Source: Leucobacter muris
Lineage (GTDB): Bacteria; Actinomycetota; Actinomycetes; Actinomycetales; Microbacteriaceae
Length of the DNA: 64,000 bases
Direction of reading: 5' to 3'
Assembly: GCF_004028235.1 (NCBI RefSeq)
Contig: NZ_CP035037.1
Span: 2,914,001 to 2,978,000 of the forward strand
The position numbers were made by a program, and so were the translations under genes. Shown one piece after another: positions 1 through 64,000 of this stretch. The number at the start of each line of letters is the position of its first letter. Positions within the stretch are counted from its first letter, which is position 1. The notes below the pieces were generated by a model that was not told where the DNA came from, ran no database searches, and saw nothing but the letters and a program-made list of their open reading frames with translations.

Positions 1-2
1 CT

Positions 3-1016
3 CTCACCTGCACCGTCGTGCGCGTCGACGCGGGCTACATCCTGTTCGAGGGCATCGAGCACACGGAGATGATCCGCAGAACCTCCGTCGCGCGCGACGT
101 CAGGCTCCTCCCCCGCTACGAGCGGGACGGCATGCTGCGCTTCATCGTCACCGAGATCGCCGGGGAGGGCTGGGTCGCCGGCTCGCGGGTCGGCATCGAG
201 CTGTTCTCGGCGATCCCGAACCCCGCGGTCTCGCGCATGATGGAGGGCGCGCTGCTCGACGCCGGCGCCCGCGTGGTCGACGCCACGCTCACCGCCCGCC
301 GCGTGCGCATGATCAAGTCCGCCGACGAGATCGCCGCCGTCAAGCGCGCGGCCGAGATCTGCGACGCCGGCCTGCTGCACCTCGCGAACGTGCTGCGCCC
401 CGGCATGACTGAGCTCGAAGCCCACGGCGAGCTCATCCGCGGCCTCTCCGCGGCCGGGGGCGAGCCCGCCGGGCTGCACCAGGTCGCGTTCGTCGGCCTC
501 GCCGCCCTCGGCGTCTACCACGAGATCTCGGGCCACCGGGTGATCACCGAGGACGACTTCCTCGACGTCGACCCCTGCGGCGTCTACAAGCGCTACCACT
601 CCAACCGGTCCCAGCTCTACGCGTTCAAGGAGCCCCCGAGCGGCGCGGTCGAGCTGATGCGCATCCTCACCGGCGCGTTCGACATCCTGACCGAGCGCGC
701 CCGTCCCGGCGTGCGCATCGGCGACGTCAACGCCGAGCTCTACGCCTACTACCGCGACGCGGGGGTGTTCGAGCTCAACTCGAGCGTCTGGATCGGCGGC
801 TACGAGATGGGCATCGCCTTCCCGCCCGACTGGGTGGGCGAGTGGAAGTTCACCGTCGTGGGCGGCGAGAGCGACGATCGCGTCTTCGAGTCCGGCATGG
901 TCGCGAACTTCGAGAGCATGTGCGGCATCGGTCTGCTCGACACGTTCATCATCGAGGACGACGCCACCCGGCTGCTGTCGAAGCTCCCCCACGAGATCAT
1001 GGTCGTCGGGCGGTAA
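3..1016 (+). CDS. M24-fold hydrolase, creatinase/ectoine-hydrolase-like (5' end outside window)
   Basis: The frame is open to the left edge, so the N-terminus is missing. The visible part holds an N-terminal creatinase-type domain and a C-terminal pita-bread fold. Metal-dependent M24 peptidases use D-D-H-E-E ligands. Here the second Asp position reads YHSNRS and the GHGIG histidine position reads GGYEMGIAFPPDW. Tyr in place of His followed by PPDW is, from memory, typical of the metal-free creatinase and ectoine hydrolase (DoeA) branch. A C-N hydrolase acting on a compatible-solute-like amide is therefore more likely than a true Xaa-Pro peptidase. The MHS transporter just downstream fits catabolism of such a compound. 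The substrate is not determinable. Confidence 0.8.
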   Translation, partial: LTCTVVRVDAGYILFEGIEHTEMIRRTSVARDVRLLPRYERDGMLRFIVTEIAGEGWVAGSRVGIELFSAIPNPAVSRMMEGALLDAGARVVDATLTARRVRMIKSADEIAAVKRAAEICDAGLLHLANVLRPGMTELEAHGELIRGLSAAGGEPAGLHQVAFVGLAALGVYHEISGHRVITEDDFLDVDPCGVYKRYHSNRSQLYAFKEPPSGAVELMRILTGAFDILTERARPGVRIGDVNAELYAYYRDAGVFELNSSVWIGGYEMGIAFPPDWVGEWKFTVVGGESDDRVFESGMVANFESMCGIGLLDTFIIEDDATRLLSKLPHEIMVVGR

Positions 1017-1041
1017 CGGGCCGACCCCCGGCGCGGGGGCG

Positions 1042-1121
1042 TACACTGGTGTGCGGTTCCCCACAAGGGAGCCGCACAGTCAATGGCGCTGAGCCATCGA
1101 CACCACAACGACGTTGCGTGG
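1042..1121 (+). promoter_or_regulatory. Promoter and structured 5' leader of the MHS transporter gene (candidate cis-RNA)
   Basis: A TACACT -10-like hexamer lies at 1042-1047 and no clear -35 is seen. Directly after it, 1050-1061 pairs with 1067-1078 (12 bp including one G-U, loop CACAA). A second hairpin is ATGGC (1083-1087)/GCCAT (1093-1097). A third is CCAC (1103-1106)/GTGG (1118-1121). GGTGT (1048-1052) can alternatively pair with ACACC (1100-1104) to close a three-way junction. No U-run follows, so it is not a simple terminator. It matches no riboswitch consensus I can recall. Confidence 0.45.
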
Positions 1122-1156
1122 CCGGCGCATCACCGCGACCGAAAGCTGCCCCCATC

Positions 1157-2566
1157 TTGTCCGCCACCTCCGTCACTCCCGCCCGCCCGAGCGGTGCGCC
1201 CCGCAACAAGCCGTCCCGCGTGATCCTCGCGAGCCTCATCGGCACGACGATCGAGTTCTACGACTTCTACGTCTACGCCACCGCGGCCGTGCTCGTCTTC
1301 CCGGTGCTCTTCTTCCCCACGGGCAACGACACCACCGCGCTCATCGCATCGTTCGCGACCTTCGGCGCGGCGATGCTCGCCCGCCCCGTCGGCGCCGTGT
1401 TCTTCGGCCACCTCGGAGACCGTCTCGGCCGCAAGACCACGCTCGTCGCATCGCTGCTCACGATGGGCATCGCGACCTTCCTGATCGGCCTGCTGCCCAC
1501 CCACGAGAACATCGGCGTGTGGGCCGCGGTGCTGCTGCTCGTGCTGCGCCTCGCGCAGGGCTTCGCCATCGGCGGCGAGTGGTCGGGCGCCGCGCTCGTC
1601 GCCACCGAGAACGCTCCGCAGGGCAAGCGCGCCTGGTACGGCACCTTCCCGCAGCTGGGCGCGCCGCTCGGCTTCATCATCGCGAACATGCTGTTCTTCG
1701 TGATCAACAACGCGCTGGCCGACCCCGAGCACCCGGGCGTCGCCTCCGAGGCCTTCCTCGACTGGGGTTGGCGGGTGCCCTTCCTGTTCTCGGCCCTCAT
1801 GGTGATCGTGGGCCTGTGGGTGCGGCTCAAGCTCGTCGAGTCGAGCGCGTTCGAGAGCGTCAAGCAGAGCGGCAAGGTGACGCGCATGCCGCTCGCCGAG
1901 GCGTTCAAGCACCACTGGAGGGGCCTCATCCTCGGCACCTTCGCCATGCTCGCCACCTACGTGCTGTTCTACCTGATGACCTCGTACACGCTCACCTTCG
2001 GCACCCGCCCGGGCCTCGAAGCCGCGCAGCGGGCCGCCGAGGCCGCGGGCGCCTCGTTCGACGCCTCCGCCTACGTGCCTGGCCTCGGGTACAGCTACAA
2101 CCAGTTCATCCTGATGCTCGTGTTCGGCGTGGTGTTCTTCGGCATCTTCACGCTGGTGTCGGGCCCGCTGGCCGACCGCTTCGGCCGCCGCCGCACCCTC
2201 ATCTCGGTCACCGCGGCGATCGCCCTCTTCGGCTTCACCTTCGTGCCGCTGCTGGGCGGCGGCACCGCGGCCGTGATGTTCTTCCTCGCCCTCGGCTTCA
2301 CCCTCATGGGTCTCACCTTCGGGCCCATGGGCGCGTTCCTGCCCGAGATGTTCCCCACGAACGTGCGCTACACCGGATCGGCCGTGGCCTACAACGTCTC
2401 GTCGATCCTGGGCGCCGCGCTCGCCCCGATCATCGCCGTGTGGCTGTGGGGCCTCGCCGAGGGCAGCCCGGTCTTCGTGGGCTTCTACCTGACCGGCGCC
2501 GCGGTGCTGACGCTCGTCTCGCTCATCCTGACGCCCGAGACCAAGGACGTCGACATGGAGGCGTAG
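1157..2566 (+). CDS. MFS transporter, metabolite:H+ symporter (MHS) family
   Basis: Twelve-helix proton-coupled importer of the MHS branch (proline/betaine, shikimate and citrate carriers). The first helix begins with IGTTIEFYDFYVY, the hallmark of this branch. The MFS loop motif GHLGDRLGRK follows helix 2, and GGEWSGAALVATE precedes the central region. I chose TTG 1157, which gives an MSATS-type N-terminus; GTG 1118 is in frame too and would add 13 residues. Neither has a strong ribosome binding site. A structured leader precedes the gene, and the M24 hydrolase upstream may act on the imported compound. About 469 residues, normal for the family. Confidence 0.85.
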   Translation: MSATSVTPARPSGAPRNKPSRVILASLIGTTIEFYDFYVYATAAVLVFPVLFFPTGNDTTALIASFATFGAAMLARPVGAVFFGHLGDRLGRKTTLVASLLTMGIATFLIGLLPTHENIGVWAAVLLLVLRLAQGFAIGGEWSGAALVATENAPQGKRAWYGTFPQLGAPLGFIIANMLFFVINNALADPEHPGVASEAFLDWGWRVPFLFSALMVIVGLWVRLKLVESSAFESVKQSGKVTRMPLAEAFKHHWRGLILGTFAMLATYVLFYLMTSYTLTFGTRPGLEAAQRAAEAAGASFDASAYVPGLGYSYNQFILMLVFGVVFFGIFTLVSGPLADRFGRRRTLISVTAAIALFGFTFVPLLGGGTAAVMFFLALGFTLMGLTFGPMGAFLPEMFPTNVRYTGSAVAYNVSSILGAALAPIIAVWLWGLAEGSPVFVGFYLTGAAVLTLVSLILTPETKDVDMEA

Positions 2567-2582
2567 CGCGCCCGCCCCGACA

Positions 2583-2644
2583 CGGCGAAAGGCGGATATC
2601 GCACGCGGCCCTCGGGCTTCGCGTGCGATATCCGCCTTTCGCCG
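2583..2644. repeat. Interspersed palindromic repeat, copy A (perfect 24-bp arms; bidirectional terminator)
   Basis: Arms 2583-2606 and 2621-2644 are perfect inverse complements and the 14-nt loop contains a further GGGC pairing. It sits between the convergent MHS gene and potA, so it can terminate both. Its arm (GGCGAAAGGCGGATATCGCA) recurs in copies at 38466, 39762 and 57321. Confidence 0.85.
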
Positions 2645-2677
2645 TCTGCGTCAGCAGCAGCGGCGTCTCCAGCGATC

Positions 2678-3868
2678 TCAGGTCGTCGACTCGCCCGCCT
2701 CGCCGGTGTCGACGAGCAGCACACCCGAGGGGATGCTCCACATCATGGCGACCTCGTCGCCGCGATTGTGGATGCGGGCCTCCTGGCCGAGCCGCACCGC
2801 CCCCTCCGTGCCGTCGGGCAGGCGCACCGTGTAGCGCCGCGAGGCGCCCAGGTACGTCACGTCGGTGATGGTGACCGGGATCGAGTTCTCGTTCTCGCCC
2901 ACGGGCGTGCCCGCGGTCTCGAGGCGCAGGTTCTCGGGGCGGATCAGGATCGCCAGATCCTCGTGCGACGACTGGCCGTCGGCGACCACGCGGTGGCCGG
3001 CGACCTCGATCGCGGTGCGGCGATCCCCGTCCTTCACTCCCTTGCCGAGCAGCACGGTCGACTCCCCGAGGAACCGGCCCACGAACAGCGTCTGCGGCGC
3101 CTCGTAGAGATCCTCGGACGTGCCGACCTGCTCGATCCTGCCGTTGTTGAAGACCGCGATGCGATCCGACATCGACAGCGCCTCCTCCTGGTCGTGCGTC
3201 ACGTAGACGAACGTGGAGCCCACCTCGCGGTGGATGCGCTTGATCTCGCCCTGCAGCCACTCGCGCAGCTTCTTGTCGAGCGCGCCGAGCGGCTCGTCCA
3301 TGAGCAGCACGCGCGGCTCGTAGACGAGCGCGCGGGCGAGCGCCACGCGCTGCTGCTGTCCGCCCGACAGCTCCGACGGGTAGCGGTCGCCGTACTCGCC
3401 CATGCGCACCATCGCGAGCGCGTCGGAGACCATCTTCTTCTGCTGCTCCTTGCCGAGCTTGCGGCGCTGCAGCGGATAGGCGATGTTCTCGGCCACCGTC
3501 TTGTGCGGGAACAGGGCGTAGTTCTGGAACACCATGCCGATGTCGCGCTTGTGCGGAGGGAGCTTCGCCACGGGCTTGCCGTAGATGTGCAGGTGCCCCT
3601 CGGTGACCGAGGTGAAGCCCGCGATCATGTTGAGGGTGGTCGTCTTGCCCGAACCGGACGGCCCGAGGAAGGTCATGAACTCGCCCGGCTCGATCACGAG
3701 GTCGATCTCGTCGACCACGGTGTTCTCGCCGTAGCGCTTCGTCACCTGGTTCAGGCTGATGCCCGCCTCGCCGATCTGGTGGATCGCCGAGGTGTTCAGG
3801 CCCTCCGCGCGCAGCTCCTGCTCGTGCTCGTCCGGCACGGGGATCTCGTTGTGAGTCATAGCGTTCAC
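2678..3868 (-). CDS. potA: Spermidine/putrescine-type ABC transporter, ATP-binding subunit
   Basis: Energises polyamine import by the PotBCD proteins encoded just upstream. The nucleotide-binding domain shows Walker [10 protein letters not shown], signature LSGGQQQRVALARAL, Walker B VLLMDEP and the switch His in YVTHDQEE. The C-terminal ~110 residues form a TOBE-type domain, as in PotA. Length (396 aa) is normal. GTG 3868 overlaps the potC stop as GTGA; ATG 3859 (MTHNEIP) is an alternative. Last gene of a tightly coupled potD-B-C-A operon, ending at a bidirectional palindrome. Confidence 0.93.
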   Translation of the reverse strand: MNAMTHNEIPVPDEHEQELRAEGLNTSAIHQIGEAGISLNQVTKRYGENTVVDEIDLVIEPGEFMTFLGPSGSGKTTTLNMIAGFTSVTEGHLHIYGKPVAKLPPHKRDIGMVFQNYALFPHKTVAENIAYPLQRRKLGKEQQKKMVSDALAMVRMGEYGDRYPSELSGGQQQRVALARALVYEPRVLLMDEPLGALDKKLREWLQGEIKRIHREVGSTFVYVTHDQEEALSMSDRIAVFNNGRIEQVGTSEDLYEAPQTLFVGRFLGESTVLLGKGVKDGDRRTAIEVAGHRVVADGQSSHEDLAILIRPENLRLETAGTPVGENENSIPVTITDVTYLGASRRYTVRLPDGTEGAVRLGQEARIHNRGDEVAMMWSIPSGVLLVDTGEAGESTT

Positions 3869-4650
3869 GCTACCGGTCGCTTTCTCTTCCTCGTGGCGAA
3901 CTGGGCGATGAGCATCACGACCACCGAAGTGAGCATCGTGATCACCGCCACCGCCGCCACCGTGGGGTCATTGGTCTGGGTGACGCTGTTGAAGATCTTC
4001 ACGGGCAGCGTCTGCAGGGTCGGGGACTGGATGAACAGCGAGAGGATCACCTCGTCGAAGGAGGTGACGAACGCGAACAGCGCCCCCGCCGTCACACCCG
4101 GCGCAATGAGCGGCAGGGTGATGCTGAAGAAGGTGCGCACCTTCCCCGCCCCGAGGCTCGCCGACGCCTGTTCCAGCCGCGGATCGAGGCCCTGCAGCGA
4201 GGCCATCACATTGGTGATCACCAGCGGCATCGACACGATGGTGTGCGCCAGCACGAACCCCGGCAGGGTGCCGAGCAGGTCCATGCGCAGGAACAGCGAG
4301 TACAGGCCCACCGCCAGCACGATGCCGGGCACGATGAGGGGCAGCAGGAAGTAGCCCTCCATCAGGCCCTTGCCGCGGAACCTCACCTTCGACAGGCCGA
4401 GCGCCGCCAGCACGCCGACCGCGGTGGCGACGATCATCGTCAGCACGGCGACCTGCAGCGACGAGCCCAGCGCCTGCAGCCACGACGGATCGGTGAAGAA
4501 GTTCTCGTACCACCGGGTCGAGAAGCCCTTCGGCGGGAAGTTGAACGAGGAGGCCTCGTTGAACGACATCGGGATGATGATGAGGGTCGGCACGATCAGC
4601 CACAGCACGATCAGCACCGAGAACGCCCCGAGAATGCGCTTCGAAGTCAT
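3865..4650 (-). CDS. potC: Polyamine ABC transporter permease, PotC type
   Basis: Integral membrane half of the importer, about six helices, 261 aa. The coupling (EAA) loop is seen as EQASASLGAGKVRTFFSITL, followed by LPLIAPG. ATG 4650 shares its first base with the potB stop (TGATG), so translation is probably coupled. N-terminal MTSKRILGAF leads straight into helix 1, as usual for PotC. Confidence 0.93.
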   Translation of the reverse strand: MTSKRILGAFSVLIVLWLIVPTLIIIPMSFNEASSFNFPPKGFSTRWYENFFTDPSWLQALGSSLQVAVLTMIVATAVGVLAALGLSKVRFRGKGLMEGYFLLPLIVPGIVLAVGLYSLFLRMDLLGTLPGFVLAHTIVSMPLVITNVMASLQGLDPRLEQASASLGAGKVRTFFSITLPLIAPGVTAGALFAFVTSFDEVILSLFIQSPTLQTLPVKIFNSVTQTNDPTVAAVAVITMLTSVVVMLIAQFATRKRKRPVA

Positions 4651-5549
4651 CAGCGGTCCACCCCCGGGAACAGGCTGCCGCCGCGGTTGAACCGCGACAC
4701 GATCACCAGGATCAGAATCGTGCACACCAGCAGGAAGATGCCGAGGGCGGTGCCCTGGCCCCACATGAGGAACACGCTGATCTGCTGCTGGATCAGGGCC
4801 GAGATCATGATCTCCTTCGACGACCCGAGCAGTGCGGGGATGATGTAGAAGCCGAGACCGAGGATGAACACGGTCACGCCGCCCGAGAAGATGCCGGGCT
4901 TCGACAGCGGCAGGTAGACGGTGAAGAACGCCGTAACGGGGTTCGCGCCCAGGTTCGACGCCGCCGGCAGCAGCCGCTTGTCGATCTTCGCCATCGACGA
5001 GTAGAGCGGCAGCACCATGAACGGCAGCAGCACCTGGGACATGCCGAGCGCGACGCCGAAGGTCGTGCGGATCAGCGGGATCGGACCGATCCCGAACCAC
5101 GCCGCGAGCAGCCCGTTGATGGGGCCCGTGTCCTGCAGCAGCACCATCCACGCCAGCGTGCGCACCAGGATCGAGGTCCACAGCGGCATCATGATGAAGA
5201 GCTGCATCAGATTGCGGGTGCGATCCGACACGATGGTCATCAGGTACGCGTACGGGTACGCGAGCAGCAGGCACACGATCGTCACGAGGATCGCGGTGCC
5301 GAAGGTGCGCAGCACCACGTTGAGGTTCGCCGGGGTGGTGACGAGCCAGACGTAGTTCTGCACCCCCGGCTGCGGGTCGGTGACCGAGCGGATGAACACA
5401 TCCACGAGCGGTGCCAGGAAGAACAGAGAAACGATCACGAATGCCGGGATGAGCAGCAGAAGCGGGCGCCAATTCCTCGGCCCCCGCTTCCGCCGCCCGG
5501 CATCCGCACCGGAGACCGCGATGGTCTCGGTGACAGTGCCCTCGCTCAT
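4650..5549 (-). CDS. potB: Polyamine ABC transporter permease, PotB type
   Basis: The partner permease, 299 aa, with a ~30-residue cytoplasmic N-terminus before helix 1 (LLLLIPAFVIVSLFFLAPLV). The EAA loop region reads LPAASNLGANPVTAFFTVYL. It starts 3 nt after the potD stop and its stop overlaps the potC start. Gene order D-B-C-A differs from E. coli potABCD but the subunit set is complete. Confidence 0.92.
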   Translation of the reverse strand: MSEGTVTETIAVSGADAGRRKRGPRNWRPLLLLIPAFVIVSLFFLAPLVDVFIRSVTDPQPGVQNYVWLVTTPANLNVVLRTFGTAILVTIVCLLLAYPYAYLMTIVSDRTRNLMQLFIMMPLWTSILVRTLAWMVLLQDTGPINGLLAAWFGIGPIPLIRTTFGVALGMSQVLLPFMVLPLYSSMAKIDKRLLPAASNLGANPVTAFFTVYLPLSKPGIFSGGVTVFILGLGFYIIPALLGSSKEIMISALIQQQISVFLMWGQGTALGIFLLVCTILILVIVSRFNRGGSLFPGVDR

Positions 5550-5552
5550 GGG

Positions 5553-6680
5553 TTAGTTTCCGGTCGCCCAACCGGCCCAGGCGGCCGACAGCGCGTCGTA
5601 GTTCTCGACCCAGAAGTCGACGTTCGGGGCGATACCCGTGTCGAGGTGCTCGGTCGTCATCCACTCGGTGAGCTGCTCGTCCATCTGCGGCTTCGCGTCG
5701 ATGTTCACCCCGCCGTACGAGGTGAGCTCGGTCATCTTGGCCTGCTGCTCGGCGCCGATCGAGTAGTTCACGGCGGCGAAGGCGGCCTGCTTGTCCTTGA
5801 CGCCCTTCGGAATGCCGTTCGAGTCGACCATGATCATCCACTCGTCCCACATAGGGGCGACGGGTGCGCCGGCTGCCGCCGCGCCGTAGCCGCGACCCGA
5901 CCAGACGAGACCCATCACGGCCTCGCCGGCCTCGAGCTGCTGCTGCGCCTGGGCGCCGGTGGTCCAGCCGATCACGTCGTCGCCGAGGTCGCGGTACATG
6001 TCGAACGCGCTCTCGATGTCCTCGGGCTTGAGGGTCTTCACGTCCTTGCCCTGGGCGGTGAGCGCGAACTCGACCGTCTGCGGGTCGACGTAGGTCGACT
6101 GGCTCACGGTGCGCTTGCCCGGGAACTTCTCGGTGTCGAAGAAGTCGGCCGCGCTCGTGGGCGGGTTGTCGCCGAACTTCTCGGTGTTGTAGACCACCAC
6201 GAGGCCGTAGAGGATCTGCGGCACCATGCAGTCGTCGGTGATCGTGCCCTCGGGGATCTTCGAGGTGTCGATCTGCGAGTAGTCGTACTCCTCGTAGAGG
6301 GTGCCGCAGCCGCGCGCGGTGTCGAACTGGGTGGTGTTGACGATGTCCCAGCTGACGTTGCCGCTGTCGACCATGGCCTTGAGCTTGCCCGCGTCGAAGG
6401 CGTCCTGGTTGAACTTCGCGCCGGAGGCCTCGGCGAACGGGTTCCACAGGGCCTCGGTCTGGCCGTCCTGGAAGACGCCGCCGGATCCCGCGAACGTGAG
6501 GGTGACGCCGTCGAGCGCGCCCTCCTTGATCTCGCCTGCGACGGGGGTGCCGAGGTCGCGCTCGGGCGCGGGCTCTGCGTCGCCGCCTCCGCTGCAGCCC
6601 ACGAGCGCGAGCGCGAGCGCCGCGGTTCCGGCCACGAGCGAAACGCCGCGGCGAACCTTCGTGTCTCTGAGAATTGACAT
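5553..6680 (-). CDS. potD: Polyamine-binding lipoprotein, PotD/PotF type
   Basis: Extracellular substrate-binding lipoprotein delivering polyamine to PotBC. The ATG at 6680 gives a lipoprotein signal (basic MSILRDTKVRR, hydrophobic core, lipobox LALVGC followed by SGGG) and has a GAGGAAG ribosome binding site. The mature part has the SBP_bac_8/PotD fold (VTLFAGSGG start, NTTQFDTARGCG, YGLVVVYNTE). 375 aa. First gene of the operon and divergent from an amine oxidase gene, supporting putrescine or a related amine as substrate. Opine-type substrates cannot be excluded. Confidence 0.88.
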   Translation of the reverse strand: MSILRDTKVRRGVSLVAGTAALALALVGCSGGGDAEPAPERDLGTPVAGEIKEGALDGVTLTFAGSGGVFQDGQTEALWNPFAEASGAKFNQDAFDAGKLKAMVDSGNVSWDIVNTTQFDTARGCGTLYEEYDYSQIDTSKIPEGTITDDCMVPQILYGLVVVYNTEKFGDNPPTSAADFFDTEKFPGKRTVSQSTYVDPQTVEFALTAQGKDVKTLKPEDIESAFDMYRDLGDDVIGWTTGAQAQQQLEAGEAVMGLVWSGRGYGAAAAGAPVAPMWDEWMIMVDSNGIPKGVKDKQAAFAAVNYSIGAEQQAKMTELTSYGGVNIDAKPQMDEQLTEWMTTEHLDTGIAPNVDFWVENYDALSAAWAGWATGN

Positions 6681-6798
6681 GTACTTCCTCACTTCATCGT
6701 GATGGTGGGGCCGCTCCCAGCTGCCCCTGCGGATGAGCGGATGTTCCGCCCTGCCGCTTCCCGAACCTAGTAGCCGCCGTCGGGGCCGACCCCGGCCC

Positions 6799-6814
6799 GT
6801 TACCCCTTCGTTAC
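6799..6814 (-). promoter_or_regulatory. GTAAC-n6-GTAAC direct repeat upstream of potD (MtrA/GlnR-type box)
   Basis: Read on the minus strand the sequence is GTAAC GAAGGG GTAAC. It lies about 120 bp upstream of the potD start, in the potD/amine-oxidase divergent region. Actinobacterial MtrA and GlnR both recognise GTnAC-type direct repeats with this spacing. A GlnR role would fit nitrogen-controlled polyamine use. Confidence 0.45.
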
Positions 6815-6971
6815 CGCGGCGAGGCATCTTTCATAGATTCGTATGGCGAGCCCGGCGGCGGTAGTACGAACATAAGGTTTCGCCCACGAGTATGCCCGGG
6901 GAGGGCTCGTCGGGCCGCCTCGATCCCTAGCATGGGTGTCGGGCACCGCTCACCGTTCGAGGAGGAACGCA

Positions 6972-8201
6972 ATGGACATCGTCGTCATCGGAGCCGGTCT
7001 CGCCGGCCTCACCGCAGCGTGGGAGCTCGAGAAGGCCGGCCATCGGTGCACCGTGCTCGAGGCGCGGGATCGCGTGGGCGGCCGCACCTGGTCGCAGCGT
7101 CTCGGCAACGGAGAGGTGACCGAGCGCGGCGGCGAGTACGTCTTCCCCACCGAGTTCCCGATCCGCCGGCTCGCCGCCGAGGTGGGCGTGGCGATCATGT
7201 CGCACGGCGTGCGCTACGGCCGCCGCACCGTGAACGGCCGCGTGATCTCGTTCGCCGAGCTCGGCGAGACGGGCGGCCGCGTGCGCGACACGCTCGCGCG
7301 GATGCTCGCCGACGGCGAGCGCGAGGTGTCGCTGGAGCGCGCCTTCGCCGAAGCTCTGGGCGAGGGCTACCGGCTCGACCCCGTTTACCGGCGCACGACC
7401 ACGTCGGCCGCGGCCGATCCGGCGCTGGTCAGCGCCGAGGCCGTGCTGCTGCACGAGTCGTCGACGGCTGGCGGCTACGTCGAGGACGGCGGGCGCTTCG
7501 TGGGAGGCAACCAGGCGCTCGCGATCGAACTCGCGCGCCGCCTCGGCGATCGGGTGCGCCTCGAGCACCCGATCCGCGCGATCGATCAGTCGAACACCGC
7601 GGTGCAGGTGACGCTCGCCGACGGCACCAGGATCGACGCCGATGCGGCGGTGGTCGCAGTGCCGCTGCCGATCCTGCGCGAGCTCGAGCTCGGCTTCGCA
7701 CTGCCGGACGACCAGCAGCGCGCCCTGGACCACCGTTTCATGGGGGTCGCCGCGAAGCTCGGCGTGCCCCTCTCGCGGGTCGACGACGACGTCGCTCTGC
7801 AGAACCCGGACCACACGTGGTGGTCGTGGCGCTCGCTCTCGATCGACGGCGAGCACCGCATCGACGCGCTCTCGTCGTTCGCCGGCGGTCCGTTCGCGCT
7901 CGAAGCGCTGCAGATCGAAGCGGGCGCCGAGGGCTGGGTGCGCGCGCTGCGCGAGATGCGCCCGCAGCTGGAGATCGACGGCGACGTGCTGCTCACCACG
8001 TGGGCGGACGACCCGTGGACCCGGGGCGCCTACACCGCCCCCGGCCTCGAGTGGGAGGCGGCCGACGCGCGCGTCTTCGAGCGCGCGGCGGGCCGCGTCG
8101 CCGTCGCCGGCGAGCACACGGGTCTCGCCCAGTCGCTCTCGGGCGCCGTCGAGTCGGGCTACCGGGCCGCAGCGGCCATCGCACGCGCACTCTCCTCATG
8201 A
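6972..8201 (+). CDS. Flavin monoamine oxidase (putrescine-oxidase-like)
   Basis: FAD enzyme oxidising primary amines to aldehydes with release of ammonia and H2O2. The N-terminal Rossmann motif is [17 protein letters not shown], followed by the second dinucleotide motif [10 protein letters not shown]-terminal VAGEHTG and [11 protein letters not shown] are the conserved FAD-binding end of the amine-oxidase family. ATG 6972 is preceded by GGAGGAA; 409 aa. Being divergent from potD and followed by pucR suggests it oxidises the amine imported by PotDBCA. The exact substrate is inferred from context only. Confidence 0.85.
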
Positions 8202-8217
8202 CGAAGCCGCGCAAATG

Positions 8218-8229
8218 TACCCTTGACTC
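8218..8229 (+). promoter_or_regulatory. Leaderless promoter of pucR-type gene
   Basis: TACCCT (8218-8223) ends 7 nt before the A of ATG 8230, where transcription would be expected to start. No ribosome binding site is present. This is consistent with leaderless initiation, which is common in Actinobacteria. Confidence 0.5.
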
Positions 8230-9393
8230 ATGACCTTCACAGTGAGGTCGCTCCTCGACCTGCCAGCCGCGCGCACGGTGTCCCTGGCCCCGGGCGTCGG
8301 GGAGGAGCGCGTCATCACGTGGGCCCACGTCTGCGAGCAGCCCGATCCGTGGCGCTGGCTGGGCGAGGGGGCGCTGGTCATGACCACCGGCCTCGGCGTG
8401 CCGGAGACCACCGACGAGCAGTGCGCCTACCTGCGGGGCATGCAGGCGGTCGGGATCGCAGCCGTGACCGTCGACGAGCACATGATGGACGCGTCGTTCA
8501 CCGAGCCGGCGCTCGCGTACGCCGCCCACATCGGCTTCCCGGTGCTGTCGACGGCGCACGAGGTGCGGTACATCACGCTCGCGATGGCGGTCGCCGAGGC
8601 CGTGCAGCGCGGCCGCGACAAGCTGGTGCAGCAGACCGAGCAGCGCTACGGCGCGCTGCTGCTCGCCGAGCTCTGCACCGGTGCGATCCCCGGCCCGTCG
8701 GCCGCGCGCCTGCTCGAGCCGCACGGCATCCGCCAGCCCTCGCTCATCGCGGTCGTCCAGGGGGCCGGGGGCCGGGCCGTGCACCACCAGATCCGCGAGG
8801 CCTTCGCCGCGCAGCAGCTGCCGGTGCTCACCGCGGCAGAGGGCGATCAGGTGCTGCTGCTCGCCGAGGCGGGCGATGCGCTCGGCCGGGCGCTCGACGC
8901 GATCGCGACCGCCGGAGCCCGCGTCGGGGCGAGCGCGCCCTTCGACGGTCTCGACGAGCTGCCGAACGCCGTGCAGCAGGCGCGCAGCGCACTGGTGCGC
9001 AACCACCTCGCGAGCGGCGTGCTGCACTTCGGCGAGCACGAGACCACCTCGCTCTTCCTGCCGAGCAGCGCCGAGCAGCTGCGCCGCATCGCGAACCAGG
9101 TGCTGGGGCCGCTGCGCACCTACGACGAGCAGCGCGGCACCTCCCTCACGCAGACCCTGCGCGTCTTCCTGGAGGAGAACCGCAGCTGGGTGCGCGCCGC
9201 CGAGCGCCTCTTCGTGCACCGTCAGACCCTCATCGCCCGAATCTCGCGCATCGAGAAGATCATCGACCGCGATCTCTCGTCGATCGAGGACACCGCCGAG
9301 TGCTGGCTCGCCGTGCAGGCGGCCATCAGCTGCGGCGACCTCGAGCCCGCCGAGGCCGCGGCGCCCTCGGGCCAGCCCGGGGAGGTGCACTGA
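8230..9393 (+). CDS. PucR-family transcriptional regulator
   Basis: The N-terminal PucR ligand-sensing domain (LLDLPAARTVSLAPG to about residue 130, with MTTGLGVP) is followed by a GGDEF-like central region. The C-terminal PucR helix-turn-helix is about residues 300-355: LTQTLRVFLEENRSWVRAAE, LFVHRQTLIARISRIEKI. 387 aa. PucR proteins activate nitrogen-compound catabolism, and this one follows the amine oxidase by 28 nt, so it is the likely regulator of the amine uptake/oxidation genes. Confidence 0.88.
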   Translation: MTFTVRSLLDLPAARTVSLAPGVGEERVITWAHVCEQPDPWRWLGEGALVMTTGLGVPETTDEQCAYLRGMQAVGIAAVTVDEHMMDASFTEPALAYAAHIGFPVLSTAHEVRYITLAMAVAEAVQRGRDKLVQQTEQRYGALLLAELCTGAIPGPSAARLLEPHGIRQPSLIAVVQGAGGRAVHHQIREAFAAQQLPVLTAAEGDQVLLLAEAGDALGRALDAIATAGARVGASAPFDGLDELPNAVQQARSALVRNHLASGVLHFGEHETTSLFLPSSAEQLRRIANQVLGPLRTYDEQRGTSLTQTLRVFLEENRSWVRAAERLFVHRQTLIARISRIEKIIDRDLSSIEDTAECWLAVQAAISCGDLEPAEAAAPSGQPGEVH

Positions 9394-9511
9394 GCGGCCC
9401 CGGGGCGCTCGCAACCGCGGGGAGAAGCCCTCACGCGCTGTGCGCCCGGACCCGTTGCGAATGGTAGCTTGAAAACACCGCGACGCTCGTGGCGGGGAGG
9501 GAGGAACCGCG

Positions 9512-11365
9512 ATGGCACTGCCTGACGACGGGAAGCCGGGGAACGACGGATCCGCGCACTCCGAGGAGACGCTGCTCGAGCGCATCGCCGAGGCGAGCGC
9601 CTGGGCCGAGCACGACATCGATCTCGACGCGCAGGCCGAGACCAGGCGCCTCATCACATCGACGCTCGACGGCGACGCCGAGGCGGCCGCCGAGCTGAGC
9701 GACGCGTTCGGGGGCAGGCTCGCCTTCGGCACGGCCGGCCTGCGGGGGCGCATCGGGCCCGGGCCGCGGCGCATGAACCGGGTCGTGGTCTCGCAGACGA
9801 GCGCGGGTTTCGCGGCGTACCTGCTGGAGCGCGCGGCCTCGGGCCGGGCGAGCACCCCGCCATCGATCGTGATCGGCTACGACGGGCGGGTCGGGTCTGC
9901 CGTGTTCGCCCGCGACGCTGCCGAGGTGATGGAGGGCGCCGGTGTGCGCGTCTTCCTGCTGCCCGACGCCGGTCCGACGCCCCTCACCGCGTTCGCGGTG
10001 CGGCACCTCGGCGTCTCGGCCGGCGTGATGATCACGGCGAGCCACAATCCGCCCCGCGACAACGGCTACAAGGTCTATCTCGGCGACGACGACGCCGGAT
10101 CGCAGATCGTGCCGCCGGCGGACGCCGAGATCGCCGCCCGCATCGAGCGGGTCGCGCAGACGCCGGTCGCGCAGCTGCCCCGATCCACCGAGTACACGGT
10201 GCTGGGGCGCGGCGTCGCCGACGCCTACGTCTCGGAGACCGCGGCCGCCCTGCTCGGCGGCCTGCCCCAGCCTCCCGAGACGCCCGGCGTGGCGCTCGGG
10301 GCCGGCACCGGACTGCGGATCGCCTACACGGCGATGCACGGCGTGGGTTCCGACATCGCCCAGCGGGTCTTCGCCTCGACCGGGCTGCCCTCGGTCGTGC
10401 CGGTGCGCGAGCAGGATCGCCCCGACGGGGCGTTCCCCACCGTCGCGTTCCCGAACCCCGAGGAGCCCGGCGCCCTCGATCTCGCCTTCCGCACCGCCCG
10501 CGGTATCGAAGCCGATCTCGTGGTCGCGCACGACCCCGACGCCGACCGTCTCGCGATCGCGCTGCCGCACCCCGACGAGCCCTCCGGCTACCGCCGGCTC
10601 ACCGGCAACGAGCTCGGCCTGCTGCTCGGCTGGCGCGCGGCCGAGCGCGAGCGCGCCCGCGCGGCCCTCGCGGGCACGGCCCCGTCCGGCGCCCTCGCGT
10701 GCACGATCGTCTCCTCGCCCGCGCTGCGCGCGGTCGCCCGCGAGTACGGGCTCGACTACGCCGAGACCCTCTCGGGCTTCAAATGGGTGTCGCGCGTGCC
10801 GGGCCTCGTCTTCGGCTTCGAGGAGGCCCTCGGCTATCTCACGCACCCCGGCATCGTGCGCGACAAGGACGGCATCTCGGCCAGCGCCGACGCGATCGCC
10901 ATGGCCCGCGAAGCCGCGTCCGAGGGGCGCACGCTGTGGGACCTGCTCGACGACGCGAGCGAGCGCTTCGGCCACTTCGCCAGCGGGCAGATCACGCTGC
11001 GGTTCCCCTCCATGGCCGCCGCGTCGGCGCTCGCCGCACGGGTGCGGCAGGATCCGCCCCGCGCATTCGGCGACGTCGAGGTGGCGTCCGCGCAGGATCT
11101 GCTGACGCCCGGGCTCGCCGAGGTGCCCGCCGACGTGCTGCGCTACGACCTCTCCGACGGCTCGCGCGTCATGATCCGGCCGAGCGGCACCGAGCCGAAG
11201 CTCAAGATCTATCTCGACACCTTCAGCGATGCGGGGTCCGCGAGGAAGCGCCGTCGCACGGCCGGGCGGGCGCTGAGCACCCTCGAACGAGCCGTGCGCG
11301 ACTACCTCGATCGGCTGCAGGCTGGGGCTTCCGAGGCCGGCGCCCCGGGGGCCGGAGCGTCATGA
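9512..11365 (+). CDS. Phosphoglucomutase/phosphomannomutase family (phospho-sugar mutase)
   Basis: Interconverts hexose 1- and 6-phosphates. All four motifs are visible: the catalytic phosphoserine loop (TASHNPPRDNGYK), Mg2+ loop DPDADR, sugar-binding loop GFEEALGY and phosphate-binding loop RPSGTEPKLKIY. 617 aa, the length of the long (PgcA/ManB-like) actinobacterial form. ATG 9512 is preceded by GGGAGGAA, with a TAGCTT -10-like hexamer at 9465-9470. Its stop overlaps the nnrD start (ATGA). Whether glucose or mannose phosphate is preferred cannot be read. Confidence 0.92.
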   Translation: MALPDDGKPGNDGSAHSEETLLERIAEASAWAEHDIDLDAQAETRRLITSTLDGDAEAAAELSDAFGGRLAFGTAGLRGRIGPGPRRMNRVVVSQTSAGFAAYLLERAASGRASTPPSIVIGYDGRVGSAVFARDAAEVMEGAGVRVFLLPDAGPTPLTAFAVRHLGVSAGVMITASHNPPRDNGYKVYLGDDDAGSQIVPPADAEIAARIERVAQTPVAQLPRSTEYTVLGRGVADAYVSETAAALLGGLPQPPETPGVALGAGTGLRIAYTAMHGVGSDIAQRVFASTGLPSVVPVREQDRPDGAFPTVAFPNPEEPGALDLAFRTARGIEADLVVAHDPDADRLAIALPHPDEPSGYRRLTGNELGLLLGWRAAERERARAALAGTAPSGALACTIVSSPALRAVAREYGLDYAETLSGFKWVSRVPGLVFGFEEALGYLTHPGIVRDKDGISASADAIAMAREAASEGRTLWDLLDDASERFGHFASGQITLRFPSMAAASALAARVRQDPPRAFGDVEVASAQDLLTPGLAEVPADVLRYDLSDGSRVMIRPSGTEPKLKIYLDTFSDAGSARKRRRTAGRALSTLERAVRDYLDRLQAGASEAGAPGAGAS

Positions 11366-12303
11366 TCGGGCACTGGTCGCGGGAGCGCGCGGCCGAATGG
11401 CTGCGCCGTCCGAGCGCCGGCGACGACAAGTACCGGCGGGGCGTGCTCGGCATGCGCACCGGCTCGGCGCAGTACCCGGGCGCCGCGCTGCTGGGCGTCT
11501 CGGCGGCGTGGCGCACGGGTGCGGGCATGGTGCGCTACGTGCCGGCCCTCGACGACGCCCCGTCGCCCCACGGGCTTCCCTCGCCCGCGGCGTCGGTGCT
11601 CGCGGTGCACCCGGAGACGGTGTTCGGGGAGCCCGGATCCCGGCCGTCGGACGCCTGGGTGCTCGGATCGGGCACCGATCCCGCCGACCGCTCGACGGCC
11701 GAGCGATCGGCGCTGCTCGAACTGCTGCGCGGCGGCGCTCCGCTCGTGATCGACGCCGGTGCGCTCGATCTCGTCGCGCAGGCCCGATCCGGCGACGACG
11801 GCCCCCGCGACGGGGCGCCCGCGATCCTCACCCCGCACGGCGGCGAGTTCGAGCGCCTGTGGCGAGCCTCGGGGCTCGGCGCCCTGCCCGACGACTGGGA
11901 TCCGCGCGGCGGCGCCGACGGCGACGCGCAGCGCGGACGAGCCGAGACCGCCGCCCGCCTCGCCGAGCGCCTCGAGGCGACCGTGCTGCTCAAGGGCTCC
12001 GTCACCGTGTGCGCGGCGCCGGGCGAGGCGCCGCTGCTCGTCGGCCCCTCGACGCCCTGGCTCGCGACCGCCGGCACCGGCGACGTGCTCGCCGGGATCC
12101 TCGGCGCGCTCGTCGCGGCGCACGCCGCCGGCGTGCGCGAGGATCCCGCCTCCCTCGCCCGCATCGGCGCCACCGCCGCGCTGCTGCACGACGCGGCGGC
12201 CAGGATCGCGGCCGGCGACCCCGAGGCCGCCGGGTCGGGTCGGCCGATCACCGCGCTCGACGTCGCCGGCGCCGTGCCGGCCGCCGTCGCCGCGCTCGCC
12301 TGA
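11362..12303 (+). CDS. nnrD: ADP-dependent NAD(P)H-hydrate dehydratase
   Basis: Repairs hydrated NAD(P)H using ADP. It has the ribokinase-like fold with GSAQYPGAALL near the N-terminus, ILTPHGGEFERL, and the nucleotide/anion-hole motif ATAGTGDVLAGILGAL near the C-terminus. 313 aa. The NnrE epimerase domain found in many bacterial fusions is absent, so an epimerase is expected elsewhere. ATG 11362 overlaps the mutase stop, so the two are translationally coupled. Confidence 0.9.
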   Translation: MIGHWSRERAAEWLRRPSAGDDKYRRGVLGMRTGSAQYPGAALLGVSAAWRTGAGMVRYVPALDDAPSPHGLPSPAASVLAVHPETVFGEPGSRPSDAWVLGSGTDPADRSTAERSALLELLRGGAPLVIDAGALDLVAQARSGDDGPRDGAPAILTPHGGEFERLWRASGLGALPDDWDPRGGADGDAQRGRAETAARLAERLEATVLLKGSVTVCAAPGEAPLLVGPSTPWLATAGTGDVLAGILGALVAAHAAGVREDPASLARIGATAALLHDAAARIAAGDPEAAGSGRPITALDVAGAVPAAVAALA

Positions 12304-12311
12304 CCCGGGCC

Positions 12312-13616
<1,305 letters not shown>

Positions 13617-13668
13617 GCCACCAGCCTATGGCGGCTCCCCGATCCCCGCTCCCCGATCCCCGCCGTCG

Positions 13669-13734
13669 GTATGGGATCAGCCGTCCGTATGCAGGAGTCG
13701 GCCCGGTCCGGCATACGGACGGCAGATCCCATAC
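13669..13734. repeat. 24-bp inverted repeat (one mismatch) between yihY-like gene and deoA
   Basis: The left arm 13669-13692 begins GTATGGGATC and the right arm 13711-13734 ends GATCCCATAC, with an 18-nt loop. It lies 27 nt beyond the stop of the yihY-like gene and 52 nt before the deoA start, so it could terminate the former. No T-run follows. It differs in sequence from the 62-bp repeat family. Confidence 0.8.
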
Positions 13735-13761
13735 GGAGGGGAGGAGAGACCCTCGAGGTCC

Positions 13762-14760
13762 TCAGAACACGTCGAGCACGCGCGAGCGATCGGGATCCGG
13801 CCGCCCCAGCTCGTCGTCCTGGCCGGCCGCGATCCAGCAGCCGGTGAGCAGCAGCGTGCGGCAGATCACGTTGAACCAGATCAGCAGCCCCACCAGCACC
13901 GCGAACGAGGCCAGCAGCGGGTTGTGGGAGGCGCCGCCGAGCAGGGACGACCCCAGCACCTTGATGCCGAACAGCGCCAGCCCGCCGAGGGCGCAGCCCC
14001 GCAGCAGGCTCCACCTCGGTACCCGCACCTCGGCGAGCAGCCGGAAGATGGCGACGAGCACGAGCGTGTCGAAGACGTACATCGCGCCGTATCGGGCGAC
14101 CGTGCCGAGACCGCCCAGCAGCCAGCCGTCGGGATCGCCGCCGAACCACGACACCAGCAGATCGGTGAGGTTCGAGCTGAACACCGTGAGCGCCGCCGAG
14201 ACGATGATCGCCAGCATGAAGCCCAGCGCCAGCACCAGGTCGCGCAGCTTGAGCAGCACCACGTTGCGGTACTGCCGCACCTCGAGGCCGAAGATGATGC
14301 GGATCGCGCGGCGCGTGCCCGTGAACCAGGTCACCGCGACGTAGACGAGCGCGGCGCCCGCGATCGCGCTGCTCCAGTCGAGCGTTCGGCTCTGCAGCAG
14401 CATCGCCAGTTGCACCGCGCCGCCGTCGCCCGTGCCCACGAGGCCGGGCACGAACAGGTTGAGCTGCTCGATCAGGGATTCCAGCAGCTCGGGTCGGCCG
14501 CGCAGCACGATGCCGAACACGCTGAAGCCGATCCAGAGCGCCGCGAACACCGCGAACACCGCCTGATAGCTCATGCCGGCCGCGAGCACCGATCCGCCCA
14601 CGTCGGTGAAGTGGAAGAAGGAGCGGAACGGCCGCGAATCCCGCAGCCGGGCCCAGACGCCCTGCCCCTGTTCGACGAGTTCTCGCGACACCGCCGAGAC
14701 GCGCGACGCCCCGCGATCCCGCTCCTCGTCGGAGGAGCGGGGATCGCGGGGCGTCGTCAT
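13762..14760 (-). CDS. YihY/BrkB-family inner-membrane protein
   Basis: Polytopic membrane protein of the YihY/virulence-factor-BrkB family, whose function is unsettled. A cytoplasmic N-terminus is followed by FTDVGGSVLAAGMSYQAVFA and about six hydrophobic segments, with family features W-FTGTRRAIRIIFG and the SLLRGCALGGLALFGIK region. ATG 14760 (MTTPRDP) gives 332 aa; GTG 14778 is an alternative. It stands 37 nt downstream of sdhB on the same strand and may be co-transcribed. Confidence 0.82.
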   Translation of the reverse strand: MTTPRDPRSSDEERDRGASRVSAVSRELVEQGQGVWARLRDSRPFRSFFHFTDVGGSVLAAGMSYQAVFAVFAALWIGFSVFGIVLRGRPELLESLIEQLNLFVPGLVGTGDGGAVQLAMLLQSRTLDWSSAIAGAALVYVAVTWFTGTRRAIRIIFGLEVRQYRNVVLLKLRDLVLALGFMLAIIVSAALTVFSSNLTDLLVSWFGGDPDGWLLGGLGTVARYGAMYVFDTLVLVAIFRLLAEVRVPRWSLLRGCALGGLALFGIKVLGSSLLGGASHNPLLASFAVLVGLLIWFNVICRTLLLTGCWIAAGQDDELGRPDPDRSRVLDVF

Positions 14761-14797
14761 GCCGTCGAGTGCAGCCACCCGGCGCTGGGCGCGGGCG

Positions 14798-15595
14798 CTA
14801 CTTCGTCTTGCCGGTGCGGATCGCGGCCTTCACCTCGGCGATGGCCTTGGTGACCTGGATGCCGCGGGGGCACGCGTCGGTGCAGTTGAAGGTGGTGCGG
14901 CAGCGCCACACGCCCTCGGTGTCGTTCAGCACGTCGAGACGCACCTGGGCGTTGTCGTCGCGCGAGTCGAAGATGAAGCGGTGCGCGTTGACGATCGCGG
15001 CCGGGCCGAAGTACTGGCCGTCGGTCCAGAAGACCGGGCAGCTGGTCGTGCACGCGGCGCACAGGATGCACTTCGTGGTGTCGTCGAAGCGCTCGCGATC
15101 CTCGATCGTCTGCAGGCGCTCCTTGCCCGGCACGGGTGGGGCCGAGTCCGGCATGAGGAACGGGTTGACCGCACGGTAGGCCGCGAAGAACGGCTCCATG
15201 TCGACGATCAGATCCTTCTCGAGGGGCAGGCCCTTGATCGCCTCGACGTAGATCGGCTTCGAGATGTCGAGATCCTTGATGAGCGTCTTGCACGCGAGAC
15301 GGTTGCGGCCGTTGATGCGCATGGCGTCGGAGCCGCAGATGCCGTGGGCGCAGGAGCGGCGGAACGCGAGCGTGCCGTCCTGGTCCCACTTGATGCGGTG
15401 CAGCGCGTCGAGGATACGGTCGGTGGGGTACATCTCGACGTCGAAGTCCTCCCAGTACGCGTCACGACCCGACTCGGGGTTGTAACGGCGCACCAGCAGG
15501 GTGACCGTAAAGGGCTTCGGCGCGTCGGGAGCGTCTCCGGCTGCTGCGGTCTCCGTGGAGTCGACGGCCGTCGCTTCTGCGGTAGCGGTGCTCAT
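14798..15595 (-). CDS. sdhB: Succinate dehydrogenase iron-sulfur subunit
   Basis: Electron-transfer subunit of complex II. Cysteine motifs are present for all three clusters: SCAHGICGSDAM with a later C for [2Fe-2S], CILCAACTTSCP for [4Fe-4S], and CRTTFNCTDACPRGI for [3Fe-4S]. 265 aa with a ~25-residue low-complexity N-terminus. Last gene of sdhCDAB, starting 3 nt after the sdhA stop. Confidence 0.96.
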   Translation of the reverse strand: MSTATAEATAVDSTETAAAGDAPDAPKPFTVTLLVRRYNPESGRDAYWEDFDVEMYPTDRILDALHRIKWDQDGTLAFRRSCAHGICGSDAMRINGRNRLACKTLIKDLDISKPIYVEAIKGLPLEKDLIVDMEPFFAAYRAVNPFLMPDSAPPVPGKERLQTIEDRERFDDTTKCILCAACTTSCPVFWTDGQYFGPAAIVNAHRFIFDSRDDNAQVRLDVLNDTEGVWRCRTTFNCTDACPRGIQVTKAIAEVKAAIRTGKTK

Positions 15596-15598
15596 GGC

Positions 15599-17431
15599 CT
15601 AGTACTTCCTCTCCATGGGCGGGTAGTTCAACTCGCCCTGCTCGTTCTTCGTGAACACGACGGGCTTCCAATCGAGCCGGATGTGATCGTCGGGGTCGGC
15701 CGAGTGCGGGTCTCCCGAGAGGTACGCCATGGTGTGCTGCATGTAGTTCTCGTCGTCGCGATTCGGGTAGTCGTCGCGCATGTGGCCGCCGCGGCTCTCC
15801 TTGCGGTTGCGCGCGGTGTACGCGAGCACCTCGGCGAGGTCGAGCAGGAAGCCCAGCTCGATCGCCTCGAGCAGGTCGGTGTTGTAGCGCTTGCCGCGAT
15901 CCTGCACGCCCACGTTCATGTAGCGCACGCGCAGGTCGTGGATCACGCCGAGCACCTCGGTGAGCGATTCCTCGGTGCGGAACACCTGGGCTCCGCGGTC
16001 CATGGCCTCCTGCAGCTCGCGCCGGATGTCGGCGACGCGCTCGGTGCCGGTGCCGGTGCGGAAGCGATCGACGAGCTCGCGGATCTCGCGGGCGGGATCG
16101 GCGGGCAGCTCGACGAAGTCGGCGGTCTGCGCGAAGTCGGCCGCGTTGTTGCCCGAGCGCTTGCCGAACACGTTGATGTCGAGCAGCGAGTTGGTGCCGA
16201 GACGGTTCGCGCCGTGCACCGACACGCAGGCGCACTCGCCGGCGGCGTAGAGCCCGGGCACGACCGTGTCGTTGTCCATGAGCACCTCGGCCGCGTTGTT
16301 GGTCGGGATGCCGCCCATCGCGTAGTGCGCGGTGGGGAACACCGGCACGGGCTCGACGACCGGGTCGACGCCCAGGTAGGTGCGCGCGAACTCGGTGATG
16401 TCGGGGAGCTTGGTCTCGAGCACCTCGGCGCCCAGGTGGGTGCAGTCGAGGTAGACGTAGTCCTTGTGCGGGCCGGCGCCGCGGCCGTCGAGCACCTCCT
16501 GCACCATGCAGCGCGCGACGATGTCGCGGGGCGCGAGGTCTTTGATGGTGGGGGCGTAGCGCTCCATGAAGCGCTCGCCGCTCGCGTTGCGCAGGATCGC
16601 GCCCTCGCCTCGGGCTCCTTCGGTGAGGAGGATGCCGAGGCCGGCGAGGCCCGTCGGATGGAACTGGTAGAACTCCATGTCCTCGAGCGGCAGGCCCTTG
16701 CGCCAGATGATGCCGACGCCGTCGCCCGTGAGGGTGTGGGCGTTCGAGGTGGTCTTGAAGATCTTGCCGAAGCCGCCGGTGGCGAACACGATCGACTTGG
16801 CCTGGAAGACGTGCAGCTCGCCCGTGGAGAGCTCGTAGGCCACCACGCCGGCGGGGCGGCGGTGCTTGCCCTCGCCCGTCATCACGAGGTCGAGCACGTA
16901 GAACTCGTTGTAGAAGTTGACGCCCAGCTTCACGCAGTTCTGGAACAGCGTCTGCAGGATCATGTGGCCGGTGCGGTCCGCCGCGTAGCAGGCGCGGCGC
17001 ACGGGCGCCTTGCCGTGATCGCGCGTGTGGCCGCCGAAGCGGCGCTGGTCGATCTTGCCCTCGGGCGTGCGGTTGAACGGCAGGCCCATGTTCTCGAGGT
17101 CGATGACCGCGTCGATGGCCTCCTTGGCGAGGATCTCGGCCGCGTCCTGGTCGACGAGGTAGTCGCCGCCCTTGACCGTGTCGAAGGTGTGCCACTCCCA
17201 GTTGTCGTCCTCGACGTTCGCGAGCGCCGCCGCCATGCCGCCCTGCGCCGCGCCGGTGTGCGAGCGGGTGGGGTACAGCTTGGTGATGACCGCGGTCTTC
17301 GCCTTCGGGCCGGCCTCGATCGCGGCGCGCATGCCCGCGCCGCCCGCGCCGACGATCACGACGTCGAACTGATGGTAGGTGACACCGTCCTTGACGGTGA
17401 CGTCCTCGCCCTGATGGGTGTCTGTGGTCAC
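15599..17431 (-). CDS. sdhA: Succinate dehydrogenase flavoprotein subunit
   Basis: Oxidises succinate to fumarate with covalent FAD. The FAD motif is [14 protein letters not shown], the flavinylation His lies in [11 protein letters not shown], and substrate/catalytic segments are QFHPTGLAG and [12 protein letters not shown]. 610 aa. GTG 17431 is preceded by AGGACTCAC. It follows sdhD in the operon. Confidence 0.96.
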
Positions 17432-17476
17432 GTGAGTCCTATTCTTCGAGTCTGTAAGCCTGAGATGCCGCGGTCG

Positions 17477-17923
17477 CTACGACGCGTTGCAGAACGACGC
17501 CACGAGCGACGGATCGGCTCCCGCGGGGCAGGGATCGAGCGTGAACACCACGAAGGTGCCGAGCAGGATCAGCAGCGCGGCGGAGAGGAACAGCAGCACC
17601 TTGAAGGTCTTCGCGAGACCGGGGCGGGTGACGTAGTCGTTCACGATGGTGCGCATGCCGTTGGCGCCGTGGATCAGGGCGAGCCACAGCAGCAGCACGT
17701 CCCACACCTGCCAGAACGGGTTGGCGAGCTTGCCGCCCACGAAGCCGAAGTCGATCGCGTGCACGCCACCAGGCGTGGCGATCAGGTTCGAGAAGAGGTG
17801 GCCGAACACGAGCACCACGAGCAGGACGCCCGAGACGCGCATGTAGATCCAGCCCCACTTCTCCCAGTTGGTGCGCTTCTTGGCGGGGGCCTTCGAGCGC
17901 GGGGATTCGATCGTCATCGTCAT
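17477..17923 (-). CDS. sdhD: Succinate dehydrogenase hydrophobic membrane anchor
   Basis: Membrane-anchor subunit with three helices (GVLLVVLVFGHLFSNL, VLLLWLALIHGANGM and VLLFLSAALLILLGTFVVF). The His of FGHLF and IHGANG are candidate heme/quinone-site residues. 148 aa. A GAGGAGAG ribosome binding site precedes ATG 17923. Confidence 0.9.
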   Translation of the reverse strand: MTMTIESPRSKAPAKKRTNWEKWGWIYMRVSGVLLVVLVFGHLFSNLIATPGGVHAIDFGFVGGKLANPFWQVWDVLLLWLALIHGANGMRTIVNDYVTRPGLAKTFKVLLFLSAALLILLGTFVVFTLDPCPAGADPSLVASFCNAS

Positions 17924-17939
17924 GTCTGTCTCTCCTCGC

Positions 17940-18356
17940 CTAGTGCCCGAACACGTTCATCAGGTGGCGCGGCAGGAAGCCGGCCATGGTGATCGCCCAG
18001 GCGGCGATCACGATCCAGAACATCGCGCGCTGGTAGTGCGCACCCTTGCGCCAGTAGTCGACGAGGATGATGCGGATGCCGTTGTAGGCGTGGAACACGA
18101 TCGCGGCGACGAGCGCGGCTTCGCCGAGACCCATGATGGGGGTCTTGTAGACGCTCATGACCGCGTTGTAGGCCTCGGGGCTCACACGCACGAGCGCGGT
18201 GTCGAGCACGTGCACGAGCAGGAAGAAGAAGATCGCGACGCCCGTGATGCGGTGCAGCACCCAGGACCACATGCCCTCGTTGCCGCGGTAGAGCGTGCCG
18301 CCCGGGCGGCTCTTCTTCTTCGCCGCGGGTGCGGCCTCTGCCGTTTGGGCTGACAC
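17940..18356 (-). CDS. sdhC: Succinate dehydrogenase cytochrome b556 subunit
   Basis: First gene of sdhCDAB. Three-helix quinone/heme-b anchor with MWSWVLHRITGVAIFFFLLVHV, containing the family S/W-LHRITG motif and the heme-ligand-type His in LVHVLD. 138 aa. GTG 18356 has an AAGGAGG ribosome binding site. Confidence 0.93.
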   Translation of the reverse strand: MSAQTAEAAPAAKKKSRPGGTLYRGNEGMWSWVLHRITGVAIFFFLLVHVLDTALVRVSPEAYNAVMSVYKTPIMGLGEAALVAAIVFHAYNGIRIILVDYWRKGAHYQRAMFWIVIAAWAITMAGFLPRHLMNVFGH

Positions 18357-18471
18357 GGGCTTCCTCCTTGGTCCTGCTTCACCGAGCTCGGCTCGGCGGC
18401 TGACAGCGCGGTCTCAGGGAGCGCGGGCGCACCCGATGATCTCTCCAAACTGAGAATCCGCTGCGCCCACC

Positions 18472-18477
18472 ATTATG
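18472..18477 (-). promoter_or_regulatory. Putative -10 box of the sdhCDAB operon
   Basis: On the minus strand TGACATAAT forms an extended -10 (TGn-CATAAT), giving a leader of about 110 nt before sdhC. No convincing -35 is seen. Confidence 0.4.
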
Positions 18478-18579
18478 TCACCATTTCGGGCGCGCCCCCG
18501 CACGCCCGATCCTCGGGCGTGAGCCCCGTTTCATCTGATGATTCGGCCCGCGCCGGTCTCGTCCGCGGCCCCGACTGGC

Positions 18580-18591
18580 TAGTCTGGAACC
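18580..18591 (+). promoter_or_regulatory. Leaderless promoter of manC
   Basis: TAGTCT (18580-18585) ends 7 nt before the A of ATG 18592 and no ribosome binding site is present, as expected for a leaderless transcript. Confidence 0.5.
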
Positions 18592-19722
18592 ATGTCTGAC
18601 GCCACCGTCCCGCGCCCCGCCGTCGAGCGCCTCACCTGCGTGATCCCGGCCGGAGGCGTCGGATCCCGCCTCTGGCCGCTGTCGCGCGCGAACGCGCCAA
18701 AGTTCCTGCTCGACCTGACCGGCTCGGGAGACTCGCTGCTGCGGGCCACCTGGGACCGCCTCTCCCCCATCGCCCCCGCCGAACGCGTGATGGTCGTCAC
18801 CGGCGTCTCGCACCGCGACTCGGTCATGCGCCAGCTCCCCGAACTCCTGCCGCAGAACCTCATCACCGAGAGCGAACCCAAGGACTCCTCCGCCGCGATC
18901 GGGCTCGCGGCGGCGCTGCTCGAGCTGCGCGACCCCGACGCGATCCTCGGCTCCTTCGCCGCCGACCACGTCATCCGCGGCGACGTGCTCTTCCAGCGGG
19001 CCGTCACCACCGCGGTGCAGGCGGCCGACCGCGGCTACATCGCGACCATCGGCATCCACCCCTCGCACCCCGCGACCGGCTTCGGCTACATCTCGTGCGG
19101 CGAGGCCCGCGGCGACCTCGCCCCCTTCGACGTCTACGACGTGTCCGAGTTCGTCGAGAAGCCCGACGCCGAGCAGGCCGAGGAGTACCTCTCCCACGGC
19201 GGCTACCTCTGGAACGCCGGCATGTTCATCGCCCGCGCCACCGTGCTGCTCGATCAGATGGCGCTCGCCGATCCCGAGCTCGTGAGCGCGCTGCGCGAGA
19301 TCGCGGCGAGCTGGGACACCGACCGGGGCGCCGACGTGCGCGAGCGCCTCTGGCCCGCCCTGCCGAAGATCGCGATCGACTACACCGTGGCCGAGCCGGC
19401 CGCCGCCGCGGGCAAGATGGTCTGCGTCGCGGCCCACTTCGACTGGGACGACGTGGGCGACTTCGCCTCGGTGGCGAACCTGCTGACGCGCGGCCGCGGC
19501 AGCGACCTCGCCGTGCTCGGCGACGGCGCCCAGGTGCTGTCGGACGCCTCGAGCGGCATCGTCGTCTCGGAGAGCGAGCGCCTCGTCGCGCTCGTGGGCG
19601 TCGAGGACGTGGTCGTGGTCGACACCGCCGACGTGCTGCTCGTCACCACGAAGAGCCGCGCGCAAGACGTGAAGAACCTCGTCAACCGCATGAAGCTGGC
19701 CGGCGGCGGCCACCTGCTCTAG
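18592..19722 (+). CDS. manC: Mannose-1-phosphate guanylyltransferase
   Basis: Makes GDP-mannose from Man-1-P and GTP for glycan synthesis. The nucleotidyltransferase signature VIPAGGVGSRLWPLSR-x4-PKF is intact, with FVEKPDAEQAEEYL and WNAGMFIARA. 376 aa, the short form without the C-terminal cupin isomerase domain. It is monocistronic by context and convergent with the GntR gene. A phosphomannomutase candidate is at 9.5 kb. Confidence 0.93.
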   Translation: MSDATVPRPAVERLTCVIPAGGVGSRLWPLSRANAPKFLLDLTGSGDSLLRATWDRLSPIAPAERVMVVTGVSHRDSVMRQLPELLPQNLITESEPKDSSAAIGLAAALLELRDPDAILGSFAADHVIRGDVLFQRAVTTAVQAADRGYIATIGIHPSHPATGFGYISCGEARGDLAPFDVYDVSEFVEKPDAEQAEEYLSHGGYLWNAGMFIARATVLLDQMALADPELVSALREIAASWDTDRGADVRERLWPALPKIAIDYTVAEPAAAAGKMVCVAAHFDWDDVGDFASVANLLTRGRGSDLAVLGDGAQVLSDASSGIVVSESERLVALVGVEDVVVVDTADVLLVTTKSRAQDVKNLVNRMKLAGGGHLL

Positions 19723-19750
19723 CCGGCGTCGCGGCGGCGCCCGCGGCGCC

Positions 19751-20488
19751 TCAGCGGCGCGAGAGCAGCGAGGTCACCTGCAGGCGCCCGCTGTGGATCC
19801 AGACGTCCGAGTACTCGACCGGGCGATCGTCGTCGAGGTAGGTCACCTGCTGCAGGTACTGCACGGGCGCCCCCTCCGGGAGCCCGAGCGCGGCCGAGAC
19901 CTCGTCGGAGGCCGGCTCGGCGCTGAACGTGCGCCGCGCCGAGGCGATCTTCAGCCGGTACGTCTGCTCGAGCACCCCGAAGAGGCTCTGCACCCCGAAG
20001 TCCTGCTGCTCGATGCCGGGCGCGATGTCGGCGCGCACGTAGTTGTGCAGCAGCGCCACCGGACCCTGCTCGGTGCTGCGCACTCGCACCAGCCGCAGCA
20101 CGCGGCTTCCGACGCCGGCCTCGAGCAGCGCGGCCACCGGCTTCGGCGGATCCATGAGCTCGCAGGCGATCACCGCGGTCTCCGTCACCACCCCCTGACG
20201 CGCGAAGTCCTCGGTGAGGGTCGACAGCTTCTGGGCGATCGCCGGCTCGATGATCGTCGAGGTGACGAAGGTGCCCCGCCCGCGCACCTGGCGCAGCAGC
20301 CCCTCCTCGATCAGCGTCGACAGGGCCCGTCTGAGCGTGCCCCGGCTCACGCCGAGCTCCTGGGCCAGCTCGGGTTCGCTCTTGAGACGGTAGTGCGGGG
20401 GCCACTCGCCGGAGGCGATCTTCAGCCGGATCCGGTCGGAGATCTGCGTGTGAATCGCCACCGGAGCGTCACGATCGATTGTGCTCAC
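19751..20488 (-). CDS. GntR-family regulator with UTRA domain
   Basis: N-terminal winged helix (AIHTQISDRIRLKIASGEW, LAQELGVSRGTLRRALSTLI, VRGRGTFVTS) and a C-terminal UTRA effector domain to residue ~240. 245 aa. I chose GTG 20488 for its GGGGAGG ribosome binding site. It is the last gene of the ribose operon, 92 nt after deoC, and is probably its local repressor responding to a sugar phosphate. Candidate operators lie upstream of rbsK at 26392-26427. Confidence 0.88.
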   Translation of the reverse strand: MSTIDRDAPVAIHTQISDRIRLKIASGEWPPHYRLKSEPELAQELGVSRGTLRRALSTLIEEGLLRQVRGRGTFVTSTIIEPAIAQKLSTLTEDFARQGVVTETAVIACELMDPPKPVAALLEAGVGSRVLRLVRVRSTEQGPVALLHNYVRADIAPGIEQQDFGVQSLFGVLEQTYRLKIASARRTFSAEPASDEVSAALGLPEGAPVQYLQQVTYLDDDRPVEYSDVWIHSGRLQVTSLLSRR

Positions 20489-20580
20489 GCTCGCCTCCCC
20501 ATCATCTGTCGCCGGCTCGTTGCGTGCTCCCTGAATACCACCGTCCCGGGTGGCGTGTCCAACCGGGGCGGCGGATGTTC

Positions 20581-21282
20581 TCAGTAGCTGACGGTGCTCT
20601 CGTCGCCGGTGTCGGTGACGATCTTGAGCCCCGCGCTCGTGCCGAGCAGCACGGCGCCCGCGCGCAGCAGCGAGAGCGCCTGGTCGTAGGTCTTGATCGA
20701 GCCCGAGGCCTTCACCTGCACGCCGTCGCGCGCGCGGTCCACGAGGTAGCGCACACTCTCGGGGTTCGCCGTCTCGATCTGGCCGCTGCTCGCGTTCTTC
20801 AAGAACGCGGCGCCCGCCTCCTGCGACAGCTCGACCGCGGCCTCCCGCTCCGCCTCCGTGAGCAGCGGCAGCTCCAGCATCACCTTGACCGGGATGCCAC
20901 TCGCCCGCACCACACCCGCGATGTCCTCGCGGAACTCGTCGTACATGCCGCTCTTCAGCCAGCCGATCTGCACGCCGATGTCGAGCTGCGTCGCGCCGAG
21001 CCGCGCGATCTCCGCCGCCTCCGCGGCCTTGCCCGCGCTGGTCATGACGCCGACGTTGGGGAAGTCGAGGGCCGACGCGAGCTCGACGCCCGTGCCCGCC
21101 AGCTCGGAGGCGACGAGCGGCACCCACGACGCGGGGACCATCGCCGCGTTGAAGCCGTGCTCCACCGCCTCGCGCGCGTGCGCGACCATCCGCTCCTTCG
21201 TGATGCCCGTCTCGATGAGCGTGTGCTGCACGTAGGGTGCGAGCTCGGCGGGTGCGAGCGTGAGTTCCTCTGCACTAGACAA
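20581..21282 (-). CDS. deoC: Deoxyribose-phosphate aldolase
   Basis: Cleaves 2-deoxyribose-5-phosphate to glyceraldehyde-3-phosphate and acetaldehyde. TIM-barrel segments LDIGVQIGWLKSG, VKVMLELPLL, FLKNASSG and VQVKASGSIKT are present; the last carries the Schiff-base-type lysine. 233 aa. The start is taken as TTG 21282 with AAGAGAA upstream, since no ATG fits. Its place in the ribose operon suggests joint use of ribose and deoxyribose, as do the ribokinase and the thymidine phosphorylase at 12.3 kb. Confidence 0.88.
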   Translation of the reverse strand: MSSAEELTLAPAELAPYVQHTLIETGITKERMVAHAREAVEHGFNAAMVPASWVPLVASELAGTGVELASALDFPNVGVMTSAGKAAEAAEIARLGATQLDIGVQIGWLKSGMYDEFREDIAGVVRASGIPVKVMLELPLLTEAEREAAVELSQEAGAAFLKNASSGQIETANPESVRYLVDRARDGVQVKASGSIKTYDQALSLLRAGAVLLGTSAGLKIVTDTGDESTVSY

Positions 21283-21329
21283 TGTCAGTTCTCTTTTCTT
21301 GTTTCGGTGGATCCGCGTACGCGGAGAGG

Positions 21330-21785
21330 TCAGAGCTTGTCGGCGTAGTAGTCGGGAACGACGACGCCGTCGCCGCCGAACCACTTCGGCACGTCGACGC
21401 CGCAGACGAGGCCGATGTTGCCCCACGGCTCGAACGCGCCCGTGCGCACGATCACCTTCGCCTGCCGGGCGAGCTCGCCGAGCATGTCCGCGTGGCTGCG
21501 GGTGGTGAACTCGGCGCCCGCGAACGTCTGCTGCAGCCACTCGTCGAGCCGCGGGTTGTTCGAGACCACGTCTTCGGCGCGCACGACCCCCTCCACGACG
21601 AGCTCCTGCGAGATGAGGCCGAGAATGGTGCGCAGGTCGGGCAGGTTCTCGGCGATCGCGAGGTCGATGCGGTCGGCATCGCGCGGGATCGGGAACCCCG
21701 CGTCGACGACGAGGATCAGGTCGGTGTGGCCGAGCGTCGCGAGCGCGGCGCTGAGCTTGTCGTTCAGGATTCCTGACTTCTTCAT
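21330..21785 (-). CDS. rbsD: D-ribose pyranase
   Basis: Converts pyranose ribose to the furanose form used by ribokinase. Family landmarks: N-terminal MKKSGILNDKLSAALATLGHTD with the catalytic-type His, VVDAGFPIP, and C-terminal VRTGAFEPWGNIGLVCG. 151 aa. It lies between rbsA and deoC. Confidence 0.95.
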   Translation of the reverse strand: MKKSGILNDKLSAALATLGHTDLILVVDAGFPIPRDADRIDLAIAENLPDLRTILGLISQELVVEGVVRAEDVVSNNPRLDEWLQQTFAGAEFTTRSHADMLGELARQAKVIVRTGAFEPWGNIGLVCGVDVPKWFGGDGVVVPDYYADKL

Positions 21786-21804
21786 GGGTCTTCCTCTCGG
21801 TCGC

Positions 21805-23325
21805 CTAGGCGATGGATGCGGTGGCGCCGGTCGCCAGCGCCATGATGGATTCTTCGGTCGCGGCGCCGCTGTCGATCACCGCGGCGAGCCGCCCCTCGCG
21901 CATCACCGCGATGCGGTCGGTGATGGTGAGCAGTTCGGGCAGGTCCGACGAGGAGCACAGGATCCCGACCCCCTGAGCGGCGAGGTCGAACAGCAGCTCG
22001 TAGATCTCGGCCTTCGCCCCGACGTCCACGCCGCGGGTGGGCTCGTCGAGCATGATGACGCCGGGATCGATGGCGAGCCACCGGCCGAGCATCGCCTTCT
22101 GCTGGTTGCCGCCCGACAGGGAGGTGATCCCCTGGCTCATGGTCGCGGTCTTGACCCGCAGGCGCCCCGCCTGCTCGCGGGCCCGTCGATCGAACTCGCG
22201 ACGGCGGATCAGGCCGAGTCTCGTGAGCGACCGGGCCGTGAGGGCGCCGATGTTGTCGGAGACGCTCATGGTCGTCAGCAGCCCCTGGGCTCGACGCTCG
22301 CCCGGCACGAAGGCGAGCCGCCGCTCGACGCTCGCGATCGGCGAGCGGGAGGCGTAGTCCTCACCGAGCACGCGCACGGAGCCGGATCCTCCCGGCTGCG
22401 CGCCGAAGATGTTCTGCAGCAGTTCGACCCGCCCCGAATCGGGCAGCCCGGCGACGCCCAGGATCTCGCCCGGCCGAACGGTGAAGCTCACGTCCGCGTG
22501 GCGCCGCCCGCCGAGCTGCTCGACCTCGAGCACGGGCGAGGCGGACTCCCGCGCGGTGGAGCCCTGCTCGGCGCGGGTGGCGAACTGGCCGAGCTGGCGG
22601 CCAACCATCGCGGCCACGGCCTGCTCGGGCGTCGTCTCGTCGCGCCGCCACGAGGCGACATGCCTGCCGTCGCGCAGCACCTCGAGCTGATCGCACAGCT
22701 CGAACACCTCGGGCATGCGGTGCGAGACGTAGATAATGGTCGTGCCGGCCTGCTTGAGCCGGCCCATCAGGGCGAAGAGCCGGGCGGCCTCCGCAGGGGT
22801 GAGCATCGCGGTGGGCTCGTCGAGGATCAGCACGCGGCAGCCGCGGGCGATCGAGCGGGCGACCACCACGAGCTGCTGCGTCGCGAGGTCCAGCTCGCGC
22901 ACGACCGTGCCCGGGTCGATGTCGAGATCGAGCTCGGCCAGCAGCTCGGCGGTGCGCCGCCGCATGCCGGCTTTCGAGGGGAACCAGCGGTTGCCGGGTT
23001 CGACGCCCGCGAGCACGTTCTCGGCCACCGTGCGGTCGGGCAGCAGGGAGAGCTCCTGCGGCACGATGGCCACGCTGTGCCGGGTGAGCACGGTGTTCGG
23101 GTCGAAGGAGGCGACCTCCTCCCCGAACACCGTGACGGTGCCGCTGCTCGGCGGCTGCAGGCCGGCGAGGATCTTGAGCAGCGTCGACTTGCCGGCCCCG
23201 TTCTCGCCCAGCAGGGCGGTGATCTCGCCCTCGGGGATGTCGAAGCTCACGCCGTCGAGGGCGCGTACCGGCCCGAAGGCGCGGCTCAGCTCGCGCACCC
23301 GGACCGCCGGCTCGATGTGTGCCAT
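21805..23325 (-). CDS. rbsA: Ribose ABC transporter ATP-binding protein (two fused NBDs)
   Basis: Two tandem ATPase domains in 506 aa. The first has Walker A LLGENGAGKSTLLK and Walker B VLILDEPTAM. The second has the usual degenerate P-loop (GVAGLPDSGRVELL) with an intact signature LSGGNQQKAMLGRWL and Walker B. This asymmetry is normal for RbsA/AraG/MglA proteins. It works with RbsC and the RbsB protein, whose gene is interrupted here. Confidence 0.94.
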   Translation of the reverse strand: MAHIEPAVRVRELSRAFGPVRALDGVSFDIPEGEITALLGENGAGKSTLLKILAGLQPPSSGTVTVFGEEVASFDPNTVLTRHSVAIVPQELSLLPDRTVAENVLAGVEPGNRWFPSKAGMRRRTAELLAELDLDIDPGTVVRELDLATQQLVVVARSIARGCRVLILDEPTAMLTPAEAARLFALMGRLKQAGTTIIYVSHRMPEVFELCDQLEVLRDGRHVASWRRDETTPEQAVAAMVGRQLGQFATRAEQGSTARESASPVLEVEQLGGRRHADVSFTVRPGEILGVAGLPDSGRVELLQNIFGAQPGGSGSVRVLGEDYASRSPIASVERRLAFVPGERRAQGLLTTMSVSDNIGALTARSLTRLGLIRRREFDRRAREQAGRLRVKTATMSQGITSLSGGNQQKAMLGRWLAIDPGVIMLDEPTRGVDVGAKAEIYELLFDLAAQGVGILCSSSDLPELLTITDRIAVMREGRLAAVIDSGAATEESIMALATGATASIA

Positions 23326-23367
23326 GTTCGTCTTCCTGTCTCTCCGTCTGCGACCCGCCGGCCGGGG

Positions 23368-24393
23368 TCAGCCCTCGACCGTCGCCTCGCCCAGGTTGTC
23401 CTTGGTGATGAACTGGGCCCCGGTGTCGACGCCGGTGATCTCGGTGCCCTCGGTGAGGAAGTCGACGAGCGTCTTGACCGCCTGGTAGCCCTGCTCCTCG
23501 GGGTTCTGGCTGATGGTGAACGTGACGACGCCCTTCTCGAGGAACTCGGCCGTCTGGGGCAGCAGGTCGAAGCCGACCATGCTGATCTTGCCGGTGTTGC
23601 CGGACTGCTCGACCCACTGGGCCGCGGCGGTCGTCGAGCAGCAGTCGAGGCCCGCGATCGCCACGACGTCCGACTGACCGGCCATGGTCGACTCGACGGT
23701 GTTGTAGGCCGCGTTGGGCTCGTTGCCCACGTTCACCGGGCCGACGATCTCGAGGTCCGTGCCCGAGAGGCCCTCCTCGAACCCGCCGAAGCGGTCGTGC
23801 GACCAACCGGCGCCGGTGTCGAGCTAGAAGACCACGACCTTGCCGGTCGCCTCCTCGCCGAGCACCGAGACCAGCTCCTCGGCCTGAGCCTGGCCCGAGG
23901 CCTTGAGATCCTGGCCCACGAAGCCCATCTGCTGAGAGTCGGGGTTGTCGGTGTTGAACGAGATGATCGGGATGCCGGCGTTGTACGCCTGCTCGATCAC
24001 CGGCTTCAGGGCGTCGCTCGAGGCGGAGGAGACGGCGAGGCCGTCGACCGACTTCTGCTGGATCGCTGTCTGCAGCTCGGCGACCTGCTTCGCGGCATCG
24101 CCGCCGGTGGGGCCGATCAGCTGCACGTCGACGCCGAACTCCTCGCCGGCGCGCTCCATGCCCGCGGTGATGGGAGTGGCGAAGGCGAGCGACGGGTCGT
24201 GGTAGCTGAGCTTGATGCGCAGCTCCTCGCCGTCGTCGATCCGCTTCTGGATGTAGTCGGCGAGCTGGAAGCCGTCCGGCGAGGCGGCCTCATTGCCCGT
24301 GGTGATGGCGCCGCAGCCGGTCATGCCGAGTGCGAGTGCCGCCGCCGCGATTCCTGCGACGGCCGCCTTCCTGGCAGCTGATACGAGGGACAT
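23368..24393 (-). pseudogene. rbsB: Ribose-type binding lipoprotein, interrupted by an in-frame TAG
   Basis: Periplasmic-binding-protein fold (Peripla_BP_4) lipoprotein: signal MSLVSAARKAAVAG with lipobox LGMTGC, then ITAGMERAGEEFGVDV. The reading frame is continuous from 24393 to the stop at 23368 (342 codons) except for TAG at codon 190 (23824-23826), straight after GKVVVF. Downstream of it, LDTGAGWSHDRFGGFEEGLS and the C-terminal lobe are well preserved in the same frame. So this is one nonsense substitution, not an indel. Recent inactivation, amber readthrough or a sequencing error are all possible. The permease and ATPase genes look intact. Confidence 0.85.
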
Positions 24394-24447
24394 CGATGAC
24401 TCCTTTGTGCTGGTGTGTCCGTTGGTGATGGTGAAGTGCTCGAGTGC

Positions 24448-25446
24448 TCAGGCGCGGGTCTTGCGCTTGCGCTGCCAGGTGTCGGCGGCGACGGCCGCGA
24501 TGATCACGAGGCCGGTGACGACCGTCTGCCAGAACGACGAGATGCCGTTGATGTTGAGGATGTTCTGCAGCAGCCCGATGAACGCGACCCCGATCACGGT
24601 GCCGAGCATCGTGCCGCTGCCGCCGAAGAGCGCCGCGCCTCCGATGATCACCGCCGAGATCACGGTCAGCTCGAGGCCGGTGCCCGTGACGCCCTGCACG
24701 TACGACAGGAACGAGAGGCCGAGCACGCCCGCCATGGCTGCGGTCAGGCCGGAGAGCACGAAGGCGCCGACCTTCACCCGCTTGACGTTGATGCCGACGA
24801 GACGAGCGGCCTCCTGATTGCCGCCGACCGCGTAGGTGTTGAACCCGAAGCGCGAGCGCGAGAGCAGCACGACGCCGATGGCCGCGATGACGGCGAAGAA
24901 GATGAGCTGCATCGGCACGATCCCGAACAGCCGCCCCTGCCCGAGCAGGGTGAACTCGGCGACTCCGGGCTGCGACGAGCTCAGCGAGATGGGGGCGCCG
25001 TCCGAGATGAGCAGGGTGGCGCCCCGGAACACGCTCAGCGTGCCGAGGGTCACGATGAAGGAGGGCACTCCGAGCAGCACGACGGCGAGGCCGTTGAGCA
25101 GCCCGGCGAGCACGCCGACGGCCAGGCCGACGAGCACGGCCACCGGCCAGGCGATGCCGGCGGCGATCACCATTCCGGTGCTGATCGCCGCGAGGGCGTA
25201 GATGGAGCCCACCGAGAGGTCGATCTCGCCGTTGACGATCACGAACGTCGCCCCGATGGCCATGATCCCGATCTGCGCGATCTGCTGACCGACCGAGAGC
25301 AGGTTGTCGGCCTGCACGAAGTTGGGCGAGAGCACCGCTCCCAGGATGAACAGCAGCACGAGCGCCGCGAGCACCCCCGCCTCGCGCGCGTGCACGAACG
25401 CGCGGACGTCGAACTTCTTCTGCGGAAGCGCAGCGGTGGTGGTCAT
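24448..25446 (-). CDS. rbsC: Ribose ABC transporter permease
   Basis: BPD_transp_2-type permease, 332 aa, with 8-10 hydrophobic segments. Family features: GATFVIVNGEIDLSVGSI, PSFIVTLGTLSVFRG, NTYAVGGNQEAARLVGI (the coupling loop) and GGAALFGGSGTMLGT. ATG 25446 overlaps the rbsK stop (ATGA). Confidence 0.94.
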   Translation of the reverse strand: MTTTAALPQKKFDVRAFVHAREAGVLAALVLLFILGAVLSPNFVQADNLLSVGQQIAQIGIMAIGATFVIVNGEIDLSVGSIYALAAISTGMVIAAGIAWPVAVLVGLAVGVLAGLLNGLAVVLLGVPSFIVTLGTLSVFRGATLLISDGAPISLSSSQPGVAEFTLLGQGRLFGIVPMQLIFFAVIAAIGVVLLSRSRFGFNTYAVGGNQEAARLVGINVKRVKVGAFVLSGLTAAMAGVLGLSFLSYVQGVTGTGLELTVISAVIIGGAALFGGSGTMLGTVIGVAFIGLLQNILNINGISSFWQTVVTGLVIIAAVAADTWQRKRKTRA

Positions 25447-26372
25447 CGGGCTTCTCCGTTCTGGGTGGGGCGGGGCAGGCCGAGCTGTTCGGCGGTGGGC
25501 AGTGAGGGGATGACGCCGGCGACGGTCACGGCGTGCGCGCCGGCGGCCGCGGCCAGCTCGGCGGCGGCGTCGACCGAGCGGGCGGTGGCCAGCCCGACGG
25601 CCAGGGCGGCCGTGAAGGAGTCGCCGGCGCCGGTCGTGTCGACCACGTTGGCGACCGCGTGCGCCTGCACCGGTCGCACCCCCTCGGCGTCGGCGATGAG
25701 CGCGCCGTGGCCCCCGCGCGTGAGGATCGCGCACCCGCCCGTGCGCTGCTGCAGCATGGTCGCGAGCGCCACGTCGTCGAGCCCGTGGTCGGCGACCAGG
25801 CCGAGGAGCACCGGCGCCTCGGTCTGGTTCGGGGTGATCACGTCGATGTCGGCCCAGACCTCGTCCGGGAGCCGCCTGGCGGGGGCGGGGTTGAGCAGCG
25901 TGCGGGTGCCGCAGAGACGGCCGATGCGCAGCGCCGCGGCGACCGCCGCACGGGGGATCTCCATCGACACCACGAGCACGTCCGCCCGCTCGATCTCGGG
26001 GCGGAACGCCTCGACGGCCTCGGCGTCGAGCTCGTCGAGCGCGCCGGGGGCGATTGCGATGCGGTTCTCGCCCGAGGGGTCGACCTCGATGAAGCCGACC
26101 ATCGTCGGCCCCTGCGCGGTGACGACGCGCTCGGCGTCGACGTCCTCCCGGGCCCAGAGCTCGCGGGCCGCCCTTCCGTGGGCATCGTCTCCGATCGCGG
26201 TCAGGAAGCTGACGCGCGCGCCGAGGCGCGCGGCGCCGATCGCCTGATTGGATCCCTTGCCGCCGTGCTCGCTCGCGAACGAGCCGCCGCTGACGGTCTC
26301 ACCCGCTGAGGGGAAGCGCGGCACTCGCATCGTGAGGCCGACGCCGTAGCTTCCGACTACCGCAATCTTCAT
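25443..26372 (-). CDS. rbsK: Ribokinase
   Basis: PfkB-family kinase phosphorylating ribose at O5. GGKGSNQAIGAARLGA (sugar-binding GG-x-G-N motif) is at the N-terminus; the C-terminal anion hole/catalytic base motif is DTTGAGDSFTAALAVGL. 309 aa from ATG 26372; an upstream in-frame TTG at 26405 would overlap the putative operator and is less likely. First gene of the operon. Confidence 0.93.
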   Translation of the reverse strand: MKIAVVGSYGVGLTMRVPRFPSAGETVSGGSFASEHGGKGSNQAIGAARLGARVSFLTAIGDDAHGRAARELWAREDVDAERVVTAQGPTMVGFIEVDPSGENRIAIAPGALDELDAEAVEAFRPEIERADVLVVSMEIPRAAVAAALRIGRLCGTRTLLNPAPARRLPDEVWADIDVITPNQTEAPVLLGLVADHGLDDVALATMLQQRTGGCAILTRGGHGALIADAEGVRPVQAHAVANVVDTTGAGDSFTAALAVGLATARSVDAAAELAAAAGAHAVTVAGVIPSLPTAEQLGLPRPTQNGEAR

Positions 26373-26391
26373 TGATTCGCACCGAACTTCT

Positions 26392-26427
26392 TTGTACGTG
26401 GACAACTATGAACAATTACGAATTTGT
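26392..26427 (-). promoter_or_regulatory. Two candidate operators upstream of rbsK
   Basis: Two imperfect palindromes sharing TTGT/ACAA ends: TTGTACGTGGACAA (26392-26405) and ACAATTACGAATTTGT (26412-26427). The AT-rich patch stands out from its GC-rich surroundings and also holds a CATAGT -10-like hexamer on the minus strand. Likely bound by the operon's own GntR/UTRA regulator. Confidence 0.45.
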
Positions 26428-26612
26428 AGGGCGATTCGGCGCGCGCGTCAAGCGGCGCCCCCGCACGCTCCGCGTCGGGCCGCGGAACCCGAGAAGCGCT
26501 CGCGCGGCGGCGCCGCCGAGCGCGCCTCGCGCGGCCGGCAGATGGGCGCGCCGAAACGCCGCGCGGCCGCGATCCCGCGGGTCGCCGCCGCGATCAGAGG
26601 CGAGGATCGGCG

Positions 26613-27323
26613 CTAGCGCGGGGCGACGAGCGCGAACGGGTAGCGCGACGAGCGGGCCACCCGCACCGAGTCGTCGAGCGAGTCGAGGCCGCCGCCCGCG
26701 AATCGATCGCCCGTCTCGTACCCCGGGTCGCTCGACACGACCACGCGCCCGCCCGCGTTCACGAGCGTCGCCTCGGGCAGTTCCGCGACGCTCGGCAGCA
26801 GCACGCCCTCGAGCGACGACACGAGCACATCGGCGCAGACCACACCGGCGAAGCCGCCGTCGAGCATCACGGGGATCGACGACGTGATCGTGATCTCGTT
26901 CGAGCAGAGGTAGTCGACGAAGGGGCCGGCGACGTGGCGCTCGCCCGTGGCCAGCGGCACGCGGTACCACTCGAGGCGCACGAGGTCGATCGCGGCCTGG
27001 CCCGGCCCGAAGGTGGACGAGGCGAGCAGGCTGCGCTCGGGGCCCTGCCACCAGGCGAGCGGATTGCCCTCCGAGACCACGCTCTCGCTCGCGCAGTACC
27101 CGGCGCCGTAGAGCGGGCGGTCGGAGGCGTCGAGGATCGCGTGAGCCTCGGGCTCCACGAGCGCCGCGAGCTGGGCGCCGCTCATCGGGCCGCCGCGCAG
27201 CTGCTGCCGCAACTGCTCGCTCAGGCGGGGGAGCCAGGCGTCGAGCGGCGCGAAGACGCCGTCGAAGAACTCGTCGACCGTCTCGATCCCGCTCTCGAGC
27301 GCGCGATCCGCTGCCGTAATCAC
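26613..27323 (-). CDS. Cache-domain (PDC sensor-like) protein without membrane segments
   Basis: 236 aa from GTG 27323, which has a GGGGAGGGG ribosome binding site. The region from about residue 75 resembles a cache/PDC ligand-binding domain (AILDASDRPLYGAGYCASE, ITITSSIPVMLDGGFAGVVC, VLVSSLEGVLLP, TLVNAGGRVVVSSDPGYETG). Cache domains are normally extracytoplasmic parts of receptors. This one has no signal peptide, helix or output domain, so it probably acts in the cytoplasm. It follows the FCD GntR gene by 25 nt and may sense the same ligand. Function unknown. Confidence 0.7.
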   Translation of the reverse strand: MITAADRALESGIETVDEFFDGVFAPLDAWLPRLSEQLRQQLRGGPMSGAQLAALVEPEAHAILDASDRPLYGAGYCASESVVSEGNPLAWWQGPERSLLASSTFGPGQAAIDLVRLEWYRVPLATGERHVAGPFVDYLCSNEITITSSIPVMLDGGFAGVVCADVLVSSLEGVLLPSVAELPEATLVNAGGRVVVSSDPGYETGDRFAGGGLDSLDDSVRVARSSRYPFALVAPR

Positions 27324-27348
27324 CTCAGTCCCCTCCCCTTCGAGGCCG

Positions 27349-28164
27349 TCACCCGGAGCGGTCGTCCGCCCGGCGTGAGTCCAGTGTGGCACGAAACACC
27401 TCGTCGCGCGGGTCGGCGAGCAGCTCGGCGCGGAAGGCGACGAGCCAGCGCACCGAGCCCCGCACGCTCTCGCGCACGACGGAGCGCGCCGCGGCGGCGT
27501 CGCCCGCGCGGGTCGCCTCGATCTGGGAGGCGAGCGCATCGTGGGTGCACCGGCGCGCGGCCGCGTCGAGGTCCTGCAGGGCGAGCAGCGGGGTGAACTC
27601 CGTCTGCACGCGCACGTGCTCGTTGGTGAGGCGCACCGACTGGCTGAGCGCCGCGAGCTCGAGCTGCACCTCGGTGACGCGTCGGCGCCAGAGTTCGGGG
27701 GTCAGATCGCGGGCGGCGTCGAGCAGGCCGCGCACCACGTCGAGCTCCTCGGCCGTCGCGCGCAGGCAGGCGTAGTCGGCGCAGGCTCCCACGATCACCT
27801 CGTAGTGCACGCCCAGGTCGGCGAGCGCGACGCGCGGCATCGCCGCGAGCGCCCGCGCGTTGACCTCCTCGACCGCGCCGTGGCTCGACCGGACGAAGCT
27901 GCCGCCGTGCCTCCCGCGCCGCGTCTCGATGAGGCCCCGGTGCCGCAGCGCGCCCAGCGCTTCGCGCACCGTGACGACGGCCACGCCCAGCAGCCCGGAG
28001 AGTTCGGTCTCGCTCGGCAGCCGCTCGCCCTCGGTGAAGGCGCCGACCGAGATCGCCTGCACGATGCGCGAGACCACCTGCTCGGTGCGGCCCTCCTCGC
28101 CGATCGGGGCGAAGGCGGCGGTGCGCAGGCGGCTCGGAGGCGACTGCGTGAGCGAGCTGTTCAC
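27349..28164 (-). CDS. GntR-family regulator, FadR type (FCD domain)
   Basis: N-terminal winged helix (QVVSRIVQAISVGAFTEGER, LPSETELSGLLGVAVVTVRE, RGRHGGSFV), then an all-helical FCD effector domain with metal-type His residues (VHYEVIVGACADY, NEHVRVQ). 271 aa. Divergent from the ABC importer at 28361-32522, so most likely its regulator. Confidence 0.87.
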   Translation of the reverse strand: MNSSLTQSPPSRLRTAAFAPIGEEGRTEQVVSRIVQAISVGAFTEGERLPSETELSGLLGVAVVTVREALGALRHRGLIETRRGRHGGSFVRSSHGAVEEVNARALAAMPRVALADLGVHYEVIVGACADYACLRATAEELDVVRGLLDAARDLTPELWRRRVTEVQLELAALSQSVRLTNEHVRVQTEFTPLLALQDLDAAARRCTHDALASQIEATRAGDAAAARSVVRESVRGSVRWLVAFRAELLADPRDEVFRATLDSRRADDRSG

Positions 28165-28254
28165 CGACGACCTCCGATCTGCCTGCGGATCCGTGAAGAG
28201 TTTCCCACGGCGCGAGTGAGGATTCGCTGAGCCGCAACGTAATGAAAACGTGAC

Positions 28255-28318
28255 TTGCCGGAATCATTCTCGCATTCAAACCTATAAACCCATATGTTAT
28301 GTTTCATTTATCGGCTCG
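28255..28318. promoter_or_regulatory. AT-rich divergent promoter region of gntR and the second pot-like operon
   Basis: An AT-rich island with TATAAA (28283-28288), the palindrome CATATG and TATGTT lies between the divergent genes. It is the likely promoter/operator for the importer operon and for GntR autoregulation. I cannot assign exact -35 boxes with the usual 17-nt spacing. Confidence 0.35.
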
Positions 28319-28360
28319 TCACGAGCCCTTCCGACAACGACGTTGAGGAGCATCCGCACC

Positions 28361-29449
28361 ATGCGCCACACCACCCCCGCCGACGAGCACGGCCAGGCGG
28401 CCGTCTCCGTCCAGGGCGTCCACAAGCAGTTCGGCGACCTCGTCGCGGTCAAAGACCTCGACATCGACATCCGCGCCGGCGAGTTCTTCTCCATGCTCGG
28501 CCCCTCCGGGTCGGGCAAGACGACGGTGCTGCGCATGATCGCCGGCTTCGAGGAGCCGACCTCCGGCCGCATCCTGCTGCACGGCCAGGACGTCACCGCC
28601 TCCGCGCCGTTCGACCGAGAGGTCAACACCGTCTTCCAGGACTACGCTCTCTTCCCCCACCTCACCATCGCCGAGAACGTCGCCTACGGCCTCACAGTGC
28701 GCGGCATCTCCAAGGCCGAGCGGGCGCGCCTCGTCGGCGAGGCCCTCGAACAGGTGCAGCTCTCCCACGTCGCCGAGCGCCGCCCCTCGCAGCTCTCGGG
28801 CGGCCAGCGGCAGCGCATCGCACTCGCACGCGCACTGATCCTGCGCCCCAAGGTGCTGCTGCTCGACGAACCCCTCGGCGCTCTCGACAAGCAGCTGCGC
28901 GAGCAGATGCAGTTCGAGCTCAAGCAGATCCAGCGCGAGGTCGGGATCACCTTCGTGTTCGTCACCCACGACCAGGAGGAGGCGCTCACGCTCTCCGACC
29001 GGGTCGCCGTGTTCAACAACGGCAGGATCGAGCAGGTCGGCAGCCCCCGAGAGGTCTACGAGTTTCCCCAGACCGAGTTCGTGGCCCGCTTCCTCGGCAT
29101 CACGAACCTGCTCGCCGGCGACGCCGCCCTCGCCATCCTGGGCGAGAGCTCGCCCCACAGCGTGCGCCCCGAACGGGTGCAGATCGCCGACCCCGCCGCG
29201 CCCGCGACCGACGGCACGATCTCGCTCTCCGGCCGAGTGCTCGAGACCGTCTACGCGGGCGCCCACACCCGCTACCTCGTCGAGACCGAGAGCGGCATGC
29301 GCTTCATCTCCGAGAAGCAGAACAACCAGAGCCCCCGCACCGACCCCGTGCAGCGCGGCGACACCGTCAGTCTGCGCTTCGAGCGCAGCCACGCGGTCGC
29401 GGTCCCCGGCACGGCGGTCGCCGCACCCGGCGAACCGGCCGCGGTCTGA
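28361..29449 (+). CDS. ABC transporter ATP-binding protein, PotA-like
   Basis: Second PotA-type ATPase of the window, 362 aa. Walker [11 protein letters not shown], signature [15 protein letters not shown], Walker [13 protein letters not shown], switch [10 protein letters not shown], and a C-terminal TOBE domain ([20 protein letters not shown]). ATG 28361 is preceded by GAGGAG. Its product energises the permeases at 30810 and 31713. Confidence 0.92.
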
Positions 29450-29499
29450 CCGCCCTCGCCCCGCCACCAGCCCCGAACCCGCACTACAAAGGAGTAACG

Positions 29500-30681
29500 A
29501 TGAACAAGAAACTGCTCGCCCCCGCGGCACTCGTCGCCGCGGTCGGCCTCGCACTCTCAGGCTGCGCCAGCGAGAGCGGCACCGCAGGCGGCGAAGCCGG
29601 CGGCCTCCAGATCGACGTGCCCGACATCCCCATGATCGAGGAGCTCGGCGACACCGAGAACGAGGTCAACATCCTCGCCTGGTCCGGCTTCGTCGAGCCG
29701 GCGTGGGCCGATCAGTTCACCGCCGACACCGGCTGCACCGTCAACCGCAAGGTCTTCGCGACGAGCGACGAGGCCGTGCAGCTCATGCGCACCGGCGAGT
29801 ACGACCTCGTCTCGGCCTCGGGCGACGCGAGCCTGCGACTCATCGTCGACGGCAACGTGCAGCCGCTCAACACCGAGCTGATCCCCAACTTCGGCGACGA
29901 CATCGTCGAGGGCATGAAGGGCCAGCTCTACGACACCCTCAACGGCAACGTCTACGGCATCCCGATCGGCCGCGGCGCGAACATCCTGCAGTACAACAGC
30001 TCGGTCGTCACCGACGAGCCGACCAGCTGGGACGTGGTGTGGGAGGCCGACAGCCCCTACGCCGGCAAGATCGCCGCCTACGACAGCCCGATCTACATCG
30101 CCGACGCGGCCATCTACCTGATGGCCACGCAGCCCGATCTCGGCATCGAGAACCCGTACGCGCTCGACGAGGAGCAGCTCGCGGCGGCCGTCGACCTGCT
30201 CAAGCAGCAGAACGAGATGGTCTCCGAATACTGGAGCCCCGCCACGAACGTGACCTCGTTCACCGGCGGCAACTCCGTGGTCGGCACCTCGTGGGAGGTG
30301 CTGCGCAAGGCGACGCAGGACGAGACGTTCAAGAGCGTGCTGCCCGAGGAAGGCTCGACCGGCTGGTCCGACGCCTGGATGCTCGCCGCCGACGCCCAGC
30401 ACCCCAACTGCGCCTACGCGTGGATGGACTACACCAGCGCGCCCGACGTGAACGGCCAGATCGCCATGAACTTCGGCATGGCCCCCGCGAACGCCGCATT
30501 CTGCGACTCGAGCGACGAGGCCAAGGAGCACTGCGACTACTACAACGCCACCGATGAGGACTACTACCAGAAGGTGTGGTTCTGGACCACGCCCATCGAC
30601 CAGTGCCTCGACGGCCGCACCGACGTGCAGTGCACCAACTACCAGGACTGGACCAGCGCCTGGGCCACGGTGAAGGGCTGA
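29500..30681 (+). CDS. ABC transporter substrate-binding lipoprotein, PotD-like
   Basis: Lipoprotein signal MNKKLLAPAALVAAVGLALS with lipobox LALSGC. The SBP_bac_8-like mature domain contains EVNILAWSGFVEPAWADQF, DLVSASGDASLRLI, YGIPIGRGANILQYN and C-terminal TTPIDQCLDGRTDVQC, with several cysteines probably forming disulfides. 393 aa, perfect AAAGGAG ribosome binding site. Family members bind polyamines or related amines; the ligand here is unknown. Two strong hairpins follow the gene. Confidence 0.88.
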   Translation: MNKKLLAPAALVAAVGLALSGCASESGTAGGEAGGLQIDVPDIPMIEELGDTENEVNILAWSGFVEPAWADQFTADTGCTVNRKVFATSDEAVQLMRTGEYDLVSASGDASLRLIVDGNVQPLNTELIPNFGDDIVEGMKGQLYDTLNGNVYGIPIGRGANILQYNSSVVTDEPTSWDVVWEADSPYAGKIAAYDSPIYIADAAIYLMATQPDLGIENPYALDEEQLAAAVDLLKQQNEMVSEYWSPATNVTSFTGGNSVVGTSWEVLRKATQDETFKSVLPEEGSTGWSDAWMLAADAQHPNCAYAWMDYTSAPDVNGQIAMNFGMAPANAAFCDSSDEAKEHCDYYNATDEDYYQKVWFWTTPIDQCLDGRTDVQCTNYQDWTSAWATVKG

Positions 30682-30694
30682 TCCTCACCCCCTC

Positions 30695-30753
30695 GAGCGG
30701 ATCCTGACGATCCGCTCCCGTCGGCCGGGCGAGACCCCTCGCCCGGCCGACGG
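30695..30753 (+). terminator. Two tandem hairpins after the binding-protein gene
   Basis: Hairpin 1 is GAGCGGATC/GATCCGCTC (30695-30717, 5-nt loop). Hairpin 2 has 16 perfect pairs, CCGTCGGCCGGGCGAG with its complement (30718-30753), and loop ACCC. There is no T-run. They probably act as a partial terminator or 3' stabiliser giving more binding protein than permease. Confidence 0.7.
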
Positions 30754-30809
30754 ATCCACCCCATCCGCAATCCCTCCACCCGCAAGCCCCACCGTCAGCG
30801 AGGCCCCCC

Positions 30810-31694
30810 ATGAGCTCCCAGAACGTTCTCGAACGCCGCCCCAAGCCGATCTCGACAGCGCTCTACCGCCACCCGAGAGGCCGCCTCGCCTCGCTGCTCA
30901 CCCTGCCGATGACGTGGCTGGTCGGGGTCTACATCCTGTCGCTCGCGCTGCTGCTCATCACGGCCTTCTGGACGACGGATCCCTTCACCTCCCGCGTCAA
31001 GCCCGGCTTCACGCTCGAGAACTTCCAGCAGGTCGTCACCGTGCCCGCCTTCCGCGACACCGCCCTGCGCACCCTCGGCATCGCCCTCGCCGTGACCGCG
31101 ATCTGCGCGATCTTCGCGGTGCCCCTCGCCGTGTTCATGGCGAAGGTCGCGGGCCCGCGGCTGCGGGCCGTGCTCGCCGTGCTCGTGACGCTGCCCCTCT
31201 GGGCCGGCTACCTCGTGAAGATCATCGCGATGCGCCTCGTCTGGACCGACAACGGCTTCTTCAACTGGTCGCTCGCCCCGCTCGGCGTCGAGGGGCCCGG
31301 CCTCGGGGTGCTGACCGTGATCCTCACGCTCGTCTACCTGTGGTTCCCGTACATGGCGATCCCCGTCTACGCGGCCGTCGCGCAGATCCCCGCCAACCTC
31401 TTCGACGCATCCTCCGACCTGGGGGCCAGCGGCTTCCGCACCATCCGTACCGTCGTCGCCCCGCTGCTGCTGCCGTCGCTCATCGCCGGCTCCATCTTCA
31501 CCTTCTCGCTCAGCCTCGGCGACTACATCGCGGCCATGTACGTGGGCGGCTCCACCCAGATGATCGGCAGCATCATCGCCCAGAACATCAACCTCAACCC
31601 GCCGCTCGCCGCAGCCTTCTCGGTCGTGCCGATCGTGCTGGTCGTCATCTATCTCGCCGCCGTGCGCCGCACGGGCGCGCTCAACAACCTGTAG
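30810..31694 (+). CDS. ABC transporter permease, PotB-like
   Basis: 294 aa with about six helices. Helix 1 is TWLVGVYILSLALLLITAFW and the EAA loop is LFDASSDLGASGFRTIRTVV. Forms the heteromeric channel with the next gene's product. Separated from the binding-protein gene by 128 nt containing two hairpins. Confidence 0.91.
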   Translation: MSSQNVLERRPKPISTALYRHPRGRLASLLTLPMTWLVGVYILSLALLLITAFWTTDPFTSRVKPGFTLENFQQVVTVPAFRDTALRTLGIALAVTAICAIFAVPLAVFMAKVAGPRLRAVLAVLVTLPLWAGYLVKIIAMRLVWTDNGFFNWSLAPLGVEGPGLGVLTVILTLVYLWFPYMAIPVYAAVAQIPANLFDASSDLGASGFRTIRTVVAPLLLPSLIAGSIFTFSLSLGDYIAAMYVGGSTQMIGSIIAQNINLNPPLAAAFSVVPIVLVVIYLAAVRRTGALNNL

Positions 31695-31712
31695 GCCGAA
31701 GGAGACCCCGAC

Positions 31713-32522
31713 ATGCTTCGCCTGAACCGCGCCACCAAGATCGCCCTCGCCGCCGTCACGCTCGTCGTCATGGGATTCATGTACATCCCGCTGTTCGTGA
31801 TCGTCATGAACTCGTTCAACTCGGGCCGGGTGGCGGGCTGGCCGATCCCCGGCTTCTCGCTCGAGTGGTGGGGCAAGGCGCTCGCCAACCCGGCCGTGCA
31901 CGCCGCGCTGCTCAACTCGGTCGTCGTCGCGGCCGTGGCGACCGCCTTCGCCCTGCTGCTCGGCACGCTCGCGGCCTTCGCCCTGCAGCGCTTCAAGTTC
32001 TTCGGCCAGCACACCGTCAACCTGCTCATCGTGCTGCCGATCACCCTGCCCGGCATCGTCACCGGCGTGGCGCTCTCGAACACCTTCCACCAGGTGCTCA
32101 AGCCGATGGGCATCCACGTGGGCTACTGGGGCATGATCATCGCGCACGCCACCTTCTGCGTGGTGATGGTGTTCAACAACGTGATCGCGCGCCTGCGCCG
32201 CATGAACCCCAACCTCGAGGAGGCCTCGATGGACCTGGGCGCCGGCATCGGCCAGACCTTCCGGCTCGTCACCTTCCCGCAGTTCCGCAGCGCCTTCATC
32301 GCGGGCGGCCTGCTCGCCTTCGCCCTGTCGTTCGACGAGATCGTGGTGACGATCTTCACCGCTCCGCCCGGCGTCGAGACGCTGCCGCTGTGGATCATGA
32401 ACCAGATGGCGCGCCCCAACGAGGTGAACCAGGTGAACGTGGTCGCCACCGTGATGATCCTGCTGTCGCTCATCCCCGTGTACTTCTCGCAGAAGGCCTC
32501 GGCCGCGGGCGACGCGAAATAG
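31713..32522 (+). CDS. ABC transporter permease, PotC-like
   Basis: 269 aa, six helices, starting with MLRLNRATKIALAAVTLVVM and with the EAA loop LEEASMDLGAGIGQTFRLVT. It follows the PotB-like gene by 18 nt with a GAAGGAGA ribosome binding site. Last gene of the four-gene importer. Confidence 0.92.
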   Translation: MLRLNRATKIALAAVTLVVMGFMYIPLFVIVMNSFNSGRVAGWPIPGFSLEWWGKALANPAVHAALLNSVVVAAVATAFALLLGTLAAFALQRFKFFGQHTVNLLIVLPITLPGIVTGVALSNTFHQVLKPMGIHVGYWGMIIAHATFCVVMVFNNVIARLRRMNPNLEEASMDLGAGIGQTFRLVTFPQFRSAFIAGGLLAFALSFDEIVVTIFTAPPGVETLPLWIMNQMARPNEVNQVNVVATVMILLSLIPVYFSQKASAAGDAK

Positions 32523-32566
32523 GGGCGGATCGACCCGCGCCTCTCGGGGACGCAGCAGCGGGGCCC

Positions 32567-32594
32567 GGGGCCGGCCCGCGAGGGATCCGGCCCC
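32567..32594. terminator. Hairpin between convergent transporter operons
   Basis: GGGGCCGG (32567-32574) pairs with CCGGCCCC (32587-32594). It lies between the converging PotC-like and GlnQ-like genes and may serve both. Confidence 0.5.
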
Positions 32595-32603
32595 GGTTCC
32601 GGA

Positions 32604-33386
32604 TCAGAGCACCTTCGAGAGGAAGTCCCGGGTGCGCTCCTCGCGAGGGTGGTCGAAGATCTCCGTGGGAGGGCCGCTCTCGACGACCTTGCCCTCGGCC
32701 ATGAACACCACCCGATCGGCGACCTCTCGGGCGAAGCCCATCTCGTGCGTGACGAGCACCATCGTCATGCCCGACGCGGCGAGATCCCGGATCACCTGCA
32801 GCACCTCGCCCACCATCTCGGGGTCGAGCGCGCTCGTCGCCTCGTCGAAGAGCATGATCTCGGGGCTCATCGCGAGCGCGCGGGCGATCGCGACGCGCTG
32901 CTTCTGACCGCCGGAGAGCGATGCGGGGCGCGCATCGGCCTTGTCGCCGAGCCCCACGCGCTCGAGCAGCTCGAACGCTCGGGAGCGGGCGTCGGCCTTG
33001 CCCTGCTTCTTCAGCTCGGTGGGCGCCAGCATCACGTTCTCGAGCGCCGTCATGTGCGGGAACAGGTTGAAGTGCTGGAAGACCATGCCCACGCGCTGGC
33101 GCACGGCATCGAGGTCCTTCCCCTTCGCGGTGGCGATGTTCTCGCCCACGATCAGCACCTCGCCGCTCGTGACCTCCTCGAGGCGGTTGAGGCAGCGCAG
33201 CAGCGTCGACTTGCCCGAGCCCGAGGGCCCGATCACCGCCACCACCTCGCCGTTCGCGACCGAGAGGTCGATGCCCATGAGCACCTGGTTCTTGCCGAAC
33301 GACTTGTGCAGATCCCGCACCTCGATCGGATTGTCGACCGTGGCGACCGGACGCGTGTACGCGGGTTCGTTGTTCGTCATGATCAT
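32604..33386 (-). CDS. Polar amino acid ABC transporter ATP-binding protein, GlnQ-like
   Basis: Single NBD, 260 aa. Walker [19 protein letters not shown], signature [17 protein letters not shown], Walker [22 protein letters not shown]-loop LVTHEMGFA. All are typical of the PAAT family (glutamine/arginine/glutamate). It starts 3 nt after the stop of the fused permease, forming a two-gene GlnPQ-type transporter. Confidence 0.93.
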
Positions 33387-33389
33387 CCC

Positions 33390-35672
33390 CTACTTGTTGA
33401 ACTTCCGGTCGAACCAGTTGGACAGCACCGTGAGCAGCCAGATCACGACGAAGTACATCACACCGACCACGATCCAGATCTCGAACGAGCGGAACGTCGA
33501 GGCGATCACGATGCGGCCCTGATAGGTGAGCTCGGCGAAGCCGAGCACCGACAGCAGCGACGTGTCCTTCAGCGTGATGATGAACTGGTTGATGAGGTTG
33601 GGCGTCATGATCTTGAACGCCTGCGGCATCACCACGCGGCGCATCGACGAGCCCCAGCCGAGGCCGAGCGAGCGCGCGGCCTCCATCTGACCCGGATCGA
33701 CCGACTGCACGCCGCCGCGCACCACCTCGGTGATGTACGCGCCCGCGTTGAGCGAGAGCGTGATCACACCAGCGGTGAGCGCGTCGAGCGGCTGCCCGGT
33801 GACCGCGGGGACGCCGAAGTAGAAGAAGAACGCCTGCACCAGCACCGGGGTGCCGCGGAAGATGTTCACGTACGCCGACGCGAGCTGCCTGAGCACGACA
33901 TTGGTCGACAGCTTGAGGATGCCGAAGACGATGCCGAGGATCATCGCGAAGAAGATCGACAGCGCCGTCGCCAGCAGCGTCAGCATGAGGCCCTGCAGCA
34001 GGGTCGGCATCGACGCGCCGATGAGGCTCCAGAACGAGGTGCCGCTGCCCTCGGCGTCCTCGATCGCCAGGTAGCGGTCGATGATCATCTGGTAGACTCC
34101 CGAATCCTTCGCGTTCTGCAGGCCGTCGTTGAACAGCTGCAGCAGCTCGGCGTTCTGGCCCTTGAGCACGGCGAAGCCGTAGTCGGCGCCCGGCTCGGGA
34201 TCGGTGACGATCTTCAGCGGCACGTTGCCCGACGCGATGCCGAACTGCAGCACCGGGGCGTCCTCGAAGGTGGCCGCCGAGTTGCCCGTGGCCACGTCGT
34301 TATACATGTCGGCCGAATCCTGGAACGCGTTGACCTCGAAGCCGACGTCCTTGCTGAGCTCTTGCGCGAAGTCGTAACCGACGGTGCCGGTCTTCACGGC
34401 GACCGTCTGGCCCGCGAGGTCCTCGTACGACGCGATGTCGCTGTTCTCGGCGACCGCCATCTGCACGCCCGACGCGTAGTAGGAGTCGGAGAAGTCGAAC
34501 ACCTGTTTGCGCTCGTCGGTGATGCTCATACCCGCGATCACCCCGTCGGCCTGGCCCGCCTGCACCGCCTGCAGAGCCGCATCGAACCCGAGGGTCTTCA
34601 CCTCGACCTCGAAGCCCTGGTTCGCAGCGATCGCCCGCAGCAGGTCCATGTCGATGCCGACGTTCGTACCGTCGAGCTGGTAGATGAACGGCGCGAAGGT
34701 CGTGTCGGTCGCGATCACGAACTCGCCGTTGGTCTTCGGGGTGTCGGTCGCGAAGTTCGGGTTCACCGGCAGCTCGCCGGGCTCGCCGAGGTCGAGCTCC
34801 TCGTTGCCGAGGGCCGCCTTGCCGCTGCCGATCGTGGCAGCCTCCGGGGCGTCGGCGCCGAGGTAGTCGTCGAGGATCGCCTGGTAGGTGCCGTTCTCGA
34901 TGACGTTCTTCAGGCCCTCGTTGAACGCCTCGCGCAGCTCGGCGTTCTCGCCCTTCTTGACGCCCATGCCGTAGCTGGACGCCTTCTCCTGGTCGGTGAC
35001 GGTCTTGAGCGCGACGTTGCCCGTCGCGATGCCGTACGCGAGGATCGGGTAGTCGTCGAAGACCGCGGCGGAGTTGCCCGCCGTCACGTCGCCGTACGCG
35101 TCGGAGGCGTCCTGGAAGCCTGTGACCGTGAAGCCGTGCTCCTCGCCGAGCGTCTCGGCGAACGCGAAGCCCTCGGTGCCGGTCTTCGCCGACACCGTCT
35201 TGCCGGCCAGATCCTCGTAGCTCGCGATGGTGTCGTCGTTCTGCGCGACCGCCATCTGGATACCGGAATCGAAGTAGGGGTTCGAGAAGTCGAAGGTCTT
35301 CTCGCGCTCCTTGGTGATCGACATGCCGGCCATGACGGCGTCGGCCTGGCCCGACTGCACCGCCGCGAGCGCGCCGTCGAAGCCGAGCACGTCGATCTCG
35401 ACGTCGAATCCCTGATCCTCGGCGATGGCGTTGATGAGGTCGATGTCGATGCCCCGGAGCTCGCCGTCTCGCTGAAACTCGAACGGCGCCCACGTGGTGT
35501 CGGTCGCGATCGTGTAGGTCTGCCCCTCGGCGCCCTTGGTCTGCATGAGCGCGTTCGCGGCGCCGACGGCGCCCCCGACCGTGAACAGCAGGACGAAGAG
35601 CGCGGTGATGCTCGCCAGGGTGAAGGCCCTGTACTCGCGCCACCAGGCCGCGGTCTGTCTGATGAGAGTCAT
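33390..35672 (-). CDS. Fused amino acid ABC transporter: two binding domains plus permease (GlnP-like)
   Basis: 760 aa in one uninterrupted frame. An N-terminal membrane anchor ([20 protein letters not shown]) leads to two SBP_bac_3 domains: SBD1 (~50-285, [20 protein letters not shown]) and SBD2 (~300-530, [20 protein letters not shown]). Then comes a His/Glu/Gln-type permease domain with five or so helices ([58 protein letters not shown]). This is the layout known for Lactococcus GlnP. The two SBDs are diverged copies, so they may differ in affinity or ligand. AAGAGGA precedes ATG 35672. Confidence 0.92.
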
Positions 35673-35848
35673 TGAGTCCTCTTGTCGTCGTTGACTTCTG
35701 TGTACTTGCCTGTTTGCTGGGCTGCGGTGTGCAGCGACGCCTTCCAACCTACGCGATGGTCGAGCGGGCCCCGCGTCGGGGCGCTTCGAGCGGTGCGGCA
35801 TCGGCGGTGTCCGCGGGCGGTGCCCTCGGCGCCAGTTCAGGGGTTCAC

Positions 35849-35900
35849 AAAAAAAGCCCCGGGACGACGCGAAAACCCCACCGCGAAGCAGTGGGGTTTT
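35849..35900 (-). terminator. Terminator of tRNA-Ser
   Basis: On the minus strand the stem AAAACCCCAC/GTGGGGTTTT (35872-35900) follows the tRNA directly. Further on, CCCGGGGC is followed by seven T (A-run 35849-35855 on the plus strand). Confidence 0.75.
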
Positions 35901-35987
35901 GGCGGAGGATGGGGGATTTGAACCCCCGAGGGCGTGAACCCAACACGCGTTCCAGGCGTGCGCCATAGGCCGCTAGGCGAATCCTCC
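35900..35987 (-). tRNA. tRNA-Ser (anticodon GGA)
   Basis: 88 nt including encoded CCA. Acceptor GGAGGAT/ATCCTCC, anticodon stem CACGC/GCGTG around loop CTGGAAC (anticodon GGA, reads UCC/UCU), a long variable arm as expected for Ser, and T arm GGGGG TTCAAAT CCCCC. Confidence 0.97.
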
Positions 35988-36065
35988 TCGCTGGCCGAAA
36001 AGGCCAACGCCCACCAGTCTAGCGGGTTCCCGCCACGCTTCCGAAACCGGCTGTTCGGGCCGAAA

Positions 36066-36081
36066 CTGAGAGCGTTCTCAG
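36066..36081. promoter_or_regulatory. Palindrome CTGAGA-n4-TCTCAG upstream of the CHAP-like gene
   Basis: A perfect 6-bp inverted repeat 8 bp upstream of the -35 box at 36090. A related palindrome TCTGAG-AA-CTCAGA occurs just before the promoter of the surface-protein operon (45300-45313). Possible operator for an unknown factor. Confidence 0.4.
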
Positions 36082-36089
36082 ACCTGCAC

Positions 36090-36118
36090 TTGAAAGTAAC
36101 GGATTGGTAACGCATACT
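36090..36118 (+). promoter_or_regulatory. Sigma70-type promoter with embedded MtrA-like GTAAC direct repeat
   Basis: TTGAAA (36090-36095), 17-nt spacer, CATACT (36113-36118). The spacer holds GTAAC GGATTG GTAAC (36096-36111), the direct repeat recognised by the actinobacterial response regulator MtrA, which controls cell-wall hydrolase genes. Transcription would start near 36125. Confidence 0.6.
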
Positions 36119-36178
36119 AGACGAGGCGCTCGGGCCACTGCCCGGCGTTTTTTGTTGGACAATCCCTGGAGCAAACGC

Positions 36179-36814
36179 GTGCGAGTACCCGCCAAGGCCT
36201 TCGTAGTCGGCCTGGTCTCATCCGTCACGTTCGCCTTCGGCGCCGCACCCGCCATGGCGAGCACGCCCGTCGAAGATTTCTCGGTCGCCGCGGTGCAGCC
36301 CGCCGCCCAGATCTCCCAGACGCTCGACACCACGAGCGACGACGTGATCGCGGGCGCATCGATCGAAGCGGTCGTGGCCATCGACGAGGTCTCGACCGTT
36401 CCCCACGGCTTCGACGTGGCCGCTACGATCGCCCTTGCTGAGAGCGAGGTCGGCACGAGCCGCGCGACCGGCTGGAGCGCCCCCGGCGAGTGCATCATGT
36501 CGGCCCAGCGCTGGATCCGCGCGGGCGGCGGCAACTGGGGCGGCGGCGGCAACCCCGTCTCGAACTACGACAACGCGACCCGCGTCACCCTCGCCACCGC
36601 GGCCCCGGGCGACGTCATCCAGTACGAGAACATCGACTCCCCCACCTCGTGGGTGACGGGCGTGCACACCGTGCTCATCACCGAGGTGCACGACGACGGC
36701 ACCTTCACCATCATCGAGTCGAACAACCCCGGCGGTTCCGGCCTCGTCAGCAAGAACGAGAGTTGGACGCCCGCGCCCCCGGCCGGTTTCCAGGCCGCCG
36801 TCTGGCGCTTCTGA
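36179..36814 (+). CDS. Secreted CHAP-like (cysteine amidase/endopeptidase-type) protein
   Basis: Signal peptide: basic VRVPAK, hydrophobic AFVVGLVSSVTFAFGAAPA, cleavage near AMA-S. After a ~75-residue linker comes a domain with Cys in GECIMSAQRWI and His in TGVHTVLITEV, then FTIIESNNPGGSG. The Cys/His order and spacing match CHAP/NlpC-type peptidoglycan hydrolases, but the match is by eye only. GTG 36179 (211 aa) is chosen for its CTGGAG ribosome binding site; in-frame TTG codons lie upstream at 36155 and 36104. The promoter carries an MtrA-type repeat, which fits a cell-wall enzyme. Confidence 0.72.
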   Translation: MRVPAKAFVVGLVSSVTFAFGAAPAMASTPVEDFSVAAVQPAAQISQTLDTTSDDVIAGASIEAVVAIDEVSTVPHGFDVAATIALAESEVGTSRATGWSAPGECIMSAQRWIRAGGGNWGGGGNPVSNYDNATRVTLATAAPGDVIQYENIDSPTSWVTGVHTVLITEVHDDGTFTIIESNNPGGSGLVSKNESWTPAPPAGFQAAVWRF

Positions 36815-36835
36815 GTCTGCATTCTCCGCGCGACA

Positions 36836-36870
36836 GGGCGGGGTCGGATCGCATGATCCCGGCCCCGCCC
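36836..36870 (+). terminator. Terminator of the CHAP-like gene
   Basis: GGGCGGGGTCGGATC (36836-36850), loop GCAT, then an imperfect complement (36855-36870) followed by TTT. It starts 21 nt after the stop codon. Confidence 0.7.
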
Positions 36871-36893
36871 TTTCGCGTGCCCGGGCGGGCCCG

Positions 36894-37072
36894 CCTTCTC
36901 TCCCACCTTCTCCCTTCTCCCTTCTCTCGTTCCCTCCCCTCCTCTCCCTTTCTCCTTTCCTCCTTCCCTCCCCCCTCCTCCCGTCCTTTCCTCCCCTTCC
37001 CCTCCTCCCATCCCTTCCTCCTCTTCCCTTCCTCCCATCCCTTCCCCTCCTCCCCTTCCCCCTCCTCCCCCA
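36894..37072. repeat. ~180-bp polypyrimidine (C/T) low-complexity tract
   Basis: Nearly all bases on the plus strand are C or T with only about half a dozen purines. Short reiterations such as CCTCCCATCCCTTCC are visible. The complementary strand is a G/A tract with many GGG runs, able in principle to form triplex or G-quadruplex structures. No gene is seen in it; frames read through it give only low-complexity peptides. Confidence 0.9.
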
Positions 37073-37080
37073 GCGAGAGG
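37073..37080. repeat. Left target-site duplication of the IS256-family element
   Basis: GCGAGAGG, identical to 38466-38473 on the other side of the element. Confidence 0.9.
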
Positions 37081-38465
37081 GGGACTGTCTGAATAATGGT
37101 GTGTGAGGGTCCGGCCTGATCCGAAAGGAGATGGCCGTGGCTGACACGACCACTGTCGTTGTTGACGACGAGATGATTGATCCCGTGACCGGGGAGATCA
37201 TCGATCAGAAAGAACTCGCAGAACGCTTGCTCGCGCAGGCGAAGGAGCAGGGCGTGAGCCTGACGGGGCCGGGCGGCCTGCTCAGCCAGCTCACGAAGAA
37301 CGTCCTCGAGACCGCGCTGAATGCCGAGTTGACCGAGCACCTCGGCCACGAGCACGGCGGGACCCCAATCGGCGAGAACATGCGTAACGGGACGCGGGTC
37401 AAGACGGTGCTGACAGAGATCGGCCCCGTCGAGATCGAAGTCCCGCGAGATCGAGACGGGTCGTTCGAGCCGGTGATCGTCCCCAAGCGGAAACGCCGAC
37501 TGGACGGCATCGATCAGATCGTTCTGTCCCTTTCCGCTCGGGGGTTGACGACCGGTGAGATCGCTGCGCATTTCGACGAGGTCTATGGGGCGAAGGTCTC
37601 CAAGGACACGATCAGCCGGATCACCGAGAAGGTCGCCGGGGAACTCGCCGAATGGTCGAGCAGGCCGTTGGATGCGCTCTACCCGGTGATCTTCGTCGAC
37701 GCGATCGTGGTGAAGGTCCGTGACGGGCAGGTGAGGAACACCCCGTTCTATGTCGTGATGGGCGTCACCGTGAACGGGGAACGCGACATCCTCGGCATCT
37801 GGGCCGGTGACGGTCAGGAGGGTGCGAGGTTCTGGCTGCAGGTGTTCACCGAGCTGAAGAACCGGGGTGTCGAGGACGTGCTCATCGCGGTCTGCGACGG
37901 GCTGAAGGGTCTCCCGGAGGCGATCAACACCACTTGGGAGCAAACGGTCGTCCAGCAGTGCATCGTCCATCTGATCCGCAACAGCTTCCGCTACGCCGGG
38001 CGGCAACACCGCGACGCGATCGTCCGTTCCCTCAAACCCGTCTACACGGCCCCGTCGGAGCAGGCGGCGAAGGATCGGTTCGAGGAGTTCGCCGCCGAGT
38101 GGGGCGGACGGTATCCGGCGATCGTGCAGCTCTGGAAGAACAGCTGGGCGGAGTTCGTGCCGTTCCTCGAGTATGACGTCGAGATCCGGCGGGTGATCTG
38201 CACGACCAACGCGATCGAGTCAATCAACGCTCGCTATCGGCGCGCCGTGAGAGCTCGGGGGCACTTTCCCAACGAGGCCGCCGCGCTGAAATGTCTCTAC
38301 CTCGTGACGCGGTCGCTTGACCCGACTGGCGGCGGAAGGGCACGCTGGGTGATGAGGTGGAAGCCCGCGCTGAACGCGTTCGCGATCACCTTCGCCGGAC
38401 GGTTCGAGAAAACCACTCACGAATGAAAACCGCCGGATCCCACACACCGTTTATCGGACAGACCC
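37081..38465 (+). mobile_element. Intact IS256-family insertion sequence (1385 bp)
   Basis: Bounded by imperfect ~34-bp terminal inverted repeats. The left end begins GGGACTGTCTGAATAA and the right end, inverted, GGGTCTGTCCGATAAA; both then share GGTGTGTG and TCCGGC. Flanked by perfect 8-bp duplications GCGAGAGG. It encodes one full-length transposase. The intact ends and duplications suggest a recent insertion. It landed exactly at the edge of a 62-bp intergenic repeat (copy B). Confidence 0.95.
37137..38426 (+). CDS. IS256-family (mutator-type) transposase
   Basis: DDE transposase, 429 aa. Catalytic residues are seen in VIFVDAIVVKVRDGQ (first D), VLIAVCDGLKGLPEAI (second D) and TNAIESINARYRRAVR (E). 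ATG 37131 touches the AAAGGAG sequence with no spacing, so GTG 37137 (MADTTTV) six bases downstream is the better start. The frame is intact to the stop 39 bp before the right end. Codon use looks slightly less GC-biased than its neighbours. Confidence 0.95.
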   Translation: MADTTTVVVDDEMIDPVTGEIIDQKELAERLLAQAKEQGVSLTGPGGLLSQLTKNVLETALNAELTEHLGHEHGGTPIGENMRNGTRVKTVLTEIGPVEIEVPRDRDGSFEPVIVPKRKRRLDGIDQIVLSLSARGLTTGEIAAHFDEVYGAKVSKDTISRITEKVAGELAEWSSRPLDALYPVIFVDAIVVKVRDGQVRNTPFYVVMGVTVNGERDILGIWAGDGQEGARFWLQVFTELKNRGVEDVLIAVCDGLKGLPEAINTTWEQTVVQQCIVHLIRNSFRYAGRQHRDAIVRSLKPVYTAPSEQAAKDRFEEFAAEWGGRYPAIVQLWKNSWAEFVPFLEYDVEIRRVICTTNAIESINARYRRAVRARGHFPNEAAALKCLYLVTRSLDPTGGGRARWVMRWKPALNAFAITFAGRFEKTTHE

Positions 38466-38526
38466 GCGAGAGGCGGGTTTTGCATCTTCTGCGCGACCAT
38501 CACGTGCGTTTTCCGCCTTTCGGCGG
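38466..38526. repeat. Interspersed palindromic repeat, copy B (IS256 insertion site)
   Basis: Starts CGAGAGGCGG and ends CCGCCTTTCGGCGG. The reverse complement carries AAACGCACGTGAT, as in copy D. The right target duplication GCGAGAGG (38466-38473) is its outer edge. Confidence 0.85.
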
Positions 38527-38655
38527 TGCCCTCTTGATCCCAGTCCGGTCGCCGCACTCCGCTCACAGCGGACGGACCTGCGCTAAACTCTCGCGATCTC
38601 CGGCATGGTCTGTGGACAAGCCCCTCGGGTGACGTCCCGCAGGCGATGATGAGGC

Positions 38656-39683
38656 ATGGCTTCGATCTCCGAGCAGGCGCACCGCGCTCTCCCGGGCCGC
38701 GCGTTCCTGGTGCGGGAGGCGTTGCACCAGGGCTACGGCCGCGGCGCCCTCGCCCACCCGCGCTGGCACCGCCCCTTCAGCGGAGTGCGCACGGGCGCCC
38801 CGCCCGCGAGCACGCTCTCCGGGCGCGCGCTCGACTACGTGCCGCGGCTCCGGCCGGGCGACCGGTTCAGCCACGCAACGGCGCTCGCCCTGCTGGGCTG
38901 TCCGATCCGGGGGCCCCGGGCGCGCCCGTCGACGTCTCATCACCGGCGGCCCGCGGCCGGGTCGCCTGCGACGGCGTCGTGGGGCACCGGCACACGGCTG
39001 AGGCGCCGCAGTACCCGTGCGTCGTTCCCGAGCAGGAAGAGTGGATCCCGGTCGTCTCGCCGCTGCACGCGGTGCTGCAGGCGGCGTCGACCCTGCCGGT
39101 CCGCGAACTCGTCGTGGCCCTCGATCATCTGCTGCGGCGCGATCCGCAGCGCTACGATCCGCAGCTCCGCGTGCTTCCGAAGCAACTGCGCCGGGCTGCG
39201 GAGACCGCCGCCGGGCGCGGGGTCGTCCGCTTCCGAGCCGCGGCGGCACTCGCTCGTGTCGGGGCCGACTCGCGCATGGAGACACTGATGCGGCTGGCTG
39301 GGGCGCGGGCCGGAATGCCGGAGCTCGACCTGCAGTTCGAGGTGCGCGACCGGGCCGGAGTCTGGATCGGGCGATTCGACGGCGCCGATCGCGCCAGCCG
39401 CAGCCTCTTCGAGTTCGACGGCGAGCAGCACCTGCTGACGCTCGGCCAGCGGAAGCGCGATGCGCGCAAGCATCAGGGCGCCCGCGACGCCGGCTGGAGG
39501 ATCCTGGTGTTCTATCGCGAGGAGCTGACCGGCGATCTGCTCCCGGCCGGCCGCTCCATGCTCGAGTTCAGCGGGCGCCTCGCTCGTCGCGTTCCGGCCG
39601 GGCTCGCCCGACTGCTCGACGAAACTGCTGCGGGTGCGTCGGAGTCGGCGATCCCGATTCGCCGGCGCCTCGATCGGGGCTAA
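38656..39683 (+). pseudogene. DUF559-like (PD-(D/E)XK endonuclease-fold) protein, frameshifted
   Basis: The N-terminal part (MASISEQAHRALPGRAFLVR, PFSGVRTGAPPAS, PGDRFSHATALALLG) is in one frame from ATG 38656. From about 38910-38925 the family sequence continues in another frame (APVDVSSPAARGRV, GVVGHRH) to the stop at 39683. The switch lies in GGGGGCCCCGGGCG, where one missing base would explain it. The C-terminus has the DUF559-type core: LFEFDGEQH, RDARKHQGARDAGWRILVFY. Families of this kind are common in Micrococcales with unknown role, sometimes compared with AbiEi or Vsr-type proteins. True mutation or homopolymer sequencing error cannot be separated here. Confidence 0.75.
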
Positions 39684-39761
39684 CTGGCCGCCCCGGGCCC
39701 GGCCACGGCCGCCCGCTCCGCGCGACCCTCCCAGCTCCCCGCGCCCGTCCCCGCACCAACC

Positions 39762-39825
39762 CCGTCGAAAGGCGGATATCGCACGGGATTCGGCGGCGGG
39801 AGCTGCAGAACTCGCCTCTCGGCGG
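39762..39825. repeat. Interspersed palindromic repeat, copy C
   Basis: Begins CCGTCGAAAGGCGGATATCG and ends CTCGCCTCTCGGCGGG. Its left half equals copy A and its right end equals copy D. It lies in the 289-bp gap between the DUF559-like pseudogene and resB, which otherwise holds only the resB terminator and G-rich sequence. Confidence 0.85.
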
Positions 39826-39905
39826 GGTTCCCCGGTCTATTCCGGGCGGAAAGGGGGTGGGACGGGCGGGGAGGAGTGGGGGGAGGGTGTGGGAGCGGGC
39901 GACGC

Positions 39906-39957
39906 GGAACGAAAGGGCCCTCAGGGCCGGCCCGCCCGGCGGGCCCCTTCCGCGCGT
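39906..39957 (-). terminator. Probable terminator of the resB operon
   Basis: The inner stem GGCCCGCC/GGCGGGCC and outer pairing AAGGGG-CCC with GGGCCCTTT fold just beyond the resB stop on the minus strand, followed by TTTCGTT. Confidence 0.5.
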
Positions 39958-39972
39958 CAGCCCGCGCAGCCC

Positions 39973-41637
39973 CTACAGCAGCTCGCGGTGGCGATCCCGC
40001 AGCTCTTCGACCGCGCGCTCCAGGGCGGGGTCGTCGCCGCGGGCGAGCCCCGCGTACTGCAGCACGACGCCGTCCTCGGTCGGCACGGCCTTCACCCACA
40101 TGCGGCGGCGCGGCACGAACAGCGACCACAGCAGCCCGCCGAGCGCGAGCAGCGCGAAGATCAGCACCCACTCCTGGGCGGGGTTCTGCATCACGTCGAA
40201 CGACGCGTAGCGCGGCACCGAGTCGAGGGTGATCGTGCCGAGGCCGTTCGGCAGGTCGACCGTCTCGCCCGGTTTGAGCTCGAGCGAGTCGCTGTCGACA
40301 GCGCGACCGGTCAGCTGCTCCATGTTCTCGGTGTCGAGCACGTAGACCGACTGCGGGATGCCGCTGTCGATGCCGAGGTCTCCGGTGAACACGTCAAGGG
40401 TGAGCACCGGGTTCTCGAGGTCGGGGTAGTTCGAGGTGTAGGCTCCCGTGTCGAGTTCGGTCTGGGTGGGGTAGAAGAAGCCGCGCAGCCCGAGCTGGGT
40501 GTTCTCGCCGGCCTCATCGACGATGCCGTGCGGCACCTTCACCACGCCGAGCGAGGTCATGTTCAGGTTGTCCTGCGGGATGAACGGCATCGCCTCGCTG
40601 TACACGACGGTGCCCTCGGCGTTGCGGATCGTGATCTGCGGCGCGTAGCCGTTGGCGATGAGGTAGATCGGCGAGCCGTGCACGCGCAGCGGGTGGTTGA
40701 CGCGGATCGTGTGGTCGCTCTCGGCCCCGGCCCCGTCGCTGAGGGTCACGTTCGCCACGTAGTCCTTGACGAGGCCGATGGCGTCGATGTTGCCGTCGTC
40801 GGGGGTGTTGTACGAGACGTCGAGCGAGTCGAGGCGCAGGCTGAAGGGTTCGAGGGTCGAGCTGTCGAAGGAGCGCCCCGAGGTGGCGGTGTCGTAGTCG
40901 ATCAGCTGGTTGATGAGGGTCTCGCCCTCGACGATCACCTTCTGCCCGTTGAACGTGAAGACGCCGCCGATGCCGACGCTGATGAGCACGCCCAGCAGCG
41001 ACACGTGGAACAGCAGGTTGCCGGTCTCGCGCAGGTAGCCGCGCTCGGCCGAGACCGAGATCTCCTCGGCGCCGCGGCGCGATGCGCGCTGCACCTGCGC
41101 TCGGTAGCGCAGCTTCTGCAGCACGCCGGCCGCCTCGGTGACGGCGCGTTCGGCGAAGGCCGCGCGATCCGCCTCGCTCGCGTCGGGGTTGGAGACCCGG
41201 ATCTCGGTGTAGCCGGCCATGCGCTGCAGGCGGGCGGGCGTCTTCGGCGGCTGCCCGCGCCAGGCCTTCCAGTGGTGCACGATGCGCGGCAGCACGCAGC
41301 CGATGAGCGAGATGAACAGCAGCAGGTAGATCGCCGAGAACCACACCGAGCCGTAGACGTCGAACGCCTGGATCGGGAAGGCGTCGAGGATGGGGAACAG
41401 CTCGGGGTGATCCTGCTCGTACTGGATCACGCCGTTGGGGTCGGCGCTGCGCTGCGGCACGAGGGACCCCGGGATCGCCGCGACGGCGAGCAGCAGCAGC
41501 AGGATCAGGGCGACGCGCATGCTCGTGAGCTGGCGCCAGAACCAGCGCAGCCAGCCGGTGAAGCCGAGCTCGGGCGACTCCGCCCGCAGCGAGCCGCCGG
41601 AGCCGGTTCCGTCATCGTAATCAGAGGGGCGTGACAT
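39973..41637 (-). CDS. resB: Cytochrome c biogenesis protein ResB
   Basis: Heme-handling component of System II cytochrome c maturation. N-terminal LGFTGWLRWFWRQLTSMRVA, LILLLLLAVAAIPGSLVPQR and IYLLLFISLIGCVLPRIVHH are the ResB membrane core with a conserved His. A large extracytoplasmic domain follows, and a last helix (QEWVLIFALLALGGLLWSL) lies near the C-terminus. 554 aa. ATG 41637 overlaps the ccdA end by 17 bp. A ResC/CcsA gene is not in the window and is expected upstream or elsewhere. Confidence 0.92.
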   Translation of the reverse strand: MSRPSDYDDGTGSGGSLRAESPELGFTGWLRWFWRQLTSMRVALILLLLLAVAAIPGSLVPQRSADPNGVIQYEQDHPELFPILDAFPIQAFDVYGSVWFSAIYLLLFISLIGCVLPRIVHHWKAWRGQPPKTPARLQRMAGYTEIRVSNPDASEADRAAFAERAVTEAAGVLQKLRYRAQVQRASRRGAEEISVSAERGYLRETGNLLFHVSLLGVLISVGIGGVFTFNGQKVIVEGETLINQLIDYDTATSGRSFDSSTLEPFSLRLDSLDVSYNTPDDGNIDAIGLVKDYVANVTLSDGAGAESDHTIRVNHPLRVHGSPIYLIANGYAPQITIRNAEGTVVYSEAMPFIPQDNLNMTSLGVVKVPHGIVDEAGENTQLGLRGFFYPTQTELDTGAYTSNYPDLENPVLTLDVFTGDLGIDSGIPQSVYVLDTENMEQLTGRAVDSDSLELKPGETVDLPNGLGTITLDSVPRYASFDVMQNPAQEWVLIFALLALGGLLWSLFVPRRRMWVKAVPTEDGVVLQYAGLARGDDPALERAVEELRDRHRELL

Positions 41638-42364
41638 ATCCGCCGATCACCGCCTGCAGTGCGTACATCATCCGGCTCCAGAGTCCGGTCACCATGAGGA
41701 GACCGATGAGGATCAGCAGCGCGCCGCCGATCAGGTTCACGGCACGGATGTGCCGTTTGAAGAAGGTCATGGTCTGCGCCATCCACCCGAAGCCGAATGC
41801 GGCGAGGATGAACGGCAGGCCGAGGCCGAGGCAGTAGGCGAGGGCGAGGATCACGGATCTGCCGACCGAGCCCTGCTGCAGGCTCAGCCCCATGATCACC
41901 GTGAGCGTGGGCCCCATGCAGGGGGTCCAGCCGATGGCGAACACGGCGCCGAGCAGCGGGGCGCCCACGATCCCGAACTTCGGCTTGACGCGCAGTTTCT
42001 TCGTGGTCTGCATCGCCCCGAACAGGCCGATGAACACGAGCCCCATCACGATCACGAAGACGCCCATGAGGCGCGTGATGAGCTGCTCCCACTCGAGCAG
42101 CCACACGCCCACGGTGCCCGCAGCGGCGAGGAACGCGACGAGCACGGCCGTGAAACCGGCGACGAAGAGCAGCGATCCGAGCACCATGCGGGCCCGGGCC
42201 GGCTTCTCGCCGGGCGCCGATCCCGCCGTGGAGCCGACGTAGGCGAGGTAGCCCGGCACGAGCGGCAGCACGCACGGCGACAGGAACGAGAGCAGGCCCG
42301 CCGCCACCGCGATCAGCGACGCGACGAGCAGCTGCCCGTCGGCCACGAGGTGCTGCAGATCCAC
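41621..42364 (-). CDS. ccdA: Thiol-disulfide transporter CcdA
   Basis: Carries reducing equivalents across the membrane to ResA. Six or seven helices, with the two redox cysteines in LLSFLSPCVLPLVPGYLAYV and FAIGWTPCMGPTLTVIMGL. 247 aa. GTG 42364 (VDLQHLV) lies 2 nt after the resA stop. Confidence 0.94.
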   Translation of the reverse strand: MDLQHLVADGQLLVASLIAVAAGLLSFLSPCVLPLVPGYLAYVGSTAGSAPGEKPARARMVLGSLLFVAGFTAVLVAFLAAAGTVGVWLLEWEQLITRLMGVFVIVMGLVFIGLFGAMQTTKKLRVKPKFGIVGAPLLGAVFAIGWTPCMGPTLTVIMGLSLQQGSVGRSVILALAYCLGLGLPFILAAFGFGWMAQTMTFFKRHIRAVNLIGGALLILIGLLMVTGLWSRMMYALQAVIGGYVTPL

Positions 42365-42366
42365 CG

Positions 42367-43053
42367 CTACTGCTCGCCGGGGTTCGCGCCGTCTGCCGAG
42401 TCGCCCGCGCCGCCGGCACCCTCGCTCTCGGCGCCGCCGGTCTCGGCGAGGGTCTCGGTGATGAGGGTGCGCAGCTGCGACTCTCCGGCGAGCTGTCCGA
42501 GCACGCGGTGCGCGACGCGCCCCTCGGCGTCGAGCACGAGCGTGGTGGGCACCGCGTTGAGCGGCACCTGGCCCGCGAATGCGCGCTGCACTTCGCGGCC
42601 GCCGGGGCTGTCCATGATCGAGGGGTACTCGATGCCGAACTGCTCGGAGAACTGGCGCGCCTGGGCGACCTGGTCGCGGGTGTTGACGCCCACGAACTGC
42701 ACGCCCCGTGGGCCGAACTCCTCGTAGGCCGCCACGAGGTCGGGGGCCTCGGCGCGGCAGGGCGCGCAGCCCGCATACCAGAAGTTGACGACGGTCACGC
42801 TGCCGAGGGTGTCGTCGGAGCCGAACGTGTCGCCGGTCTCGGTCTCGCCGGAGTACTCGACGGGCTGCGTGCGCTCGGAGGGGGCGAGACTCAGCGAGGA
42901 TCCGTCTCCGGAGACGTACCCCTTCTCGCTCGACTCCTCCCACTGCTGCGCGAGGTTCTCGCCGCCGCCGCTGCATCCGGCCAGCAGCAGCGCGCCCGCG
43001 AGCGGCGCCGCGAGCGCGGCGAGACGGGCACGGCTGCGGATGCGCGCGGTCAT
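42367..43053 (-). CDS. resA: TlpA/ResA-type thioredoxin-fold lipoprotein
   Basis: Extracytoplasmic thiol reductant for apocytochrome c. Lipoprotein signal with lipobox ALLLAGC and SGGG, thioredoxin fold with active site NFWYAGCAPCRAEAPDL (CAPC), and cis-Pro region VPTTLVLDAEGRV. 228 aa with an acidic, Gly-rich C-terminal tail. ATG 43053 overlaps the phosphatase stop (ATGA). Confidence 0.93.
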   Translation of the reverse strand: MTARIRSRARLAALAAPLAGALLLAGCSGGGENLAQQWEESSEKGYVSGDGSSLSLAPSERTQPVEYSGETETGDTFGSDDTLGSVTVVNFWYAGCAPCRAEAPDLVAAYEEFGPRGVQFVGVNTRDQVAQARQFSEQFGIEYPSIMDSPGGREVQRAFAGQVPLNAVPTTLVLDAEGRVAHRVLGQLAGESQLRTLITETLAETGGAESEGAGGAGDSADGANPGEQ

Positions 43054-43694
43054 ACGGCTCCCACGTCGACGGCCTCGTCGGTGAGGCCGGCCGCCGGGGT
43101 GCGGTACTCGACCTCGAACCAGCGCTCGCCGCGCTTCTCGAAGGTGGTGATGCTCGACAGGTCGCAGCGGCGCTTGGCGGGGTTGTGCGCGAGCGGCTTG
43201 CCCGCGACGTCGAGGTGCGTCACCCAGATGGGCGCCTGGTGCGAGACCATCACGATGTCGCCACCGCGGGTCGTCTCCCACGCGTCGTCCATCGCTTCGC
43301 GCATGCGGGAGGCGATCTGCCGGTAGGGCTCGCCCCAGCTGGGCCGCAGCGGGTTCGCGAAGCGGTACCAGTAGCGCGGGTTCTTGAAGACGGTGCCCTG
43401 CCCCGACTTCACCATGCCCTCGAAGGCGTTGGTGGGTTCGATGATGCGATCCTCGGTGGCGATCTCGAGGTTGAGCGCGCTCGCGATGGGACGCGCCGAC
43501 TGCTGCGCCCGTTCGAGGGGGGAGGCGAGCAGTCTCGCGACGAGTCGGTCGCTTCCGGCCAGTTCGAGGGCGGCCGCCTCGGCCATGCGGTGCCCGAGTT
43601 CGGACAGGCGGAAGCCCGGGATGCGGCCGTACAGCACTCGATCCGGGTTGTGCACCTCGCCGTGGCGCACCAGATGCAGCAGTTTGTCGCTCAC
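43050..43694 (-). CDS. Histidine phosphatase (phosphoglycerate-mutase-like) family protein
   Basis: RHG motif LVRHGEVHNPDRVLYGR at the N-terminus, R in SPLERAQQSARPI, and second catalytic His in VMVSHQAPIWVTH. 214 aa. It is the first gene of the resA-ccdA-resB cluster, an arrangement common in Actinobacteria; the substrate is unknown. Confidence 0.9.
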   Translation of the reverse strand: MSDKLLHLVRHGEVHNPDRVLYGRIPGFRLSELGHRMAEAAALELAGSDRLVARLLASPLERAQQSARPIASALNLEIATEDRIIEPTNAFEGMVKSGQGTVFKNPRYWYRFANPLRPSWGEPYRQIASRMREAMDDAWETTRGGDIVMVSHQAPIWVTHLDVAGKPLAHNPAKRRCDLSSITTFEKRGERWFEVEYRTPAAGLTDEAVDVGAV

Positions 43695-43818
43695 GGCTCC
43701 ATTCTACGATTGCCGTGTCTGGGAGTTCCCGGGCGGCTGACGCTGTGCGTCCCGGCCCCGAGCGGCTCCAGCCCTCGCGCCGGCGGTGGAGCGGCATCGG
43801 GCCCGGCGGGCGGCCCGG

Positions 43819-43830
43819 TAGACTGTGCGG
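43819..43830 (+). promoter_or_regulatory. Leaderless promoter of aspS
   Basis: TAGACT (43819-43824) ends 7 nt before GTG 43831 and there is no ribosome binding site. This favours GTG 43831 over GTG 43825 as start. Confidence 0.55.
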
Positions 43831-45174
43831 GTGACTGAGCGTGTATTGATCAAGGATCTGGCCGCCCGTGAAGACGGCCCCGTGCGTGTTTCCGGCTGGG
43901 TCGAGAAGGTGCGCGACCAGCGCTACGTGCAGTTCGTCGTGCTGCGCGACGAGAGCGGTGCGGTGCAGCTGGTGAACGGCGGCGTGCTGCGCGAGCCGGA
44001 TCCCGAGAACCCGCGATCCGACATCCTCGTGCCGCGCACCACCACCATCAGCGAGCTCACCCACGGCACGTTCGTGACCGTCGAGGGCGAACTGCAGCAC
44101 AACGAGCGCGTGAAGCTCGGCGGCGTCGAGATCCAGATCGAGCAGATCGAGGTCGTCTCGAAGGCGCTGCCCGACAACCCGATCGCCGCCGACAGCGGCA
44201 TCGACGTGCGCCTCGACTGGCGCTTCCTCGACCTGCGCCGCCCCGAGCAGAACCTGGTCTTCCGCGTGCAGACCACGTTCCTGCACGCGCTGCGCCAGGT
44301 GTGGATCGACCGCGGCTTCATCGAGATCCAGACGCCGAAGCTCATGGCGAGCGCCTCCGAGTCGCGCGCCGAGCTGTTCGAGGTCGAGTACTTCGAGGGC
44401 AAGGCGTTCCTCGCGCAGAGCCCGCAGTTCTTCAAGCAGATGGCGCAGGCCGCCGGCTTCGGCGCCATCTTCGAGGTGGGTCCCGCCTTCCGCGCCGATC
44501 CCTCGTTCACCTCGCGGCACGCGACCGAGTTCACCTCGGTCGACACCGAGCTGAGCTGGATCGACTCGCACGAGGACGTCATGGAGCTGCACGAGGAACT
44601 CGTCGTGGCCGGCCTCTCGGCCGTGAAGGAGAAGCACGGTGAGGAGATCCAGAAGCTCTTCGGCATCGAGCTCGAGGTGCCGTCGCGCCCGTTCCCGCGC
44701 ATCCCCCTCGCCGAGGCGAAGGAGATCGTGAAGGCCGAGGGCTACGAGATCCCCCGCGCCGACGCCGACATGGACCCCGAGGGCGAGCGCCGCATCGCCG
44801 CGCACGTCAAGCAGAAGTACGGGCACGACTTCGTGTTCCTCACCGACTACGCGTGGTCGATCCGCCCGTTCTACCACATGCGCCACGCCGATGACGCGTC
44901 GCTCACCAACAGCTACGACCTCATCTACCGCGGCACCGAGATCTCCACGGGCGCGCAGCGCGAGCACCGCATCGAGGTGCTCGAGGCTCAGGCCGTCGAG
45001 AAGGGCATGGACCCGAAGGAGCTCGACTTCTACCTCGATTTCTTCCGCTACGGGGTTCCGCCGCACGGCGGCTTCGGCATGGGCCTGGGCCGTGTGCTGA
45101 TGCTCATGCTGCAGCAGCCGTCGATCCGCGAGGTGACCTACCTCTTCCGCGGCCCGAACCGCCTGCTGCCGTAG
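43831..45174 (+). CDS. aspS: Aspartyl-tRNA synthetase, archaeal/eukaryotic type (aspartate--tRNA(Asp/Asn) ligase)
   Basis: Class II synthetase, 447 aa, lacking the GAD insertion domain of the ~590-aa bacterial AspRS. N-terminal OB fold (VRVSGWVEKVRDQRYVQFVV) binds the anticodon. Motif 2 region is FEVGPAFRADPSFTSRHATE and motif 3 is GGFGMGLGRVLMLML. Archaeal-type enzymes are often non-discriminating and charge tRNA-Asn with Asp for later amidation by GatCAB, but specificity cannot be read with certainty. Starts leaderless at GTG 43831 and ends before a strong terminator. Confidence 0.93.
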   Translation: MTERVLIKDLAAREDGPVRVSGWVEKVRDQRYVQFVVLRDESGAVQLVNGGVLREPDPENPRSDILVPRTTTISELTHGTFVTVEGELQHNERVKLGGVEIQIEQIEVVSKALPDNPIAADSGIDVRLDWRFLDLRRPEQNLVFRVQTTFLHALRQVWIDRGFIEIQTPKLMASASESRAELFEVEYFEGKAFLAQSPQFFKQMAQAAGFGAIFEVGPAFRADPSFTSRHATEFTSVDTELSWIDSHEDVMELHEELVVAGLSAVKEKHGEEIQKLFGIELEVPSRPFPRIPLAEAKEIVKAEGYEIPRADADMDPEGERRIAAHVKQKYGHDFVFLTDYAWSIRPFYHMRHADDASLTNSYDLIYRGTEISTGAQREHRIEVLEAQAVEKGMDPKELDFYLDFFRYGVPPHGGFGMGLGRVLMLMLQQPSIREVTYLFRGPNRLLP

Positions 45175-45198
45175 CGTCGGCCGCCCGGGCGCGCTCCG

Positions 45199-45234
45199 GT
45201 AGCCCCGCGTCTCCCTCGGGAGGCGCGGGGCTAC
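45199..45234 (+). terminator. Terminator of aspS
   Basis: The stem GTAGCCCCGCG-T-CTCC with its complement GGAG-G-CGCGGGGCTAC begins 25 nt after the aspS stop and is followed by TGCGTTT. Confidence 0.8.
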
Positions 45235-45299
45235 TGCGTTTCCCTGGGCGCTCTACTGAGAGCCGATGCCGCCCCCCGCTGAAGGCCGCAGAACCCACC

Positions 45300-45350
45300 T
45301 CTGAGAACTCAGAATATGCTTTTGACCGGGTATTTTTCTGCTGTTAGTGT
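45300..45350 (+). promoter_or_regulatory. Promoter of the SipW surface-protein operon, with palindrome
   Basis: TTGACC (45322-45327), 17-nt spacer, TAGTGT (45345-45350). The palindrome TCTGAG-AA-CTCAGA (45300-45313) lies directly upstream. Transcription from ~45357 leaves a ~120-nt leader before TTG 45477 in which I see no gene. Confidence 0.6.
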
Positions 45351-45476
45351 GTGCTCACCGCCGCCTCGCTGGGGCCCTCTCCAGCCGGTTGCGGAGCTAT
45401 CCGGAGCCCTCCGCGCGGCGCGTACCATCACTCGTGGCGCGCGGCGGGCTCCGCCGCTTCAGGGGAGGGGACGACG

Positions 45477-46184
45477 TTGTCCACACAGCACACACCATCG
45501 CGGAGAACCCGCAAGATCGCCGCCATCGCCGCGGGAGCCCTCGTGGTCGGGCTCGGCGCCACCTACACGCTCGCCACCTGGAACGACTCGGAGTGGGTCT
45601 GGGGCGGAGCCGACGGCGTGCCCGGCGTCGGCACCGATACCTTCGAGGTTCAGCAGAACACCACATCGCCGTTCACCGACGCCCCCGCCGACTGGGCCGA
45701 TCGCGAGACCAACCCGGGTGGGGGGCTCACCTTCACGGCGGGCGCGATCTCGCTCTCGCCGGGCGACACGGTCTACGCGCCCGTCGCGCTGCGCACGACG
45801 GCGGAGTCGTCGTCGGCGACGGTCACCCTGCGAGAGGCCGTGCCGGCCGCGGGCGTGACGGCGGTGGACGAGGATCAGGATCTCTGGAAGTCGATCCGGG
45901 TGACGGTGTACACCGAGACGCGCACCACCCCCGCCGCACCGACGAACGCCTGCGACGCGGCGAACGCGTCCGCCTGGGGCGTTCCGCTGATCAGCGACGT
46001 CCCGTTGGACACGGCGGCGCCGGCCACCCAGACGGTCGATGCCGAGGCGGGTTCGACGCAGCACTACTGCTTCGCGCTGCACCTGCCGACGACATTGCAG
46101 CCCGGGGTCGCCGTCACCGCGCTGGACGACCTGCAGGGGCGCACCATCGCTCCGGCGTGGGAGTTCCGCTCGATCTCGGGCTGA
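45477..46184 (+). CDS. TasA-like / alternate-signal (SipW-dependent) exported protein
   Basis: 235 aa. TTG 45477 has a GGGGAGGGG ribosome binding site. The N-terminus is a SipW-type signal: basic SRRTRKIA, hydrophobic AAIAAGALVVGLGATYTLA, then TWNDSEWVWG just after the expected cleavage site. The secreted part is a predicted beta-rich domain (LSPGDTVYAPVALRTTAESS, ATVTLREAVPAAGV) with two cysteines near the C-terminal half. Such proteins form fibres or surface layers in other bacteria. It is the first gene of a four-gene operon including its likely peptidase. Confidence 0.78.
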   Translation: MSTQHTPSRRTRKIAAIAAGALVVGLGATYTLATWNDSEWVWGGADGVPGVGTDTFEVQQNTTSPFTDAPADWADRETNPGGGLTFTAGAISLSPGDTVYAPVALRTTAESSSATVTLREAVPAAGVTAVDEDQDLWKSIRVTVYTETRTTPAAPTNACDAANASAWGVPLISDVPLDTAAPATQTVDAEAGSTQHYCFALHLPTTLQPGVAVTALDDLQGRTIAPAWEFRSISG

Positions 46185-46281
46185 GCGACGCTGAGGCTCT
46201 CGCTGGGGCGCGCCGAGGGGATGCGCCCGCGAGTACCGATCGTCAGGCGCTGGATCGAGTGGCCCGGGGAAAGGGGGCGGC

Positions 46282-46995
46282 ATGATCGGGAGGCTCTTCG
46301 GAACGGTGACGACCATCGTGCTCGTGATCGCCGCGGTCGGCCTCGCAGCGTGGTTCGGCTATTCCGCCGCGACGGGCGCCACCCTCATCGCGTTCCGCAC
46401 GGGCTCGATGAGCCCGACGATGCCGCAGGGTGCGATCGCGGTGACGGTGCCGGTGCCGGCGTCCGAGCTCGAGGTCGGAGACGTGGTGACGGTGCAGCGC
46501 GCGGGCGAGGAGACGCCGGTCACGCACCGCGTCGTCGAGATCGGCCCGGCACTGATCGGGGAGGCGACCGCGGTCGACATCCGCGCCGCGGCTCCGGGAT
46601 CGGGGCCGCCGGATCTCAGCAGCCCGGAGGCGCGCCGGATCGTCATGCAGGGCGACGACAACGATACGCCCGACCACCTGCCCTACGCGCTCGAGGACGG
46701 GCGTCGGGTGGTCTTCGCCCTGCCGCACGCGGGCGCCGCGCTGATGACGGCGCAGACGCCGATCGGCATGGGAGCGCTGATCCTCACGGCCGGCGTGCTC
46801 GTCGTCTGGGCGTTCTGGCCGCGGACCCCGCGGGAGCTCGAGGAGCCCGCCGCGGGCGGCACCGCGGCTATCGGCGCGGATCCCGCGGCGCTCGGCGCGG
46901 ATTCCACAGTCCGCGCCGCCGGCATCGCGGATCCGCCGCCCCGCGCCGCTGATCCCGTGGCCCGAGCCCGTCACGCGGAGGGGGCGCGGCGATGA
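46282..46995 (+). CDS. sipW: Signal peptidase I, SipW type
   Basis: Membrane protein with two helices (TVTTIVLVIAAVGLAAWFGY and LILTAGVLVVWAFW) flanking the catalytic domain. Serine box FRTGSMSPTMPQGAIAVTV. The general base position holds His in TPVTHRVVEI rather than Lys, which marks the SipW/ER-type class. Also MQGDDNDTPD (box E). 237 aa. It probably processes the TWND-type signals of the proteins at 45477 and 47711. Confidence 0.9.
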   Translation: MIGRLFGTVTTIVLVIAAVGLAAWFGYSAATGATLIAFRTGSMSPTMPQGAIAVTVPVPASELEVGDVVTVQRAGEETPVTHRVVEIGPALIGEATAVDIRAAAPGSGPPDLSSPEARRIVMQGDDNDTPDHLPYALEDGRRVVFALPHAGAALMTAQTPIGMGALILTAGVLVVWAFWPRTPRELEEPAAGGTAAIGADPAALGADSTVRAAGIADPPPRAADPVARARHAEGARR

Positions 46996-47714
46996 GCCGG
47001 CGCGCCGCCTCCGGCCTGCTCATCGCCGTGTTCGCCGCTGTGGCCTGCGCGGGTGCCGCACTGACGGCGACACGGGCCTCGGCCGTGTTCCACGAGCTCG
47101 CCGAGACGGGCAGACCTGGGTATCTGAAGCTCGCGCTCCACTCCGGGACACCGCTCTGGGCCGAGCTCGAACCGGGTGACTCGATGCGCTGGCTGGTCGA
47201 GGCCTCGCTGCACGGTTCCGATTCGGGCACCCTCGCGGTCGAGTTGCAGGCCGGCGGCGACCTGGTCTCCGACTCGGGCATGACGGCCGAGGTCGAGACC
47301 TGCTCGGTCGCCTTCGACATCACCGCCTCGCCCGTCGGCTGCGAAGGCTCCCGGGCCACCGTTCTCCCGCCGACGCCGCTCGCGCAGATCCCGCAGCAGG
47401 GGCACCGCCGCGACCTCGCCGATGTGAGCAGCGGCACGCCTCGTCAGGTGCTCGTGACCCTCGCGATCCCCGCGACGACCCCCGCCTCGGGGATCGAAGG
47501 GCGAAGCGCCCGCATCGGGCTCGGCGTGCACGCCTCGGGAGACGCGCCGGCCACCGGGGTCCTGCCGCTCGGCACGCCTCGATCACCCCGGGCGCTCGCG
47601 GCGACGGGTTCGGACGTGCTCGCGCTCGGCCTGCTCTCGGTCGGCCTGGTCGGTGTTGGCGCGGCCGCCGCGCTGCGCCGCCGGGCTCCCGCCGCTCACG
47701 GAGGTCGACGATGA
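46992..47714 (+). CDS. Exported protein with LAATG cell-wall sorting signal
   Basis: 240 aa; ATG 46992 overlaps the sipW stop (ATGA). Signal peptide SGLLIAVFAAVACAGAALTA. The secreted part has no domain I recognise (WLVEASLHGSDSGTLAVELQ). The C-terminus is LAATG, a hydrophobic stretch (SDVLALGLLSVGLVGVGAA) and RRRAPAAHGGRR, a sortase substrate signal. LAxTG is preferred by class E sortases of high-GC Gram-positives. No sortase gene is in the window. Confidence 0.75.
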   Translation: MSRRAASGLLIAVFAAVACAGAALTATRASAVFHELAETGRPGYLKLALHSGTPLWAELEPGDSMRWLVEASLHGSDSGTLAVELQAGGDLVSDSGMTAEVETCSVAFDITASPVGCEGSRATVLPPTPLAQIPQQGHRRDLADVSSGTPRQVLVTLAIPATTPASGIEGRSARIGLGVHASGDAPATGVLPLGTPRSPRALAATGSDVLALGLLSVGLVGVGAAAALRRRAPAAHGGRR

Positions 47715-49624
47715 GCCGGCGGATCCGGAACCGGCGCGGGGTCGGCGGGGTGGCGGCCGCGGTGCTCGTGTCGACCGCGCTCGTCGCGCAGGGGGGCATC
47801 GCGACCGACGCGACGTGGAACGATGCCGAGTGGGCGCACGCGCCCGCGACGGCCGTCGGCACCTCCGATTGCGCTGCGGCGGCCGGGCACTTCGCGGCGC
47901 GGGGCGAGGGCCGCGCGCTCAGCGGATCGCTGCTCGGCGTCGACCTCGACACCATCGCCGAGGTGGAAGGGGTCACCGTCACGAACAACGGAGAGCGCAC
48001 CCTGCACACGGCGGGCGCGCCGGTCTCCGGGCTCGAGGGGGCCTTCCGCGATCCGCTCACCGTCAACGCGCTCACCGCCCTGCAGCTGCCCCTCACCGGC
48101 CTGCTCGAGCTGCCGACCGACAACAGCACCGGAGTGGTGGGCCAGTTCGGCCAGGCCCGAACCGACGGCCTCGCGCACGGCGCGGGCGGGTACGTCACCG
48201 ACTCGGGCGGCATCGATCTCGCCGACGAGCAGACCGGCGGGTATCCGGGTCTCGCGACCCTCAGACTCTCCGATCTGCTGAACTCGCCGCTGCTCGGAGA
48301 CATCGGGCTCGGGAGCACGCTGAGCGGCGTCTCCGACCTCGAACTCGAGGTCGGAGCGGTCGCGGGGGAAGCGCGCCTCGACGCCTGCGCCGAGGCGTGG
48401 AGCAGCGGGGGCGGCACCGGGAGCGCCGCCCGCACGGTGGCGGCCATCGCGGCCGACGACGTCGTCGCGGGGCTCGAACGCCGCTACCTCGCCGCCTCGG
48501 CCGATCTGCGGTTCGCGTCCCCCGTCGTCGGCGCGCTCTCCTCGGAGCTGAACGCACTGCTCGGAGGCCTCGAGGGCACCGTGAACGGCCTGATCGGAGC
48601 CGGCGGGGTGAAACCGGGCATCGAATCGGGGGTCGCCACGCTGCTCAACGCCGTCCTCTCCACCCCGCTGCTGACTCTCGGCTCCGTCGAACTCAACACG
48701 CTCACCGCGCAGATCGATCTGGCGCCCGTGCGCTCGCTCATCGACACCGGGTTCCACGACAGCGGCGGCGTGATCTCGGTCGACGCCGCGTCGGGCACCG
48801 TCTCGATCGACACGAGCGCCCTGCTGCAGCAGGCGTACCCCGACCGTGTGGGCGACGGGCTCAACGGGCTGCCGCCCAATACGAATCTGCTCGCCGACCC
48901 GGCGATCCTGAACGCCCTGACCCAGAGCCTGACCGAGGCGCTGACCGAGTGGCTCGGTCAGGTGGAGACCCGGCTGGTCGAGGCCGTCGACCGCGTCCGG
49001 ATCACCTCGACGCTCTCGGTCAACCTGCGCGCGCGCCTGCTCGCCATCACGCCGTTCATCGACGTCGGCCACATCGCCGTCTCGGTCGACGGCACCCTCG
49101 CCGATCTGCGCTCGAACGCGCCGGGAACCGTCTCGACAGAGGTGAAGCTCCTCAGCGGCCTCCTCGGAGCCCTGACCGATCTCCTCACGAAGGGGCTGCT
49201 CAAACCGGTGCTCGATCTGCTGTTGAACACGCTGCTGGGCGGCGCGGGCGGGGTGATCGGCGGCGTCGTCGACGGGGTGCTCCCCGCCGTCGCGAACCTT
49301 CCCTCGCAGTTCGCCGGCGTCACCGCCCCGCTGATCTCGCTGGTGACGCGCGTGTACACCGGACTGTTCCTCTCGAGCGTCCTCTCGATCACCGTGAACG
49401 CGCAGAACGCCCCCGCCTCGGGCGGTCCGCCGCCGCCGGACTGGCAGCCGGGTCGGCCGACGGCGCCGCCCGAGGGCCGGTACGAGGTGGCGGCGCTGCG
49501 CGTCGGCGTCCTCGACGGACTCGGCCCGAACGGGGTGCGCCTCTACCTCGGACGCGCCTCGGTCGGACCGGGCTGCTCGGCCGCGCAGGCCGCGCTCCCC
49601 GGCAGCGCGTGCGCCGGATACTGA
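47711..49624 (+). CDS. Large SipW-dependent surface protein, choice-of-anchor-like
   Basis: 637 aa, ATGA overlap with the previous gene. N-terminal signal (RRIRNRRGVGG, AAAVLVSTALVAQGGIATDA) is followed by TWNDAEW, the same motif as in the TasA-like protein. The body is rich in LLGG/VNGLIGAGG-like segments and short hydrophobic stretches (LLGALTDLLTKGLLKPVLDL, LLNTLLGGAGGVIGG), resembling the choice-of-anchor G type of actinobacterial surface proteins as I recall it. Ends with a Pro-rich linker and two-cysteine C-terminus; no LPxTG. Function unknown, probably envelope or aggregation. Confidence 0.7.
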   Translation: MSRRIRNRRGVGGVAAAVLVSTALVAQGGIATDATWNDAEWAHAPATAVGTSDCAAAAGHFAARGEGRALSGSLLGVDLDTIAEVEGVTVTNNGERTLHTAGAPVSGLEGAFRDPLTVNALTALQLPLTGLLELPTDNSTGVVGQFGQARTDGLAHGAGGYVTDSGGIDLADEQTGGYPGLATLRLSDLLNSPLLGDIGLGSTLSGVSDLELEVGAVAGEARLDACAEAWSSGGGTGSAARTVAAIAADDVVAGLERRYLAASADLRFASPVVGALSSELNALLGGLEGTVNGLIGAGGVKPGIESGVATLLNAVLSTPLLTLGSVELNTLTAQIDLAPVRSLIDTGFHDSGGVISVDAASGTVSIDTSALLQQAYPDRVGDGLNGLPPNTNLLADPAILNALTQSLTEALTEWLGQVETRLVEAVDRVRITSTLSVNLRARLLAITPFIDVGHIAVSVDGTLADLRSNAPGTVSTEVKLLSGLLGALTDLLTKGLLKPVLDLLLNTLLGGAGGVIGGVVDGVLPAVANLPSQFAGVTAPLISLVTRVYTGLFLSSVLSITVNAQNAPASGGPPPPDWQPGRPTAPPEGRYEVAALRVGVLDGLGPNGVRLYLGRASVGPGCSAAQAALPGSACAGY

Positions 49625-49646
49625 GCGAGCCCATCCGTCGCCGGCG

Positions 49647-51410
49647 CTACCCGACGCGGGTGGCCACCACGACGGTGTCGTCGAGCAGGTCCTCGGCGCC
49701 GTCGGGGCCGGTCGCCGGGCGGGTGCGGGTCTCGGCGGTCACCGTCCAGCGCTCGGGATCGAGGTCGAGCAGTGCGAGCTCGCTCTCCGGGCTGGGGAAC
49801 GGCCCGCAGTGGCCCTCCGCCCACGGGGGCGGGGCGCCGTGGGAGATCACCACGAGGCTGCCGCCGGGCGCGACCCGCCTGGCCGCGGCGCGCAGGATGC
49901 GCTCGCGCGGCAACTCGACGGGCGACTGCAGGAAGCTCGCCGTGACGAGGTCGAACCCCGTCGGGGATCCGTCGATCCGCTCGGGATCCGAGAGCCACTC
50001 GCCCAGGTCGGCCGCGATGAAGCGCGCCTCCGCGATCCCGCGCTCATCAGCGGCCGCAGAGGCCCGCGCGACCGCGGTCTCGGAGAGGTCGATGCCCGTG
50101 GCCCGCCATCCGCGCTCGGCCAGCCAGAGCACGTCGCCGCCCTCGCCGCAGCCGAGGTCGAGCGCGCTGCCCGGCCTGCGGTCGGCGACCGCGTCGGCGA
50201 GCGAGCGGTTGACGCGCCCCGACCAGATGCGGCCCGCATCGCCGTAGCGGCGCTCCCAGAATGCCACCGGGTCTTCGCCGGGATCGGGCGCGTCCGCCGC
50301 CGCCGGGTGCGGGTGGGCCCCGTGGCCGCCCTGGCTCTCGCGGCGCTCGCGGGCCCCCCGGCGATGGCCCTGCCCGTGCTGGTGCTCCGCAGCGCCCGCG
50401 GGTTCGTCGGAGCGGCGCCCGGCAGCGTCGGGGCGGACCGCCTCGACGGGACTCGGGGCGGCGTCGGCGGCGACGGCGATCTCGAAGTCGTCGTCGACGA
50501 GCGCCGCGTTCACCGCGGCACCGGCCAGGGTGCCCGCGCCCATCACGATCGGCACGGACGCCCCCGGGTTCACCGCGTTTCCCGCCGCCCAGATGCGCGG
50601 GTGGCTCGTGCGCCCCGTCGGGTCGACCGCGATGAAGGAGCCCATCGGCGTCTCCGAGCGATCGAGGTCGAGGCCGGCGAGGAAGCCGTCGTGGGGCACG
50701 AGGGCGCCGGCGGTGAAGACGGCGTCGATGCCGATCTCCCCGCGCGGGGTGCGCACGGCGGTGATCCCGGATCCGTCGCCGACGACCTCGGTGACGGGCT
50801 CCTCGACGAGGGTCACGCCGCGCGCTTCGAGCTCGCGGCGGGGCTCGTCGCCCAGTTCGCCGAGGCCGGCGGTGAACACGGTGAGGTCGTCGGTCCACTG
50901 GCGCAGCAGCCGTGCTTGGTGCAGGCCGAGGGGCGACGTCGTCAGCACCGCGAGGCGGCGCCCACGAACCTCCCAGCCGTGGCAGTAGGGGCAGTGCAGA
51001 ACCCCGCTGCCCCAGTGCTCGGCGAGACCGGGGATGGCGGGCAGTTCGTCGGCGAGGCCGGTCGCGACGACGAGGGCGCGCGTCTCGAGCACTTCGCCCG
51101 CCTCCAGCTCGACGTGCAGGGTGTCCGGCGATCCCGACCCCGATTCGTTCCCGTCGCGCACCGCGATCACCGATGCCGCGCGCAGCTCGACGCCGTAGCG
51201 CTCGACCTCGGCCCGGCCGCGCTCGAGCAGTTCGAGGGGCGGCGTGCCGTCGAGCCCGAGCACGTTGTGCATGTGCGAGGCGAAGCGGTTGCGCGGGCTG
51301 CCGGCGTCGAGCACGAGCGTGCGGCGCAGCGAGCGGCCGAGCGCCTGCGCTGCGCTGAGCCCGGCGGCCCCGCCGCCGATCACGATGGTGTCCCAGATTC
51401 GGTTCGTCAT
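49647..51410 (-). CDS. Thioredoxin-reductase-like oxidoreductase fused to a class I SAM methyltransferase
   Basis: 587 aa in one frame. Residues 1-~310: FAD/NAD(P)H oxidoreductase with IGGGAAGLSAAQALG (~11-25) and redox motif HCPYCHG (C140, C143). Residues ~330-385: hydrophilic linker rich in His and Arg (AEHQHGQGHRRG, GGHGAHPHP). Residues ~385-587: methyltransferase with SAM motif I ALDLGCGEGGDVLWLAERG (416-434) and ATGIDLS. The physiological link between the two activities is unknown; detoxification of a metalloid or xenobiotic is a guess. Divergent from an XRE-cupin regulator. Confidence 0.88.
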   Translation of the reverse strand: MTNRIWDTIVIGGGAAGLSAAQALGRSLRRTLVLDAGSPRNRFASHMHNVLGLDGTPPLELLERGRAEVERYGVELRAASVIAVRDGNESGSGSPDTLHVELEAGEVLETRALVVATGLADELPAIPGLAEHWGSGVLHCPYCHGWEVRGRRLAVLTTSPLGLHQARLLRQWTDDLTVFTAGLGELGDEPRRELEARGVTLVEEPVTEVVGDGSGITAVRTPRGEIGIDAVFTAGALVPHDGFLAGLDLDRSETPMGSFIAVDPTGRTSHPRIWAAGNAVNPGASVPIVMGAGTLAGAAVNAALVDDDFEIAVAADAAPSPVEAVRPDAAGRRSDEPAGAAEHQHGQGHRRGARERRESQGGHGAHPHPAAADAPDPGEDPVAFWERRYGDAGRIWSGRVNRSLADAVADRRPGSALDLGCGEGGDVLWLAERGWRATGIDLSETAVARASAAADERGIAEARFIAADLGEWLSDPERIDGSPTGFDLVTASFLQSPVELPRERILRAAARRVAPGGSLVVISHGAPPPWAEGHCGPFPSPESELALLDLDPERWTVTAETRTRPATGPDGAEDLLDDTVVVATRVG

Positions 51411-51434
51411 GGCACCAGACTGCGCGATGCATGC

Positions 51435-51455
51435 GATACTCGCAATCAGGTTTGC
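51435..51455 (+). promoter_or_regulatory. -10 box and GCAA-n6-TTGC operator of the XRE-cupin gene
   Basis: GATACT (51435-51440) places the start site near 51447, inside the inverted repeat GCAA (51442-51445)/TTGC (51452-51455). This is consistent with autorepression and control of the divergent fusion gene. Confidence 0.45.
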
Positions 51456-51478
51456 AGAATCGGCAAGGACGGTGCGTG

Positions 51479-52042
51479 ATGGACGAACTGCAGAGGCTCG
51501 GCCCCCGGCTGAGGTCGGCGCGGCAGGAGCGCGGATGGACGCTCGACGAGCTCGCGGAGCGCGCCGGCATGTCGGCCAGCACGCTCTCCCGACTCGAGTC
51601 GGGCAAGCGGCAGGCGAGCCTCGAACTGCTGCTCCCGCTCACCAGGCAGCTCGGGATCCGCGTCGACGACCTGCTCGAACCGCCCGACCGCGACCCCCGC
51701 GTGCACCGCCGCGCGATCCGCCGCGAGGGCATGACGATCGCTCCGCTGACGCGCGAGGAGTCCGAGGTGCGCGCCTTCAAGATCACCTACCACCCGGAGG
51801 CGCCCGAATGCCCCCCGCAGACGCACCCCGGCCACGAGTGGCTCTACGTGATGTCGGGCCGGCTGCAGCTCACGCTCGGCGAGCAGGAGCTCGTGCTCGG
51901 CCGCGGCGAGGCCGCCGAGTTCGACACCGCCGTGCCGCATCGCATGCGCGCCGCGGGAGGCCGCCCCGCCGAGGTCATCAGCATCTTCAACACCGTGGGC
52001 GAGCGCCTGCACCTGCACACCCCCGACGCCGAGCCGCGATAG
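51479..52042 (+). CDS. XRE-family regulator with C-terminal cupin
   Basis: 187 aa. HTH_3 domain (LRSARQERGWTLDELAERAG, MSASTLSRLESGKRQASLEL), then a cupin fold (THPGHEWLYVMSGRLQLTLG, LGRGEAAEFDTAVPHRMRA) with metal-type His residues. ATG 51479 is chosen; GTG 51476 is directly before it. Divergent from the oxidoreductase-methyltransferase gene, which it probably regulates in response to a small ligand. Confidence 0.88.
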   Translation: MDELQRLGPRLRSARQERGWTLDELAERAGMSASTLSRLESGKRQASLELLLPLTRQLGIRVDDLLEPPDRDPRVHRRAIRREGMTIAPLTREESEVRAFKITYHPEAPECPPQTHPGHEWLYVMSGRLQLTLGEQELVLGRGEAAEFDTAVPHRMRAAGGRPAEVISIFNTVGERLHLHTPDAEPR

Positions 52043-52058
52043 CGGCCCGCAGGGGCGC

Positions 52059-52562
52059 TCAGCCCTCGAACGACCTCGCCCACTCGCGCACGCGGGCGGC
52101 GCTCTCCTCCTCCGAGAGATCCTCGACGCGGGTCATCACCGACCAGCGCACCCCGAAGGGGTCTCGGATGCTCGCGAAGCGGTCGCCCGACACGAAGTCG
52201 GCGGGCGCCTCGCGCACGGTCGCCCCCGCCGCGACGGCCCGCTCCACGACGGCGTCGACGTCGGGCACGTACAGCCCCATCGAGTAGCAGTCATCCTCGC
52301 CCTCTGGCGCGGCGACGAGGTGATAATCGGGCATCGGCTCCCCGAGCTGCAGGTGACCGGCGCCGAAGTCGAGCTCGGCGTGCGCGACCGCGCCGCCCAT
52401 CTCGGTGACGTCGACGACCCGCGCCCCGAACACGTCGCGGTAGAACTCGATCGCGGCGGCGGCTCTCGGGATCGCGAGGAAGGGCGTCAGGCTCGTCGAA
52501 CCGTGGGGCATGCCTGCTGTGGTGTGCGCGCCGTTCGCGGCGCGCGTCTCATGTGCGTCCAT
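52059..52562 (-). CDS. VOC-superfamily (glyoxalase-like) protein
   Basis: 167 aa with tandem beta-alpha-beta-beta-beta modules: TPFLAIPRAAAAIEFYRDVF, HAELDFGAGHLQLGE, SMGLYVPDVDAVVERAVAAG, ASIRDPFGVRWSVMTRVEDL. This PhnB-like form is often annotated only as VOC family. Substrate unknown. Divergent (96 nt) from an AraC-type regulator, so probably its target. Confidence 0.85.
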   Translation of the reverse strand: MDAHETRAANGAHTTAGMPHGSTSLTPFLAIPRAAAAIEFYRDVFGARVVDVTEMGGAVAHAELDFGAGHLQLGEPMPDYHLVAAPEGEDDCYSMGLYVPDVDAVVERAVAAGATVREAPADFVSGDRFASIRDPFGVRWSVMTRVEDLSEEESAARVREWARSFEG

Positions 52563-52658
52563 GCCCTCAGCGTAGGATCGCCGCAGGGGCGCGGCTTGCA
52601 GATTCGCGCCAGATCTCCACGGCGGCGCGGTGCCGCCCCGGCAGACGGCGGAGGGGCG

Positions 52659-53459
52659 ATGGGCGAGGACCGGCGCGGCGTGCTCTACCCGCAGCGCCTG
52701 CCCGAGTTCCACCGGGTGCCGCCGTGCGCCGGGCTGGAGCACGCGGTGCGCTGGTTCTGGATCCCCGAGTGGCGACTCGCCGAGGGCGAGGAGTCGCGGC
52801 AGGAGCTGCTGCCGTTCCCCGCGTGCAACATCGTGGTGGAACCGGAGGGCGCCATCGCGGTCGGCCCGGCGACGCAGCGCTCGGAGCGCGTGCTGACCGG
52901 CAGCGGCTGGGCCGTCGGCGCGCTGCTGCGGCCCGCGGCGGTGCCGACCCTGGCCCCCGATCCCGCCGCGATCCGCGATGCCGCCCGGCCCGTCGACGAC
53001 CCGGGCCTGCTCGCCGACGTGACACGCGCGATGTCGGATCCGTCGGCATCGGGGCGGGAGCGCCGCGAACGCGCCGTGGCGCGGCTCTCGCACTGGATCG
53101 CCGAGCGGGTGCCCGCACCGGGTTCGCCCGAGGAGGGCGACGGTGCGATCGCGAACCGTCTCGCGGAGGCGCTCGCGGATCCCGCACTGACCCGCGTCGA
53201 CCAGCTGCCGGCTCGCCTGCACGTCTCGGCCCGCACGCTGCAGCGCGTCGCCGAACGCTTCTTCGGGCTGTCGCTGCACTCGATGATCCGCAGGCGGCGC
53301 ATCCAGGAGGGCGCCGAACGGCTGCGCGAGCACACGGGGCTCGGGATCGCCGACCTCGCGAGCGAGCTCGGCTACGCCGACCACGCGCACTTCACGACCG
53401 ACTTCAAGCGGCTGCTCGGGGTCACCCCGAGCGAGTACCGGCAGCGGGCCCGCGACTGA
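52659..53459 (+). CDS. AraC-family transcriptional regulator
   Basis: 266 aa. N-terminal ~150-residue sensor region (LPEFHRVPPCAGLEHAVRWF, IPEW; DUF6597-like) and C-terminal AraC DNA-binding domain with two helix-turn-helices (LPARLHVSARTLQRVAERFF, IADLASELGYADHAHFTTDF, LGVTPSEYRQRA). ATG 52659 has a GGAGGGG ribosome binding site. Confidence 0.88.
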   Translation: MGEDRRGVLYPQRLPEFHRVPPCAGLEHAVRWFWIPEWRLAEGEESRQELLPFPACNIVVEPEGAIAVGPATQRSERVLTGSGWAVGALLRPAAVPTLAPDPAAIRDAARPVDDPGLLADVTRAMSDPSASGRERRERAVARLSHWIAERVPAPGSPEEGDGAIANRLAEALADPALTRVDQLPARLHVSARTLQRVAERFFGLSLHSMIRRRRIQEGAERLREHTGLGIADLASELGYADHAHFTTDFKRLLGVTPSEYRQRARD

Positions 53460-53546
53460 TCCGGCACCCTCGACGCTGCGCGCAACGCGGATGGGCCGGG
53501 AACCGCGCCCGCGAGAGCCCGCTCCGGGAGCCGCGGGCCGCGGCCC

Positions 53547-53849
53547 TCAGATCGTGAAGTCGCTCGCGGCGCGCGCCGCGGTGACCGTCTTCATGTAGTC
53601 GATCACGGGCAGGTGCTCGGGATGCTCGGCGTACTCGGCCAGACCGGCGGCGTCGTCGAAGTCGGCGATGAGCGTCAGATCGTAGTTGGCGCCGTCGAAC
53701 AGCTCGTTGCGGTGCAGCGAGAGGGCGCGCACCGAGGGCACGCGCTCGCGCAGCGGCGCGATGCGGGCGATCGCCTCGGCCGCCTGGGCGTCGCGCTGCT
53801 CGCGGGTCTCACCGGCGAACTTCCAGCTCACGATGTGGCGCAGGGTCAT
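53547..53849 (-). CDS. Dabb-family (stress-responsive alpha/beta-barrel) protein
   Basis: 100 aa ferredoxin-like fold typical of Dabb dimers: LRHIVSWKFAGETREQRDAQ, LSLHRNELFDGANYDLTLIA, YAEHPEHLPVIDYMKTV. Function of the family is generally unassigned. A G9 run lies ~15 nt upstream of its start region. Confidence 0.85.
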   Translation of the reverse strand: MTLRHIVSWKFAGETREQRDAQAAEAIARIAPLRERVPSVRALSLHRNELFDGANYDLTLIADFDDAAGLAEYAEHPEHLPVIDYMKTVTAARAASDFTI

Positions 53850-53899
53850 GGGGGCTCCTTCGTGGGGGGGGGCTCGCCGCCGGTGCAGCGGAGCGGGGG

Positions 53900-54190
53900 T
53901 CAGTTGCGGGAGAACAGGCGCGGGCGGCGGGCGGCCTTCTCGACCGCGGCGGAGAGCCGGGCGGGATCGACCCGCCAGATCGCGTGGCGGCGCCCGTTGA
54001 TCTGCACCACCGGGATGTCCTCCGAGTGGCGGCGCGCGAGCTCCTCGTCCCGCAGGATGTCGAGCTCGGTGAGCTCGGTGACGATCCCGCGCCGCCCCAG
54101 CTCATCGCGCACCTCCGCGATCGCCGCACGGGCGTCGTCGCAGAGATGGCAGCCGGGCTTGCCGATGAGGGTGAGCTGCACGGTCGTCAC
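53900..54190 (-). CDS. Glutaredoxin-family protein
   Basis: 96 aa thioredoxin fold with the active-site pair in GKPGCHLCDDARAAI (CHLC) and cis-Pro in EDIPVVQINGRRHAIW. Small DUF836-like glutaredoxins of this kind are common in Actinobacteria, which use mycothiol. The role is probably thiol redox, partner unknown. Confidence 0.85.
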   Translation of the reverse strand: MTTVQLTLIGKPGCHLCDDARAAIAEVRDELGRRGIVTELTELDILRDEELARRHSEDIPVVQINGRRHAIWRVDPARLSAAVEKAARRPRLFSRN

Positions 54191-54219
54191 GATCGACCAG
54201 TGTAGCCCGACGGAACGAC

Positions 54220-54253
54220 GAGAGGGCGCCGGGCCTCGGCCCGACGCCCTCTC
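54220..54253 (-). terminator. Terminator of the bS22 gene
   Basis: GAGAGGGCG-c-CGGGCC pairs with GGCCCG-a-CGCCCTCTC, about 47 nt after the bS22 stop on the minus strand. It stands before the glutaredoxin gene on the same strand. Confidence 0.7.
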
Positions 54254-54299
54254 GCGTCTCGCACTCCGGGCGGTGCCGTGAACGGCGCCGCCGGCGCGA

Positions 54300-54398
54300 T
54301 TACTTCTTGTTGCGACGCTGGTGACGCGTCTTGCGCAGCAGTTTGCGGTGCTTCTTCTTGGACATGCGCTTGCGGCGCTTCTTGATTACTGAACCCAC
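54300..54398 (-). CDS. 30S ribosomal protein bS22 (AURKAIP1/COX24 domain)
   Basis: 32 residues, start GTG 54398 with TGAGG 7 nt upstream: [20 protein letters not shown] and a basic C-terminus ending RNKK. This small protein is a known extra 30S component of actinobacterial ribosomes. A TATAAG -10-like box lies about 50 nt upstream. Confidence 0.95.
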
Positions 54399-54510
54399 GG
54401 TTACCTCACAACGTCTCTCGGGCCGAAGGTATCGCGGCCCACAAAACACTTATATTACCGGTTCATGCCCACGAGCGCGAAACGGCGGGCGGCTCGAAGC
54501 GCGAAACATG

Positions 54511-54993
54511 CTACGCGCGCAGCTTGAAGCGGGCCACCAGCTCTTTGACGCGGTGCTCGGCCCGGGCCGCGGCGCGGCCGATGCGCTCGGCCGCCGCGGC
54601 GGTCTCCTCGGAGAGCACCTCGTCGCCGTCGAGGGGGTCGCCGAACGGGTCGTCGCCGTCGGGGCCCGGCACCCGGTCGCCGTCCTCGGAGAGGTACTCG
54701 ACCGTCACCTCGGTGTCGAAGCCGGCCGACAGGAACGGGATCACGAAGTCTTCGACCATCTCGAGCGGCTCGGGATCGAGGGCGTAGAAGCGGTGCTGCC
54801 CCTCCTCGCGCACGGTCACCAGCTCGGCCTCGCGCAGCACCTTCAGATGCTTCGACACCGTGGGCTGGCTGATCTCGAGCTGCCCGACGATCTCGGAGAC
54901 GCTCATCTCGGCGTCCTGCTGGTGACGTTCGAGCAGCACGCGGAGAATGTCGCGCCGGGTCGCGTCGGCGATGACTCCGAAAATATCTGGCAT
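54511..54993 (-). CDS. ArsR-family winged-helix regulator
   Basis: 160 aa. N-terminal HTH (IFGVIADATRRDILRVLLER, VSEIVGQLEISQPTVSKHLK, REEGQHRFYALD) and an unusual acidic C-terminal extension (GPDGDDPFGDPLDGDEVLSE) ending in a basic helix. No clear metal-binding cysteines are seen, so the signal is probably not a heavy metal. Divergent from trkH. Confidence 0.87.
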   Translation of the reverse strand: MPDIFGVIADATRRDILRVLLERHQQDAEMSVSEIVGQLEISQPTVSKHLKVLREAELVTVREEGQHRFYALDPEPLEMVEDFVIPFLSAGFDTEVTVEYLSEDGDRVPGPDGDDPFGDPLDGDEVLSEETAAAAERIGRAAARAEHRVKELVARFKLRA

Positions 54994-55129
54994 GGTGTCA
55001 AGGTTAGTCGGCCCGCGCGTTTCTCGCCCGCGGCGTACCGTGCCGGATCGCTCCGGCGTGTGTAGCATGACTGCTATCGAAGCGAACCGGGGCGCCCGGT
55101 CTCGCACTGCCGCAGGGGAAGAAGGAGTC

Positions 55130-56569
55130 GTGAGGGCACACGCCGTGAGCCGTCGGGCCTCCGCCCCGCTCTCGCAGAAGTCGTGGGTCAGCGCCATGAT
55201 CCACTCCTCGCCCGCACGCTTCGCGCTGCTCGTCTTCACGAGCCTGATCCTGCTCTGGACGGCGATGCTCTCGCTGCCCATCGCGAGCCGCACGGGTGAG
55301 ATGACGCCGCTCGCCGACGCGCTCTTCACCGCGGTCTCCGCGATCTGCGTGACCGGCCTCTCGACGGTCGACATGTCGGGTCACTGGTCGCTGTTCGGCG
55401 AGCTGCTGATCCTCGCCGGCCTGCAGATCGGGGGCATCGGCGTGCTCACCCTCGCGAGCATCCTCGGTCTCACCGTCACCCGCCGGCTGGGCCTCAGGCA
55501 GCGCCTGCTCGCGGCGGGCGACACGAACCCGATGCGCATGGGCCGCGACGTCTCGGAGAGCCAGGCGGTGGGCCTCGGCGAGATCGGCGGGCTGCTGGTG
55601 GCGGTGGCGGCGAGCCTCGTGGTGATCGAGGTCGCGCTCACGGCGCTCATCACGCCGCGGCTCATGGCCGCCGGCTACGACTTCTGGCACGCGCTCTGGA
55701 ACGGCTTCTACCTCGCGGCCTCGGCGTTCACCAACACCGGCTTCGTGCCGCTGCCCGGCGGCCTCGAGCCGTTCAACACCGACCTCTACCTGCTGAGCGT
55801 GCTCGCCATCGGCGTGTTCCTCGGCGCCATCGGCTTCCCCGTGATCTTCGCGCTCTACCGCTACATCACCGGCGGCGGCTGGCGCGCGCACAAGCGCCTC
55901 GGCCTGCACGCGAAGCTCACCCTCTCGACGACGCTCATCTTCGTCGTGGTGGGGTGGATCGCGATCGCCGGGCTCGAGTTCGCGAACCCTGCCACGCTCG
56001 GCGGCCAGGGCTTCTGGGAGACGCTGCTCAGCTCGGGCTACATGTCGGTCATGACCCGCTCGGGCGGGCTCGGGATCATCGACCCGGTCGACATGAACGG
56101 CTCGACGCTGCTGGTCATGGACATGCTGATGTTCGTGGGCGGCGGATCGGCGTCGACCGCGGGCGGCATCAAGGTCACCACGCTCGCCGTGCTCTTCCTC
56201 GCCGCCTACGCCGAGGCCCGCGGCTACCGCGACATCCAGGTGTTCGACCGCCGCATCCCGAACGAGGTGCTGCGCGTGTCGGTCTCGATCCTCATCTGGG
56301 GCGCGACGATCGTGCTCGTCGCGACGGTCGCGCTGCTGCAGCTGACGGGCCGTCCGCTCGACATCGTGCTGTTCGAGGTGATCTCGGCGTTCGGCACCTG
56401 CGGGCTCTCGACGGGCCTGTCGAGCGAGGTCTCCGACCCGGGAAAGTACATTCTCGCGGCCACCATGTGGGCGGGCCGGGTGGGCACGGTGACGCTGGCC
56501 GCCGCCGTCGCGGCCTCGAGCCGTTCCCGCCTCTTCAAGCTCCCCGAGGAGAGGCCGATCGTTGGTTGA
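55130..56569 (+). CDS. trkH: TrkH/KtrB-family potassium uptake channel subunit
   Basis: 479 aa membrane protein with four M-P-M repeats. Selectivity-filter-type loops are visible as AVSAICVTGLSTVD, SAFTNTGFVP, MTRSGGLG and SAFGTCGLSTGLS. GTG 55130 is chosen because of AAGAAGGAG upstream; ATG 55067 is in frame but overlaps a TAGCAT -10-like box. Paired with the TrkA gating subunit downstream. Confidence 0.92.
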   Translation: MRAHAVSRRASAPLSQKSWVSAMIHSSPARFALLVFTSLILLWTAMLSLPIASRTGEMTPLADALFTAVSAICVTGLSTVDMSGHWSLFGELLILAGLQIGGIGVLTLASILGLTVTRRLGLRQRLLAAGDTNPMRMGRDVSESQAVGLGEIGGLLVAVAASLVVIEVALTALITPRLMAAGYDFWHALWNGFYLAASAFTNTGFVPLPGGLEPFNTDLYLLSVLAIGVFLGAIGFPVIFALYRYITGGGWRAHKRLGLHAKLTLSTTLIFVVVGWIAIAGLEFANPATLGGQGFWETLLSSGYMSVMTRSGGLGIIDPVDMNGSTLLVMDMLMFVGGGSASTAGGIKVTTLAVLFLAAYAEARGYRDIQVFDRRIPNEVLRVSVSILIWGATIVLVATVALLQLTGRPLDIVLFEVISAFGTCGLSTGLSSEVSDPGKYILAATMWAGRVGTVTLAAAVAASSRSRLFKLPEERPIVG

Positions 56570-56633
56570 CATCCGTGTTGAGATCACCGCCGCACCGGTG
56601 ATAGCACCCCACGAAAGGGAGATCGTTGGTTGA
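56562..56633 (+). repeat. Tandem duplication of the trkA start region, leaving a 23-codon mini-ORF
   Basis: GATCGTTGGTTGACATYCG occurs at 56557-56575 and 56621-56639. The upstream copy overlaps the trkH stop and reads MVDIR..APVI like the trkA N-terminus, then stops after 23 codons, again overlapping the second TTG. Confidence 0.8.
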
Positions 56634-57291
56634 CATTCGCAGTGACGCCCCGGTGATCGTGATCGGCCTCGGCCGGTTCGGCGCCGCGACCGCAGGACAG
56701 CTCGACCGCCAGGACCGCGAGGTGCTGGTGGTCGACACCGACCCTCAGCTCGTGCAGAAGTGGGCGGATCGTGTGACCCACGCCGTGCAGGCCGACGCCC
56801 GCTCGATGGACGCGCTGCGCCAGATCGGCGCCGACGAGTTCCAGATCGCGGTCGTCGCGACGGGCGCCTCGATCGAGTCGAGCGTGCTCATCGCCGCGAA
56901 CCTCGTCGACCTCGGCATCCCCCAGATCTGGGCGAAGGCGATCTCGCTCTCGCACGGCAAGATCCTCGAGCGCATCGGGGTGAACCACGTCATCTACCCC
57001 GAGCGCGAGGCCGGCGAGCGGGTCGCGCACCTGCTGAGCGGCAGCATGCTCGACTTCATCCAGTTCGACAACAACTACGTCATCGCGAAGATGTACCCGC
57101 CGCGCTCGATCCGGGGCCGCTCGCTCTCGGAGAGCGGCGTGCGCACGCGCTACCGCGTGACGGTGGTCGGCGTGAAGACCCCGGGGCAGCCGTTCACGCA
57201 CGCTACGCAGGACACGGTGGTCTCGCCGCACGACCTCATCATCGTGAGCGGCACCGCGGCCGACGTGGAGCGCTTCGCCGCGATCGGCTGA
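56626..57291 (+). CDS. trkA: TrkA/KtrA-family potassium uptake regulatory subunit
   Basis: 221 aa RCK protein. Rossmann NAD/ATP motif VIVIGLGRFGAATAGQL with the acidic strand end VLVVDTD, then a C-terminal TrkA_C domain (YPPRSIRGRSLSESGVRTRY, VSPHDLIIVSGTAADVERFA). Starts at TTG 56626 with AAAGGGAGA upstream. Gates the TrkH channel. Confidence 0.93.
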   Translation: MVDIRSDAPVIVIGLGRFGAATAGQLDRQDREVLVVDTDPQLVQKWADRVTHAVQADARSMDALRQIGADEFQIAVVATGASIESSVLIAANLVDLGIPQIWAKAISLSHGKILERIGVNHVIYPEREAGERVAHLLSGSMLDFIQFDNNYVIAKMYPPRSIRGRSLSESGVRTRYRVTVVGVKTPGQPFTHATQDTVVSPHDLIIVSGTAADVERFAAIG

Positions 57292-57320
57292 GCTCGGGAT
57301 CGCGCGAGCGCGTCCCGGAC

Positions 57321-57385
57321 CCGTCGAGAGGCGGGAAACGCACGTGATCGGCGCCGGTCACATGCTTTTCTCGCCTCTCGGCGGG
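57321..57385. repeat. Interspersed palindromic repeat, copy D
   Basis: Begins CCGTCGAGAGGCGGGAAACG followed by CACGTGAT and ends TCGCCTCTCGGCGGG. It lies between the convergent trkA and P450-fusion genes and can act as a terminator for both. Confidence 0.85.
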
Positions 57386-57423
57386 TATCGCGCAGGGCCC
57401 GCGGGCGCGGATCGACCGCCTCG

Positions 57424-60400
57424 TCAGCCGGCGACGGCCGCGGCGACCTCGGCGAAGACCCCCGCCGCCCAGTCGCGCGCCGCCTCGGCGGCCGGGATCG
57501 AGCCGCCGGCGTCGTGCCGCCCGTACTCCCCCACTCGCGTCGCGCCGCACGCCTGCAGCGCCTCGTCGACGAGCTCGCTGCCCCGCGAGTAGGTGCGCTC
57601 GTAGCTGCGGTCGCCCATGCCGAAGACGGCGTAGCGCACGCCCGCGAGCTCCGGCCGGTCGTCCGTCAGCTCCCGCACGAAGGGCTGCGCCGCACTCGGC
57701 ACCTCGCCGTCGCCGTAGGTGGAGCAGATCACGAGGTGCATGCGCGACGGGTCGAGGTCGGCCGCGCGCACCTCGGCGAGATCGCGCACCACCAGGTCCG
57801 CTCCCTCGCCGAACGCGCGGGCGAGCTCGTCGGCCACGAGCTCGGCCCCGCCCGACTCGGTGCCGAAGAGGATCGTGGTGGGCGCCGCCGGCCCGATGCC
57901 CGATGCCGCACCCGTCTCGAGCGGTGGCAGTTCGAGGCCGGTGTCGGCCGCGGTCTCGAGCTGCGCTTCCCGGGTGGGCAGTTTCGCGCGTTCGCGACCG
58001 GGCGCGGCCGTGAGGCGCTCGCGCAGGTCGATGCGGCGCCAGCCGTCGAAGTCGGTCTCACCCGCGATCGGGGGCAGGCCGGCGGCCGACACGGTCACCG
58101 CTCCCGATTGGAGGTCGGCCGCGATGACGCGGGCGAGATCGCGGGCGTCGGCGCGCTGGTCCGGGATCGTGCCCTGCGGGCCGCGGCGCAGCCACCCGGC
58201 CGTGTAGAGGCCGGGCTCTACCCGCCCGTCGGGGTGCGCCCCCGGCTCGAGCGGGCTGCCGTCGTCGGCCGCGAAGCCGATCGCCGTGATGACGTCGTCG
58301 ACGGCGATCCTCGTCTCGCCCTCAGCTCCCCGGAACACCGCGGTCTCGACGCGCCCCTCGCCCTCGAGCCGCTCGGGCGCGAGCCCGAACCACCACTCGA
58401 TCGTGATGCGCGGCTCGGCTTCCCCCGCGGGTGCCCCGGGTCCCGCGGCACCCGCACCGCCAGCGCCGCCCGCACCCGCGCCCCGCGCGGTGAGCGCCCG
58501 CACGGCGTCGATGCGCGCGTCGCGGCCGTCGTCGGCGAGCTCGCCCGCCCCGTGCACGACGTGCCGCACGCCCGCGAGGCCCGCGAGCTCCCGCACCATG
58601 ACCGGGTCGAAGCGCGCGGTCGCCGGACCGCTGCGGCCCACCACGTGCACGGTGCGCACGCGCTCGGTGAAGCGCCGGTGCGCGGCGTCGTCGATGTCGG
58701 ATCCCTCGAGGCCTGCGGCGTCGCGCGCGATGAGCCGCACGATGTCCATGGCCACGTTGCCGTGGCCGACGACGGCGACGCGCTCCCCGAGCGGGTCGGG
58801 CACGGGCTCGTCGGGGTGGCAGTTGAGGAAGCGGGTCACCGCGCCCGCCCCGCGCACACGGACGAGGTCTGCGCCGGGAACGGGGAGCCGCGCGTCGCGG
58901 TGCATGCCGGTCGCGAGCACCACCGCGTCGTACGCTCCGCGCAGGTCTTCGAGCGAGACGTCGGCGCCGACGCGGCAGCTGCCGCGGAATCGCACGCCCT
59001 CCTCGGTGAAGAGCCGATCGAACTGCCGGGCCACGGCCTTCGTGCCCTGATGATCGGCGGCGACCCCGTAGCGCACGAGGCCGTAGGGCGTGGGCAGCTC
59101 GTCGAACACCTCGATCGGCGCGGTGGGGAAGCTGCGTCGCATCGCCTGGGCGGTGAAGCTGCCCGCGGGGCCGGATCCCACGATCGCGACGCGCGGCGCC
59201 GCCTCGCCCGCTGCGGCAGCAGCGGGGCGGGCCGAGCGGCGGCCGCTCCAGGCGACGGGCAGCTTCGTCATGCCCCGGAACACCCACCCGCCGATCTCGG
59301 CCGGATCGTCTTCCACGAGCGAGAGGCCGTCGAGCGATGAGAAGAGGAGCGGCAGCGCGACCTCCGCGACCTCGGCTCGGGCGGCCCAGGCGCCGAGGCA
59401 CACGTGCACGCCCTTGCCGAAGGCGAGGTGCGGCTTGGACTCGCGGCGGATGTCGAACGACGCGGGATCGTCCCAGACCCGCTCGTCGCGGTTGGCGGAG
59501 AGGATGCAGATGCCGAGGCGGGCGCCCGCGGGCAGCCGCACGCCGACGAGGTCGGTGTCGCGCGTCACCTGGCGCGAGTAGAGGCCGATGGGCGCCACCC
59601 ACCGGATCGTCTCGTCGAAGACGGCCTGCCACAGCGAGGGGTCGCTCTCGACGGCGGCGCGCTGCTCGGGGTGGGTGAGCAGCCCCCAGGCGGCGACGCC
59701 GAGGGCGTCGCGGGGCTCGTTGAGGCCGCCGCCGATCGTCATCTTCACGTTGGCCCGGATGCGGTCGAGCGGCATCTCGTAGTCGGGGATGCGCAGCAGC
59801 TGCGAGAGCAGCGACTCGTTCGGGTTGGCGGCGTGCCACGCGAGCATCTCGTCGAGCGCCGCGTCGACCTCGTCGAACGACTGCTTGCCGAGCGCCCACA
59901 CGTCGGGGTCGTCGGCGTAGTTGCCGGTGGCGTCGATCATCGTCTGCGACCAGCGCTGCAGATCCTGCTGGGTGGCGTTGTGCAGGCCGATGAGCTCGCG
60001 CAGGCTCTCGGCGGCGAAGGGGGCCGAGAAGTCCCAGATCAGGTCTGCGCCGGGGCCCTTCGCGATGAACTCCTCGAGGTAGCGCTCGGCGTTGCGCTGG
60101 AACTTCGACTTCCAGACCCGCTGCACGGCGCCCGGGCGCAGCGCCGGCTGCCAGGCCTTGCGCTCGATGTAGTGCTCGGGGTCGTCCCGGCGCAGCATCG
60201 AGTGGCCCATCGCGCGGATCTGCAGCGAACCCTGTTCGTCGGCCGAGAAGATCTGCTGGTCGAGCTCGGTCTCGTGCACGGCCTCGTAGGAGGTGATGAG
60301 GTAGCGGCCGACCTGCGGCACCCAGTGCACGCCGCCCTCGGCGCGCAGCCGCTCGTAGATGGGGAATGGATCGCGATAGAGATCGGGAATGGTCACCCAG

Positions 60401-60429
60401 TCGGCGACCGGAGCCTCGTTGCTCGTCAT
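57424..60429 (-). CDS. Self-sufficient cytochrome P450: P450 - adrenodoxin-reductase-like - flavodoxin fusion
   Basis: 1001 aa in one frame with three modules. (1) P450, ~1-395: ExxR at E273-R276, heme loop FGKGVHVCLG with ligand C344, I-helix IGGGLNEPRD (232-241) with Glu-Pro where Glu/Asp-Thr is usual. By memory the domain resembles GcoA (CYP255), including the C-terminal WVFRG. (2) Adrenodoxin-reductase-like FAD/NADPH module, ~411-785: VAIVGSGPAGS (414-424), VVGHGNVAMD (553-562), GWLRRGPQGTIPDQRADA (745-762), with an Ala/Gly-rich insert near 650-670. (3) Flavodoxin, ~850-1001: ILFGTESGGAE, CSTYGDGEVP, FGMGDRSYE. Electrons should pass NADPH-FAD-FMN-heme. Divergent from the HtaA-like and LysR genes. 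Confidence 0.93.
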   Translation of the reverse strand: MTSNEAPVADWVTIPDLYRDPFPIYERLRAEGGVHWVPQVGRYLITSYEAVHETELDQQIFSADEQGSLQIRAMGHSMLRRDDPEHYIERKAWQPALRPGAVQRVWKSKFQRNAERYLEEFIAKGPGADLIWDFSAPFAAESLRELIGLHNATQQDLQRWSQTMIDATGNYADDPDVWALGKQSFDEVDAALDEMLAWHAANPNESLLSQLLRIPDYEMPLDRIRANVKMTIGGGLNEPRDALGVAAWGLLTHPEQRAAVESDPSLWQAVFDETIRWVAPIGLYSRQVTRDTDLVGVRLPAGARLGICILSANRDERVWDDPASFDIRRESKPHLAFGKGVHVCLGAWAARAEVAEVALPLLFSSLDGLSLVEDDPAEIGGWVFRGMTKLPVAWSGRRSARPAAAAAGEAAPRVAIVGSGPAGSFTAQAMRRSFPTAPIEVFDELPTPYGLVRYGVAADHQGTKAVARQFDRLFTEEGVRFRGSCRVGADVSLEDLRGAYDAVVLATGMHRDARLPVPGADLVRVRGAGAVTRFLNCHPDEPVPDPLGERVAVVGHGNVAMDIVRLIARDAAGLEGSDIDDAAHRRFTERVRTVHVVGRSGPATARFDPVMVRELAGLAGVRHVVHGAGELADDGRDARIDAVRALTARGAGAGGAGGAGAAGPGAPAGEAEPRITIEWWFGLAPERLEGEGRVETAVFRGAEGETRIAVDDVITAIGFAADDGSPLEPGAHPDGRVEPGLYTAGWLRRGPQGTIPDQRADARDLARVIAADLQSGAVTVSAAGLPPIAGETDFDGWRRIDLRERLTAAPGRERAKLPTREAQLETAADTGLELPPLETGAASGIGPAAPTTILFGTESGGAELVADELARAFGEGADLVVRDLAEVRAADLDPSRMHLVICSTYGDGEVPSAAQPFVRELTDDRPELAGVRYAVFGMGDRSYERTYSRGSELVDEALQACGATRVGEYGRHDAGGSIPAAEAARDWAAGVFAEVAAAVAG

Positions 60430-60466
60430 GGCGCACCTCGTCGTTCTGAACTGCCGTACGCCTTCG

Positions 60467-60537
60467 AGTATGCTCGGCGCATAAACGAAACAAAAGCGGA
60501 ATTATCTGCATTGTTTATTCGATAACGTGCAACAATA
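60467..60537. promoter_or_regulatory. Divergent P450/HtaA control region with LysR-type inverted repeats
   Basis: AT-rich relative to its surroundings. Inverted repeats: ATAAAC (60481-60486)/GTTTAT (60513-60518) and TTATC (60502-60506)/GATAA (60521-60525). The minus-strand -10 CATACT is at 60467-60472 for the P450 gene. The plus-strand -10-like AACAAT (60532-60537) lies 7 nt before ATG 60544, i.e. a leaderless start for the HtaA-like gene. TTATCTGCAT (60502-60511) recurs as TTAACTGCAT before the MHS gene. Confidence 0.5.
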
Positions 60538-60543
60538 GGCGGC

Positions 60544-61044
60544 ATGATCCGCACCTCGTCCGAAGGCCCCGCGCTCGAGTGGGGTATCAAGCGCTCCCTC
60601 GTGCAGTACGTGATCGGCATGCCCGACGGCTCGGCGAGCGTGCTCCCTCCCGCCCGGGTGGCCCGCGAGGGGTTCCGCTTCCCGGCGGCGGACCCCGCTC
60701 GGACCACTGACCCCGATGCCGCCGGCGTCTCCGACCGAACGCTCCGCTTCACCGGAACGGTGACGCTCAGCGGGCACAGCGGCATGCTGAGGCTCGTGTT
60801 CGAGGACCCCTGGCTGGTGCCGGGTGCGCGCCCCGGCCAGGCGTGGGAGCTCACGATCGCAGACCCCTACGAACCGGGATCGCGCCTGGCTTTCGCCGCC
60901 ATCGAGCGCCTCGAACTCGACGCGGCCGGCGGCGGCGCAGCGAACGGCACCCGCCTCACCGCGGCGGGCGCCGACCTCTTCGCCTCGGGTCCCTACGCCG
61001 CCGGCACCGAGCTCGACGACCCGGTGGTGGTCGCGCGTGGCTGA
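60544..61044 (+). CDS. HtaA-domain (heme-binding-type) protein without signal peptide
   Basis: 166 aa. The sequence follows the HtaA domain: LEWGIKRSLVQYV at the start, FRFP, LRFTGTVTLSGHSGMLRLVF and DPW. HtaA domains of corynebacteria bind heme through a Tyr and a nearby His; the equivalents here would be Y22 and H78. Those proteins are secreted or cell-wall bound. This one has no signal peptide or membrane segment and is probably cytoplasmic. Next to a P450 it could hold or deliver heme, or bind the substrate. The function is inference; the domain call is by eye. It overlaps the LysR gene by 8 bp. Confidence 0.75.
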   Translation: MIRTSSEGPALEWGIKRSLVQYVIGMPDGSASVLPPARVAREGFRFPAADPARTTDPDAAGVSDRTLRFTGTVTLSGHSGMLRLVFEDPWLVPGARPGQAWELTIADPYEPGSRLAFAAIERLELDAAGGGAANGTRLTAAGADLFASGPYAAGTELDDPVVVARG

Positions 61045-61960
61045 ACCGCTCGACGCGCCCCTGCCCGGGTTCACCCTGCGCCAGCTGGCCTACTTCGTCG
61101 CGGCCGCCGACGAGGGCACCATCACGGGCGCCGCCGAGCTGCTGCGCGTCTCGCCCTCGGCGATGTCCGACGCCATCACCGAGCTCGAATCGGTCATGCG
61201 CGAGCGGCTGTGCGTGCGCCGCCGGGCCCACGGGCTCACCCTCACGCCCGCGGGGGCTCAGCTCGTGCGCCACGCCCGGCTCATGCTCGCCGAGGCCGAG
61301 GAGCTGCGCCGCTCCGTCGGGGGCGGCGGGCAGCTGTCCGGCCCCGTGGTGATCGGCTGCTATCCGACGCTCGCGCCGACCGTCCTGCCGCCGCTGCTGC
61401 AGGACTTCGCCGAGCTGCACCCGCACATCGACCTCTCGATCCGCGAGGCGACGCAGGATCGGCTGGCCGAGGATCTCGCGTCGGGCCGCATCGACGTGGC
61501 GTTCGTCTACGACATGCTGGTGCCCGGCGACACCGAGCGCGCCAGGCTCTACGAGCTGCAGGCGCACGCGCTGCTCGCCGCCGACCACCCGCTCGCGGGG
61601 CGAGCGAGCGTGCGGCTCGACGAGCTCGTGGGCGACGACCTGATCCTGCTCGATGCGCCGCCCTCGAGCGAGCACACCCTCTCCGTGTTCGCCGAGCGCG
61701 GTCTGCGCCCGCGCATCAGGCATCGCACGGCGAGCTACGAGGTGGTGCGCACGCTCGTCGCCCGCGGCCTCGGGTACGGCGTCCTGGTGACGCGGGTCGC
61801 CAACCCCGAGAGCTACGAGGGCCTGCCCCTCGTCGCGAAGACGATCGTTCCGCCGGTGCGCCCGGTCGCGATCGACATGATCTGGGCTCCGGATCGGCCG
61901 GTCCCCGCGCGAACCCGGGCCCTGATCGAGTTCGCGCGGGGCGTCGCCTGGCCCTCGTGA
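61037..61960 (+). CDS. LysR-family transcriptional regulator
   Basis: 307 aa. N-terminal winged HTH (FTLRQLAYFVAAADEGTITG, AAELLRVSPSAMSDAITELE, LTLTPAGAQLV) and a LysR substrate-binding domain (VVIGCYPTLAPTVLPPLLQD, DVAFVYDMLVPGD, VRTLVARGLGYGVLV). GTG 61037 overlaps the HtaA-like gene, so both are co-expressed. Likely activator of the divergent P450 gene and of the MHS transporter in response to the pathway substrate. Confidence 0.9.
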   Translation: MAEPLDAPLPGFTLRQLAYFVAAADEGTITGAAELLRVSPSAMSDAITELESVMRERLCVRRRAHGLTLTPAGAQLVRHARLMLAEAEELRRSVGGGGQLSGPVVIGCYPTLAPTVLPPLLQDFAELHPHIDLSIREATQDRLAEDLASGRIDVAFVYDMLVPGDTERARLYELQAHALLAADHPLAGRASVRLDELVGDDLILLDAPPSSEHTLSVFAERGLRPRIRHRTASYEVVRTLVARGLGYGVLVTRVANPESYEGLPLVAKTIVPPVRPVAIDMIWAPDRPVPARTRALIEFARGVAWPS

Positions 61961-61970
61961 GGGCCGCGGG

Positions 61971-63308
61971 TCAGACCGTGGCCGCCTCCCGCTGCGGCTC
62001 CTCGGAGCGCTCGATGAGCGGGGTGCCCCAGCGGTCCTTGATGACGAGCACGGCCACGAGCGAGATGGCGCCCATGACGGCGAGGTAGATCGACACGGAT
62101 CCGATCCACCCGGTGCTCTGCTGCAGCCAGGTCGCGATCGTGGGGGCGAACGCGCCGCCGAGGATCGCGCCGAGCGCGTAGGAGAGGGAGACTCCCGAGT
62201 AGCGCACCCGCGAGGGGAAGATCTCGGCGAAGTACGCGGCCTGCGGGCCGTAGGTGAGTCCGGTGGACACCATCCAGGCGGCGAGCGAGACGGCCACCAT
62301 CGCCACGATCTGCGTGTCGACGAGCAGGAAGAGCGGGAACGCCCACAGGATCTGCAGGGCGTAGCCGACGAGATACACCTTGCGGCGGCTCTGCCAGCGG
62401 TCCGACAGCCAGCCGCCGAGCAGCGTGGTGAGCGCCCACACCGCCGAGGCGAGCGTGACGCACCACAGCACCGCCGTGCGGTCCATGCCGTGCACGGTCG
62501 TGGCGTACGAGAGCACGTAGCCGCCCGTCGACATGTAGCCGGCGGCGTTGTTGCCCGCGAAGGTGAGGGCGACGAGGATCACGAGCCACCAGTGCTTCTT
62601 CAGCAGCTCCACGAGCGGCATCTTGGAGCGGGCCTTGCTCTCGCGCAGCTCGAGGAACACGGGGCTCTCCTCGACCGAGCGGCGGATGATGAAGCCCACC
62701 ACGAGCAGCACGACGCCGATGAGGAACGGGATGCGCCAGCCGAACTCGAGGAAGCCCTCGGGGCCGTAGGCCGCGGTGGTGATGGCGAGCACGCCCGAGG
62801 CGAGCAGCATGCCGAAGGGCACGCCGAGCTGCGGCGCCGAGCCGAACAGCCCGCGCTTGCCGTCGGGGGCGTGCTCCACGGCCATGAGCGCCGCGCCGCC
62901 CCACTCCCCGCCGGCCGAGAAGCCCTGCAGGATGCGCAGCAGCACGAGCAGCACCGGCGCGAGCACACCCACCTGCGCGTAGGTCGGCAGCACGCCGATG
63001 AGCGTGGTCGCGGCGCCCATGAGCACGAGGGTCATGACGAGCATGGCCCGGCGCCCGACGCGGTCGCCGAGGTGCCCGGCGACGATGGCTCCGAGGGGTC
63101 GGAACAGGAAGCTGATGCCGACCGTCGCGAACGAGACGAGCAGCGAGGCCTGCTGACCCAGCGGCTCGAAGAAGAGCTGGGCGAACACGAGCGCGGCCGT
63201 GTTCGCGTAGATGAAGAAGTCGTACCACTCGATGGTGGTGCCGACCATGGTGGCGATGGCGACGCGGCGGCTTTCGCGACGCGGGCGGCTCGGTGCCGAC
63301 GTGGACAT
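61971..63308 (-). CDS. MFS transporter, metabolite:H+ symporter (MHS) family
   Basis: 445 aa, 12 helices. MHS hallmark MVGTTIEWYDFFIYANTAAL, loop motif GHLGDRVGRRAML, then GFSAGGEWGGAALMAVEHAP and the cytoplasmic RRSVEESPVFLELRE. Relatives carry shikimate, alpha-ketoglutarate, aromatic acids or betaines. ATG 63308 has AAGGGAG upstream. Convergent with the LysR gene (10 nt apart) and sharing a promoter word with the P450 region, so it probably imports the P450 substrate or inducer. Confidence 0.9.
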   Translation of the reverse strand: MSTSAPSRPRRESRRVAIATMVGTTIEWYDFFIYANTAALVFAQLFFEPLGQQASLLVSFATVGISFLFRPLGAIVAGHLGDRVGRRAMLVMTLVLMGAATTLIGVLPTYAQVGVLAPVLLVLLRILQGFSAGGEWGGAALMAVEHAPDGKRGLFGSAPQLGVPFGMLLASGVLAITTAAYGPEGFLEFGWRIPFLIGVVLLVVGFIIRRSVEESPVFLELRESKARSKMPLVELLKKHWWLVILVALTFAGNNAAGYMSTGGYVLSYATTVHGMDRTAVLWCVTLASAVWALTTLLGGWLSDRWQSRRKVYLVGYALQILWAFPLFLLVDTQIVAMVAVSLAAWMVSTGLTYGPQAAYFAEIFPSRVRYSGVSLSYALGAILGGAFAPTIATWLQQSTGWIGSVSIYLAVMGAISLVAVLVIKDRWGTPLIERSEEPQREAATV

Positions 63309-63406
63309 GACAGACTCCCTTGTCCGTAGTGAGATGTGCGGCCCGCACCTCCTCGGCGCGGGCCACACACATCATCGGCCGTCGGCCATACACGGATCAA
63401 ACGGAT

Positions 63407-63425
63407 TTAACTGCATATCAAATGC
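63407..63425 (-). promoter_or_regulatory. Candidate LysR site upstream of the MHS gene
   Basis: TTAACTGCAT (63407-63416) matches TTATCTGCAT of the P450/HtaA region, and GCAT-ATCAA-ATGC (63413-63425) is an inverted repeat. It lies about 100 bp upstream of the MHS start. The remaining ~148-bp gap to proC shows nothing else. Confidence 0.4.
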
Positions 63426-63456
63426 TGCAAAACCGAAGAATAGGGAGGGTGCCGGT

Positions 63457-64000
63457 CTACTCGCCCCGCTCCAGCTCCTCCGATCGCCGCACGTTCGCGG
63501 CGAGCGCCCGGTCGAAGAGATCGCCCCAGTCGGCCGCCTGCAGCACCTCGACGGCCCGCTCGGTGGTGCCCTTCGGGCTCGTCACGTTGCGGCGCAGCTG
63601 CTCGGGCTCATCGTCGCTGCGCACCATCAGCTCGGCCGCGCCCGCGATCGTCTGCTGCACGAGCAGGCGGGCCTGATCCGCGTCGAAGCCGAGCCTCCGC
63701 GCCGCCGCGATCATGTGCTCGGCGTAGAGGTACACGTAGGCCGGGCCGGATCCCGAGACTGCCGCGACGTCGTTGATCTGATCCTCGCGCACCACCAGCA
63801 CCTCGCCGACGGTCTCGAACAGGCGCCGCACCGTGGCGACGGCCTCCTCGCCCGCCGAGGCCCCGCCGGCGATGCCGGTCACCCCGCGCCCGATGTGCGA
63901 CGGGGTGTTCGGCATCGCCCGCACGACCGCCACGCCCTCCGGGAGCTCGGCCTCGATCGCACTGCTCGGCACGCCCGCGGCGACGCTCACGACGATCGCC
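63457..64000 (-). CDS. proC: Pyrroline-5-carboxylate reductase (N-terminus outside window)
   Basis: Last step of proline synthesis. The frame stays open to the right edge (AIVVSVAAGV). Visible: VRAMPNTPSHIGRGVTGIAG, then the C-terminal helical dimerisation domain with AVSGSGPAYVYLYAEHMIAA, LLVQQTIAGAAELM and NVTSPKGTTERAVEVL, the P5CR signature. About 180 residues are present of the usual ~270. Confidence 0.95.
   Translation of the reverse strand, partial: AIVVSVAAGVPSSAIEAELPEGVAVVRAMPNTPSHIGRGVTGIAGGASAGEEAVATVRRLFETVGEVLVVREDQINDVAAVSGSGPAYVYLYAEHMIAAARRLGFDADQARLLVQQTIAGAAELMVRSDDEPEQLRRNVTSPKGTTERAVEVLQAADWGDLFDRALAANVRRSEELERGE

Follow-up and report, generated by a model that had tools for sequence, protein, structure and literature searches.

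Does a single gene of Leucobacter muris encode an entire cytochrome P450 electron-transfer system in a module order of its own, and in which pathway might such an enzyme act? The question is raised by an open reading frame of 1001 amino acids with an ATG start, at positions 57424–60429 on the minus strand of the 64,000-nucleotide stretch of DNA analysed here (the window). A sequence-only reading had proposed that this one 1001-codon frame joins a heme domain (C344), a FAD/NADPH module and a C-terminal flavodoxin.

Three modules in one frame

Pfam and structure matches confirm this layout. The only Pfam families in the frame (E 0.001) are p450 (best over residues 267–354), Pyr_redox_2 (413–563) and Flavodoxin_1 (853–975), all three above the family cut-offs, while comparison with the sequences of solved structures aligns residues 5–395 with the P450 6g71, residues 409–817 with adrenodoxin reductase (1cjc) and the last 156 residues with cindoxin (4oxx), their first match. 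By both kinds of match the modules follow each other in the order heme, FAD, FMN and are complete, as had been claimed, on a strand that had been left unstated. FNR-type, FMN reductase and 2Fe-2S ferredoxin Pfam domains were not found in the fusion, and its Pfam content rules out a CPR- or PFOR-type module. The AlphaFold2 model (pLDDT 79.9) has a pTM of 0.57, so the packing of the domains is not fixed by it; among the 50 Foldseek matches listed for the model the top hit is CYP1232A24 (61% identity), followed by FprA and adrenodoxin reductase, and the O-demethylases GcoA and SyoA also appear. Linker 1 (residues 397–408; 59206–59241) lies mostly below a pLDDT of 50, and linker 2 comprises residues 831–849 (57883–57939), with approximate boundaries taken from the model.

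The heme domain (residues 1–396; 59242–60429) shares 61% identity over 397 alignment columns with CYP1232A24/CYP1232F1 from Arthrobacter sp. (6g71). By convention a P450 joins a subfamily once its identity to one of the members passes 55%, a threshold that the fusion exceeds for CYP1232A, the formal name being the nomenclature committee's to give. C344 (59398–59400), the presumed heme-thiolate ligand in FGKGVHVCLG, is unchanged in all 45 aligned sequences, a set made up of the query plus 44 of the 120 listed database matches. Where most P450s carry an acid-alcohol pair in the I-helix, the fusion has NEPRD (residues 237–241; 59707–59721), a motif found also in 6g71 and in all but one of 126 database relatives 940–1200 amino acids long; its Glu-Pro is common to the fusion, 6g71, SyoA and GcoA.

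Residues 409–830 (57940–59205) form a FAD and NAD(P)H domain of the adrenodoxin reductase/FprA type, matching 1cjc and 1lqt in fold and carrying both the FAD-binding motif GSGPAG (residues 418–423; 59161–59178) and the NAD(P)H-binding motif GHGNVAMD (residues 555–562; 58744–58767), which follows the family pattern GxGNVAxD. The domain departs from the family at R599-S600 (58630–58635), the position of an Arg-Arg pair that in adrenodoxin reductase and FprA contacts the NADPH phosphate. S600 is unchanged in the 45 aligned sequences; across 68 fused loci the position could be read in 38, 37 of them with Ser, while the other 30 were unmatched by the search pattern. The Arg-to-Ser exchange was dropped as a hallmark of the fusion, since GRS also occurs in two stand-alone flavodoxin-paired reductases (a third was unmatched by the pattern). 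An Ala/Gly-rich loop within the reductase (about residues 653–672; 58414–58473) is modelled with low confidence. The C-terminal flavodoxin (residues 850–1001; 57427–57882) is cindoxin/MioC-like and contains GTESGG (residues 856–861; 57847–57864), which we take to be the FMN phosphate loop. Across the query and its 44 aligned relatives the binding motifs for all three cofactors, FAD, NAD(P)H and FMN, are conserved.

Relation to known P450 systems

Because its heme domain most resembles CYP1232A24 and its flavodoxin most resembles cindoxin, we regard the fusion as P450cin/CYP1232-type parts in one chain. The sequence-only reading had seen XplA/XplB-type parts in one chain: the single chain stands, whereas XplA/XplB gives way to CYP1232A24 and cindoxin as the closest relatives, and an XplA-like origin is not favoured on the same grounds. 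The CYP1232A24 system consists of separate proteins, and a review places CYP1232 of Arthrobacter in a potential gene cluster with a flavodoxin and a flavodoxin reductase. The P450cin system (P450cin, cindoxin reductase and cindoxin), assigned to class III, is described as a FAD reductase with an FMN flavodoxin as carrier, and the fusion appears from its domains to hold the same two partners with its P450; however, P450cin belongs to another P450 family and its system to three separate proteins, whereas the fusion is one frame. XplA, class VI by number, and XplB likewise pair a flavodoxin carrier with a flavodoxin reductase, but the flavodoxin of XplA is N-terminal and XplB separate, while here the flavodoxin is C-terminal and the reductase lies within the chain.

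Among single-chain enzymes, P450 BM3 (CYP102A, class VIII) carries heme, FAD and FMN on one polypeptide, as the fusion does, but places a CPR module (a flavodoxin and an FNR-type FAD/NADPH domain) behind the heme domain in the order heme-FMN-FAD, where the fusion has an adrenodoxin-reductase-like FAD domain before the flavodoxin. CYP116B enzymes such as P450 RhF (class VII) share with the fusion the single chain, the leading heme domain and the terminal carrier, but the FMN reductase and 2Fe-2S ferredoxin attributed to them are both missing from the fusion by Pfam. GcoAB, an O-demethylase relative at about 30% identity to the heme domain, differs as a pair of proteins, of which GcoB favours NADH and combines a 2Fe-2S domain with a FAD domain. 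LumU of Nocardioides simplex is described as a single-chain P450 of aromatic catabolism; its 81 kDa comprise heme, ferredoxin and ferredoxin reductase domains, in contrast to the flavodoxin of the fusion. The natural self-sufficient P450s are given as classes VII and VIII in two 2025 papers, one adding 'mainly' (PMC12126322, PMC11889516). The claim that no characterised example is known holds in that no description of a P450-FdR-flavodoxin architecture was found in searches of an open-access library, a weak negative because it depends on wording and CYP1232 work is cited under other wording (PMC9687028).

Spread of the fusion

The fusion is a widespread family and not a one-off. All three Pfam domains occur in one protein in 119 of the 120 listed database matches (of 278), the sole exception (P0109) lacking the Pyr_redox_2 call only. 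A scan of named genomes, using two patterns derived from the heme domains of fused proteins, yielded 74 loci from the best 80 of 88 relatives, and 68 of the 74 carry a single frame of at least 900 amino acids; as the patterns came from fused proteins, this is not the share of fused forms among all CYP1232-type P450s. The 68 fused loci come from 21 named genera, which belong either to Actinomycetota or to Gammaproteobacteria of the Halomonas type, and at least 20 of 54 Leucobacter genomes have the fusion. Plasmid records matched the query 24 times at E 1e-80, with none covering 80% of it.

The 46 fused heme domains placed in a tree with 36 stand-alone ones form one group (support 99/95), adjoining stand-alone Arthrobacter-type relatives in a set from which 6g71 is absent. 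The fused set held at most two or three loci per genus (all for Halomonas) and five further fused proteins; the stand-alone set, where stand-alone denotes a complete protein of P450 length, held 32 of 120 listed matches and four loci, with P0121–P0129 omitted as likely truncated and the other 79 for size. Behind a 50%-identical P450 that stands alone on a plasmid of Rhodococcus opacus lie genes for a 2Fe-2S protein and a FAD oxidoreductase instead of a flavodoxin, which counts against the reading favoured below. In genome G534 neither FdR nor Fld was found beside the stand-alone CYP1232-type gene in the 19 kb covered.

It is likely, in our judgement, that a CYP1232-type three-component system of Actinomycetota gave rise to the fusion a single time and that Halomonadaceae acquired it from there, perhaps along with the homoprotocatechuate pathway. 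The family would then add a natural self-sufficient class beside VII and VIII, with a diflavin reductase (adrenodoxin-reductase-type FAD domain and flavodoxin) built independently of the CPR family and its FMN domain on a free C-terminal tether, not between heme and FAD. Together with the stand-alone relatives, the naturally split copies offer a direct test of how fusion and module order affect electron-transfer rate and coupling.

Neighbouring genes and proposed function

A 114-bp intergenic region (60430–60543) is common to the fusion and a divergent plus-strand pair encoding a small HtaA-domain protein (60544–61044) and a LysR-type regulator (61037–61960). Beyond them on the minus strand lies a transporter (61971–63308) whose best NCBIfam model, metabolite/H+ symporter, scores below cut-off. 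Across the fused loci a divergent LysR gene stands upstream in 56/68, HtaA within 2.5 kb in 27/68 and a gene resembling the window transporter nearby in 35/68.

The sequence-only reading assigned the enzyme no function; in part of the family the neighbours point to homoprotocatechuate (3,4-dihydroxyphenylacetate) catabolism. HpaD was used as the pathway marker because HpaE matches (30/68) include cross-matching aldehyde dehydrogenases. In 21 of the 68 fused loci, under seven genus labels from both phyla, hpaD is no more than about 10 kb away from the fusion, against a chance expectation of about 0.5 (an estimate from one hpaD per ~3.3 Mb, with loci that are not independent). One Halomonas locus (L072) has HpaD, HpaD_Fe, HpaE, HpaA and FeaR above NCBIfam cut-offs, and an Agrococcus fusion (L053) has as neighbours hpaD and hpaE, both scoring over cut-off, together with genes resembling hpaH and hpaI. 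Against this link, queries with hpaD/H/I/G/F gave no match in the DNA covered at 43/68 fused loci (12 of the 68 being covered by 20 kb of DNA or less), among them 11/12 from Leucobacter and 11/11 from Brevibacterium; in the window's own genome hpaD is ~760 kb away. Within Leucobacter the distribution of the fusion relative to HpaD is uninformative, since HpaD exceeds its cut-off in 48/54 genomes with or without the fusion.

We favour, with moderate confidence, the reading that the fusion would be a catalytically self-sufficient P450 acting as a homovanillate-type O-demethylase that feeds the homoprotocatechuate pathway. NAD(P)H would reduce the FAD of the adrenodoxin-reductase-like domain, from which single electrons would pass to the FMN of the flavodoxin and on to the heme, a route we consider very probable. 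The flavodoxin, on its single tether, may shuttle between the adjacent FAD domain and the heme domain at the far end of the chain, and the reduced heme would activate O2. The CYP1232A-type heme domain would act as an aryl-acid oxygenase whose product probably enters the pathway at 3,4-dihydroxyphenylacetate. We lean towards O-demethylation over ring hydroxylation as its reaction: phenylacetates of the homovanillate type, methoxylated at position 3 and/or 4, would be demethylated with release of formaldehyde. Klenk et al. in 2019 reportedly found homovanillate-type O-demethylation by CYP1232A24, and 61% identity to that enzyme leaves the specificity of the fusion unfixed. In practical terms the family, with its many natural orthologues, is a candidate for demethylating methoxylated aromatic acids with a single gene.

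The same self-sufficient enzyme might instead hydroxylate the ring of 4- or 3-hydroxyphenylacetate to 3,4-dihydroxyphenylacetate in the role of HpaBC, which is the main rival reading but, in our view, a rather unlikely one. HpaB-1 exceeds its cut-off in only three of the 54 Leucobacter genomes, against 48 for HpaD; at L122, in a cluster otherwise similar, a broken fusion has near it a flavin reductase and a HpaB-1 that passes its cut-off; and self-sufficient CYP116B enzymes are linked to 2-hydroxyphenylacetate catabolism in two papers (PMC8449657, PMC11889516). However, the I-helix Glu-Pro is shared with solved-structure relatives titled O-demethylases, and all three HpaB-1 genomes of Leucobacter also carry the fusion, which is therefore not a simple replacement for HpaB. 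With three Leucobacter HpaB-1 proteins as queries, no intact fused locus out of the 68 was matched, and the one hit among all 74 loci was L122, with its broken fusion; we count this in favour of the preferred reading.

We find it scarcely credible that the frame is a product of joining in the assembly or that the fusion does not function: splits or breaks do occur in some copies (L108, L110, L118, L122), but the single frame at 68/74 loci, the 119/120 listed relatives and a home genome that is one 3.21-Mb contig rule out a join, and dN/dS does not exceed 0.42 for any of the three domains (four pairwise comparisons). Both flavin domains are thus under purifying selection, which also speaks against the idea that peroxygenase chemistry is part or most of what the heme domain does, the reductase helping at a low rate or by making H2O2. 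The missing acid-alcohol pair fits such chemistry, and the title of the SyoA paper names a rare class of heme peroxygenases, but the flavin and nucleotide motifs are kept and an idle reductase of 600 residues would decay; we give the idea little credence. Equally improbable to us is an unrelated substrate: in the lineages without nearby hpa genes the enzyme might oxidise some other aromatic acid, taken up through the transporter encoded beside it. The loci without hpa matches (43/68) and those with a transporter-like gene (35/68) speak for it, but the fused heme domains form one group in the tree, and those of the window and the hpa-linked Agrococcus copy are 83% identical.

Domain architecture of the fusion

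The P450-reductase-flavodoxin fusion (57424-60429, minus strand) is an open reading frame of 1001 codons with an ATG start. At E 0.001 Pfam places p450, Pyr_redox_2 and Flavodoxin_1 in it, each over its own cut-off, and no further family. Sequence comparison with solved structures aligns residues 5-395 with the P450 CYP1232A24 (6g71), residues 409-817 with adrenodoxin reductase (1cjc) and the last 156 residues best with cindoxin (4oxx); for this flavodoxin part MioC comes next, along with the FMN domains of BM3 and of P450 reductases. Aligning the query with 44 of the 120 relatives listed shows no variation at C344, in the FAD and GxGNVAxD motifs or across much of the FMN loop. The three modules in one 1001-codon frame with C344, described in a sequence-only reading, are borne out by the domain search that it proposed. 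An AlphaFold2 model built on the same 45-sequence alignment (mean pLDDT 79.9, pTM 0.57) folds the single domains with fair confidence, at a pTM that does not fix their packing. With this model Foldseek ranks CYP1232A24 at the top (61% identity) and FprA and adrenodoxin reductase next, while GcoA and SyoA lie lower among the 50 matches listed.

Across 68 fused loci, between 31 and 93 residues separate the last motif of the heme domain from the FAD motif, a spread expected of a linker. At the position of an Arg-Arg pair in adrenodoxin reductase and FprA, which takes part in NADPH binding, the fusion reads Arg-Ser; the same Ser is present in two stand-alone flavodoxin-paired reductases, so the substitution does not settle the preference for NADPH or NADH. 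Judging from the parts, electrons would pass from NAD(P)H through FAD and FMN to heme, with the FMN domain, placed by chain order at the free C-terminus, adjoining the FAD domain.

The order in BM3 is heme-FMN-FAD. BM3 carries its flavodoxin in a CPR module that follows the heme domain, whereas the FMN domain of the fusion is C-terminal, beside the FAD domain. Classes VII and VIII are named as the natural self-sufficient P450s in two 2025 papers (PMC12126322, PMC11889516), one of them saying 'mainly'; the fusion fits neither, because Pfam detects no CPR module and no ferredoxin in it. The sequence-only reading had seen XplA/XplB-type parts joined in a new order. Its observation is confirmed and its interpretation stands in part: the module order does differ from that of XplA, and the reductase lies within the chain, but by sequence the protein fits best as a three-component system of P450cin/CYP1232 type put into one chain. 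Searches of an open-access library showed no published description of this architecture, and database names such as 'cytochrome P450/flavodoxin' look automatic.

Distribution and origin

A database search with the fusion returned 278 matches, the best 120 of which (identity 64-97%) were listed; the nearest named one among these is a Leucobacter chironomi protein (97%). All three Pfam domains are held by 119 of the 120, the exception (P0109) lacking the Pyr_redox_2 call only. At least 20 of 54 Leucobacter genomes carry the fusion in one open frame of at least 1006 aa (16 as a single match, 4 as pieces within one frame). Across the family it occupies one frame in 19 of 398 genomes, with an additional genome (G421) having a stop within the match; carriers fall in 4 of 85 genera, a patchy distribution. 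In a one-genome-per-species scan with two heme-domain patterns, the best 80 of 88 relatives were kept, giving 74 loci. At 68 of these one ORF of 900 aa or more holds the P450 motifs, and 67 of the 68 ORFs also fit the patterns for both flavin domains. The fused loci bear the names of 21 genera plus two unplaced labels; 60 are actinobacterial and 8 come from Halomonas, Kushneria, Larsenimonas and Terasakiispira. In the remaining six the pieces lie in differing frames (L108, L110, L118), the gene is broken (L122), the contig is 3.1 kb (L099) or the match is limited to residues 7-424 (L120). The three domains in 119 of the 120 listed relatives and the one frame at 68 of 74 loci rule out an artefact; an assembly join of two genes, the alternative raised from sequence alone, is not borne out.

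A careful maximum-likelihood tree covered 46 fused and 36 stand-alone heme domains; in it a single branch (99/95) separates the fused from the stand-alone ones, and one change is needed in all 200 bootstrap trees. In a quick tree, for which we chose two remote rows as the root, the fused heme domains nest inside stand-alone relatives and the eight Halomonas-type copies form one clade among the actinobacterial fused ones, which suggests a single transfer of the fusion between phyla. A three-gene precursor with a flavodoxin is plausible and fits the Arthrobacter CYP1232 redox-partner gene cluster as recounted in part of a review. A Rhodococcus plasmid carries P450, reductase and flavodoxin as three adjacent genes, its P450 being remote (24%), and no such trio was seen beside a CYP1232-type gene at the loci looked at. 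Evidence against a simple origin comes from a Rhodococcus opacus plasmid, where the genes after a nearer stand-alone P450 (50%) encode a 2Fe-2S protein and an FAD oxidoreductase, and from genome G534, where no reductase or flavodoxin match lies within 19 kb of a stand-alone CYP1232-type gene (60%). Pairing the window copy with those of L106, L049, L050 and L053 gives dN/dS values of 0.06-0.27 (heme domain), 0.19-0.42 (reductase) and 0.20-0.38 (flavodoxin); at no more than 0.42 in each domain, all three parts are kept.

Two unfused arrangements were also observed. The window's own genome has a second set (L140:8054-11317) of flavodoxin (46%) and adrenodoxin-type reductase (45%) adjoining a remote P450 (26%). 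In Leucobacter massiliensis (L108:10001-13106) the P450 and a 600-aa reductase-flavodoxin protein (P0241) occupy two frames, a natural split.

Pathway linkage and the favoured reaction

The fusion family, known here from sequence alone, offers good biological leads. Of 126 database relatives between 940 and 1200 aa long, 125 read NEPRD in the I-helix, as do all 112 stand-alone relatives examined; 6g71, SyoA and GcoA have its Glu-Pro too. Among the 68 fused loci, homoprotocatechuate (hpa) pathway matches number 21 for HpaD, 21 for HpaH, 20 for HpaI, 25 for HpaG-like proteins and 7 for HpaF, and 25 loci have one or more of these (or HpaD_Fe); HpaE matches occur at 30, a figure that takes in other aldehyde dehydrogenases. 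NCBIfam cut-offs are exceeded by HpaD and HpaE at an Agrococcus locus (L053) and by HpaD, HpaD_Fe, HpaE, HpaA and FeaR at a Halomonas locus (L072); those models are also the best ones for L053 HpaH and HpaI and for an HpaG-like protein at L086, with scores below cut-off. At 43 of the 68 loci, including 11 of 12 from Leucobacter and all 11 from Brevibacterium, no HpaD, H, I, G or F match was found; 12 of the 68 span 20 kb or less. In the window's genome hpaD and hpaE, over cut-off, lie together with an hpaI-like gene about 760 kb from the fusion. The I-helix kinship and the hpa linkage together favour O-demethylation, in which a homovanillate-type acid would be converted to 3,4-dihydroxyphenylacetate. 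A reaction of CYP1232A24 on such acids was reportedly described by Klenk et al. in 2019.

The usual hydroxylase ahead of HpaD is HpaB-1. Over cut-off, HpaB-1 is present in 3 and HpaD in 48 of the 54 Leucobacter genomes, and all three with HpaB-1 also have the fusion. Used as queries, three Leucobacter HpaB-1 proteins match at none of the 68 intact fused loci and at 1 of all 74, the broken fusion locus L122 of Microbacterium testaceum. There (L122:5332-15433) only two end pieces of the fusion are left, with HpaB-1 (over cut-off) and a flavin reductase nearby in a LysR/HtaA/hpa cluster. A PRK08294-type flavin-dependent hydroxylase, over cut-off in Halomonas (L072:7722-9599) and Agrococcus (L053:20011-21900), lies near the fusion at 13 of 68 loci, with both phyla represented, and may act in the same pathway.

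Neighbouring genes

In the window 114 bp separate the fusion from a divergent pair of genes, for an HtaA-domain protein and a regulator of the LysR type, and a symporter-type gene is next. Of the 68 fused loci, 56 have a divergent LysR gene upstream and 27 have HtaA no farther than 2.5 kb from the fusion. The small HtaA-domain protein (60544-61044), between LysR and the heme enzyme, has by our reading no evident signal peptide; HtaA domains bind heme, and it is conceivable that this one supplies heme to the P450. A DctM-like gene is near the fusion at 8 of 68 loci, including Halomonas. In L. chironomi (L106:3244-7419) an aldehyde dehydrogenase and genes that by eye resemble TRAP transporter parts come next, and seemingly the same genes occur in the window's genome past the window end (L141:4781-7517). 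Elsewhere in the window, one frame (49647-51410) seems, by eye, to combine a flavoprotein resembling thioredoxin reductase with a part that resembles a methyltransferase.
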